A stretch of 40,250 nt of DNA from Alphaproteobacteria bacterium (GTDB lineage Bacteria > Pseudomonadota > Alphaproteobacteria > RF32 > CAG-239), in contig JAGBDC010000033.1 in the NCBI GenBank assembly GCA_017937705.1, positions 1-40,250 on the forward strand, read 5' to 3'. The position numbers and the translations under genes are program-made. Of this stretch, positions 1 to 40,250 are shown piece by piece; the stretch's first letter is position 1, and each line of letters starts with the position of its first letter. The notes under the pieces were generated by a model. It had not been told where the DNA came from. It was given only the letters and a program-made list of their open reading frames with translations, and made no database searches.

Positions 1-154
1 CTCATTGGCTTAAAGCCAACCGGCATACTCCGTCTGCCTTTCGTTTGTAGTCGAACCCCTCCACCCGTGGTTCGTATCCGTTTCTTCGAAACTTTAAAAC
101 AAAAAAAGCACCATAAAGGCGCTTTTTTGTTTTAATGGCGGAGAGTCAGGGATT
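1..154. repeat. Left copy of 190-bp direct duplication
   Basis: Bases 1-154 match 191-344 with one visible difference (C versus T near 78/268). The copy ends with the last 19 bases of the tRNA-Ser gene (136-154, reading GGCGGAGAGTC in the middle), so it carries a truncated tRNA 3' end with CCA. The duplicated block also holds a perfect TTGGCTT-A-AAGCCAA hairpin and a terminator-like hairpin (96-133). The 36 bases between the copies (155-190) hold another perfect palindrome, AACATTGC-AA-GCAATGTT. Because the copy begins at base 1, the array may extend further left outside the window. Confidence 0.9.
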
Positions 155-190
155 GTCCTCAACATTGCAAGCAATGTTCGTTCCACTGCA

Positions 191-344
191 CTCATTGGCT
201 TAAAGCCAACCGGCATACTCCGTCTGCCTTTCGTTTGTAGTCGAACCCCTCCACCCGTGGTTCGTATTCGTTTCTTCGAAACTTTAAAACAAAAAAAGCA
301 CCATAAAGGCGCTTTTTTGTTTTAATGGCGGAGAGTCAGGGATT
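191..344. repeat. Right copy of 190-bp direct duplication, abutting tRNA-Ser
   Basis: Second copy of the block at 1-154. Its final 19 bases are the genuine 3' end of the tRNA-Ser gene, and identity to the left copy stops inside the T-arm. After that point the right copy continues into the intact tRNA, while the left copy continues into unrelated sequence (155-190). A repeat boundary inside a tRNA 3' end resembles the duplication left by tRNA-targeting integrases, but no integrase gene is visible here. Confidence 0.9.
286..323 (-). terminator. Terminator of tRNA-Ser
   Basis: Read on the minus strand, an A-rich arm runs into AAAAAAGCGCC, a short loop and GGTGCTTTTTTT, giving a GC-rich hairpin followed by a T run just downstream of the tRNA 3' end. 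The hairpin is near-symmetric and could act in both directions. The same structure is repeated at 96-133 in the left copy of the duplication. Confidence 0.7.
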
Positions 345-413
345 CGAACCCCGGGTGGGTCGCCCCACGACGGTTTTCAAGACCGCTGCATTAAACCACT
401 CTGCCAACTCTCC
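326..413 (-). tRNA. tRNA-Ser (anticodon UGA)
   Basis: The minus strand folds as a class II tRNA. The 7-bp acceptor stem is GGAGAGT/ACTCTCC, the anticodon loop CTTGAAA gives anticodon TGA, the long variable arm is GTGGG-GCGA-CCCAC, and the T-loop is TTCGAAT. The 3' CCA is encoded. Length with CCA is 88 nt, normal for tRNA-Ser. It reads UCA and wobble UCN serine codons. A terminator follows at once, and the last 19 bases are duplicated 190 bp away. Confidence 0.97.
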
Positions 414-477
414 ACTCGGTCTGCCATAGTTAATACATAAAACAAACCTAAAGGTCAAGTATTTTTTTTAATTTTTT

Positions 478-831
478 TTATCTTTTAAAAATTAAACGCA
501 AATAGTCTATACCGAATACGATGGCAATAAACAATAAAGCACGTACACAAACAGTGTAAAAGTCAACGCTAATCAACGGATTAAATAAATATGCCTGATA
601 GAACAAAGAGGCAATCAGTGCACATCCGACCATTGTAATCCAATAATGTTTTACACGAGAGAAGACAAAAGCACATAAAATTGCTGCTGCCCAAATTTGC
701 CATTCATCAGCCATGCCGTTCATTAAACCCAAAGTTACGGCAATCGGTTTGATATTCATTAGAATACCCAAAACACCAATTACAACGCATACGGCTGCGA
801 TTATCGGATATAATTTTTTTCTGCTCATCAT
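478..831 (-). CDS. Small hydrophobic membrane protein, unknown function
   Basis: 117-residue protein that I do not recognise. It is almost entirely hydrophobic, with likely membrane segments at about residues 7-27, 46-58, 63-83 and 91-112 and a positively charged N-terminus (SRKK) and C-terminus (FKR). A Shine-Dalgarno AAGGA lies 4 nt before the first ATG and 7 nt before the second (base 828), so initiation may be at either. It is monocistronic, transcribed away from rlpA, and followed by the tRNA-Ser gene in the same direction. A sigma70-like promoter sits at 865-892. The SD, promoter and continuous hydrophobic pattern argue that it is a real gene. Confidence 0.75.
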   Translation of the reverse strand: MMSRKKLYPIIAAVCVVIGVLGILMNIKPIAVTLGLMNGMADEWQIWAAAILCAFVFSRVKHYWITMVGCALIASLFYQAYLFNPLISVDFYTVCVRALLFIAIVFGIDYLRLIFKR

Positions 832-864
832 TTTTTCCTTATAAAAGTTTTAAAATCTGTTCAA

Positions 865-892
865 ATCATAGCATGCTAAATTTATTTATCAA
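865..892 (-). promoter_or_regulatory. Candidate sigma70 promoter for the small membrane protein gene
   Basis: On the minus strand TTGATA (892-887) is followed by a 16-nt spacer and TATGAT (870-865), about 35 nt before the start codon. The spacer includes GCATGC. Good hexamers and sensible placement, but judged by eye only. Confidence 0.45.
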
Positions 893-980
893 TACTGTTT
901 TTTTATTGTATAGTCGTTAATATAACTTTACGATGAAAAAAAAGTAGTATAAAATAAGACGAATTAAAGTAGAGGAAGAT

Positions 981-1928
981 ATGAAATTGGCTAAATTTAT
1001 TCGTTTTTTATTGCTGTGTGAATTGTTGACAGGGCTTTGTGCTTGTGGCGTTTCTTCACCGGATATTACGGATCCTCCGCAAAAACAAGCTGCAGCAATT
1101 TTGGATCAGGGTGGTTCATATAAAGTAGGGAATCCTTATAAAATCTTGGGGCGTTGGTACTATCCGAAAGAAGATTATAACTACAAAGAAGTTGGTACTG
1201 CTTCATGGTATGGTCCTGATTTTCATGCTAAAAAAACTGCAAATGGCGAAAAATATGATATGCACAGTTTAACGGCTGCTCATCGCACTCTTCCCTTGCC
1301 TTCAATTGTCAGAGTTACAAATTTGGAGAACGGACGTTCTTTGGTCGTAAGGGTTAACGACAGAGGGCCTTATGCTCGTAATCGCATTATCGATGTGTCG
1401 AAAAAAGTTGCTCAATTATTAGGCTTTTTAGAACAGGGAACCGCAAAAGTCAGAGTTGAAGTTTTGGAAAAAGAAAGTAAGAACCTGAAAGCTGCATTAA
1501 CAGGAAGTCCTTTGTATGCAGATGTTTCAGCTGCTCCTGTGGCTAAAATTACAAGTTCTGGGATTGCTCAAATAGAAGGTTCGGCTATTGCCACAACTAA
1601 AATGGGAGCGTCGGCTTATGATAACCTAACTCCCGATTATGATTATAGTCCCGATGTTGAAACAACAGAAAAAAATGAAGATGAGAAAGTTGTTTCCGGT
1701 GAAAAATATTATGTTCAAGTAGGTGCATTTTCAAATTACGAATCGGCAAAATCATTGGGTTCTCGTTTGGGTGATTTGGGTAGTGTCCATATCAGCGAAG
1801 CAAAAGTAAACGGAAAGACATTTTATCGTGTAAGAATGGGGCCATATTCGGGATATTCCGAGGCATTAAAAACTCAAACCGATGTCAGAAATTATGGTGT
1901 TTCATCAGCACATATTGTCGAAAAATAG
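981..1928 (+). CDS. rlpA: RlpA family septal lipoprotein (DPBB + SPOR)
   Basis: 315 residues. RlpA proteins are outer-membrane lipoproteins that bind septal, denuded peptidoglycan; in Pseudomonas the double-psi beta-barrel is a lytic transglycosylase. The N-terminus is a lipoprotein signal with a likely lipobox LCAC (Cys22). The DPBB domain spans about 71-163, with the GTASWYG motif, His101 in AAHRTLP and Asp127 in VNDRGPY, spaced as the catalytic His/Asp of the Pseudomonas enzyme. A Ser/Thr-rich linker leads to a C-terminal SPOR domain (about 242-314, starting YYVQVGAF). SD AGAGGAAG precedes the ATG. First gene of a packed plus-strand operon; the next start is 9 nt after its stop. A TATAAA-like -10 lies about 30 nt upstream, without a convincing -35. 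Confidence 0.95.
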   Translation: MKLAKFIRFLLLCELLTGLCACGVSSPDITDPPQKQAAAILDQGGSYKVGNPYKILGRWYYPKEDYNYKEVGTASWYGPDFHAKKTANGEKYDMHSLTAAHRTLPLPSIVRVTNLENGRSLVVRVNDRGPYARNRIIDVSKKVAQLLGFLEQGTAKVRVEVLEKESKNLKAALTGSPLYADVSAAPVAKITSSGIAQIEGSAIATTKMGASAYDNLTPDYDYSPDVETTEKNEDEKVVSGEKYYVQVGAFSNYESAKSLGSRLGDLGSVHISEAKVNGKTFYRVRMGPYSGYSEALKTQTDVRNYGVSSAHIVEK

Positions 1929-1937
1929 AGGTGAAAT

Positions 1938-3077
1938 ATGAAATTTTGTAAAATATTATCATTACTTGTGTTTGCCGGTTTAGTATCCGAAGCTCACGCA
2001 ATTGAAACAAAAGCAAGGAACGCAATATTAATGGATTATGACACTGGTGAATATTTGTATACTAAAGAGGCTTTTGTGCCGGTTCCTCCTGCATCAATGA
2101 GTAAATTGATGACCACATATATTTTGTTCAGCAAAATTAAAGACGGTTCGTTATCTTTGGAAGATGTTTTTACAGTCAGTGAAAATGCGTGGAAGAAAGG
2201 CGGTGCGGCAAGCGGAAGTTCTACGATGTTTTTACCGGTCGGAGATAAAGTAAAGGTTGAAGATTTAATTCGAGGAATTCTAATTCAATCCGGTAATGAT
2301 GCTTGTATTACCGTTGCAGAAAATATTGCCGGTTCGGAAGAGGATTTTGCTGTATTAATGAATGAGAAAGCAGCCGAGTTAGGTTTGAAAAATTCTCATT
2401 TTGACAATTCTACCGGTCTGCCTTCACCGGATCACAAAATGTCTGCTGAAGATTTGGCCAAATTAGCCAAAGTGCTTATTCGTGATTTTCCTGAATTTTA
2501 TTCGATCTTTTCGGAAAAATCTTTTACATATCATAATATTGTACAAGGTAACAGAAATCCGTTGTTATATTCTATGCCGGATGCCGACGGTTTAAAAACC
2601 GGACACACAGAAGAAGCCGGATATGGTTTAACAGCATCGGCTAAGAGGGGAAATCGTCGTCTTATCGGTGTTATGAACGGGATGAGTTCTAATAAAGAAC
2701 GTTCGGAAGAAGCTGAAAAGTTGATGAGTTGGGGATTTAGAGAATTTGACAACTATAAGGTTTTCAAACAGTTTCAAAGAGTAGCTGAGGCTCCGGTATA
2801 TATGGGAACACAAGATAAAATCGATTTAGTTACAAAAGACGATGTTGTTGTTACTTTACCGAGAAGCAAAGCTAAAGAAGCAAAGTTAACTGCAGTATAT
2901 AAAACTCCGGTACGTGCTCCGATTAAGCAAGGGGAAAGATTGGGAAAAGTTATTCTGGAAGTGGAAGGACAAGAACCTCGTTCTATTCCGCTGTATGCTG
3001 ATCACGATATTGAAAAACTGGGTTTCTTCGGTCGTATAAAAAGTAATGTTTCATATTTGCTATTTGGGGGGAAATAA
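1938..3077 (+). CDS. Serine-type D-Ala-D-Ala carboxypeptidase (PBP5/6 family)
   Basis: 379 residues. Removes the terminal D-Ala from peptidoglycan pentapeptides in the periplasm, limiting cross-linking. A signal peptide (about 1-21, ending EAHA) is followed by the SxxK motif S53-M-S-K56, SGN at 118-120 and KTG at 220-222, in the order and spacing of family S11 peptidases. A beta-rich C-terminal PBP5-type domain (about 275-355) follows, and the end is amphipathic as expected for membrane attachment. Its position between rlpA and tmk is standard in alphaproteobacteria. Its stop TAA overlaps the ATG of tmk by one base, so translation is probably coupled. The exact symbol (dacA, dacC or dacF) cannot be settled from sequence alone. 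Confidence 0.95.
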   Translation: MKFCKILSLLVFAGLVSEAHAIETKARNAILMDYDTGEYLYTKEAFVPVPPASMSKLMTTYILFSKIKDGSLSLEDVFTVSENAWKKGGAASGSSTMFLPVGDKVKVEDLIRGILIQSGNDACITVAENIAGSEEDFAVLMNEKAAELGLKNSHFDNSTGLPSPDHKMSAEDLAKLAKVLIRDFPEFYSIFSEKSFTYHNIVQGNRNPLLYSMPDADGLKTGHTEEAGYGLTASAKRGNRRLIGVMNGMSSNKERSEEAEKLMSWGFREFDNYKVFKQFQRVAEAPVYMGTQDKIDLVTKDDVVVTLPRSKAKEAKLTAVYKTPVRAPIKQGERLGKVILEVEGQEPRSIPLYADHDIEKLGFFGRIKSNVSYLLFGGK

Positions 3078-3721
3078 TGAAAGGACGTTTTATTACTTTT
3101 GAGGGTGGTGAAGGAACCGGAAAAACCACACAAATTAAAATGTTGGCTGAATATTTGCAATCAAAAGGAATTGAAGTCGTTTTGACTAAAGAACCCGGAG
3201 GAACACCAATAGGGCAAGAATTGAGAACGATGCTTTGCACCGGAGATAAAGATAAATTTGATGCAGTTGCAGAAGCTCTTTTGTATTATGCTGACCGAAG
3301 AATACATTTGCAACAAAAAATATTACCTGCTTTAGCTGAAGGAAAATGGGTTATTAGTGACAGATTTGCAGATTCTACAATGGCTTATCAATATTATGGA
3401 TATAACAAGAGAGTTCCGAAACAAACTTTGGAAGAGTTATATAAAATGACTGTCGGTGATTTTTATCCCGATATGACTGTTATTTTAGATATCAATCCTG
3501 AAGTAGGGTTGGCTCGTTCTATGGCTCGCAACAGTTCTAGTGTTGTTCAAGAAACAAGACATGAAAGCAGAGGTTTGGAATTTCATAATAATTTGCGGAA
3601 CGGATTTTTAGAAATTGCAAAAACATCACCTCGATATAATGTTTTGAATGCAGATAAAACGATTGATGAACTGCACAACGATATAATAAGACTAATTGAT
3701 GAAAGGTTGCTTAATGCCTGA
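3077..3721 (+). CDS. tmk: Thymidylate kinase (dTMP kinase)
   Basis: 214 residues, normal length. Phosphorylates dTMP to dTDP with ATP in the cytoplasm, for DNA synthesis. The P-loop GGEGTGKTT lies at 10-18, the DR(F/Y) motif at 95-97 followed by the DSTMAYQ substrate-binding helix, and the lid region at about 150-165. The start overlaps the carboxypeptidase stop (TAATG) and has a strong G-rich SD (GGGGGG) 6 nt upstream. The 3' end overlaps the start of holB by 8 nt, a pairing seen in many bacteria because both genes serve replication. Confidence 0.97.
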   Translation: MKGRFITFEGGEGTGKTTQIKMLAEYLQSKGIEVVLTKEPGGTPIGQELRTMLCTGDKDKFDAVAEALLYYADRRIHLQQKILPALAEGKWVISDRFADSTMAYQYYGYNKRVPKQTLEELYKMTVGDFYPDMTVILDINPEVGLARSMARNSSSVVQETRHESRGLEFHNNLRNGFLEIAKTSPRYNVLNADKTIDELHNDIIRLIDERLLNA

Positions 3722-4754
3722 CCCTGATATTATTACACCACAAAACAATTTTTTTCTGCTCGGACAAGAAGATGCAGAAAGGGTGGTTTTGGATGCGTAT
3801 AATAACCGAAAATTGCACAGTTCATGGCTTATTTCGGGAGAAGAGGGAATAGGAAAAACAACCTTTGCATATAAGTTTGCTCGATTTTTGTTGGATGAGA
3901 AAAGAGGAAATAATAGCCTTAATACCAGTCCGGACAGTCCGTCAAATTGCCTTGTTACCAAAGGCTCACATCCCGATTTGAAAATTATAGAAAGAGATTA
4001 TGTCGAAGCTGACAGAAAGAAATTAATAAAGTCTATCAAAGAAGGTGAAAAAATAGATGAAAATACTCGTCGCAATTTTAGGAAATCGGCAATAATTAAA
4101 GTTGACGATGTTCGCACGATAAATGAATTTTTATCCAAAAAATCTTCACAAGACGGTTGGCGAGTTGTGATAATAGACAGTATTGATGATATGAATGCAG
4201 CGGCTTCAAATGCATTGCTTAAAATATTAGAAGAACCCCCGGCAAAAAGTATTTTATTATTAATCAGCCATAATGTCGGACGATTGTTACCTACCATAAA
4301 ATCTCGTTGTGCAAAATTGATGTTAAAACCTTTGGCTGAAAATATGGTTATAAGCTTGTTGAGAAGGTATAGACCGGATTTAAGTGAAGATAAAATAAAA
4401 GGCGTTGCTAAAATATCTTCTGGAAGTATAGGAAAAGCATTACGTTATGTCGATGGAGATGCTTTATCAATGTATGAGAATTTAGAACATATTGTGTTTT
4501 CAGGCAAGAATTTTAAGCTCGATGATATGTTAGATTGGGTTAATAAGGCAATTGCTGAAGAAGAAAAATATATTTTAGCCAAAGAGCTGATATTAAAATT
4601 TTGTTCGGATAATATTATCAGTAGTCAAAATGTTGAAGAAATGGCTCTTGCATGGGAAAATGCAATTCGAAGTTTTAGGCAAACAGATAGTCTGAATATG
4701 GATAAAAAACAGGGTTTAATAAATATTATCGGTAAATTATGCAAATTGAATTGA
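3714..4754 (+). CDS. holB: DNA polymerase III subunit delta'
   Basis: 346 residues. Clamp-loader subunit that helps load the beta clamp on DNA. AAA+ fold with Walker A at 42-49 (GEEGIGKT), a Walker B-like strand VVIIDSIDDM at 151-160, then the family signature SNALLKILEEPP (165-176) and TIKSRC (194-199). A longer reading with start at 3696 exists, but ATG 3714 has AAGG 7 nt upstream and fits translational coupling with tmk, so it is preferred. The zinc-binding cysteine cluster of some clamp-loader proteins is absent. In related genomes metG usually follows; here tatD follows directly. Confidence 0.94.
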   Translation: MPDPDIITPQNNFFLLGQEDAERVVLDAYNNRKLHSSWLISGEEGIGKTTFAYKFARFLLDEKRGNNSLNTSPDSPSNCLVTKGSHPDLKIIERDYVEADRKKLIKSIKEGEKIDENTRRNFRKSAIIKVDDVRTINEFLSKKSSQDGWRVVIIDSIDDMNAAASNALLKILEEPPAKSILLLISHNVGRLLPTIKSRCAKLMLKPLAENMVISLLRRYRPDLSEDKIKGVAKISSGSIGKALRYVDGDALSMYENLEHIVFSGKNFKLDDMLDWVNKAIAEEEKYILAKELILKFCSDNIISSQNVEEMALAWENAIRSFRQTDSLNMDKKQGLINIIGKLCKLN

Positions 4755-4761
4755 GGTAAGA

Positions 4762-5556
4762 ATGTTAGTTGATAGTCATTGTCATATCGAATTTAATGAT
4801 TTTGAAGATGATATAGAAGAAATAATTCAGCATATGAAAGAAAATGGTATTACCGCAGCTTTGAATGCCGGAAATAATATTGATGGTTTAGATGAGCAAT
4901 TGGCTTTATCTGAAAAATATCCTTTTATATATACTGCGGTAGGTGTTCATCCTCACAATGCTGATGAATATAGCTATGTTACCGCAGAATATTTGATTGA
5001 AAAAAGCAAACATAAGAAAGTGGTTGCTATTGGTGAGTGCGGACTTGACTATTATTACGATTACAGTTCGAAAGAAAACCAAATTAAAGTTTTTAAGGAA
5101 CATATTTACGCCGCTCAAGAAACAGGATTGCCGCTGATAATTCATACTCGTGATGCTGATGAAGATACAATTAAAATTTTGAAAGAAGAATATGAAAAAA
5201 GACCGTTCAGCGGTGAAATCCATTGTTTTTCTACCGGTAGAGAATTGGCGGAATTTGCGATTTCTATCGGTTTTTATGTTTCGGCATCAGGAATAATTAC
5301 TTTTAATAAAAGTGGTGAGTTAAGAGAAATTTTTGCCGATATTCCCGAAGACAAACTCTTGGTTGAGACAGATTCTCCGTTTTTGGCTCCGGTTCCTTTA
5401 CGTGGACATCGAAATGAGCCGGCAAATGTAAAATATGTGGCAGAAAAATTGGCACAGATAAAAAATATATCATTTGAAAAAATGGCAGAAATTACCTCAC
5501 ATAATTTTTATAAACTGTTTAGAAAAGCCAGTGATAAAGGGAGGTATGACTACTAA
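4762..5556 (+). CDS. tatD: TatD family metal-dependent DNase/hydrolase
   Basis: 264 residues, TIM-barrel amidohydrolase-type deoxyribonuclease; homologues have 3'-5' exonuclease activity and take part in DNA repair and turnover. Metal ligands are visible in order: D4-x-H6-x-H8 (VDSHCH), E92 (IGECGLDYY), H128 (IIHTRDA), H154 (IHCFSTG) and D204 (ETDSPFLAP). SD GAGGTAAG precedes the ATG, 8 nt after the holB stop. Its TAA overlaps the ATG of the next gene (TAATG). The C-terminal NEPANVKYVAEKLA stretch is typical of the family. Confident family call; the exact substrate is not determined. Confidence 0.96.
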   Translation: MLVDSHCHIEFNDFEDDIEEIIQHMKENGITAALNAGNNIDGLDEQLALSEKYPFIYTAVGVHPHNADEYSYVTAEYLIEKSKHKKVVAIGECGLDYYYDYSSKENQIKVFKEHIYAAQETGLPLIIHTRDADEDTIKILKEEYEKRPFSGEIHCFSTGRELAEFAISIGFYVSASGIITFNKSGELREIFADIPEDKLLVETDSPFLAPVPLRGHRNEPANVKYVAEKLAQIKNISFEKMAEITSHNFYKLFRKASDKGRYDY

Positions 5557-6344
5557 TGTTCAATGTTAAAATATTAGGTAGCGGCGCTGCTCCCGGAGTT
5601 CCGGCAATAGCAATAGGCTGGGGGGATTGTAATCCTGATAATCCTAAGAATCGGCGTAGCAGAACAACAACTTATCTCACGTATAACGATACAAAATTGT
5701 TGATAGATACTTCGCCTGATTTAAGAATGCAGCTGTTATCAAATAATGTAAACAGCTTGGATTGTGTGCTTTATACTCATGCTCATGCTGACCATTTGCA
5801 CGGAATTGATGATTTGCGAGAGATTAACCGAATTAATAAATCAAGTCTTGATATTTATGGCAGTAGTGAAACTATCAAGGTCATAAAACAACGTTTTCCA
5901 TATTTACTCACAACTCCTAATCATGTAAACAATGTTTCTATTTTGCCAAGCTTAATTGCTAATGAACTTGAATATTATGTGCCATTTTATATTAATGATT
6001 TGAAAATAACTCCGATAAGATTGGTTGGCCACATGGCTCCTTCTACCGGATATATTTTCAATGATGGAGAAGTTGTATATATTGCGGATTACAGACATAT
6101 AGAACAACAAGCTTTTGATATGATAAAGAAAAATGTCAAACTTATGGTTGTTCCTTTGACAACTCCGGAAGGAACCGAGTTTCATGCCGGATTAGATGAA
6201 ATTTTATCTGATATAAAGAAAATTAATCCTGAAATGGCGGTAATAAATCATATGGCAGCCGAATGTGATTATGATGTTATTCGAAATATAACACCACAAA
6301 ATGTAGAACCGGCATTTGATAATATGAATATTATATTGGAATAG
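5556..6344 (+). CDS. MBL-fold metallo-hydrolase (PhnP/PqqB-like)
   Basis: 262 residues. The metallo-beta-lactamase signature THAHADH is at 74-80, followed by GIDDLR. The N-terminal LGSGAAPGVP turn and the GDCNPDNPKNRRSRTT segment resemble PhnP-type phosphodiesterases and the MBL proteins next to tatD in many alphaproteobacteria. Later metal-ligand candidates are GHMAPSTGY, IADYRH and the C-terminal INHMAAECDY. The product is presumably a cytoplasmic phosphodiesterase acting on cyclic or nucleotide-like substrates, by homology only. There is no phosphonate operon nearby, so a PhnP role should not be assumed. Translationally coupled to tatD. Confidence 0.9.
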   Translation: MFNVKILGSGAAPGVPAIAIGWGDCNPDNPKNRRSRTTTYLTYNDTKLLIDTSPDLRMQLLSNNVNSLDCVLYTHAHADHLHGIDDLREINRINKSSLDIYGSSETIKVIKQRFPYLLTTPNHVNNVSILPSLIANELEYYVPFYINDLKITPIRLVGHMAPSTGYIFNDGEVVYIADYRHIEQQAFDMIKKNVKLMVVPLTTPEGTEFHAGLDEILSDIKKINPEMAVINHMAAECDYDVIRNITPQNVEPAFDNMNIILE

Positions 6345-6353
6345 GAGGCAGAA

Positions 6354-7214
6354 ATGTTGTGTATTTATCATATCGCAGATCATGATGGTAAAGGTTCCGG
6401 AGCTGTTGTTAAAAGTGTATTTCCCGAAATTGAATTATTGGGGCTCAATCATGATATGGAAATTCCGTATGATTTGATAGAAAAGCATGAAAAAGTTGTG
6501 GTTTGTGATTTTGCTCTTCCGGTTGACTATATGTTTAAGCTCAGCGAAACAGTTGATTTTACGTGGATTGACCACCATGCTTCGGTTATTGATAAATATG
6601 AAGAAGAACTTGCCAAAGGGAGAAAACCCATAAAAGGAATAAGGCGAGTAGGGCAAGCAGCTATAGAGCTTTGTTGGGAATATTTTTATCCTGACAGACC
6701 TGTTCCTTTAGGTATAATTTTATTGGCTAAAAATGATTTGTTTGATTTGAGTGATCCGAGAGTTCGTCCGTTTGAGTTTGCAATGCAATCTTTTGGTGTT
6801 AATACGCCTGATGATAAAATTTGGACTGAACTTTTTGAAAATCGTTTGGATATTGAAGAAATGATACAGGACGGACAAAGAATTTTGGGGTGGATAAATG
6901 TTCGTAACTATCGTTTAGTCAGAAGTATGGCATTTGAAAGTGAAATAGACGGATATAAATGTATTTGCGCCAATATGCCCCAAGGATATTCTTCCTTTTA
7001 TGACTCAATTGAAAATCGTGACAGTTATGATGTTATGATTAATTTTTATATGAATAAAAATCAAAAATGGAATTTATCTTTTTATTCTTCTAAAAAAAAT
7101 GTAGATGTATCTAAAATAGCGGCAAAATTTGGCGGCGGTGGACACAGAGGGGCTGCCGGAGCATCTTCTCTGGATGAATTACCTTCTTTTTTGCGAAAAG
7201 CTGTCAACGGATAA
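6354..7214 (+). CDS. DHH/DHHA1 family phosphoesterase (NrnB-like)
   Basis: 286 residues. An N-terminal DHH domain has the metal motifs D9-H10-D11 (HIADHDGKGSG), CDFALP near 51-56 and D73-H74-H75 (IDHHAS). A C-terminal DHHA1 substrate-binding domain carries the glycine-rich GGGGHRGAAG near 260-270. Proteins with this layout degrade oligoribonucleotides (nanoRNases such as NrnB) or cyclic dinucleotide products. It begins 10 nt after the MBL gene with SD AGGAGG, so it probably shares the operon. The nanoRNase assignment is inference from domain layout. Confidence 0.88.
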   Translation: MLCIYHIADHDGKGSGAVVKSVFPEIELLGLNHDMEIPYDLIEKHEKVVVCDFALPVDYMFKLSETVDFTWIDHHASVIDKYEEELAKGRKPIKGIRRVGQAAIELCWEYFYPDRPVPLGIILLAKNDLFDLSDPRVRPFEFAMQSFGVNTPDDKIWTELFENRLDIEEMIQDGQRILGWINVRNYRLVRSMAFESEIDGYKCICANMPQGYSSFYDSIENRDSYDVMINFYMNKNQKWNLSFYSSKKNVDVSKIAAKFGGGGHRGAAGASSLDELPSFLRKAVNG

Positions 7215-7234
7215 TCTTTTTTGCTTGAATAAAA

Positions 7235-7264
7235 TTGTATAAATGTATAGTTTGAAACTATAAT
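7235..7264 (+). promoter_or_regulatory. Candidate promoter with palindrome over the -10
   Basis: TTGTAT (7235-7240), an 18-nt spacer and TATAAT (7259-7264). The 17-bp palindrome TATAGTTTGAAACTATA (7246-7262, 8-bp arms around a central G) overlaps the -10 and could be a repressor site. It lies just ahead of the nuclease-fold gene, after the end of the DHH gene. Predicted by eye. Confidence 0.4.
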
Positions 7265-7280
7265 AACAGGAGTAAAAGCA

Positions 7281-8132
7281 ATGGCACTGAGAAAAAAGAA
7301 AGACGAAGATTTGAAAAAAATTGGTGGGTTAGCCGGTTTTTTGCATCGTATTGTAATGTTTTTAACTTATCCTTTTCGTAAACCATTGCGTTTTATTTTG
7401 TTTTTGGCTGTTATCGGAGCAATAGCTTATTGTATTCCCGTGTACTATTACAAAGTTGAACCGAAGAATATACAAGATTGGTATAGAGGGCTTTTCGATA
7501 CGGTGAAAGAACAAGTCGCTTTACCGCAAAATCTGAAAGGAACAGATACTTTGGTGGAAGTAACTCAACAACCTACGGCCAAAGATGTGCGTCGCCAGAT
7601 GTTTTTGAAAGCTAGTGGAAATTCTCCGCAAGCTGTTGATGTATTAGCTGAAAAATCTCAAGATGTTGTCGATATAAGAGATATTCGTCGTGCCGAAGAA
7701 GATGCTGAAGCATACAAGTTGCCGGTTGCTACGATAACAAAACCGGTAGAGACTGTTATACAGGAAGAAAAAGAACCGGAAATCGAAGAAGAATTTGATT
7801 ATACCAGACATTATGGTGAATATTCTAATCTTGATTATTTGAATGAACCGATAACTATTTCCGGTGAAGCTATTGTTCATAATGCAAACGAAATGACTGT
7901 TGACGGTAATTATGTCTTTTTGTATGGCATTTATGCTAATCCTAAAGATGGCAGAGGTGTAAGAGGAAAAGTATATCTTAAAAACTTTGTACAAAGCGAG
8001 ATTGTTAGTTGTGATATCTTAGCTTATACTAAGGGCGAGGCTGTTGCTACGGCAGAATGCTATGTCGGAGATATTGATATTAACCGGTTGATGGTTGAAA
8101 AAGGGTTTGCGGATAGAGTTTCTGCCCGATAG
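7281..8132 (+). CDS. Membrane-anchored protein with degenerate nuclease (SNase-like) domain
   Basis: 283 residues. A Lys-rich start is followed by a single transmembrane segment at about 36-56. A charged, Glu-rich spacer (about 60-185) follows, then a C-terminal region (about 190-283) resembling the staphylococcal-nuclease fold: strands around VFLYGIYANP and a terminal DINRLMVEKGFADR, matching the usual end of that fold. The GIDAPE-type metal motif reads GIYANP, so the acidic catalytic residues appear lost and the domain is probably non-catalytic. SD AGGAG lies 8 nt before the ATG, and a candidate promoter lies at 7235-7264. Function unknown; perhaps envelope or protein binding. Confidence 0.8.
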   Translation: MALRKKKDEDLKKIGGLAGFLHRIVMFLTYPFRKPLRFILFLAVIGAIAYCIPVYYYKVEPKNIQDWYRGLFDTVKEQVALPQNLKGTDTLVEVTQQPTAKDVRRQMFLKASGNSPQAVDVLAEKSQDVVDIRDIRRAEEDAEAYKLPVATITKPVETVIQEEKEPEIEEEFDYTRHYGEYSNLDYLNEPITISGEAIVHNANEMTVDGNYVFLYGIYANPKDGRGVRGKVYLKNFVQSEIVSCDILAYTKGEAVATAECYVGDIDINRLMVEKGFADRVSAR

Positions 8133-8160
8133 ATTTTATCAATAAAGAAAGATTAAATAA

Positions 8161-9606
8161 ATGTGGCAACTGGTATTAATGATTAATGGCTATTTTATCA
8201 GTATATTAGGCTGTGCAATGCTAGCGGTTGCCGGATATGATATGTTTTTAAATTCGGCGAAATGGTCATATTTCATTAACTCGGCATTGTTTTCGTTGTT
8301 TATCGGGTTAATGCTTTTTTTATCTAATCGCACATCAATAAAAAACATAAGTATACGTCAAGGATATTTGCTAACTACTACAAGTTGGTTTTCTCTTGGT
8401 TTGTTATCAGCAATTCCTTTTTTGTTATATGGTTGTGTTCCCTCCCTTCATGATGCTTTTTTTGAAGCTGTTTCCGGTATTAGCGGAACCGGAGCTACAA
8501 TTTTTGCCGATGTTGAAAAGTTGCCTAAACCAATATTGTTGTGGCGTTCAATCCTTAATATGTTAGGAGGGATAGGTATTATCATTTTTGCGGTTGCATT
8601 ATTGCCTTTTTTGGGAATTGGAGGAATGCAAATTTTTCAACGTGAAAATTCGGATGTTAATGATAAATTTATGCCCAAATTTCACTATATAGCCAAAAGG
8701 ATTGTATTGGTTTATGTGTTTTTTTTATTATGTTGTATCGGAAGTCTTTATTTATGCGGAATGGACTGGTTTGATGCCGTAAATCATGGTTTTGCAACTG
8801 TATCGACCGGTGGATTTTCTACAAAGAATAATTCAATAGCCTATTTTGATAGTCCGAAAATAGAAGCTGTGATTATGGTTTTTATGATATTGTCATCATT
8901 GCCGATAACTTTTTATATAATGCTTATGCAAAATAAATTTCGCCAATCTATCAGAACAACACAAGTTACCGTATTTCTTAAAACAGTATTTTGGATTGTG
9001 GTTATAATGGCACTATGGATGAGAATTAACGGAGTGAATGATAATATTTTCTCTGCGTTAAGATATGTTTCATTTAATGTCATATCTGTTATAACTACAA
9101 CCGGATTTGCCTCTACGGATTTTTTGTCATGGGGAACATTTGCAGTTGCATCTTTTGCGATTATCTCTCTTATCGGTGGATGTCCGGGGTCAACTACCGG
9201 CTCAATAAAAATATTTCGTTGGCAAGTTATTTGGGCATTTTTGAAACAATCAATGACTTTGGCTGTTGCCCCTAAACGAATTGTTCCGTTAAAGATAAAA
9301 CAATTTATCTTAAGCCGAGATGTTGTTTCTTCGGTTTTGATTTTTACAACTTTGTTTTTTGCAACAACGGCAGTATTGGTTCTATTGTTAACACTATGCG
9401 GAGTTGATTTATATACTTCTTTTGCTACTGTAATTGCTTGCATAACAAATGTCGGTCCAGGAGTTGTGGATTCGGTTGGTCCAAAGGGGAATTTTTCATT
9501 TTTTTCTCCTTTAGTTAAAGATTTGTTATCAATAGCAATGATTTTGGGAAGGTTGGAAATTTTAACTGTATTGGTAGTTTTTACTCGTGGTTTTTGGAGA
9601 GATTGA
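8161..9606 (+). CDS. trkH: TrkH family potassium uptake protein
   Basis: 481 residues, typical for TrkH/KtrB channels that move K+ across the inner membrane with a cytoplasmic TrkA-type regulator. About ten hydrophobic segments are visible. The four pore-loop selectivity motifs are in order: SGTGAT (near 107), STGGFST (near 216), TTTGFAS (near 313) and NVGPG (near 433). A Gly-rich GGCPGSTTGSIKIFRW segment follows the third pore, as usual. The SD is weak. No trkA is present in the window. The stop is followed within 1 nt by the ATG of the PH-domain gene. Confidence 0.95.
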   Translation: MWQLVLMINGYFISILGCAMLAVAGYDMFLNSAKWSYFINSALFSLFIGLMLFLSNRTSIKNISIRQGYLLTTTSWFSLGLLSAIPFLLYGCVPSLHDAFFEAVSGISGTGATIFADVEKLPKPILLWRSILNMLGGIGIIIFAVALLPFLGIGGMQIFQRENSDVNDKFMPKFHYIAKRIVLVYVFFLLCCIGSLYLCGMDWFDAVNHGFATVSTGGFSTKNNSIAYFDSPKIEAVIMVFMILSSLPITFYIMLMQNKFRQSIRTTQVTVFLKTVFWIVVIMALWMRINGVNDNIFSALRYVSFNVISVITTTGFASTDFLSWGTFAVASFAIISLIGGCPGSTTGSIKIFRWQVIWAFLKQSMTLAVAPKRIVPLKIKQFILSRDVVSSVLIFTTLFFATTAVLVLLLTLCGVDLYTSFATVIACITNVGPGVVDSVGPKGNFSFFSPLVKDLLSIAMILGRLEILTVLVVFTRGFWRD

Positions 9607-9607
9607 T

Positions 9608-10123
9608 ATGTTTGAAGGATATGTTGAAGGTAGTCTTGCTTCAGATGAAAAAATTAAGGTTCGTGCAAAATATCACTGGATTGCATGGTTAGAAAGTTGC
9701 TTTTTTATATTAATGCTGGGAGGGGCTGCAATTGTATGTTGGTTTGTAGCATTTCAGATGTATGTTGATAATGAGAAGCATCTTGCAATAGGAACGGCTT
9801 GTGTCGGTTTTTGCTTTACGATTTATCCTTTTTATCTGTATTTGAGGTTAAAGCTTACGGAAATGGCTTGTACAACTCGCAGAGTTATATTCAAAACCGG
9901 CATAGTTTCTATTCAAACTTCCGAAATAAAAATAGATAAAATTGAATCTATTCAAATTGAACAGTCTTTTTGGGGACGCATTTTAGGTTATGGTAATATT
10001 TGTTTTTCAGGTACCGGAACTGCAAAAGTTGAATTTTATAATGTCGATAATCCTTGGGATATAAAACCTCAAATTGAACAAGCTATAGATGAAGCTTTAG
10101 GAATTTCTCGAAATAATGAATAA
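9608..10123 (+). CDS. PH domain-containing membrane protein (bPH2/YdbS-like)
   Basis: 171 residues from ATG 9608, chosen because GGAGAG lies about 6 nt upstream; a longer reading from 9587 would overlap trkH. Two membrane segments lie at about 22-47 and 57-78, followed by a bacterial PH domain: TTRRVIFKTGIVSI, then EIKIDKIESIQIEQSFWGRI, then GNICFSGTG. This is the usual architecture of small bPH2 proteins. These are inner-membrane proteins with the PH domain in the cytoplasm; function is mostly unknown. Probably co-transcribed with trkH, and the transcript ends at the hairpin just downstream. Confidence 0.88.
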   Translation: MFEGYVEGSLASDEKIKVRAKYHWIAWLESCFFILMLGGAAIVCWFVAFQMYVDNEKHLAIGTACVGFCFTIYPFYLYLRLKLTEMACTTRRVIFKTGIVSIQTSEIKIDKIESIQIEQSFWGRILGYGNICFSGTGTAKVEFYNVDNPWDIKPQIEQAIDEALGISRNNE

Positions 10124-10130
10124 ATTATAA

Positions 10131-10163
10131 AAAATAAGGAGGTGATTTCACCTCCTTATTTTT
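10131..10163. terminator. Bidirectional terminator between convergent genes
   Basis: Perfect inverted repeat AAAATAAGGAGGTGA / TCACCTCCTTATTTT with a two-base TT loop, A-rich on the left and T-rich on the right. It can terminate both the PH-domain gene (plus) and the autotransporter (minus), which converge here. Confidence 0.9.
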
Positions 10164-10180
10164 GTTCGTAAAACTTGCTT

Positions 10181-13100
10181 TTACCAACTATAATTAAGTC
10201 CTGCACCTAAAGAGGCAGAGTTATAGTCAGAGCTGAAAGTATAGTTAGCCCAACCATAACCGTACAGATTGTCGGTAATTCCTAAGCGTCCGCCGATTTC
10301 AATACGACCTAATGTTTGATTATCGGCTGTTTCAATAGCTTCAAGTCCGGTAATCATTACTTCGTTGCCATTAACAAAAGTTTGAACTACACTTGGTTTT
10401 ACATAAACTTTACTTCTGCCGATGTTTTGAGTGAAGTTCAAACCAAGTTCAGCTTCGATATTGCTAATATCATCCCATTCGTAAGTTTTGCCGACATTGT
10501 CTTCTGCCTCATCAAAGTTAACCTGAGTATAGAATATGCCTAAACTTGGTGTTAAAGTTGCTGTACGGCTCAATGCAAAACTATATCCGATTTCGGCACT
10601 TGCACCAAATTCTATACCATCGGTTTCAAAGCTTGCAGCTCCGTCTTCTGTAGTAGCTTCGGCTTGTTGCATACCGCCGTATAAAGTAGCAAATGTATAA
10701 AATTTATTGTTGTCGTAGCGATAATATAAACCGGCTAAGTAGCTGTCGATTCCTATTTCACTGGTAAGGTTTGCATTTAATTCTGCTCCTGTACCGGACA
10801 AATCGTATGTACCGTTACGATAAGAAGCGAATATGCCTAAGGTATTGTTAGCATTACTTTGTAAATCAAATCCTCCTTCGATGCCCCAGATTTGAGCTTC
10901 TGTTTCAACAGGAGTATCTATATTAGCATATTCACCCTGTGCAAATACCCATACATTGTCTTGTGGAGAGTTATTATCAATATGTCCTTTTTTATCGATA
11001 ATTGTCCATCCCCATTGATTGCGTCTTGGTGGATTATAAACACGTTTGCGTTTATTGGCATTTTTATTTACTGTTTTATTTGCAACATTGCGGACAACAC
11101 TACGAGTTTGCTCAATTCCTGCTCTTTGAAGACCTATACCTGCTATAATTTCAGGAGCAGAAGAAGTTTTTTCGGTTGTCAAATACCAAGTGGAACCTAC
11201 TGTTTCTCCATTGGCATTTAATATGGTTTTCCACATATAAGGGCTGCCATCTACACGTAATACACTAAATTCAGATGATGTTGACATGTCATCATTTTTT
11301 GCATTTAAGAATACTGATGATTGAGTACTATATCCGGAACTCAAGGCATTAACTATTACGTTATACGTACCGGATACATCTCCGCTTACATTGATGATAC
11401 CATTTGTTATTGTGTTATTTGCAATATCGATATCTATTTTCAAGGTTGGAGAAGAATTTGATTGTAAGCTGATTGGAGCAGTATCTTGTGCATGCATCAT
11501 ATTAGTAACATTAATACTGCTGTTTTTTCCTAAACCGAGAACAGCAGAAGAGGATAACTCAAGATTGTTTACATCACTGATAGAGTTGTTAACGTTGATG
11601 TTTCCGCCCTTGAGGTATAAATCATAGTTATTTCCTGATATTTTGTTAGATAAACCTAAAGTTCCGTTTTCAGCATAAAGACTCAATTTTGCATCGTTCA
11701 TAACAATGTTTTCGTTCATCTCAATATCGGTATCTTTAGCATTGAGATTGACATTACCGGAAGAAGTAATTGCATTTCCACTATTATTTTCGAACAATAC
11801 ATTGGTTAGGTTTATTTCTGCTTGAGATGATACATTGATTGCATCTCCGCCATTATTTTTCAATGTTACGTCAGTTAAATTTAAATTTGTTTGGTCGGAT
11901 ACATTAATTGCATTATTAGCGTTGTTTTCAATTAATACATTAATTAAATTTACATCTGCTTGACCGGATATGTTAATTGCATTCCCTTCGTTGTTTTTTA
12001 ATTCTACGTTAGTTAATTTTATTTCTGCTTGAGATGATACATTGATTGCATCTCCGCCATTATTTTTCAATATTACATCAGTTAAATTTAATTTTGATTC
12101 GTCTGAAGATATTGAAATTGCATTGTCGGAAGCATTACTCAATGTTACACCTTCAACATTAAGTGTTGTTGCGTTGCTCAAATTGAATAAGTCATAACCA
12201 CTGGCATTAATAACCGAACTTTCCGCATCGTTATTAAAACCTTTGATATTTAGTGTTCCGGCTGTGGTTGGCACTAAGTTTTCGCTTAAAGAATATGTTC
12301 CGGCTATATCAAAGATAAAAGAGCGTTCTTCTGTTGTTTCTTTAGCATTAAGAAGGGCTAAGCTGTCAAAAATAGATTTACTTTTAATTTTGATACTATC
12401 ATTAGTGGTATCGGTAGTTGCTAGAGTTATTCCCCATTCTTTAATATAGGTTTTTGAAAAATCTACATCATTTTCAATAACAAAACCATCATTTCTGATT
12501 ATGAAATTATCTTCATTTAATGCCAGTTGTAAATCAGAGTTATTATCCAAGTTTTTCAAAACTTGAATGGTTATCTCCTCGTTGTTATAACCGAAATCAT
12601 TGATTCTATCGATATAAACGGTTCCGCTTGAGCTAGTAGTAGAGGTAATGGTATCTGCTTCTCCGCTATCTAATTTAACATCAATACTCCAATTCACGGT
12701 ATCATTAGAGGTCAATGAGTTGAAAGTATAATTTTTAACGTCTCCGTCTGATAAATTAACGGCTACGTTATTCGCAGTAATATCGGCATTAGTAACATTA
12801 TTGAACAGAGAAACAGAACCGGTGCCATCTCCGGTCAATGTTACGTCATAACCGCTAACTCCGTTAATAATGTCATAAACTTCAATAGTTCCGTTATTGT
12901 CAGCTTTTAGAGTTAGGCTTGCATCTGAATTTCCCATATAGATAGCTTCTGCTCTTCTATCGTTTGAATCTTTAACATAGTTATCTTTAATAACAGAAGC
13001 TCCGTTTTCTTTGGCTAATAAAGTTATATCTCCTTCGTTATAAATAGCTCCACCAAATGCTGCCCCATCGACTGCTTCAGCATAGTTCCCGATAAAGTCA

Positions 13101-14764
13101 CCGGTAATACTATCTATATTCCCATAATTTGCAATAGCTCCACCCTTTACCGTATTACTTTGTATTTCGTCATAAGGAGGTTTGACGTAGTTTTCTATAA
13201 AGTTGCCGATTATACTATTTACGCCTGAGTTGTTGGTGATGTATAAAGCACCACCTTCAGCACCACCACTTATACCTGTCGCATAGTTACCGACAAAGTT
13301 ACCTTCAATTTTATTAATTTGATCATTTGAAGTGTATATTGCCCCACCACGACTTCCTTGATTTTCTCCATATGTATAGTTTCCTATAAAGTCTCCGAAT
13401 ATGCCACCGCCAAATAGCTCATTATTATAAATAGCTCCGCCTTCAGCTGTTCCCTGTGAAGTAGCATAATTGCCGATAAAGTTGCTATAATAATTGCTGT
13501 TAGAATTTACATCATCATTGTAGATGGCCCCACCTCTTGCAAAACCACTATCAGGAGCAGAAGCATAATTGTTAATGAAATCTCCGGTTATGCGTCCTAT
13601 ATATGCTCCATCGTTTTCATTATCATTTATAATAGCTCCGCCGTATGATTCTATTGCATATGTATAGTTTCCTATGAAATTTCCTTTAATATCAGTAATT
13701 AAACTTGCATTATTAATAGCCCCACCATGTGCATTTGAACCTTTTGCATAGTTGTTTATAAAATCTCCTTCAATACTTTCAATGCTACTTTCACTATATA
13801 TGGCTCCACCGTATGAAGTAGTACTGCTTTGAACATAGTTACTTATAAAATCACCAGTTATATATTCAATAGATCCATTATTATAGATACCTCCGCCATG
13901 AGCATCGTTACCATAAGCGTAATTGGCAACAAATATCCCTGTTATGCCATCAATTTTTCCACCTTCACCATTAGAATAATTGGAAATTGCTCCGCCATGT
14001 GCGGTGTCAGAACTATTTGCATAGTTGCCAATGAAATTTGCGTTAATGTCTCCTACAGTTCCATCATTGGATACAGCTCCTCCCCATGCACCATCTATAT
14101 CATTTATAGCATAGTTTTTTACGAAATTTCCGCCTATACTGTTGATTGTTCCCTCACGTCTATTATAAACAGCTCCACCATCTACAGAGTGGTTTCCTAT
14201 AAAGTTTCCGGAGACGCCACCAATATTATATTCGTTATAAATGGCCCCTCCATTGCCATCTGCAGTATTATTTATAAAGTCATTTGGGATAGTCAACATT
14301 TGATGTTGCTTATCGTTATAAATTGCTCCGCCATCTGTTGATGATGTTAAATTTCTAAATATTTTATAAGCAAGATCGTCCTCTGTCAGAGTGGAAGTAT
14401 CTTCAATGCGCGTAGCATCGGTATATCCACCCGGTTCGTAATAACTATATTCAAAATATCTTACGTCATTATTGGGAAGTTCTATTTCAATAAGATTAGT
14501 TCTATCTGCTGGTTTATTATTTAATATAGTCCAACCGACATTAGAAGATGGAGTAAACTTGTCTTCATCAATATTTATTTTATAATATAGCGTAGTTAAG
14601 TTACCATCTGCATCTGGTTCTTGTATTGTGAAGTTATAGTCATCGGCTGAGCCTTCGACATAACTTATGACACCGTTTTCTATAGTCGGTTCTATTTCGT
14701 AAGCAACTGCACCAGTACTTATAAATGTAGTTGCCAAAAGCATACTAACAAGTGATACTTTCAT
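10181..14764 (-). CDS. Autotransporter adhesin with Pmp-like GGAI/FxxN repeats
   Basis: 1527 residues from the ATG at 14764, chosen because GGGGAG lies 7 nt upstream; a TTG 15 nt earlier is also open. A signal peptide ends at AVA (residue 21). The passenger (about 145-580) repeats a unit of GGAIYN-type motif plus G-x-FIxNY: I count 15 GGA(I/V/L)-type motifs (one GGGI) and 14 FxxN motifs. This pair is the hallmark of chlamydial polymorphic membrane proteins. A second block of 23-residue tandem repeats (coded at 11753-12091) follows, typical of beta-helix rungs. A basic linker (NKRKRVYNPPRRN) leads to a C-terminal autotransporter barrel of about 265 residues (VWVFAQGEYA to a terminal YSW). Expected to be exported by Sec and displayed on the surface by type V secretion. 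Function (adhesion or antigenic surface) is inferred. It has no same-strand partner other than the M48 gene upstream. Confidence 0.93.
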   Translation of the reverse strand: MKVSLVSMLLATTFISTGAVAYEIEPTIENGVISYVEGSADDYNFTIQEPDADGNLTTLYYKINIDEDKFTPSSNVGWTILNNKPADRTNLIEIELPNNDVRYFEYSYYEPGGYTDATRIEDTSTLTEDDLAYKIFRNLTSSTDGGAIYNDKQHQMLTIPNDFINNTADGNGGAIYNEYNIGGVSGNFIGNHSVDGGAVYNRREGTINSIGGNFVKNYAINDIDGAWGGAVSNDGTVGDINANFIGNYANSSDTAHGGAISNYSNGEGGKIDGITGIFVANYAYGNDAHGGGIYNNGSIEYITGDFISNYVQSSTTSYGGAIYSESSIESIEGDFINNYAKGSNAHGGAINNASLITDIKGNFIGNYTYAIESYGGAIINDNENDGAYIGRITGDFINNYASAPDSGFARGGAIYNDDVNSNSNYYSNFIGNYATSQGTAEGGAIYNNELFGGGIFGDFIGNYTYGENQGSRGGAIYTSNDQINKIEGNFVGNYATGISGGAEGGALYITNNSGVNSIIGNFIENYVKPPYDEIQSNTVKGGAIANYGNIDSITGDFIGNYAEAVDGAAFGGAIYNEGDITLLAKENGASVIKDNYVKDSNDRRAEAIYMGNSDASLTLKADNNGTIEVYDIINGVSGYDVTLTGDGTGSVSLFNNVTNADITANNVAVNLSDGDVKNYTFNSLTSNDTVNWSIDVKLDSGEADTITSTTSSSGTVYIDRINDFGYNNEEITIQVLKNLDNNSDLQLALNEDNFIIRNDGFVIENDVDFSKTYIKEWGITLATTDTTNDSIKIKSKSIFDSLALLNAKETTEERSFIFDIAGTYSLSENLVPTTAGTLNIKGFNNDAESSVINASGYDLFNLSNATTLNVEGVTLSNASDNAISISSDESKLNLTDVILKNNGGDAINVSSQAEIKLTNVELKNNEGNAINISGQADVNLINVLIENNANNAINVSDQTNLNLTDVTLKNNGGDAINVSSQAEINLTNVLFENNSGNAITSSGNVNLNAKDTDIEMNENIVMNDAKLSLYAENGTLGLSNKISGNNYDLYLKGGNINVNNSISDVNNLELSSSAVLGLGKNSSINVTNMMHAQDTAPISLQSNSSPTLKIDIDIANNTITNGIINVSGDVSGTYNVIVNALSSGYSTQSSVFLNAKNDDMSTSSEFSVLRVDGSPYMWKTILNANGETVGSTWYLTTEKTSSAPEIIAGIGLQRAGIEQTRSVVRNVANKTVNKNANKRKRVYNPPRRNQWGWTIIDKKGHIDNNSPQDNVWVFAQGEYANIDTPVETEAQIWGIEGGFDLQSNANNTLGIFASYRNGTYDLSGTGAELNANLTSEIGIDSYLAGLYYRYDNNKFYTFATLYGGMQQAEATTEDGAASFETDGIEFGASAEIGYSFALSRTATLTPSLGIFYTQVNFDEAEDNVGKTYEWDDISNIEAELGLNFTQNIGRSKVYVKPSVVQTFVNGNEVMITGLEAIETADNQTLGRIEIGGRLGITDNLYGYGWANYTFSSDYNSASLGAGLNYSW
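11753..12091 (-). repeat. Tandem 69-bp (23-residue) repeats inside the autotransporter
   Basis: Four full units plus a 21-residue fifth unit. Consensus by eye is LTDVxLKNNGGDAINVSSQAE. Units 1 and 4 are nearly identical in DNA: the same string beginning CTTGAGATGATAC recurs 207 bp (3 x 69) apart at 11821 and 12028. Each unit would form a beta-helix turn. Near-identity at DNA level suggests recent duplication or gene conversion within the gene. Confidence 0.9.
13030..14332 (-). repeat. Pmp-like GGAI / FxxN repeat region of the autotransporter
   Basis: Degenerate protein repeats of roughly 25-35 residues, each with GGAIYN (or GGAVYN, GGAISN, GGGIYN) and GxFIxNY(A). The DNA shows many diverged copies of GCTCCGCC/GCTCCACC (minus-strand GG-A) alternating with copies coding FIGNY. 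Copies differ in length because of variable acidic and Ser/Tyr inserts. Confidence 0.85.
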
Positions 14765-14799
14765 AATAAGACTCCCCAATTTTTCTTTATCTGTAGAAA

Positions 14800-14828
14800 A
14801 TCTTATATTAAAAAAGAATAAAAAGCAA
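14800..14828 (-). promoter_or_regulatory. Candidate promoter for the autotransporter
   Basis: On the minus strand TTGCTT (14828-14823), a 17-nt T-rich spacer and TAAGAT (14805-14800), about 36 nt before the ATG. Hexamers are imperfect. The 116-nt gap after the M48 stop has only a weak A/T hairpin as a possible M48 terminator, so read-through from M48 is possible. Confidence 0.3.
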
Positions 14829-14880
14829 GATTAAAAAAATAATGTCATATTGGGCAAAAAAACATCTTTTTGTTATTAGG

Positions 14881-16227
14881 CTATTTTTGCTCTTTTTCGA
14901 TATCCTTAATTCTCAATTTTAAGTCATCGATTTTTAGTTTTATTGCTTTTGATGGATTGGATTTTAAGGCTTGTTCGATTTGTTGTTTTGCCAAACGAAT
15001 ATCTCTCATCAAAAAACTATATTCTGCTGCGGCATAATTATATCCGGCTACATTGTGCTGCATTCCATAAGCTCTTGATAGCAAAATCCATGCATAACAG
15101 TCCGGATTGTAGATAAGAACTTGATTTAATAAATCGACAATTTGTTGTTGTTCCGTTGCCGAAGGAGAGTTTTCAATCATTGCTTGAGCTAAATTAAGCT
15201 TAAATAATGACGAATTGGGGTGCAGACTAAGGGCTTTTTGGTAAATTTTTACTGCGTTATTAATTTTTCCCGTTTCTAACAGCATTTGCCCTTTTAATTC
15301 ATAAAAATACGGATTCTGCGGTTCTTCTTCAATCAACCCATCAATCTTTTGCATAGCTTTATCCATTTTCATCTGTTTAAAATATGCAATTGCTTGAGCG
15401 TATCTGGCCGGTATGCTGTCATTATTTTCGGGATATTTTATGAATGTATTTTTAGGTTCTTCCATATAAGCATACAATTTTGCTTTTATTCGAGCAAACT
15501 CTTTCTCTTGCATACCTTTTTTCGGTGCGTTTGATTCTTTGGTTGCTTTTTCTAAAAAAGCAATACGTTCGGTTGTTACCGGGTGGGTTCTAAAATAGCT
15601 TGTTTCCTCAATTCCTTGAATAGTATTCTGTTTCTGAATTTTTTTCATAAAATCAAGCATTCCTGCCGGAGATTGATTTATTGCTTTCAACAATTTTATC
15701 GCGGCTTCATCGGCACTTCTTTCTTCGCTTACCTGATAGGTCAACATTCCGTGCATAGCCGTACTTTGAGAGCCTAATATGGCGGCAATGCTTATATCGG
15801 CACGTCCGGCAGCAATTCCGGCAGCACTGCCTAATAACATAGATGCGAGGCTTATCATTTGTACTTCTTTTGCCTGAATTTTATGTCGCAAAAGGTGCCC
15901 GCCTTCAATATGTCCGGTTTCGTGAGCCAAAACACCGCTTATTTCATTTTGGCTGTCGGCAGTCATCAAAGTCCCGACAGTTACAAACATATTGTTTCCG
16001 TCGGCGACAAAAGCATTTAGGGATTTGTCATTGACAATATAAATCCGCCTCGGATTAAAAGCCGTTCCCGATGCTTTGAATACGGGGCGAAGTGTTTGAT
16101 GTAAAAAGACTTCGGTCTCTTCATCAGAAATGAGGGCAATAGCTTGGGAAGATGTTGCCGATAATAATATCGACAACATCGTAAATAAAAAGACAAAAAT
16201 ATTTATCCGTTTATCAGTTTTTTCCAC
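14881..16227 (-). CDS. Periplasmic M48 zinc metalloprotease with TPRs (BepA-like)
   Basis: 448 residues from GTG 16227; a TTG one codon upstream is also open, but GTG has AAAGG at 7 nt. A signal peptide ends near SSQA (29). The zinc motif is H102-E-T-G-H106 with the third ligand probably Glu169 in EERSAD. The C-terminal half (about 270-440) holds TPR-like helices (NPYFYELKGQMLLETGK, ALSLHPNSSLFKLNLAQAM). This is the layout of BepA/YfgC, which controls outer-membrane protein assembly and degrades stalled proteins. The start lies inside the last 25 nt of rne, so the two are co-transcribed and probably coupled. Neighbouring autotransporters are plausible clients, but that is speculation. Confidence 0.92.
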   Translation of the reverse strand: MEKTDKRINIFVFLFTMLSILLSATSSQAIALISDEETEVFLHQTLRPVFKASGTAFNPRRIYIVNDKSLNAFVADGNNMFVTVGTLMTADSQNEISGVLAHETGHIEGGHLLRHKIQAKEVQMISLASMLLGSAAGIAAGRADISIAAILGSQSTAMHGMLTYQVSEERSADEAAIKLLKAINQSPAGMLDFMKKIQKQNTIQGIEETSYFRTHPVTTERIAFLEKATKESNAPKKGMQEKEFARIKAKLYAYMEEPKNTFIKYPENNDSIPARYAQAIAYFKQMKMDKAMQKIDGLIEEEPQNPYFYELKGQMLLETGKINNAVKIYQKALSLHPNSSLFKLNLAQAMIENSPSATEQQQIVDLLNQVLIYNPDCYAWILLSRAYGMQHNVAGYNYAAAEYSFLMRDIRLAKQQIEQALKSNPSKAIKLKIDDLKLRIKDIEKEQK

Positions 16228-18761
16228 CAAGATACCTTTCTTTTTTCGTTTTTTTCTTCGGTTTCTTCTACCTTTGGAGTTTCTTCTCTTATTTCGGCAG
16301 TAGGTTCCGAGTTTTCCGCATCATTACGCTCACGGCGTCCGCGTCTTCTGTCAAAACGATATCTTCTTCCGTTACGTTCACGACGACGATATTGACGGTC
16401 ATTGTTATCGTTTTCTGTTTCGTCATCCTCATTTTGAATATCTGTCGTTTCGTCGTATTCATCATCTACTTCGTAGGGTTGAACGGCAGCCGGTTTGCTT
16501 ATTTCTTCTGTTTTTATGGCTTTAGTACGTTCTACTCGATATTCGTTAATGTTTTTAATTGAACTGTCGGCACTGATAATAACAGTCATTTTGTAGCGTT
16601 GTTCAATTTCATATAATGCTTGTCTTTTTTGATTCAACAGATAAACCGCATAATCTGTCGGAACAAATACATTCATCATTGAAGAGCGATTTTTTGTTCC
16701 TTCTTCTTCAATGATTCGCAAAATTGACATTGCACCGGATTCAACGGTTCTGATTATACCTCGTCCATGACAGAACGGACAAGTTTGGTAGTTACTTTCC
16801 AAAAATGAAGAGTGCATTCTTTGTCTTGAAATTTCTAACAATCCGAAACAACTCATTTTGCTGATTTGAACACGAGAACGATCGCCTTTCATAGCTTCTT
16901 TCATGCGTTTTTCAATAGCCAGATTATTTTTAGGATCGTCCATATCTATAAAGTCAATTACAATCAGGCCTGCTAAATTGCGCATTCTCAGTTGTTTAGC
17001 AATTTCATCTGCAGCTTCTAAGTTCGTTCTTAATGCAGTTTCTTCTAAATCGCTCTCTTTAGTTGCCCTACCGGAGTTTACGTCAATAGAAACAAGAGCT
17101 TCGGTCGGATTAATTACTAAATATCCGCCTGATTCTAACGGAACATTAGGATCATGAAGCTTGTCTAATTGACTTTCAACTTGGAAACGTTGAAACAAAG
17201 GTACATCATTTGCTTTGCAAGCCTTTAGCTTTTTCATGTTGTGCGGTGACAATATACGCATAAAGTTGCGAGCTGTTTTATATGCTGTATCTCCGTCAAC
17301 TATAATTTCGGAAATTTCTTTGGTAAACATATCTCGTAATGCTCGTTTGATGAGGTTTCCTTCTTCGTAAATTAGTACCGGAGCAGGGTTTTTGAGGGAG
17401 TCATGACGTATTTGATTCCACGTTCTGATTAAATAGTTATAATCTCGAGTGATGTCTGCTTTGGTCTTTTCTTCGCCTGCGGTACGAACAATTAAAGACA
17501 TATCTTTTGACATAGGTAATTCTTTAATTATGGATTTTAGGCGTTTTCTGTCCTGTGCATTGGTGATTTTTCTTGAAACACCGCCGCTTTTGATACGATT
17601 AGGCATTAATACGCAATATCTTCCGGCTAAAGACAAATAAGTTGTCAAAGCAGCGCCTTTATTGCCTCTTTCTTCTTTTACAACTTGAACGAGTAAAATT
17701 TGTCCTTCTTTTATAACGTCTTGAATTTTGCTATTGTGAAATAGCTTACGCATTAAAATAAGCTTTTTCTGTGACTCATAATCATATTCTCCGTCATCGT
17801 CATCATCGACGGCAATATCATCATCATTAGCCGAATTAGATGTGACATTTTCGGCCTCTTCTTTATATTCACTTTCTGCAGATACGTCTTCTGATATTTT
17901 TTCTTCTTCGGTTCCGGTATCTTCTGCCATTGTTTTAACCCGTTTGCGACGTCCTCGGGCAGGCTTTTTTTCTTCTTCCGTTTGAGTTTCGGTTTCAACA
18001 GTTTCAGAAACGGAAGTTGTTTCGGCTTCAACAGCTGTTTTAGTGTTTTCAACAGTTGTGTCTTTTTCTGCGGAAGTAGTGTTTTCTGCATTTTCAACAA
18101 CAATAGCAGCAGCTTCTGCTTCTTTTACTGCACGAGGTTTACGACCACGTTTGCGACGAGGTTTTTCTTCCGTAATAACCGGTTCTGAATTTAATTCGGC
18201 AGGAATTTCCGTAATTTCGGTAGAGGTTTCTGCTGTCTCAACGTTTTCAATATCTTGAATAGCAGAAGTGTTTTCGGTAACAGTATTATTTTCTTCTGTT
18301 AAGTTTTCTTGTTGCTTTTCTGCATTTTGTTCATCAGCCAAACGAGCAGCTTCAATCTCTGCTGCAATACGAGCCTCTTCTTCCAGTCTTTGGGCTCTTT
18401 TAAGAGCTTTTTCTTCTCTAATACGAGCTCTTTCAGCTTCTCGTTCTTTTATAAACTGTTTTTTGTTTTCGATAATTATATCAACCTCTTTCTCATATTC
18501 CGCTAACACTTCATCGGAAACATGATAATAGTCAGGATGAATTTCACCGAAAGCCAAAAATCCGTGACGATTTCCGCCATAATCTACAAAAGCTGCTTGT
18601 AGTGACGGCTCTATTCTCATAACTTTTGCGAGATAAACATTTCCTTTGATTTGTTTGCGAAAACTGGATTCAAATTCAACATCTTCAATTTTATTACCGT
18701 TTACGACAACAACTCTTGTTTCTTCCGGTTGTGTGTCGTCAATTAACATTCTTTTTGTCAT
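16203..18761 (-). CDS. rne: Ribonuclease E/G
   Basis: 852 residues. Endoribonuclease of mRNA decay and rRNA processing, cytoplasmic or membrane-associated. The S1 RNA-binding fold starts at about 37 (IKGNVYLAKVMRIEPSLQAAFVDYG) and is interrupted by a long low-complexity insertion (about 91-335) rich in Glu, Ala, Thr and Asp, before S1 resumes (ILLVQVVKEERGNKGA). The insertion holds two AT-hook-like basic clusters (RKRGRKPR at 203-210 and ARGRRKR at 268-274). The catalytic aspartates are D560 (SIDVNSGR) and D603 (VIDFIDMDD). The zinc-link CPFC is at 661-664. The tail is Arg-rich (RRRERNGRR) and acidic, a likely RNA or partner-binding region. SD AAGGAG lies 10 nt before the ATG. It diverges from amiC, the usual alphaproteobacterial arrangement. 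Confidence 0.96.
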   Translation of the reverse strand: MTKRMLIDDTQPEETRVVVVNGNKIEDVEFESSFRKQIKGNVYLAKVMRIEPSLQAAFVDYGGNRHGFLAFGEIHPDYYHVSDEVLAEYEKEVDIIIENKKQFIKEREAERARIREEKALKRAQRLEEEARIAAEIEAARLADEQNAEKQQENLTEENNTVTENTSAIQDIENVETAETSTEITEIPAELNSEPVITEEKPRRKRGRKPRAVKEAEAAAIVVENAENTTSAEKDTTVENTKTAVEAETTSVSETVETETQTEEEKKPARGRRKRVKTMAEDTGTEEEKISEDVSAESEYKEEAENVTSNSANDDDIAVDDDDDGEYDYESQKKLILMRKLFHNSKIQDVIKEGQILLVQVVKEERGNKGAALTTYLSLAGRYCVLMPNRIKSGGVSRKITNAQDRKRLKSIIKELPMSKDMSLIVRTAGEEKTKADITRDYNYLIRTWNQIRHDSLKNPAPVLIYEEGNLIKRALRDMFTKEISEIIVDGDTAYKTARNFMRILSPHNMKKLKACKANDVPLFQRFQVESQLDKLHDPNVPLESGGYLVINPTEALVSIDVNSGRATKESDLEETALRTNLEAADEIAKQLRMRNLAGLIVIDFIDMDDPKNNLAIEKRMKEAMKGDRSRVQISKMSCFGLLEISRQRMHSSFLESNYQTCPFCHGRGIIRTVESGAMSILRIIEEEGTKNRSSMMNVFVPTDYAVYLLNQKRQALYEIEQRYKMTVIISADSSIKNINEYRVERTKAIKTEEISKPAAVQPYEVDDEYDETTDIQNEDDETENDNNDRQYRRRERNGRRYRFDRRRGRRERNDAENSEPTAEIREETPKVEETEEKNEKRKVSWWKKLING

Positions 18762-18778
18762 ATATAAATAACTCCTTA

Positions 18779-18797
18779 TTTCTGCACAAGGCAGAAA
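18779..18797 (-). promoter_or_regulatory. Hairpin in the rne leader
   Basis: TTTCTGC-CTTGT-GCAGAAA on the minus strand: a perfect 7-bp stem with a 5-nt loop, directly upstream of the rne ribosome site (AAGGAG) and within the predicted 5' leader. It could be a cleavage or regulatory element. No T run follows it, so it is not a terminator. Confidence 0.45.
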
Positions 18798-18799
18798 AC

Positions 18800-18830
18800 A
18801 TTATAACATATCGGGAGATTTTATTATCAA
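18800..18830 (-). promoter_or_regulatory. Candidate rne promoter
   Basis: On the minus strand TTGATA (18830-18825), a 19-nt spacer and TATAAT (18805-18800). The perfect -10 is offset by a long spacer. It would start the transcript near 18793, inside the leader hairpin, so transcription may instead start slightly upstream. Confidence 0.4.
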
Positions 18831-19221
18831 GAACGAGGAAACCTCTGTTTTTTAGCATATAAACACACACCAAAGAGTTTGAGTGTATGCTACTTAAATA
18901 TAAAAAAACTCTTTTTTTTGAACAAGTTTGTTTGTTGCTTATTTAATTTGTCTGTTCAAAAAATAAAAAATCTTCCGGTTAAACCTTTTTTTATCAAATT
19001 TATGCTCGAGTTTCGCTTTGAAAAACGGCGGAGATCGGCAAATCGCGTCTTATTTTTCCTCATTTGTGATAATGCGCAATTGCAAACCAAATAAAATTTG
19101 ACGGTGTCAAGATATAACAAGCTGATTATAATTACAATATATTTTTTTTATTTTTCATATATTGTTTTTAACAGATTGGTAATAAGTCATAATTATAATA
19201 TGGGAAAACTTGTAATATCGG

Positions 19222-20442
19222 ATGATTATGAAGAAATTTGTTTCAATATTAAAAATGTTGAGCGTTTTGCTGACGCTTTTATGTTTTGCTTCTCCCGAAG
19301 CCTTTTCGGGAGAAATTACCGGTTTACGCATAGGTCATGGTAGCGATACGGTTAGAGTTGTTTTTGATTCTTCAACCGAGTTTGATTATAATGTTTTTTT
19401 ATTGAGCGGCCCTAAGCGATTGGTAATAGATACGGACAATATTGTTGTGCCGAAATCATTAGAAAGAACAAGAGACAGTAATAATATCGTTGGCAATGTT
19501 CGGGTCGGTAAACTTGACGGACAAAAAAATCGTATAGTTTTTGATTTGCTCAAGCCGGTAATTATAAAAAAGGCTTTTATGTTGGCTCCGCAATCTACTT
19601 TTAAGTGGCGCTTAGCAATTGATATTAAGGTTTCAAATGATAAAGAATTTAATGCCAAAGTCGGACATAAATTTGCTTTTTCCAACGGTAAAAATATAAC
19701 TACTTCATCTGCACCTTCTTCATCAAAAGTTGTCAGTAAAAAAGAAGATAAAAAAATTATTGTTATCGATGCCGGTCATGGAGGACATGATCCCGGTGCT
19801 ATCGGATATTCCGGAGTTTATGAAAAGAATATAACTTTATCTACGGCCAAAGAATTGAAACGACAACTCGATGCTTTGAAAAAATATAAAGTTTATTTAA
19901 CTCGTAGTACCGACATATTTATTCCGTTACGTCAACGAGTTAAAATTGCTCGTAAACATAATGCCGATTTGTTTATTTCTATACATGCCGATAGTGCTAA
20001 AAATCGCAAAGCTACAGGTTTATCGGTTTATACTTTGTCAGAAAAAGCATCGGACAAAGAAGCGGCAGCATTGGCGGAAAGAGAAAATCAGGCCGATATT
20101 ATATTGGGGCTTGATATGGGCGATCAGTCAAAAGAGGTGAGTGAGGTCTTAATCAGTCTTGCGCAAGGTGAAACCCGCAACCGTTCATCAGAATTTGCCG
20201 CATCAATTGTACGAGAAATGAAAAAGTCTGTAAAAACTATCAGTGATACTCATCGTTTTGCCGGATTTGCCGTATTAAAAGCTCCCGATGTTCCCTCTGT
20301 TTTGCTTGAAATGGGATACTTGTCAAACAAAAATGAAGAACGTTTATTGAAGCAACCGAATTATAGAAAAAAGCTGGCAACATCAACGGTTAGAGCAATT
20401 AATCGCTATTTTGAAGATATGAAACATAAATCTTTGTTCTAA
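19222..20442 (+). CDS. amiC: N-acetylmuramoyl-L-alanine amidase (AMIN + Amidase_3)
   Basis: 406 residues. Periplasmic zinc amidase that cuts the bond between MurNAc and the stem peptide, for septum splitting. A signal peptide ends near residue 29 (EAFS-GE). An AMIN domain (about 31-135) handles septal targeting. A Ser/Lys linker leads to the Amidase_3 domain from about 177: H186 in IDAGHGGHDPG, E201 in YEKN, H255 in SIHADS and the catalytic E363 in LLEMGYLSN. The start could be ATG 19222 or ATG 19228; neither has a clear Shine-Dalgarno. It precedes mrcA by 76 nt, the conserved alphaproteobacterial order, so cell separation and synthesis enzymes are probably co-expressed. Confidence 0.96.
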   Translation: MIMKKFVSILKMLSVLLTLLCFASPEAFSGEITGLRIGHGSDTVRVVFDSSTEFDYNVFLLSGPKRLVIDTDNIVVPKSLERTRDSNNIVGNVRVGKLDGQKNRIVFDLLKPVIIKKAFMLAPQSTFKWRLAIDIKVSNDKEFNAKVGHKFAFSNGKNITTSSAPSSSKVVSKKEDKKIIVIDAGHGGHDPGAIGYSGVYEKNITLSTAKELKRQLDALKKYKVYLTRSTDIFIPLRQRVKIARKHNADLFISIHADSAKNRKATGLSVYTLSEKASDKEAAALAERENQADIILGLDMGDQSKEVSEVLISLAQGETRNRSSEFAASIVREMKKSVKTISDTHRFAGFAVLKAPDVPSVLLEMGYLSNKNEERLLKQPNYRKKLATSTVRAINRYFEDMKHKSLF

Positions 20443-20518
20443 AACTGAATAAAATTGTTGTCGTTTGTTACAAAAACTGTTATTGATTAACAAAAATAAA
20501 TATAACGGATAGTTAAAT

Positions 20519-22990
20519 ATGTTTAAAACTTTATCGTCTCTGCTTAGTACATGTTTCTTTTTTGCGGTTGTCGGGCTTATTGTGCTTATGCTTTTGCTAG
20601 CACGTATCAGTCGTGATTTGCCGGATTATCACCAACTTGAAAAATATGAGCCTCCCGTTACTACCCGTTTGTTTGCCGGCGACGGACAGCTGTTGATGGA
20701 ATATGCTACGGAGCGTCGTTTGTTTATGCCGATAGACACAATTCCCGATTTGGTGAAAAATGCGTTTATTGCGGCAGAAGACAAAAAATTTTATTCTCAT
20801 TCGGGTATTGACTATGTAGGTATTATCAGAGCAATACTAGGTAACTTAAAAAATTTAGGAACCGGTCGTCGTCCGGCAGGTGCTTCTACCATTACGCAAC
20901 AGGTGGCTAAAAACTTTTTGTTAAGCTCAGAAGTGTCGTATGTTCGTAAGGTGAAAGAAGCAATTATTTCCAAACGTATGGAAAGTGCTTTTACCAAAGA
21001 TCATATTTTAGAACTCTATTTAAATGAGATTTATTTAGGCAATCGTTCTTATGGTGTGGCAGCGGCAGCTTTAAATTATTTCGGAAAACCTCTTGATAAA
21101 CTTTCAATAGAAGAAATTGCATATTTGGCTGCTTTACCTAAAGGACCGAATAACTATAATCCGAAAACAAAATATGATGCGGCCATAGGTCGTCGTAATT
21201 GGGTTATTGGCAGAATGTTAGAGGACGGCTATATTGATGCCGTTGATGCAGAAGATGCAAAAGCAAAACCTTTGGTGATTGTTGAAAGAAAAGGTCGCTA
21301 CTTACCAAATAGTGAATATTTTAGTGAAGAAGTTCGTCGTGAAATTCAAAATCGTTTTGGAGCAGATTATTTGAACGAAGGCGGTTTAATCGTTCGTACG
21401 ACAATTAATCCGTACTTGCAGAATATTGCGACTAAAATATTCAGAGAAGAAATTCAAAATTATGATCGTCGTCATGGTTGGAGAGGTCCGCTGGCTAATA
21501 TTGCGCTTGATGATAAAAAAGCGTTAGATGAAATTAAAGCTCCTAAAGGTATTGACGAAACTTGGGAGATTGCAATAGTAAAAAAAGTAACATCTACTCA
21601 AGCTGAAATTGAAACTAAAGACGGAAAAAAAGGTGTTATTCCCATGAGCGTACTGTCATGGGCAAGAAAAAATTTACCTGACCAATATGTGGGCGATGCT
21701 CCTAAAACCGTAACCGAAGTTCTAAAAAAAGGTGATGTTATTTTAGTTGAAGCTGTATCTGAAGATAAAATAGCAAAACAAAAGCTTCCTGCAAATACAT
21801 ATAATTTAAGACAAGAACCTAATGTTGACGGCGGATTGGTTGCTATTGATCCTCATACAGGAAAAGTCTTGGCTGTTGTAGGCGGATATTCTTTTGAACG
21901 TTCACAATTTAATCGTGTAACGCAGGCAAAACGTCAAACCGGATCAGCTTTTAAACCTTTTGTATATTTGGCGGCTCTTGAAGAAGGATATTCTCCGACG
22001 GATTTGATTTTAGATGCCCCGTTTGTACTTGATCAAGGTCCTGGGTTACCTAAATGGAAACCGGTAAATTATTCTAAAAAGTTTTATGGATTAATGACTT
22101 TGCGTGAAGGGGTTGAAAAATCTCGAAACTTAATGACAGTTCGTTTGGCTCAAGATATCGGTATGGATAAGGTTTCTGATTTTGCTGCAAAAATGGGAAT
22201 AAATAAAAATCTTCCGAAGTTGTTATCGATGTCATTAGGAGCCGGAGAAACTCATCTTCTGGATTTGACTTCGGCATACGCAATTATTGTTAACGGCGGA
22301 AAGAAAGTTACACCATATTTTATTGAACAAATTCAAAACAGATATGGGCAAACAATACTCAAACACGATACACGAAATTGTGTTGATTGCAATTATGATG
22401 TATGGAATTCTCCGACAATTCCGAATTTGCCGGATACAAGAGAACAGTTGGTTGACAGTTTGTCTGCGTATCAGATGACTTCTATTTTGGAAGGCGTGGC
22501 GGTTCGAGGAACCGGAGCCAGATTGCGAGGAATTAAACACCATTTGGCAGGAAAGACCGGAACGACTAATGACAACAAAGAAGGATGGTTTATCGGTTTT
22601 TCTCCGGATTTGGTTGTCGGAACCTATGTCGGATTTGACGAGCCTCGTTCTTTAGGTAGATATGAAACAGGCGCCAGTGTTGCTTTGCCGATATTCTCAC
22701 GTTTTATGGAAGAGGCATTAAAGAACCAACCGGATACGGCATTTCGTATTCCTGCCGGTATAAAACTTGTTCGTATTAATTATGAAACCGGAAAACCGGC
22801 ACAACCTAGTGATAAGATTGTAATTACCGAAGCATTGAAGCCGGAATTTGATTTTTCTAAAGCATCTCAACGTGTAATCGGCGGAAATGATGAAGATGAA
22901 GAAAATAAAGAAACAACAAATGAAGGAAGTTATAAAACTTTCGGTAATACGACAGAAGAAGACAGCTTCCAACTTGGTACACAATATTAA
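20519..22990 (+). CDS. mrcA: Penicillin-binding protein 1A (bifunctional transglycosylase/transpeptidase)
   Basis: 823 residues. Inner-membrane class A PBP that polymerises and cross-links peptidoglycan. The N-terminal membrane anchor is at about 9-29. The GT51 transglycosylase domain (about 55-230) has catalytic E87 in AAEDKKFYSH, plus GASTITQQVAKN (121-132). An OB-like insert lies at about 320-430. The transpeptidase domain has S476-A-F-K479 (GSAFKP), SRN at 535-537 and KTG at 679-681. The acidic C-terminal tail (about 800-823) is unstructured. No strong SD is visible before the ATG. It lies between amiC and prfB, as in many alphaproteobacteria. Confidence 0.97.
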   Translation: MFKTLSSLLSTCFFFAVVGLIVLMLLLARISRDLPDYHQLEKYEPPVTTRLFAGDGQLLMEYATERRLFMPIDTIPDLVKNAFIAAEDKKFYSHSGIDYVGIIRAILGNLKNLGTGRRPAGASTITQQVAKNFLLSSEVSYVRKVKEAIISKRMESAFTKDHILELYLNEIYLGNRSYGVAAAALNYFGKPLDKLSIEEIAYLAALPKGPNNYNPKTKYDAAIGRRNWVIGRMLEDGYIDAVDAEDAKAKPLVIVERKGRYLPNSEYFSEEVRREIQNRFGADYLNEGGLIVRTTINPYLQNIATKIFREEIQNYDRRHGWRGPLANIALDDKKALDEIKAPKGIDETWEIAIVKKVTSTQAEIETKDGKKGVIPMSVLSWARKNLPDQYVGDAPKTVTEVLKKGDVILVEAVSEDKIAKQKLPANTYNLRQEPNVDGGLVAIDPHTGKVLAVVGGYSFERSQFNRVTQAKRQTGSAFKPFVYLAALEEGYSPTDLILDAPFVLDQGPGLPKWKPVNYSKKFYGLMTLREGVEKSRNLMTVRLAQDIGMDKVSDFAAKMGINKNLPKLLSMSLGAGETHLLDLTSAYAIIVNGGKKVTPYFIEQIQNRYGQTILKHDTRNCVDCNYDVWNSPTIPNLPDTREQLVDSLSAYQMTSILEGVAVRGTGARLRGIKHHLAGKTGTTNDNKEGWFIGFSPDLVVGTYVGFDEPRSLGRYETGASVALPIFSRFMEEALKNQPDTAFRIPAGIKLVRINYETGKPAQPSDKIVITEALKPEFDFSKASQRVIGGNDEDEENKETTNEGSYKTFGNTTEEDSFQLGTQY

Positions 22991-23011
22991 TTGCATATAA
23001 GGAATGGTAAG

Positions 23012-24113
23012 GTGCAAGCAGAAATATATAATTTGAACGAAGAAATCAAGCAATCGGTTGCATTGCTGAGGAGGTCTCTTTGACTATGATAATGCGATTA
23101 TCCGTTTGGAAGAATTGCAAAATTTGACTTCTGATTCTAATTTGTGGAATGATGCGCAAAAAGCTCAAAAACTTTTGAGTGAAAAAAATAAGCTCGAAGC
23201 AGATATTAATGTTATTGATGATTTAGAAAAAAATCGTCAAGATTTAGTCGAGTTATGCGAATTGGCGGAGCTTGAAGATAATCAAGATATGATTAATGAG
23301 ATTATTCAGCAGATGCAAGAATTAAGAGCTAAAGGTCGTAGAGGAGAGTTGGAAGCATTATTAAGCGGTGAAGTTGATGCGAATAATGCTTTTTTGGAAG
23401 TTCATTCCGGAAGTGGCGGTACCGAGGCTCAAGATTGGGCGGAAATGCTTTTGCGTATGTATACACGTTGGGCGGAAGCACATCAATATAAAGTAGAGTA
23501 TGTTGAAGAAGCAGAAGGCGATGTTGCCGGACTCAAATCTGCTACGGTTAAAATTATCGGTCATAATGCGTACGGGTGGTTGAAATCAGAGAGCGGAGTT
23601 CATCGTTTGGTTCGTATTTCTCCGTTTGACAGCAATGCAAGAAGGCATACGAGTTTTGCCTCGGTAGGTGTTTATCCTGATATTGATGATGAAATTAATA
23701 TTGAAATAAACGAGTCGGATTGCCGAATTGATACATATCGAGCATCGGGAGCCGGCGGACAACATATTAATAAGACGGATTCTGCCGTTCGTATTACTCA
23801 CATTCCTACCGGAATAGTAGTTCAGTGTCAAAACCAGCGCTCACAATTTCAAAACAGAGAAGCCGCTTGGAAAATGTTACGAGCCAGATTATATGAAATA
23901 GAGTTGAAAAAGCGAGAAGATGCGGCGCAGGGACAATGGGATAATCAAGGTGATAACGGTTGGGGATATCAAATTCGTTCCTATGTTTTGCAACCATATA
24001 AAATGGTTAAGGATTTGCGAACCGAAGTTGAAACATCTGATACAAAATCGGTGTTAGACGGGGATATTGATTTGTTTTTGGAAGCGGCATTAGCGGATAA
24101 GGTTGCAAAATAA
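23012..24113 (+). CDS. prfB: Peptide chain release factor 2, with programmed +1 frameshift
   Basis: RF2 releases peptides at UGA and UAA. The gene is split. Frame 1 runs from GTG 23012 for 23 codons to an in-frame TGA at 23081-23083; skipping one base (T 23081) puts GAC 23082-23084 in frame with the rest. The product is about 366 residues. The site AGG AGG TCT CTT TGA C has the internal Shine-Dalgarno-like AGGAGG, the CTT slippery codon and UGAC, exactly the classic RF2 autoregulation signal. The start begins like alphaproteobacterial RF2 ([13 protein letters not shown]). Stop-recognition SPF falls at 203-205 and catalytic GGQ at 248-250 after joining, within two residues of the E. coli positions. 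An automated call would start at 23106 (TTG) and lose 31 residues. SD AAGGA lies about 9 nt before GTG. Confidence 0.95.
23069..23084 (+). promoter_or_regulatory. RF2 programmed frameshift signal
   Basis: AGGAGG (23069-23074), three bases TCT, CTT (23078-23080), TGA (23081-23083) and C. Low RF2 slows termination at UGA and favours the +1 shift that makes RF2, giving feedback control. The SD-like element ends 3 nt before CTT, the established spacing. Confidence 0.93.
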
Positions 24114-27100
24114 ATGAAAAAAGTTTCAAACAGGCACTATATCGGCCGTAAAATTTTTGACTACATCATTGTTGCGATTTTGTTGTTGTTCATCTTTTTT
24201 ATGTGGCAATTATATCGTGGTCCGATATCCGTTCCTTTTTTGAAACCATATATTATTGCAGCGCTTAATCCGGATAGTGAAGAGGCAGAAGTTTCGGTTG
24301 AAAGCGTAAATATTGAGTTAGTTCGTTCAGTTAAGCCGTTAAAAATTATAGCTAATAATGTTGTTTATAAAAGCACGAATAATGCCTTTCGTTTTTCGGC
24401 ACCTCGAACTTCCGTATCATTTAGTATTACGGCGTTGCTTCAAGGTGTAATTGCACCATCATCAATTAATATGGAAAAGCCATCTGTTTACATTTTTACT
24501 ACATACGGGCTTAAAGAACAGGATGAAGCTTCTCGTATAACCGAGAAAAAAATAAACTACTATTTTACACAATTTGAAGAATTTTTGGAACGATTTAATT
24601 CTGAAGATAAAACTTATGCCGAGAGCTATATTAATAATATATCCATAACCGAAGGTGAAGTAGAATTTCACGAAGTTGATTTGGGACGAAAATGGATATT
24701 AAAGGAACTGAATTATAATTTTGAGCGAGGTTTAGGGGATATTTCAACAGATATCAGCTCTCTTTTATATTTGGGAAAAACTGTTGTTCACGTTGGACTT
24801 GACGGAGGGTATAGAGCTGCTGATAATAAGTTGGTTTTGAAAGCATATTTTGATGATTTGATTCCTTCCGATGTTATAAATAATTATGTTGACGACGAAA
24901 CAAAATCTAAAATGTATCAAATTAATCTTCCGGTTAGCGGTAATATCTCTACATTGATAGATTTTAATGAATTTATTAAAAACAGAAAAAACTTACAGCA
25001 TGCGGTTGAACAAGCAATAAAAGATATACACTTTCAATTTGAAGGAAGTAAAGGCAGTATAGCTTTTTCATCTGATGAAACCTCAAAATATAATATATCG
25101 TCATTTATTTTGGACGGAAATATTTCCGGTGGTCTTAATAATTTGGAAATTAAAGATGCCGATTTTAATTTGGGCGAACAAAAAGTAAAACTGGGATTTA
25201 GTGCGACCGGACTTGAACCTTTATTATTTCAATCTTCAATGAAAGATTTGAAGATAAAATTGACAGCGGACATCAAGGCTTTAAACTTAAATGATTTATA
25301 CATATATTGGCCTCGATATATTGCTCCTGCCGCTTGGGAATGGTGCAAAGACAGTATCTTTGGCGGAAAAGCCGAAAATGCTCATTTTGAATTTGACTTC
25401 GGTTATGATAAAAAAACGGAAGGTTTGGGTTTTAAAAATTTAAGCGGTGGTGCTTATATTGAAGATTCAAATATACGTTATATTAATACGATGCCGATGG
25501 TAACAAATGTGTATGGTGAGTTTAAAGTTATGCCGGGAGCCATAGAAATTGCGTTGGATAAAGCTAAATCTAACGGAGCATTGCTTGATACCGGAAATGT
25601 ACGTATTTATGGTTTAGGCGAAGAACATAATTTTATAAGCATAAATTTGGTATCTGATTCATCAATTACCGACGCCTTAAAATTAATTGATCATCCGCCG
25701 TTAGAGTTTGCATCGCAATTAGGATTAAAACCTGATATTTTACAAGGTAATGCCGAAACAGATTTACAACTCGATTTTGAATTAAAACGAAACTTGGGGT
25801 ATAAGGATGTTTTTGTAAAAGTAAATTCTAAATTGTTTGATGTTGAAATTGCCGATGCTTATAACGGAAAACCAATAAAGGCCAAAGAATTGAAGTTATA
25901 TGTTGATAACAATGGTTTATTGGTCGACGGAGATGCGGTTTTTGATGACATTCCTTTAACAATATCATGGAATGAACGTTTTAAGCCGGATAGGGATAAT
26001 CAAAGTCAATATCGAGTAAAATTACAATTAGACGAAGCAATTGCCAAGAAATTTGGTGTTTCCGTTAATGTGCTGAGTAAACCTTATGTTGACGGACATA
26101 TTGATATAGATGCTTTAGCTGTTCCCACAAAAGACGGATATAGACTTGATATAAACGGAGATTTAAAACATTCGATATTGAATTATAGCTTTTTGGGTTT
26201 TGTGAAACCTCTTGATGAAAATGGTGAACTAAAATCTACCTTGATATTCAAAAACGGTAAATTACAATCTATTCCTGAATTTTCATTAACTAAAAAAGAT
26301 TTTTCTCTTGGCGGAAAAGTTAATTTTGATAATAAAAATCGCTTAAAACAGGTTGATATAAACGATATAAAAGGTCCAAAGACTAATGCTCGAGCACAAA
26401 TAGATTTTGCGAATGATAAAGATAATAAAATAACGGTAAATATTTCAGGAAACAGCTATGATTTATCTCCGTTTTTTGACAATAGAGACAAGGAAGAACA
26501 AAAAGATACTTCTAAATCAGAAACAAATTTAGAAAATACTCCGAACATGGATATTAATATTGCCGTTAACAGATTGTGGAGCAATCCCGATGTGGCGGTT
26601 ACGAACTTTGCCGGAAATGTGAAGCTTGTAAACGGTATTGGGGTTAATGAAATTCATCTTATCGGTAATTATGATAATAATAAGAATATGACTTTAAAAT
26701 TTGATTATGTTCCCAAACCGAATAAGGAATATTATTTGACTATTGACAGTAATGCCGCCGGTAATACATTACGGTTTTTGCGATTGTATAAAGATATGCA
26801 CGGCGGAAATTTACATATAGAAGCAAAAATGGGAGCAGATAAAGAATTAATCGGTCATGCGAAAATTCGAGATTTTAGCATTCACAATACTCCGACTTTG
26901 GCAAAACTGTTAACTGTTGCTTCGTTTAGCGGAATGGTTGATATGCTTCGAGGAGACGGAATGAAATTTTCGCATTTTGATGCTCCGTTTAAATATCAAA
27001 ACAAAATATTATATGTAAACAAGGCAAAAGCCTATGGTAATGTTTTGGGAATTACTTTGACCGGTGCTTATAACATGAATAACGAGGCAATAAGTATGGA

Positions 27101-27326
27101 AGGAATGTTTGCTCCGGCCTATGGTTTGAATACGCTTATCGGAAGTATTCCTTTGGTAGGAAATTTGTTGGCAGGAAAAGACGGAACGGTGTTTGCGGCC
27201 AATTATTCAATATCAGGAACTTCATCGGAAGCAGAAGTTAGCTTTAATCCTTTATCTGCATTAAGTCCCAATTCGTTAAAAGAGGCTGTGGCTTCTGTTT
27301 TTGGGGATGAAGAAGATGAATTTTAA
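24114..27326 (+). CDS. AsmA-like / DUF3971-type envelope protein
   Basis: 1070 residues. One N-terminal membrane anchor (about 16-34) is followed by a very long periplasmic region of alternating beta-strands with repeated short motifs (LNLNDLYIYWPRYIAPAAW is the recognisable central segment, near 395). A C-terminal AsmA-type domain (about 925-1060) includes LLTVASFSGMVDMLRGDG and IPLVGNLLAGKDGTVFAA. This matches the large YhdP/AsmA family, thought to bridge the membranes and help move phospholipid to the outer membrane. The ATG directly abuts the prfB stop (TAAATG), suggesting coupling. Family assignment is good; the lipid-transport role is by analogy. Confidence 0.88.
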   Translation: MKKVSNRHYIGRKIFDYIIVAILLLFIFFMWQLYRGPISVPFLKPYIIAALNPDSEEAEVSVESVNIELVRSVKPLKIIANNVVYKSTNNAFRFSAPRTSVSFSITALLQGVIAPSSINMEKPSVYIFTTYGLKEQDEASRITEKKINYYFTQFEEFLERFNSEDKTYAESYINNISITEGEVEFHEVDLGRKWILKELNYNFERGLGDISTDISSLLYLGKTVVHVGLDGGYRAADNKLVLKAYFDDLIPSDVINNYVDDETKSKMYQINLPVSGNISTLIDFNEFIKNRKNLQHAVEQAIKDIHFQFEGSKGSIAFSSDETSKYNISSFILDGNISGGLNNLEIKDADFNLGEQKVKLGFSATGLEPLLFQSSMKDLKIKLTADIKALNLNDLYIYWPRYIAPAAWEWCKDSIFGGKAENAHFEFDFGYDKKTEGLGFKNLSGGAYIEDSNIRYINTMPMVTNVYGEFKVMPGAIEIALDKAKSNGALLDTGNVRIYGLGEEHNFISINLVSDSSITDALKLIDHPPLEFASQLGLKPDILQGNAETDLQLDFELKRNLGYKDVFVKVNSKLFDVEIADAYNGKPIKAKELKLYVDNNGLLVDGDAVFDDIPLTISWNERFKPDRDNQSQYRVKLQLDEAIAKKFGVSVNVLSKPYVDGHIDIDALAVPTKDGYRLDINGDLKHSILNYSFLGFVKPLDENGELKSTLIFKNGKLQSIPEFSLTKKDFSLGGKVNFDNKNRLKQVDINDIKGPKTNARAQIDFANDKDNKITVNISGNSYDLSPFFDNRDKEEQKDTSKSETNLENTPNMDINIAVNRLWSNPDVAVTNFAGNVKLVNGIGVNEIHLIGNYDNNKNMTLKFDYVPKPNKEYYLTIDSNAAGNTLRFLRLYKDMHGGNLHIEAKMGADKELIGHAKIRDFSIHNTPTLAKLLTVASFSGMVDMLRGDGMKFSHFDAPFKYQNKILYVNKAKAYGNVLGITLTGAYNMNNEAISMEGMFAPAYGLNTLIGSIPLVGNLLAGKDGTVFAANYSISGTSSEAEVSFNPLSALSPNSLKEAVASVFGDEEDEF

Positions 27327-27798
27327 GCGTCAATTGCGAATTGGAATAGATTTTCATGGTGTAATTACGGAAGCTCCTGCTTTTTTTCGTGATTTGACAA
27401 CTTTAGCATTTGATAGGGACTATGAAATATATATAATCTCCGGTGGTCCGTATTTGGTTGAAAAAAATTTTTTAGATGCTTGGCATATAAAATATACCGA
27501 AATATTTTCCCTTTTAGAGCATTTTGCAAGTCATGGAAAAGTAACTTATTTTGAAAACGGCAATTTTAAAGTTCCGGACGAATTATGGAACAAGGCAAAG
27601 GCAGAATATTGTTTGGAACATGATATTGATATTCAAATAGATGATACTCTTGCTTATGGCAAAAATTTTTCAACACCGTTTTGCCTTTATAATGCAAAAA
27701 CTTCAACTTGTGAAATAGGTTCAAAAACCATAAAATTTACAGAATCTGCCTCAGACACATTAAAAGAGATTGAAGAATTTATTTTAAACAAAAATTAA
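27316..27798 (+). CDS. HAD-like protein with altered motif I
   Basis: 160 residues from ATG 27316; earlier starts at 27307 or 27301 are open but leave poor ribosome-site spacing, whereas here GGGGA lies 8 nt upstream. A HAD-like core is suggested by GIDFHGVITEAPAF (11-24), an IYIISGGP strand (motif II-like) and the late IQIDDTLAYGKNF. The usual DxD of motif I reads D12-F-H14-G, so the general acid/base Asp is His. It overlaps the AsmA-like gene by 11 nt. Function unknown; a 5'-nucleotidase-like or phosphatase-like role is only a guess. Confidence 0.75.
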   Translation: MNFKRQLRIGIDFHGVITEAPAFFRDLTTLAFDRDYEIYIISGGPYLVEKNFLDAWHIKYTEIFSLLEHFASHGKVTYFENGNFKVPDELWNKAKAEYCLEHDIDIQIDDTLAYGKNFSTPFCLYNAKTSTCEIGSKTIKFTESASDTLKEIEEFILNKN

Positions 27799-27809
27799 TA
27801 TTATCAATC

Positions 27810-27838
27810 TTGACAAAAATTGCACAAAACGATATAAT
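27810..27838 (+). promoter_or_regulatory. Consensus sigma70 promoter
   Basis: TTGACA (27810-27815), exactly 17 nt, TATAAT (27833-27838): a full match to both consensus hexamers with optimal spacing, the strongest promoter in the window. It reads into the small disrupted ORF at 27859 and could also drive the foreign gene at 28051. Confidence 0.8.
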
Positions 27839-27858
27839 GAAGATGTTTTATTACGGAT

Positions 27859-27970
27859 ATGTTCATTATTAGGTTAATTTTTTGGTTGTTGTTTTTTGAG
27901 TTCTGCTCAAATCGATGATTGGGAAATTTTGGCTGAAACTGAAGTAATTCAAGATGAAGCAGTTGTCTGA
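27859..27970 (+). pseudogene. Small secreted-peptide ORF, broken by a single-base shift
   Basis: ATG 27859 opens MFIIRLIFWLLF, a signal-peptide core, but the frame stops at 27916 (TGA). If one T is removed from the TTTTTT run (27892-27897) the reading continues as LSSAQIDDWEIL and ends EVIQDEAVV at TGA 27968-27970, giving a 36-residue product with a plausible SSA-Q cleavage site. It lies directly behind the consensus promoter. Possible explanations are a pseudogene, an assembly error, or a gene remnant whose 3' part was replaced by the sequence beyond 27971. No recognised homologue. Confidence 0.4.
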
Positions 27971-28050
27971 AGTGATTTTATCACGTCTCCCTGACAGCTC
28001 AACAAGATTAACCCAAACGGAGACTTGGGCGCCATTAAAATTATTATATC

Positions 28051-29091
28051 ATGGCAACAACAAACAACAACAAGAGAGTGAGAAACTTTTTCAAGGCTTG
28101 CGGTCGCGGGCTAGAGAGATGCTGGGATGGCATCGTATGGCTAGGTAAGGGCATTGTAGCAACACTTGTGCTGATTATGATGTTTATTTTCATTTATAAT
28201 CCGGTGTCGTTCCTGTTCTGGGCTATCTTCTTCCCGAAAGCAGCGTCTAATCTGATGTGGAATATGGATATTCCTGTGTTTTCAGAGGTGATGCAGTCAT
28301 TCAGCGGCTGGATAGAAAAATTCTTGCCTTTCGGAATGCGTAAGCATTTTATGAAGGTGCGAGGCATTGATAACTATTCGGCTAAGCTTCAGGTCAAGTA
28401 CTATGAAGCAAGTAAGCAGAAGCTTGAGGTCATCAAGAAAATGTCTGACGATGCAGTAAAGCGTCTTTGGAAAGTCGGCAATGCTAATGACTGGCTCAAC
28501 ATCGCTAATGCTGGTGCTAAATTTACAGATGCTCAGTTTGACCAGATGATAAGCCAGAAGTGTCCAAACATTATTTTTAGCTATGTGTCGAACAACACTC
28601 CTAATCAGCACATGTTAAATATGTTGATGAATGAGGTTGATGATGCATGGTTGGATATTCTCGGATACTGTGTTCGTCGTTACGGCCTTCCTGCTCCTCT
28701 AGTAAAGAGAATGTATGAGCATTGCAACGAGAAAGCAAAGAAGGTTTGCGAGGACAACCTCGTTATCTTTGCAGACTGCAAGTTTGTGCTCGGCACACAG
28801 TCTGGTGAAGCACTGAAAGAGTGGGGTTGGGCTTGTGAGAAGAAGCGTGAGATTTGCGTTGAAGCGCAGAAATGTATGTCTTTGTCTCAGTACATCAGGT
28901 ACTTTGAGAATGATTTGAAGCTCGATATCAGAGCTATCAGATATTTCCTCTCAAAGGGCGATTTGTCGATGGCATCTTATATCTTCAAGAAAGAGTATGA
29001 GGCTGTCTCAAATGATGACGAGTCGATGGCATACGTTGCTGCAAATCCGCAGTTGATGCGCAACTTTGCTTTGAATACTCCGAAGAAGTAA
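28051..29091 (+). CDS. Unknown membrane-anchored protein, probably horizontally acquired
   Basis: 346 residues; I do not recognise it. The basic, Asn-rich start (ATTNNNKRVR) is followed by a long hydrophobic stretch at about 34-61, then a mostly helical, soluble C-terminal region (about 95-345) with ten Cys in the whole protein, several widely spaced. Base use differs from its neighbours: all 11 Gln codons are CAG (14 of 15 in xseA are CAA), and a hand count on one 60-base line gives about 45% GC versus 37% for a host line. There is no Shine-Dalgarno before the ATG (AT-rich TTATTATATC), a trait of Bacteroidota genes. It is followed by its own strong terminator (29112-29145). Stand-alone cargo gene; a Bacteroidota donor is inference. 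Confidence 0.85.
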   Translation: MATTNNNKRVRNFFKACGRGLERCWDGIVWLGKGIVATLVLIMMFIFIYNPVSFLFWAIFFPKAASNLMWNMDIPVFSEVMQSFSGWIEKFLPFGMRKHFMKVRGIDNYSAKLQVKYYEASKQKLEVIKKMSDDAVKRLWKVGNANDWLNIANAGAKFTDAQFDQMISQKCPNIIFSYVSNNTPNQHMLNMLMNEVDDAWLDILGYCVRRYGLPAPLVKRMYEHCNEKAKKVCEDNLVIFADCKFVLGTQSGEALKEWGWACEKKREICVEAQKCMSLSQYIRYFENDLKLDIRAIRYFLSKGDLSMASYIFKKEYEAVSNDDESMAYVAANPQLMRNFALNTPKK

Positions 29092-29111
29092 TCTTCACAC
29101 TCTAGCGAATT

Positions 29112-29145
29112 AGCGTTTCCTCCCTTTGGGAGGGGACGCTTTTTT
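29112..29145 (+). terminator. Terminator after the foreign gene
   Basis: AGCGT-TT-CCTCCC, loop TTT, GGGAGG-GG-ACGCT, then a T run. The stem is long and GC-rich, broken only by a TT/GG internal mismatch. It is stronger and more GC-rich than the host terminators here, and probably belongs to the transferred segment. Confidence 0.88.
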
Positions 29146-29208
29146 GTTGCACTAAATTCAATAATCATATAAAATCTGCCGAGATTAATCAGAAAGAAGA
29201 AGCTCAAA

Positions 29209-30510
29209 ATGATAGAACAAATACCCGAGTTTAGTGTTAGCGAAATATCTTTTGCAATCAAGAAAATGGTCGAAACGACTTTTTCTCAAATTCGGGTGCG
29301 CGGTGAAATTTTTGGCTGTAAAAGAGCTGATTCCGGGCATTATTATCTGTCATTAAAAGATGAAAATGCAGTGCTATCAGCGGTTTGTTGGCGAGGAGTG
29401 GCTTCGACACTTCCGATAAAACCGGAAGACGGACTTGAAGTTGTTGCTACCGGAAAAATTACTACTTTTGCCGGAAAAAGCTCATACCAATTAGTTATTG
29501 AAAAAATGGAGGTTGCCGGAACCGGAGCTTTATTAAAACTTTTAGAAGAGCGTAAACAAAAATTTGCTGCCGAAGGTTTGTTTGATGTGGCTCATAAAAA
29601 GCCATTACCTTATTTGCCGAATGTTATAGGGGTTGTTACCAGTCCGACCGGAGCTGTAATCAGAGATATTATACATCGTGTTACCGACAGATTTCCAAGC
29701 CGAATTATTGTTTGGCCGACTTTGGTTCAAGGGGAGGAAGCAGCTACTCAAATTGCTGCGGCTATTGATGGTTTTAACAATTTGCCGATTGACGGAAATA
29801 TTCCTCGTCCTGATGTCTTAATTGTAGCTCGTGGCGGAGGAAGTTTGGAAGACTTGTGGTGTTTTAATGAAGAAGCGGTGGTTCGTGCCGTTTATAATTC
29901 ACAAATTCCGATTGTTTCTGCCGTCGGGCACGAAACCGATACGATGTTAATTGACTATGTTGCCGATGTTAGAGCTCCAACACCTACCGGAGCAGCGGAG
30001 TTTGTTGTGCCGGTAAAATCAGAAATAGCCTCTAAATTGATGTTACAAGGGAGCCGGATGATAAATTCGGTTCATCGTCTTTATCAGGAAAATAAAAATA
30101 TATTGGAAGGATTGGCTCGTGGTATTCCTAATTTGGAGCAAATTTTAAGCGACAATGTGCAAAAACTTGACGATAGAGTAGAGCGACTTAATTTGGCTTT
30201 CAAAAATTATCTCAATATAAAAGAAAATGTATTGAGCTTAAATGAAATTAAACCTTTTTATATTACAAATATAACCGACAAGAAAAGCGAAAGTTTACAA
30301 AATTTGACTTTGCGTTTGGATTCTGTTTCGGTTGATTCTGTTTTACGACGTGGATTTGCTTGGGTGAAAAATCAACAAGGTAAAACAGTATATAATGTTG
30401 CAGAAGCTAAAAAAAGTCACAGATTAGATATAACTTTTGCCGATGGTACAATAAAAACTTCTCCGGTGGTAAAGAAAAATGAATTACAAGGCGATTTGTT
30501 TGATTTTTAG
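29209..30510 (+). CDS. xseA: Exodeoxyribonuclease VII large subunit
   Basis: 433 residues. With XseB it degrades single-stranded DNA to oligonucleotides. The N-terminal OB-fold is at about 5-100 (RVRGEIFGCKRADSGHYYLSLKD). The catalytic domain has GVVTSPTGAVIRDI (141-154), RGGGSLEDLWCFNEE (208-222) and VGHETD (239-244). The helical region and C-terminal tail follow. No xseB is adjacent. The 3' end overlaps the M23 peptidase gene by 32 nt. The previous gene is the foreign ORF, so the xseA promoter must lie in the 60-odd bases after the terminator, or upstream reading-through is minimal. Confidence 0.96.
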   Translation: MIEQIPEFSVSEISFAIKKMVETTFSQIRVRGEIFGCKRADSGHYYLSLKDENAVLSAVCWRGVASTLPIKPEDGLEVVATGKITTFAGKSSYQLVIEKMEVAGTGALLKLLEERKQKFAAEGLFDVAHKKPLPYLPNVIGVVTSPTGAVIRDIIHRVTDRFPSRIIVWPTLVQGEEAATQIAAAIDGFNNLPIDGNIPRPDVLIVARGGGSLEDLWCFNEEAVVRAVYNSQIPIVSAVGHETDTMLIDYVADVRAPTPTGAAEFVVPVKSEIASKLMLQGSRMINSVHRLYQENKNILEGLARGIPNLEQILSDNVQKLDDRVERLNLAFKNYLNIKENVLSLNEIKPFYITNITDKKSESLQNLTLRLDSVSVDSVLRRGFAWVKNQQGKTVYNVAEAKKSHRLDITFADGTIKTSPVVKKNELQGDLFDF

Positions 30511-31315
30511 TTCGTTGCTTGCAACAAATGTAAATGCTCAAGAAAAAATGAATGTTTGCGGTGAGTTAAAACAAGGAGAACTGGTCGTTCTTAAAAATAT
30601 TGATGCAACTGCACGCAGTGTTGTATTAAACGGAAAAGAATATCCCATAACCAATGACGGATATGCAATTTTGGCTTTTCACCGTGATGAGAAAAACAAT
30701 CAGGAAATTTTGACCGACAACGAAAAATATAAACTTGAAATTAAACAGGCTACTTGGGATATTCAACGAATTAATGGTGTTCCGCAACAAAAAGTAACAC
30801 CGGATAAAAGTAATGATGCCGAAATTATGCGTGAACGAAATGATGTTGCAAAATCGGTAAATACAATGCAACCGGGAGATTATTGGCGAGAAGGATTTAT
30901 TTTGCCGGTTGATGGGAGAATAAGCGGACATTTCGGAAATCAAAGAGTGTTTAACGGAACCCCAAAAAGTCCGCATAACGGAACAGATATTGCGGCACCG
31001 GAGGGAACACCGATTAAGGCTTCCGGTAGCGGAAAGGTAATATTGAACGGTAAAGATTATTTTTATACCGGTAATATGGTTATTATTGACCATGGTCAAG
31101 GTTTACAAACAATGTATGCACACATGAAGGATACTAATGTAAAAGTGGGGGATATTGTTGAAAAAGGCGATATAATCGGTACGGTAGGAAAAACCGGACG
31201 TGTAACCGGTCCACATTTGCATTGGGGCGCTTCGTTGAATAATGTTCGTTTTCGTCCGCATTCGCTACTTGATATAAATGAAAAGAAATGTCAAGTTATT
31301 ACGGGAGGAAAATAA
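30479..31315 (+). CDS. Periplasmic M23 family metallopeptidase
   Basis: 278 residues. A signal peptide ends near VNA-Q (20/21). An N-terminal beta-rich region (about 25-100) is followed by a LytM/M23 domain (about 140-260). Metal and catalytic residues are present: H166-x-x-x-D170 (SPHNGTDIAAP), H215 (YAHM) and H246-L-H248 (GPHLHWG), so the enzyme looks active. It should cleave peptide cross-links in the cell wall. The start lies inside the end of xseA; uppP begins at the base after its stop, so the three genes are probably one unit. Homologues beside xseA are common in alphaproteobacteria. Confidence 0.93.
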   Translation: MNYKAICLIFSSLLATNVNAQEKMNVCGELKQGELVVLKNIDATARSVVLNGKEYPITNDGYAILAFHRDEKNNQEILTDNEKYKLEIKQATWDIQRINGVPQQKVTPDKSNDAEIMRERNDVAKSVNTMQPGDYWREGFILPVDGRISGHFGNQRVFNGTPKSPHNGTDIAAPEGTPIKASGSGKVILNGKDYFYTGNMVIIDHGQGLQTMYAHMKDTNVKVGDIVEKGDIIGTVGKTGRVTGPHLHWGASLNNVRFRPHSLLDINEKKCQVITGGK

Positions 31316-32119
31316 ATGACTAATATTCAAATTATGATTTTATCTGCAATTCAAGGTTTTACCGAGTTTTTGCCGGTCAGCTCATCCGGTCATTTGATTT
31401 TGCTTTCAAAATTAACTTCTTTTCCGGATCAAGGATTAGAGATAGATGTTGCTGTTCATGTCGGTTCAATTTTAGCAGTAATGATTTATTTCTACAAAGA
31501 CATCTTGGCAATGATATATGGCCTTTTAGGGTGTATTTATAAAAAGTTCTCACAATATAATACAAAACTGTTTTTGATGCTGGTTGTAGGAACGATTCCG
31601 GCTGTGATTTTCGGTTTGTTGTTACATAACTATGGTATGGACTGGCTGCGAAATATAAAAATCATCGGTTGGAATATATTGATATTCGGTATTTTGCTCG
31701 GTTGGGCCGATAAGCATTTTGCTTCAACCCGAAATTTGCAAGATATGAAAATCAGCGATGCTTTAATAATCGGTTTTGCCCAGTGTTTAGCTATGATTCC
31801 GGGGACAAGTCGTTCCGGTATTACAATTACGGTCAGTCGTATTTTGAAAATAAGTCGCCGTGAAGCCGCAAGATTTTGTATGTTGCTTTCCATACCGGCA
31901 ATTACCGGTGCAGGCTTGTTAATAGGGTACGAAATGTATCAAACCGGAAATTCTAACTTAATTTATGCAACCTATGGAGTAGGCTATTCTTTTGTTGCAT
32001 CATTATTGGCAATTTGGATAATGATGAGTTGGCTTAAAACTCGTACTTTTTTACCTTTTGTGGTTTATCGAATAATATTGGGTGTATTTTTGTTATTATA
32101 CGGATATGGATTTATCTGA
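31316..32119 (+). CDS. uppP: Undecaprenyl-diphosphate phosphatase
   Basis: 267 residues, also known as BacA. Converts C55-PP to C55-P, recycling the lipid carrier for peptidoglycan; mild bacitracin resistance is its known side effect. Signature motifs are EFLPVSSSGHL (17-27) and PGTSRSG (162-168). Eight or so hydrophobic helices are visible. It directly follows the M23 peptidase (the TAA is immediately followed by ATG), consistent with a cell-wall unit. The stop is convergent with the minus-strand gene ending at 32121. Confidence 0.97.
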   Translation: MTNIQIMILSAIQGFTEFLPVSSSGHLILLSKLTSFPDQGLEIDVAVHVGSILAVMIYFYKDILAMIYGLLGCIYKKFSQYNTKLFLMLVVGTIPAVIFGLLLHNYGMDWLRNIKIIGWNILIFGILLGWADKHFASTRNLQDMKISDALIIGFAQCLAMIPGTSRSGITITVSRILKISRREAARFCMLLSIPAITGAGLLIGYEMYQTGNSNLIYATYGVGYSFVASLLAIWIMMSWLKTRTFLPFVVYRIILGVFLLLYGYGFI

Positions 32120-32120
32120 T

Positions 32121-32591
32121 TTAATATGCAGGATAATTAGTTATGGCATTATCTTGGCCATTTTCCCCTAATTTATTTATATCATCAAGCGGATAAGATT
32201 GAACATCATATACTCTGTTTCCTGCTTCGTATAATTTGTTTTGAATTTCATTATTCATTTCTTGCGGAGACATTTCGCTTATTTTAGGATTTTGCGGAGA
32301 TATTTCCTCAACAGCATTTTGCGGTGTGGAAGTTTCAGGGATTTTAGGAGTTATTTCTGATTTCTGTCCTCGACGTAAAGGTTGGGGAGAAACATAATCC
32401 GGAATGGGATTTCCTAAAGGATTAGGAGAATCTTTCGGTTGCTCCAATAAAACTTCATTAAAGGTTCCGTTTGTGTTTTCGGCTTCTCCATACACGATAG
32501 TTTCATCATTTGGGGAAGACATGGTGCTGATAACTTCTTGTGCGTATACAGCGGTTGTAAACAAGCTGAATATTAATAAATATTTTAGCAT
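32121..32591 (-). CDS. Secreted Pro/Asn-rich protein, unknown function
   Basis: 156 residues. A signal peptide has cleavage likely after VYA (17). The mature part is low-complexity, rich in Pro, Ser, Glu and Asn (PNPLGNPIPDY, IPETSTPQNAVEE, ISPQNPKISEMSPQE), with no domain I recognise. The C-terminal part (about 118-156: NKLYEAGNRVYDVQSYPL and a Tyr-ending tail) looks more ordered. SD AGGAG lies 6 nt before the ATG. It ends two bases from uppP with no space for a terminator. Probably a periplasmic or surface protein specific to this lineage. Confidence 0.75.
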   Translation of the reverse strand: MLKYLLIFSLFTTAVYAQEVISTMSSPNDETIVYGEAENTNGTFNEVLLEQPKDSPNPLGNPIPDYVSPQPLRRGQKSEITPKIPETSTPQNAVEEISPQNPKISEMSPQEMNNEIQNKLYEAGNRVYDVQSYPLDDINKLGENGQDNAITNYPAY

Positions 32592-32621
32592 AACAATCTC
32601 CTTTTTTAGGAGATATAATTA

Positions 32622-33191
32622 TCAGCTTGCTAATTTCAAGTTTTCTCCATCATATTCAAGCATAAAATATCCTGCATTCGGAATTTTTTGTAAACTCAAA
32701 CCCAGATGCAACAAAATCAATCTTACTATCATTGAGTGACATATAATAGCAATATTGTCGTGAGGAGATTTTAATATATTATCTATGGCATTTAATGCTC
32801 TTTTTTGAATTTGTCGTTTAGTTTCTCCACCTTCAAAAAATACATCCATATTTTCTTCTTCCAAACTAATCCATCGTTTATAAGTGTGTATATGTTTTCC
32901 TATGGTTTCTTTTGTTTTTCCTTCGGCAATACCGAAATGACCTTCAATCAATCCGTTTTCTTTTATTGTATTAACCTTACAAACATCACCTACAATTTTT
33001 GCAGTTTCAAAAGCTCTTTTCATCGGTGATGTATATATAACTTCAATATTTTTATCTTTTAGAATATCTGCTAAAGTTTTTGCTTGTTTGCATCCCTCAT
33101 CATTAAGAGAAACATCAATAGTTTGCCCTTGCCAAATCTCTTTGGCATTCATTTCTGTTTCACCATGTCTTGCGATGTAAATTTTTTTCAT
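32622..33191 (-). CDS. Histidine phosphatase family protein (phosphoglycerate mutase-like)
   Basis: 189 residues. The catalytic RHG motif is at 8-10 (H9), R59 lies in SPMKRAFETA, E83 in IEGHFGIAEG and the second catalytic H152 in IICHS, i.e. the full set of the branch 1 phosphatases. Length fits alpha-ribazole phosphatase (CobC)-type or general small phosphatases rather than glycolytic mutase (about 230-250). There are no cobalamin genes around, so the substrate is unknown. Downstream of the ackA terminator, so probably transcribed separately. Confidence 0.9.
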   Translation of the reverse strand: MKKIYIARHGETEMNAKEIWQGQTIDVSLNDEGCKQAKTLADILKDKNIEVIYTSPMKRAFETAKIVGDVCKVNTIKENGLIEGHFGIAEGKTKETIGKHIHTYKRWISLEEENMDVFFEGGETKRQIQKRALNAIDNILKSPHDNIAIICHSMIVRLILLHLGLSLQKIPNAGYFMLEYDGENLKLAS

Positions 33192-33206
33192 ATCAGTTTC
33201 TTTTTA

Positions 33207-33242
33207 TAAAAAAACTGCCGACGATTGTTTTCGCCGGCAGTT
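33207..33242 (-). terminator. Terminator of pta-ackA
   Basis: Minus strand AACTGCCGGCGA, a loop, then TCGTCGGCAGTT running into T residues. Nearly perfect GC-rich stem, located between the ackA stop and the phosphatase gene. Confidence 0.85.
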
Positions 33243-33255
33243 AGGATATAACAAA

Positions 33256-34434
33256 TTAAATAAGTTTAACGGTATCTTGAGCGATAACCAATTCTTCGTT
33301 AGTCGGAATTACAAATACTCTGACTTTAGAACCGGGTTTTGAAATCTCAATAGTTTTGCCGCGAGTATTGTTGGCTTCTTCATCGAGTTCAATACCCATA
33401 AATGCCAATCTGTCGCAAATCATTTTACGAACCATACTACCGTTTTCGCCAACACCACCGGTAAATACAATAGCATCAGCACCACCTAAAGCAGCAGTAT
33501 AAGCACCGATATATTTTACAATGCTATATGTATAAACTTGCATAGCAGTAATTGCATCAGGATCGCCGGCAAGATATTTTGCTTCAACATCACGGTTATC
33601 AGAATATCCGCAAAGACCGGACATACCAGATTGTTTGTTCAACAAATTATCAACTTCATCAACGGTTTTGTTTTGAGTTTTCATAATGTAGAGCGGAATA
33701 ATCGGATCTAAATCGCCGGAACGAGTACCCATTACAACACCTGCTAATGGTGTAAAGCCCATAGATGTATCTTGGCATTCACCATTTTTAACTGCAGAAA
33801 TAGAAGCACCGTTACCGATATGACAGGTAATGATATTTCCTTCTTTTCCGATTAATTTAGCTGCTTCACGAGAAACAAACAAGTGAGAAGTGCCGTGCAT
33901 TCCGTAACGACGAATTTTATGTTTTTTGTATTGTTCTAAAGGAAGAGCATACATAAAAGCTTCCGGTTTCATTGTTTGATGGAAAGCAGTATCAAATACG
34001 GCAACTTGCGGAACATCGGGCAACAAAGCTTTGATAGCTCTGATTCCGAGTAAAGATGCAGGGTTGTGTAAAGGAGCTAAAGAACAAAGTTCTTCAATGC
34101 GAGCGATAACTTCATCATTAATCAATACGGATTTGTTGAAATATTCACCGCCGTGAACAGCACGATGACCAACACCGGACAACTCATCCATGCTTTTTAA
34201 TACACCGTTTAACAATAAAGCAAAAACTTCTTTAATTGCTTCTTGGTGAGTTGGTAAAGCAACTTCTTTTACAATTTTTTCGCCTTCACCGATTTTGATG
34301 CTTACAAAAGAGCCGTCAATACCGATACGTTCAGCCAAGCCTTTGGCAAGAACTTCATATTTGTCGCCATCAACATTAAATAATTGATATTTTAATGAAG
34401 AAGAACCGGAGTTCAAAACTAAAATTTTATCCAT
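33256..34434 (-). CDS. ackA: Acetate kinase
   Basis: 392 residues, normal length. Interconverts acetyl-phosphate plus ADP with acetate plus ATP in the cytoplasm. Signatures: VLNSGSSSLKY at the N-terminus, GHRAVHGGEYF (near 86-96), AVFDTAFHQTM (catalytic Asp region), CHIGNGASISA and GGVGENGSMVR. It lies 22 nt after pta and shares its transcript. Together they provide substrate-level ATP from acetyl-CoA, as in fermentative or micro-oxic gut organisms, or the reverse activation of acetate. Confidence 0.97.
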   Translation of the reverse strand: MDKILVLNSGSSSLKYQLFNVDGDKYEVLAKGLAERIGIDGSFVSIKIGEGEKIVKEVALPTHQEAIKEVFALLLNGVLKSMDELSGVGHRAVHGGEYFNKSVLINDEVIARIEELCSLAPLHNPASLLGIRAIKALLPDVPQVAVFDTAFHQTMKPEAFMYALPLEQYKKHKIRRYGMHGTSHLFVSREAAKLIGKEGNIITCHIGNGASISAVKNGECQDTSMGFTPLAGVVMGTRSGDLDPIIPLYIMKTQNKTVDEVDNLLNKQSGMSGLCGYSDNRDVEAKYLAGDPDAITAMQVYTYSIVKYIGAYTAALGGADAIVFTGGVGENGSMVRKMICDRLAFMGIELDEEANNTRGKTIEISKPGSKVRVFVIPTNEELVIAQDTVKLI

Positions 34435-34456
34435 AAGTATATTTCCTTGTTATGAG

Positions 34457-35461
34457 TTATTTTTGAGCTTGTAAACATGTAATGGCAATAATGCCGATAA
34501 TGTCTTCTACTAAAGCACCGCGAGACAAATCGTTAACCGGAGCATTTAATCCTTGAAGCAAAGGACCATAGGCTTCGGCTCCACCGATGCGTTGGCATAA
34601 TTTATAGCCGATATTTCCTGCATTTATGTCAGGGAATATCAAAACATTTGCTTGTCCTGCAACATCACTGCCTTTGGCTTTTTTAGCGCCGACAACGCTG
34701 TCAACAGCGGCATCAAGTTGTAATTCTCCATCAATTTTAATACCTAAATCTTTATATTCCGGCAATTCAATTTGTTCTTTTGCTAATTTTGTTGCTTCAA
34801 CAACTTTGTCAACCATTTCGCCTTTTCCTGAACCTTTGGTAGAGAAAGAAAGCATGGCTACTTTAGGCTCTAAACCAAATTGAATTGCTGTTTGAGCAGC
34901 ATCAACGGCAATATCGGCCAATTCTTGAGCAGACGGATCAATTACGATTGCACAGTCTGAAAAGACATAAGGTTTATCATTAGAAACAATGATAACCGCA
35001 GATGAAACCGAACGTCCCTTTTTAGCCGATTTGATAATTTGTAAAGCCGGACGTACAGTATCGGCGGTTGAATGATTTGCACCTGATACCATACCGTTAG
35101 CGGCACCGTCTTTTATCATCATGGTTCCGAAATAGTTATAATTGTGCATTTGTTTAACGGCATCTTCCATTGTAATGCCTTTATCTTTACGCATTTCATA
35201 AAACATCTCGGCATATTTTTGTAAATTTGGAGATTTTTCCGGTTCAATAATTTCAATCCCGTCAAAATTCCATCCGTTTTTCTCATAATATGCTTTGATT
35301 TCGGTTTCGTTACCGAGAATTATGAGCTTTGCGGCTTTCATTTCGGCAATTGCGTGAGCAGCTTGCAAAATGCGTTCGTCTTCACCTTCCGGCAACACGA
35401 TTGTTTGAACATTTTGTTGAGCTTTTGAGATTAAATTTTGTAAAAAAGCTGTTTGTTTCAT
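34457..35461 (-). CDS. pta: Phosphate acetyltransferase
   Basis: 334 residues. Interconverts acetyl-CoA and acetyl phosphate. This is the short form with only the PTA catalytic domain: LPEGEDERIL near 23-32, SGANHSTADTVRPALQ (near 127) and the C-terminal INAGNIGYKLCQRIGGAEAYGPLLQG. The N-terminal regulatory domains of the long enterobacterial form are absent. SD GAGGA lies 8 nt before the ATG. It is first in the pta-ackA unit, divergent from ndk, with a perfect inverted repeat in the shared upstream region. Confidence 0.97.
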   Translation of the reverse strand: MKQTAFLQNLISKAQQNVQTIVLPEGEDERILQAAHAIAEMKAAKLIILGNETEIKAYYEKNGWNFDGIEIIEPEKSPNLQKYAEMFYEMRKDKGITMEDAVKQMHNYNYFGTMMIKDGAANGMVSGANHSTADTVRPALQIIKSAKKGRSVSSAVIIVSNDKPYVFSDCAIVIDPSAQELADIAVDAAQTAIQFGLEPKVAMLSFSTKGSGKGEMVDKVVEATKLAKEQIELPEYKDLGIKIDGELQLDAAVDSVVGAKKAKGSDVAGQANVLIFPDINAGNIGYKLCQRIGGAEAYGPLLQGLNAPVNDLSRGALVEDIIGIIAITCLQAQK

Positions 35462-35510
35462 CAGATTATCCTCTTTTATAGATTTTGATGTTTGTAATAA
35501 ACAACTATTT

Positions 35511-35540
35511 AATCAAAAAGTCTATAAAAACTTTTTGATT
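35511..35540. promoter_or_regulatory. Inverted repeat in the pta/ndk divergent promoter region
   Basis: AATCAAAAAGT (35511-35521), 8-nt spacer, ACTTTTTGATT (35530-35540): perfect 11-bp arms. A TATAAT lies at 35556-35561, upstream of ndk, with TTGATT (35535-35540) forming a short-spaced (15 nt) candidate -35 inside the right arm. The position between two divergent genes suits an operator, but an RNA hairpin at the start of the pta leader is also possible. Confidence 0.55.
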
Positions 35541-35593
35541 TTTAATAACAATTAATATAATATCGCAACAAGTTTAATATTAATGAGGAAAAA

Positions 35594-36010
35594 ATGGAAA
35601 AAACTTTAGCTTTTATCAAACCGGAAGCTGTTTGTAATAATAATTCGGGAAAAATTATCGATAGTATAGAAAATGCAGGGTTTCAAGTAGCTGCGCTTAA
35701 AATGGTTCGTCTTTCGGTTGAACAAGCACAAAAATTTTATGAAATCCATAAGGAAAAAGCTTTTTTTGATGATTTGGTAAACAATATCAGTTGCGGTTCA
35801 ATTATTGCAATGGTGTTAGCTAAAGAAAATGCGGTAGAAGATTTTAGAAAATTAATGGGAGCCGCAAACCCTGCAGCAGCAGAAGAAGGAACTTTGCGTA
35901 AACTTTATGGCGAATCTATAGAAAAAAACGGAATTCATGGTGCTGACAGTATAGAAAATGCCAATACCGAAATCGGTTTTTTCTTCAACAAATTAGAGAT
36001 TATTGAATAA
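35594..36010 (+). CDS. ndk: Nucleoside-diphosphate kinase
   Basis: 138 residues. Makes NTPs and dNTPs from diphosphates. Phospho-acceptor H115 in NGIHGADS; other family blocks are LAFIKPEAV (5-13), GF at 29-30, GAANPAAAEEGTLRKLYG and the end EIGFFF. There are small departures: SCGSIIAMVL replaces the common SGP strand segment, and the usual GSDS reads GADS. SD TGAGGAA before the ATG. Followed 11 nt later by the DUF2066-like gene, so likely co-transcribed with it. Confidence 0.96.
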   Translation: MEKTLAFIKPEAVCNNNSGKIIDSIENAGFQVAALKMVRLSVEQAQKFYEIHKEKAFFDDLVNNISCGSIIAMVLAKENAVEDFRKLMGAANPAAAEEGTLRKLYGESIEKNGIHGADSIENANTEIGFFFNKLEIIE

Positions 36011-36021
36011 GGGAGGTAGAT

Positions 36022-36654
36022 ATGCTTTTTCGGGTTGCAATAATTGTTTTATCATTGCTGTTTTCTCTTCCCGCATATTCATTGCAAGATTATAGCAGTG
36101 TTGTTCATGTTGACATATCCGATGAAAGTGCTGCCGTAGCAAAAGAAAAAGCCTTTGCTCAAGCAAATCGTCAGGCTCTTGTTGAAGTTGCACAAAAAAT
36201 GACTAATGAAGCCGGAATGGAAATAATCAATGCATTGACCGATGAACAGATACCTTATTTTATTAAGGCTGCAACGGTTATTGATGAAAAATCATCTAAT
36301 GTTCGTTACATAGCTACTTTTAACATTACAATTCAAAACGATGTTTTAAGACAATATCTTACCGAAAAGGGAGTTATGGAAACTTTGCCCGAAAATATTT
36401 TTGACGCATTATATATTTTTCCAAAACTTTCGGATTGGTTGAATATAGAAAAGAAAATCAAAACATTTGAAAATGTTAATAATATTGAGATGGTGGCTAT
36501 GACTTTGAAGAAAGTTCAATTTCGTATTGATTATTCCGGAGAGTTTAATTCTTTACTTCAAGATTTAGCAAAAATAAATATGACACTTATTCAAAAGGGG
36601 AATATATATTTGCTGACAAATATTCAGTCAACCGAAAATGTTATCGGAGAATAA
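36022..36654 (+). CDS. DUF2066-like secreted protein
   Basis: 210 residues. A signal peptide ends near AYS (19). The N-terminal region, with VHVDISDESAAVAKEKAFAQANRQALVEVAQ (position about 29-58), matches the start of DUF2066 proteins, where a repeated Ala/Gln-rich helix follows the first strand. Family members are usually longer, so this one may be a short form. It sits between ndk and an AI-2E family transporter; in many alphaproteobacteria a DUF2066 gene precedes an AI-2E-type transporter and a replication-initiation regulator. SD GGGAGG before the ATG. Function unknown, probably periplasmic. Confidence 0.75.
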   Translation: MLFRVAIIVLSLLFSLPAYSLQDYSSVVHVDISDESAAVAKEKAFAQANRQALVEVAQKMTNEAGMEIINALTDEQIPYFIKAATVIDEKSSNVRYIATFNITIQNDVLRQYLTEKGVMETLPENIFDALYIFPKLSDWLNIEKKIKTFENVNNIEMVAMTLKKVQFRIDYSGEFNSLLQDLAKINMTLIQKGNIYLLTNIQSTENVIGE

Positions 36655-36655
36655 G

Positions 36656-37732
36656 ATGGTAAAAAATACGATTGCAAGCGTTAAATCAAACTGGATATTT
36701 TGGTTAGTTCTGTTTGCTTTGTTTTGTTGTTTTGTTTATGTGTTGCGTTCGGTCTTATTGCCGTTTGTTGCCGGAATTATCATCGGTTATTTGTTTGACC
36801 CGTTGGCTACAAAATTTGAAAAATGGGGGATGAACAGAACTTGTGCAACGATTCTGGTTTTGGTTTCGGTTGTGTTGATAGCTGTTCCGGCATTGATTTT
36901 GCTAATTAATGTTATTGACAGTCAGGTAAGTACATTTATCAATGCAGCTCCGGCATATATGACTTCATTGTTTAAGAAATTTGAGCCTTTTTTGGTGCGT
37001 TTGCAGGAAGATTTTCCCAATTTAAATGCCGATAGAGTTCGTGAATATTTGCGCTCTAATATGGCAAACAATTTGAAAGTGGTTGGAAGAATACTTAAAA
37101 GTCTGATTTCGAGCGGTATGGCTATCGTAAACTTGTTATCTTTATTACTCATAACTCCGATTGTTGCCTTCTATATGTTGCGTGATTGGAACAAGTTTAT
37201 TGAAAAAATCAGAGGTTTGTTACCCAGAAAATCTAAAAAGTCGATAGAAGAACAAGCAAAAGAGATTGATAAAACTTTGGCTTCGTTTATCAGAGGACAA
37301 CTTAGTGTTTGCGTGATTTTAGGTTCTTTTTATGCTTTGGGATTGCATTTGGTCGGTCTTGATTTAGGGTTGATGGTCGGATTTTTAGCCGGACTTATAT
37401 CTTTTATTCCCTATGTCGGCAGCATTACCGGATTTTTGGTAAGTATAGGGCTTGCAGTAGCTCAATTTAATACTTGGGAGCCGTTTGTTGCGGTTATTGC
37501 CGTATTTATGGTAGGTCAATTTATAGAAGGTAATTTTTTAACTCCCAAGCTTGTTGGTGATAGTGTAGGGCTTCATCCGGTATGGGTAATGTTTGCTTTG
37601 CTTGCCGGTGGGGTGTTGTTAGGATTTTTAGGTTTAATGATGGCAGTTCCTGTTGCAGCGGTAATAGGTGTTTTAATCCGTCATGCCATAAAAAACTATA
37701 AAAAAAGCCAGCTTTATCTGGAAGGAAAATAA
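36656..37732 (+). CDS. AI-2E family transporter (PerM-like)
   Basis: 358 residues from ATG 36656; GGAG lies 6 nt upstream, and the longer reading from 36638 would overlap the previous gene. Inner-membrane protein with about eight segments. The large loop between the first pairs (about 90-160) is charged. The later half shows FIRGQLSVCVILGSFYALGL, IPYVGSITGF and the end GLMMAVPVAAVIGVL, which match the family. Members export small molecules or act as exchangers; the AI-2 link is not shown for most. It starts 1 nt after the DUF2066 stop. Confidence 0.92.
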   Translation: MVKNTIASVKSNWIFWLVLFALFCCFVYVLRSVLLPFVAGIIIGYLFDPLATKFEKWGMNRTCATILVLVSVVLIAVPALILLINVIDSQVSTFINAAPAYMTSLFKKFEPFLVRLQEDFPNLNADRVREYLRSNMANNLKVVGRILKSLISSGMAIVNLLSLLLITPIVAFYMLRDWNKFIEKIRGLLPRKSKKSIEEQAKEIDKTLASFIRGQLSVCVILGSFYALGLHLVGLDLGLMVGFLAGLISFIPYVGSITGFLVSIGLAVAQFNTWEPFVAVIAVFMVGQFIEGNFLTPKLVGDSVGLHPVWVMFALLAGGVLLGFLGLMMAVPVAAVIGVLIRHAIKNYKKSQLYLEGK

Positions 37733-37740
37733 ATCTTTCT

Positions 37741-37768
37741 AACCGCTCTGGAAACAGGGCGGTTTTTT
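37741..37768 (+). terminator. Terminator after the AI-2E family gene
   Basis: AACCGC-TCTG, loop GAAA, CAGG-GCGGTT, then six T. Strong rho-independent hairpin 8 nt after the stop of the transporter gene. Confidence 0.9.
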
Positions 37769-37784
37769 GTTGTCTTTTCATCAT

Positions 37785-38069
37785 TGTCATTGCAAACCAT
37801 TTAGGGCTGTGGCAATCCTCATTCCACACTGTCATTGCGAAAAATCTTTGATTTTCGTGGCAATTTACAGCCCATCCCGTCATTACGAGGAGCGAAAGCG
37901 ACGTGGTAACCCAGTTTATCACTTCGTCATTACGAGGAGCGATAGCGACGTGGTAATCCAGTTTACCACTTCGTCATTACGAGGAGTGAAACGACGTGGT
38001 AATCCATAGAGGTTATAAGGCATATATTTTCTGGATTGCTTCGCAAGACTTCGTCGCTCGCAATGACAG
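37785..38069. repeat. Cluster of GTCATTGCGAG / GCAATCC palindromic repeats
   Basis: Five to six related elements. Near 37786-37820 and 37830-37866 are diverged copies (GTCATTGC ... GGCAATCC/GGCAATTT). Three tandem copies then begin CGTCATTACGAGGAG at 37878, 37925 and 37972 with a 47-bp period. An inverted copy at 38031-38069 reads CTGGATTGCTTCGC ... CTCGCAATGACAG. The inverted copy and the tandem ones could pair into a long hairpin. The elements resemble the CGTCATTGCGAG family of short dispersed repeats found in Rickettsiales and other alphaproteobacteria. They contain no credible gene; readings across them are repeat translations. Confidence 0.9.
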
Positions 38070-38280
38070 TTTTGGGGTAAAAATGGGGTGGATTGTGGTT
38101 CGAAGAGGAAATGTCAAAAATTTTCTTGTGCAAAAACAAATAAGTATATTTCCGTGTTCCAATTAATTGTACTTTTTTTAGAACGCAAAATTTGTTCTGT
38201 AAGCCTTGGTTTTTGGTGTTGATTTTTCTTCAAAAAAAAGATACGTTTAATTATGTTTAAACTAAACCGGAGATTTCCCG
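38070..38280 (+). other. Leader region of the second autotransporter
   Basis: AT-rich, 211 bp, no gene. GGAG at 38269-38272 is 8 nt before the ATG. No clear -35/-10 pair stands out. I see nothing else here. Confidence 0.5.
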
Positions 38281-40250
38281 ATGAAATACAATGCATTCCC
38301 CATTCTTTTAGCCAGCACATTTTTATCAACATCAGCTATTGCACAAACTATCCCCGAAATTAATGCTGATTATTTAAACAGCTTAACCGGAGATAAAGTC
38401 ACTTGGGAAGATGCTTCCGCAAGCGAAATGGGGGCTATGGAAATTGCCGGAAAATACTATAAAGCCACTTATCATAATATAGATAACTATGAGGAGATAA
38501 AAGATAAATCTGAAAATATATCCGTAGTTGACCCGACAGATAATTGGACAAATAAATATGTCGGGGCTGCAATAAATAATGTTTCCGGCAATAATTATGG
38601 AAATATAGATAAAAAAGTATTTCTAAACAATAAAGTAACCGCAAATCTTGAGAATAATACAGGTTATTCTCGCACTCTCAATGTATATGGTGGAGCAATT
38701 TCTAATCAAGGTGAGATAGGAGATATTATCGCAGATTTTATTGGTAACTCTGTAGAAGCAACAAAGAGTGGAAGTAATGCTAATGCCTATGCCTATGGTG
38801 GTGCTATTTATAATGGTGTAATTGATGACAATATAGCTTCTATCTCTTATGTTACCGGTGATTTTATAGGAAACTATGCAGAGGGATATGGTGCTAGTGG
38901 AGGAGCTATTTCTAACTACGCACATTCATCTTCTACTTCTAAAGTAATACCTATAGTGACTATTGGCAATATATTTGGCAACTTTATAAAAAACCATGCA
39001 ACAAAAAATGGTGGTGCTATTTCCAATTATGCATATTCAGCTAGTGGTAGTGAAGCTGCAACAGCATCTATTAACAATATCGTAGGCGTTTTTGCGGAAA
39101 ATTATGCAACAAATGGAGGAGCCATCTCTAATCTTCCTGCTTCTGTTGCTCATATTACTTTATCTACAACAAATATTGGAAGTATTAAAGGAGATTTTAT
39201 AGGAAATCATGCGACAGCAAATGGAGGAGCTATTTCTAATAATTCCTCTTCTTATAAAAAAGAAAGAGCAAAAATTGGTAATATTACTGGTAGTTTTATA
39301 AAAAATTATGTTATAAGTAATGCAGTGGCCACAGGGGGGGCTATACGTAATGATGGTGTAATTGATAATATTATCGGTAATTTTTTCTGTAATTATATTG
39401 AAACAACTAATATAATACCACCTTACGCCCCCATGATACGAGGTGGTGCTATTTATACATCGACAGACTTAACTCTATCTTCTGATAATGATGCACATTA
39501 TTTTGATGGGAACTATACATTGGATAGAAGAGGTAAAATTTATAATGCTATTTTTATCGGGTCAAACTCTAATTCAACATCATCAATAACAATAACATTT
39601 AATACTTTTAATGTTAGCTCTTGGGTAATTAATGATAATATAGAAGGACTATATAAGTATAATCTCTCATTTACGGGAAATGATACTATTGATACTGAAT
39701 TAGGCACAACAACACAATATATCAATATGAACAACGCTATTATCAATGCCGGAGAAGTTAAAGTGGAAAACACAACTTTGCGTTTCGGTAATTATCAGCA
39801 TGAGGATAAGACCGCTAAAAACTGGGACGGCAAAGGTAAGTTTATTGCTTCATTAAATTATGACGGAACCGAAAATATTGATGCAGATTCCGTAACTTCA
39901 TTGACCTTAAACAATGCGGTATTTGATATTTCTAACGGATATTTAGAAACAATAAAATTAAAGAAACTTACTTCAACCGAAAATACATCTAACTTTATTC
40001 ATCTAGATGTGAATGTTGAAAATATGGAATCAGATATTATCAATGTCAAAGGTGATGTTGATGGAGGAACCAAACTTATAATTCATGCCACATCTGATAA
40101 AGATATTAGAGGTAGAGGAAAAATTCTGTTTGCAGAATCTTTTGGAGATACTAAAGGTGGCGAAACATCATTTGAAGTAGCTCGTGTTTACAAAAGTCCG
40201 TATTTGTACGATGTAATTTATGAAGGAGTTAAAAATACTTCAACCCCAAC
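38281..40250 (+). CDS. Second Pmp-like autotransporter, 5' part only
   Basis: Open from ATG 38281 to the window edge (656 codons), so the C-terminus and barrel lie outside. The signal peptide (residues 1-21, cleavage SAIA-Q) is very like that of the first autotransporter (LLATTFISTGAVA there, LLASTFLSTSAIA here). The passenger repeats GGAI(S/Y/R)N at about 137-393 (8 copies, plus a degenerate GAAINN at 96) alternating with FxxN motifs (FIGNYA, FIKNHA, FAENYA, FFCNYI; 8 copies). Later residues are beta-rich (NNAIINAGEVKVENTTLRF). It starts after the repeat cluster, on the opposite strand to the first paralogue, and is not a tandem copy of it. Prediction of an outer-membrane barrel downstream is inference. 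Confidence 0.88.
   Translation, partial: MKYNAFPILLASTFLSTSAIAQTIPEINADYLNSLTGDKVTWEDASASEMGAMEIAGKYYKATYHNIDNYEEIKDKSENISVVDPTDNWTNKYVGAAINNVSGNNYGNIDKKVFLNNKVTANLENNTGYSRTLNVYGGAISNQGEIGDIIADFIGNSVEATKSGSNANAYAYGGAIYNGVIDDNIASISYVTGDFIGNYAEGYGASGGAISNYAHSSSTSKVIPIVTIGNIFGNFIKNHATKNGGAISNYAYSASGSEAATASINNIVGVFAENYATNGGAISNLPASVAHITLSTTNIGSIKGDFIGNHATANGGAISNNSSSYKKERAKIGNITGSFIKNYVISNAVATGGAIRNDGVIDNIIGNFFCNYIETTNIIPPYAPMIRGGAIYTSTDLTLSSDNDAHYFDGNYTLDRRGKIYNAIFIGSNSNSTSSITITFNTFNVSSWVINDNIEGLYKYNLSFTGNDTIDTELGTTTQYINMNNAIINAGEVKVENTTLRFGNYQHEDKTAKNWDGKGKFIASLNYDGTENIDADSVTSLTLNNAVFDISNGYLETIKLKKLTSTENTSNFIHLDVNVENMESDIINVKGDVDGGTKLIIHATSDKDIRGRGKILFAESFGDTKGGETSFEVARVYKSPYLYDVIYEGVKNTSTP

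Follow-up and report, generated by a model that had tools for sequence, protein, structure and literature searches.

The lone 346-residue gene of the stretch analysed here (the window: 40,250 nt, contig C28 of an alphaproteobacterial genome of 1.58 Mb that is 99% complete) is part of a stand-alone unit of about 27810-29140, in which sequence comparison identified a promoter, a structured leader RNA, the ORF and a terminator. We interpret this, with somewhat more confidence than doubt, as an RNA-gated, diversifying membrane protein unit of one alphaproteobacterial family. The leader is approximately 210 nt long, reaches into the start codon of the ORF, and is read as a 5' rod, then two hairpins whose loops pair to form a pseudoknot, and next to this pseudoknot a hairpin at the start codon. 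Comparison among relatives demonstrated the unit itself, hairpins P1 and P2, the pseudoknot, the absence of a Shine-Dalgarno (SD) site and the coupling of leader to protein. Features of the unit are listed below; the leader 5' end is predicted, and was placed about 7 nt past the -10 box.

27810-27838, plus strand: sigma-70 promoter, TTGACA-17-TATAAT (12 of 12 positions match, spacer 17)
27845-27957, plus strand: 5' domain of the leader RNA, a likely long bulged hairpin (rod) with a GAG-loop-CTC tip, from single-sequence folds
27961-27999, plus strand: hairpin P1, 27961-27969 with 27991-27999, from covariation (T27968/T27992 mismatched in the window)
27972-27975 with 27981-27984, plus strand: inner stem of P1, a predicted pairing outside the covariation count
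27985-27990, plus strand: pseudoknot strand 1, GTCTCC, pairing with 28019-28024
28012-28029, plus strand: hairpin P2, 28012-28016 with 28025-28029, from covariation
28019-28024, plus strand: pseudoknot strand 2, GGAGAC, inside the P2 loop
28031-28055, plus strand: likely start-codon hairpin P4, GCCAT (28031-28035) with ATGGC (28051-28055), from partner exchange and the centroid fold
28051-29091, plus strand: ORF of 346 aa with ATG start, N-terminal membrane segment followed by a soluble part
29112-29140, plus strand: intrinsic terminator with 13-bp stem and T run, from the sequence

The original prediction placed a segment with its own gene and terminator at 27985-29150. Gene and terminator stand, and the unit is longer, with position 27985 falling within the leader RNA. 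The TTGACA box is also present 5' of other leaders in the leader alignment. Neighbours of the ORF, named by reading their sequences, are a 1070-aa AsmA-like ORF, a HAD-like ORF, xseA and an M23-type peptidase, and no transposase or integrase was seen among the neighbours read directly beside it. A near relative was found in Alphaproteobacteria bacterium isolate RGIG4207 (roe deer colon). The same junctions occur in a separate MAG (JAFTWG010000029.1, roe deer colon), so the contig is not chimeric here and the chimera once named as a possible refutation falls away.

Upstream of the family members, the leader alignment contains a long conserved stretch that is seemingly noncoding. RNAalifold applied to a plain MAFFT alignment of 30 leaders predicted P1 and P2, with a compensated change in all 11 pairs. 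In the model alignment of 35 distinct leaders, in which the P1 and P2 columns were fitted to the covariance model and the pseudoknot lay outside it, double changes were present in 19 of 24 pairs, a count that none of 500 shuffles reached (11.6 in shuffles). Each of the 9 counted pairs of P1 had changed on both sides somewhere. When P1, P2 and P4 were taken together with the pseudoknot, 89.7% of 826 cells were paired and 120 cells carried double changes versus 32.9 in shuffles; sliding the partner by 1-3 columns lowered the paired cells from 90% to 29-48%. The pseudoknot is formed by the 3' part of the P1 loop, which is complementary to the P2 loop (GUCUCC/GGAGAC in the window; GUUUCC/GGAAAC, GUUCC/GGAAC, CCUUC/GAAGG and AAUCUCU/AGAGAUU elsewhere). 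Its columns carried double changes in 5 of 6 pairs (3 of 500 shuffles as high; for the covariation score, 0 of 500). Among 26 non-redundant leaders drawn from the 35 distinct rows, own strands outpaired swapped strands (0 of 20000 shuffles as good). All of these shuffles leave the relatedness of the leaders in place.

The 5' rod likely belongs to the leader as well: similar single-sequence folds were read in 22 of 26 leaders (exceptions L013, L022, L023 and L032), joint RNAalifold of the 5' domain supported the tip stem alone, and the folding energy of the whole leader was not unusual (z -1.24). The stretch earlier taken for a broken peptide gene belongs to the leader RNA. A leader peptide, uORF or gene remnant at 27850-27970 was rejected on inspection by eye: the reading frame is not conserved, the ATG is absent at that place in L022, L027 and L032, and one-base indels after it break the frame in L011, L021, L023 and L025, while the bases and fold of the region are largely kept among relatives. 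A search of Rfam 15 (4227 families) with 1501 bases spanning leader and ORF returned 0 matches at E up to 10, and the whole window at gathering scores returned one tRNA only.

The anti-SD duplex energy upstream of the ORF start was +1.9 kcal/mol. Values of -3 kcal/mol or better were reached by 21 of 29 other window genes (with the first ATG of each ORF taken as its start) and by 0 of 30 family leaders, in agreement with the earlier remark that the ORF lacks an SD site. In P4, GCCAU directly after P2 pairs with AUGGC at the start codon. This hairpin has 4 bp or more in 24 of 26 leaders and 3 bp alone in two, appears in the centroid fold, and was equalled in pairing by 1 of 20000 partner shuffles. 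Its fixed column register shows no double change; exchanged pairs (CCAUCU/AGAUGG, CCUUC/GAAGG and UCCC/GGGA) occur in shifted register in a few clades. P4 is therefore given as a likely part of the leader. No plus-strand terminator was found inside the leader.

The perfect promoter and the SD-less start beside the pseudoknot point to control at translation. Transcription would be constitutive, a putative ligand, protein or ribosome state would stabilise or loosen the pseudoknot, and the state of the pseudoknot would govern the opening of P4 and with it initiation, with the protein not made before the RNA has detected its cue. P4 is short and may for that reason fail to block initiation. A competing explanation, which we consider unlikely yet deserving of weight, is that the leader is a constitutive element for SD-independent initiation or mRNA stabilisation, with the pseudoknot and the A-rich loop of P4 serving to recruit the 30S subunit or to position it. 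The uniform lack of SD-like sites is consistent with such an element, as are the A-rich stretch between GCCAT and ATG, which is kept among leaders, and the position of the fold next to the AUG. However, pairing of the start codon, seen in most members, would be an obstacle to a pure enhancer, and the conserved 5' rod exceeds what an enhancer would need. RNA gating is the reading retained here.

Among known systems, translation-controlling riboswitches and orphan candidates with pseudoknots are similar in forming the 5' leader of one transcript and in their covarying helices and pseudoknot, and the likely P4 would place the start codon in a hairpin resembling an expression platform; conserved covarying structure in the 5' leader of the gene that it would control, by which riboswitches are recognised, is present here. 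In contrast to them, this leader matches nothing in Rfam, precedes almost one gene family, has no SD to sequester, and stands before no metabolic gene that would hint at a ligand. Autogenous leaders such as those of E. coli rpsO (S15) and of the alpha operon (S4) likewise carry a pseudoknot beside the start site and control initiation, as this one would, but here the leader has a length of about 210 nt and the gene behind it is not one for a ribosomal protein.

Distribution was assessed in the bacterial family of the window (153 genomes) and in samples of its class (289) and phylum (398). Protein search gave matches in 11 of 14 genus genomes and 42 of 153 family genomes. A protein profile built from 26 members (A3) matched 61 of 154 order genomes, nearly the same genome set as the protein search, and among the 398 phylum genomes matched that of the window alone. 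A first leader model (R1, 16 leaders) matched 53 of 153 family genomes at E 0.01 and 2 of 289 class genomes, both of the same family; the stricter filters used in both R1 scans lose weak matches. Beyond the bacterial family, the 289 class genomes sampled yielded no leader and the 398 phylum genomes sampled yielded no relative of the protein. A second model (R2, 44 leaders), run at E 0.1, matched 93 places spread over 60 of 153 genomes, with the weakest no better than chance; at E 0.0014 or better it gave 74 strong leaders in 51 of 153 genomes. A family protein follows on the same strand within 900 bases for 64 of these 74; of the other ten, nine precede an ORF of 31-41 aa and one an ORF of 78 aa. 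Conversely, a strong leader was absent beside 13 of the best 77 of 93 protein matches. These 13 include four with weaker leader matches (G005, G147, G017:C107 and G026:C16; E 0.013-0.053), one with a diverged leader form by eye (G006), and some at contig ends. The genome holding the window has one leader copy (its other matches are at chance level, E 1.6 and above), and G003 has neither leader nor protein match. Loci L002 and L003 are one genome.

Ten R1 matches seemingly lacked a protein relative; seven precede ORFs of 31-38 aa belonging to one family, and one precedes the 78-aa ORF. The remaining two of the ten (L114 and L116) look like chance and were rejected as leaders. The tiny proteins of 31-41 aa are unrelated to the 346-aa family yet lie behind the same RNA type, standing alone behind it at L108-L113, L115, L136 and L137. 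They have a core like FLRERKENYEYLFMLLDIRNK (ATG near 1189 in L108), and mostly a terminator-like hairpin 3' of the ORF. At L107 (G106), an ORF of 78 aa with hydrophobic segments starts with an ATG at about 1164 behind a leader of the same type. Leaders of the small ORFs seem, by eye, to be without the GCCAU/AUGGC form of P4.

A broader proposal, which we put forward tentatively, is that the leader represents an undescribed, family-restricted RNA class acting as a common sensor-lock for exchangeable cargo (a hypervariable membrane effector in 64 of 74 cases, a 31-41-aa protein in 9 and a 78-aa membrane protein in 1), with bodies swapped between leader and terminator in an RNA-gated, diversifying conflict locus. 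Leader and protein family appear to be new to the libraries searched. As a kind, leader RNAs and riboswitch candidates are already familiar, and the distinct trait would be one conserved RNA with exchangeable cargo. Nothing describing this RNA or protein was found among the literature titles and abstracts searched, a result that does not establish absence from print, and a passage search of PMC8040213 gave no matching mention. The gene had been proposed as an undescribed transferred gene; the family is indeed unknown to the libraries, and the conserved leader RNA, which is the main point, was missed. The 74 strong leaders in 51 of 153 family genomes, with no Rfam match, offer a directly testable new regulatory RNA. 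Its usual target is far more variable than the housekeeping neighbours, which gives a handle on how genes diversify while keeping their control.

The 346-aa protein has one hydrophobic stretch (residues 24-62). A hydrophobic region lies within the first 70 residues in 29 of 29 members measured, and a further one is present in L008, L011, L024 and L031. Identity to the window protein is generally 19-35%, rising to 83-84% in the sister genome G002 and 72% in a fragment from G004. The best Pfam match of the window protein was Salp15 at 22.2 bits versus a cut-off of 27.8, and at E 0.1 any one Pfam family matched at most 2 of 26 members. PADLOC and NCBIfam gave weak matches in 1-2 of 26 members, a defence family matched no more than 1 of 26, PHROGs (window protein only) gave no credible match, and the PDB profile search reached E 0.16 at best. 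Salp15 and the other weak family matches were rejected as being below cut-off or confined to 1-2 of 26 members. Structure prediction (AlphaFold, two-sequence alignment) was all-helical with a mean pLDDT of 45 and pTM of 0.27 and was not usable. The N-terminal segment probably anchors the protein in the inner membrane, and the soluble part is probably helical; the protein fits no known family among the libraries searched, as the earlier label of membrane protein of unknown function had implied.

It is improbable that the leader RNA is an active partner restraining the protein, the latter being a membrane toxin or abortive-infection effector, in the manner of a type III toxin-antitoxin pair. The resemblance to systems of the ToxIN kind lies in an RNA pseudoknot encoded directly 5' of a fast-changing protein gene, here also patchy and sometimes tandem. 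In contrast to ToxIN, the RNA is single copy with no tandem repeats seen by eye, no terminator was found between RNA and ORF, and the protein is membrane-anchored, about 350 aa long, and without a ToxN-like endoribonuclease match in Pfam, NCBIfam, PADLOC or PDB. The near-absence of defence-family matches also argues against an active-partner RNA, as do the occurrence of the same RNA type before unrelated small ORFs and the neighbours in 11 wider contexts, which by reading are mostly housekeeping-like among the contexts listed. RNA gating of a variable membrane protein remains the preferred reading.

Body variation was examined in pairs of loci. Between the window and G002, the gene has dN 0.095 and dS 0.83 (dS 1.98 over the first 130 codons), while its neighbours xseA and HAD each have dS 0.08, and leader and 3'UTR are 95% and 98% identical. 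The AsmA-like gene (window 24114-27323) has dS 0.38 in the same comparison, so slow change does not hold throughout the left flank, which recombination may also have touched. In G012, tandem copies (L007:348-2474, the first copy of only 246 aa) share every base between -49 and +11, about 45% of the body and 98% of the terminator. At the site shared by G001 and G007, xseA shares 98% of residues, this protein 31% and the leader 68%; there the whole unit differs by sequence, leader included. For L021/L026, gene dS is 0.155 against 0.015-0.066 in the flanks; for L016/L017, gene dS of 0.27 is not above the flank value of 0.33; and for pairs further apart the flank genes reach high dS as well (0.8-2.4). 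The six pairs giving a value had dN/dS below 0.5, and no positive selection was shown. By these comparisons, divergence in some pairs is much greater in the ORF body than in leader, terminator and neighbours, and clear cases of exchange are limited to window/G002, L021/L026 and the G012 tandem pair. Homologous recombination through the conserved leader and terminator could swap the ORF bodies. Because it changes fast, is patchily present and exchanges its body, the protein may act in conflicts or be exposed at the surface, and it may be subject to pressure for variation.

Cassette-exchange loci, such as those of antigenic variation and phase-variable specificity genes, are similar in having a gene body that differs between conserved ends. 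Here, by contrast, no silent cassette array or recombinase was seen beside the unit, a tandem pair is present in G012, and the variation is seen between species. We consider it very unlikely that the conserved ends are primarily a DNA element for recombination or mobility, with the RNA fold secondary. Bodies that differ between conserved ends, different sites in different genera and one between-genus transfer would suit such an element. Against it stand the compensated base changes, which require the folding of a single strand, the onset of conservation at the promoter, and the persistence of copies at one site in several species.

The window, G002, G001, G007 and G013 each carry a member upstream of xseA, as does G152, which belongs to another genus. 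In G004 the flank upstream matches, and the contig breaks off within the gene. Other genus members carry other genes at the xseA site. A second site is common to G009-G012 by flank-gene clusters, both sides not being matched in all. In the tree, which was rooted for drawing only and shows no direction of transfer, L016/L017 of g7 fall inside a g1 clade (forks 100/98 and 95/90), supporting by phylogeny one transfer between genera. The idea of a transferred gene thus retains horizontal movement and codon misfit to neighbours and loses a recent origin in Bacteroidota or phage, with same-site relatives present and no relative found beyond one bacterial family in the genomes sampled.

The ORF was confirmed as the codon-usage outlier it had been taken for. 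It uses CAG for 11 Gln codons and CAA for 0 (xseA: CAG 1, CAA 14), its GC3 is 0.49 versus 0.16-0.32 in 29 other window ORFs, and its GC of 0.43 is the top value among the 30 non-overlapping window ORFs of 120 aa or more; its codon choice fitted its own neighbours most poorly among 26 flank sets tested. GC3 exceeds that of flank genes in 22 of 30 family loci. Pooled codon usage of members from other clades fitted better than the own flanking genes in 23 of 29 loci, whereas for control flank genes the own flanks fitted better in 33 of 38; on this codon comparison, the odd usage is a trait of the gene family across hosts. The shared composition could reflect either codon selection or a pool of genes that circulates among members of the bacterial family. 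Atypical codon use can thus be a property of a gene family and is not proof of recent foreign origin.

A single-protein scan of genome contigs, which reaches close relatives only and is the sole coverage of Bacteroidota genomes, gave one match, an alphaproteobacterium; phage, plasmid and viral records gave none (viral scans reaching close relatives only; two tblastn). Within this coverage, relatives were found in the alphaproteobacterial family alone, and a Bacteroidota or phage origin was rejected. A recent single foreign gene from Bacteroidota or their phages, which CAG-only Gln and higher GC3 might suggest, is the least credible explanation: at least four further species of the genus have a member upstream of xseA, which argues from site comparison that the gene is no recent Bacteroidota insert, the composition is common to the family across hosts, and the start region called Bacteroidota-like has a sigma-70 promoter differing from the Bacteroidota type.

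One locus, L143 (G005:C33:4218-4595), matches the soluble part of the profile only and, by eye, is without the N-terminal membrane part or leader. Weak profile matches in g3 and g7 genomes are likewise to the soluble part only. These proteins possibly represent a wider family from which the soluble part was drawn.
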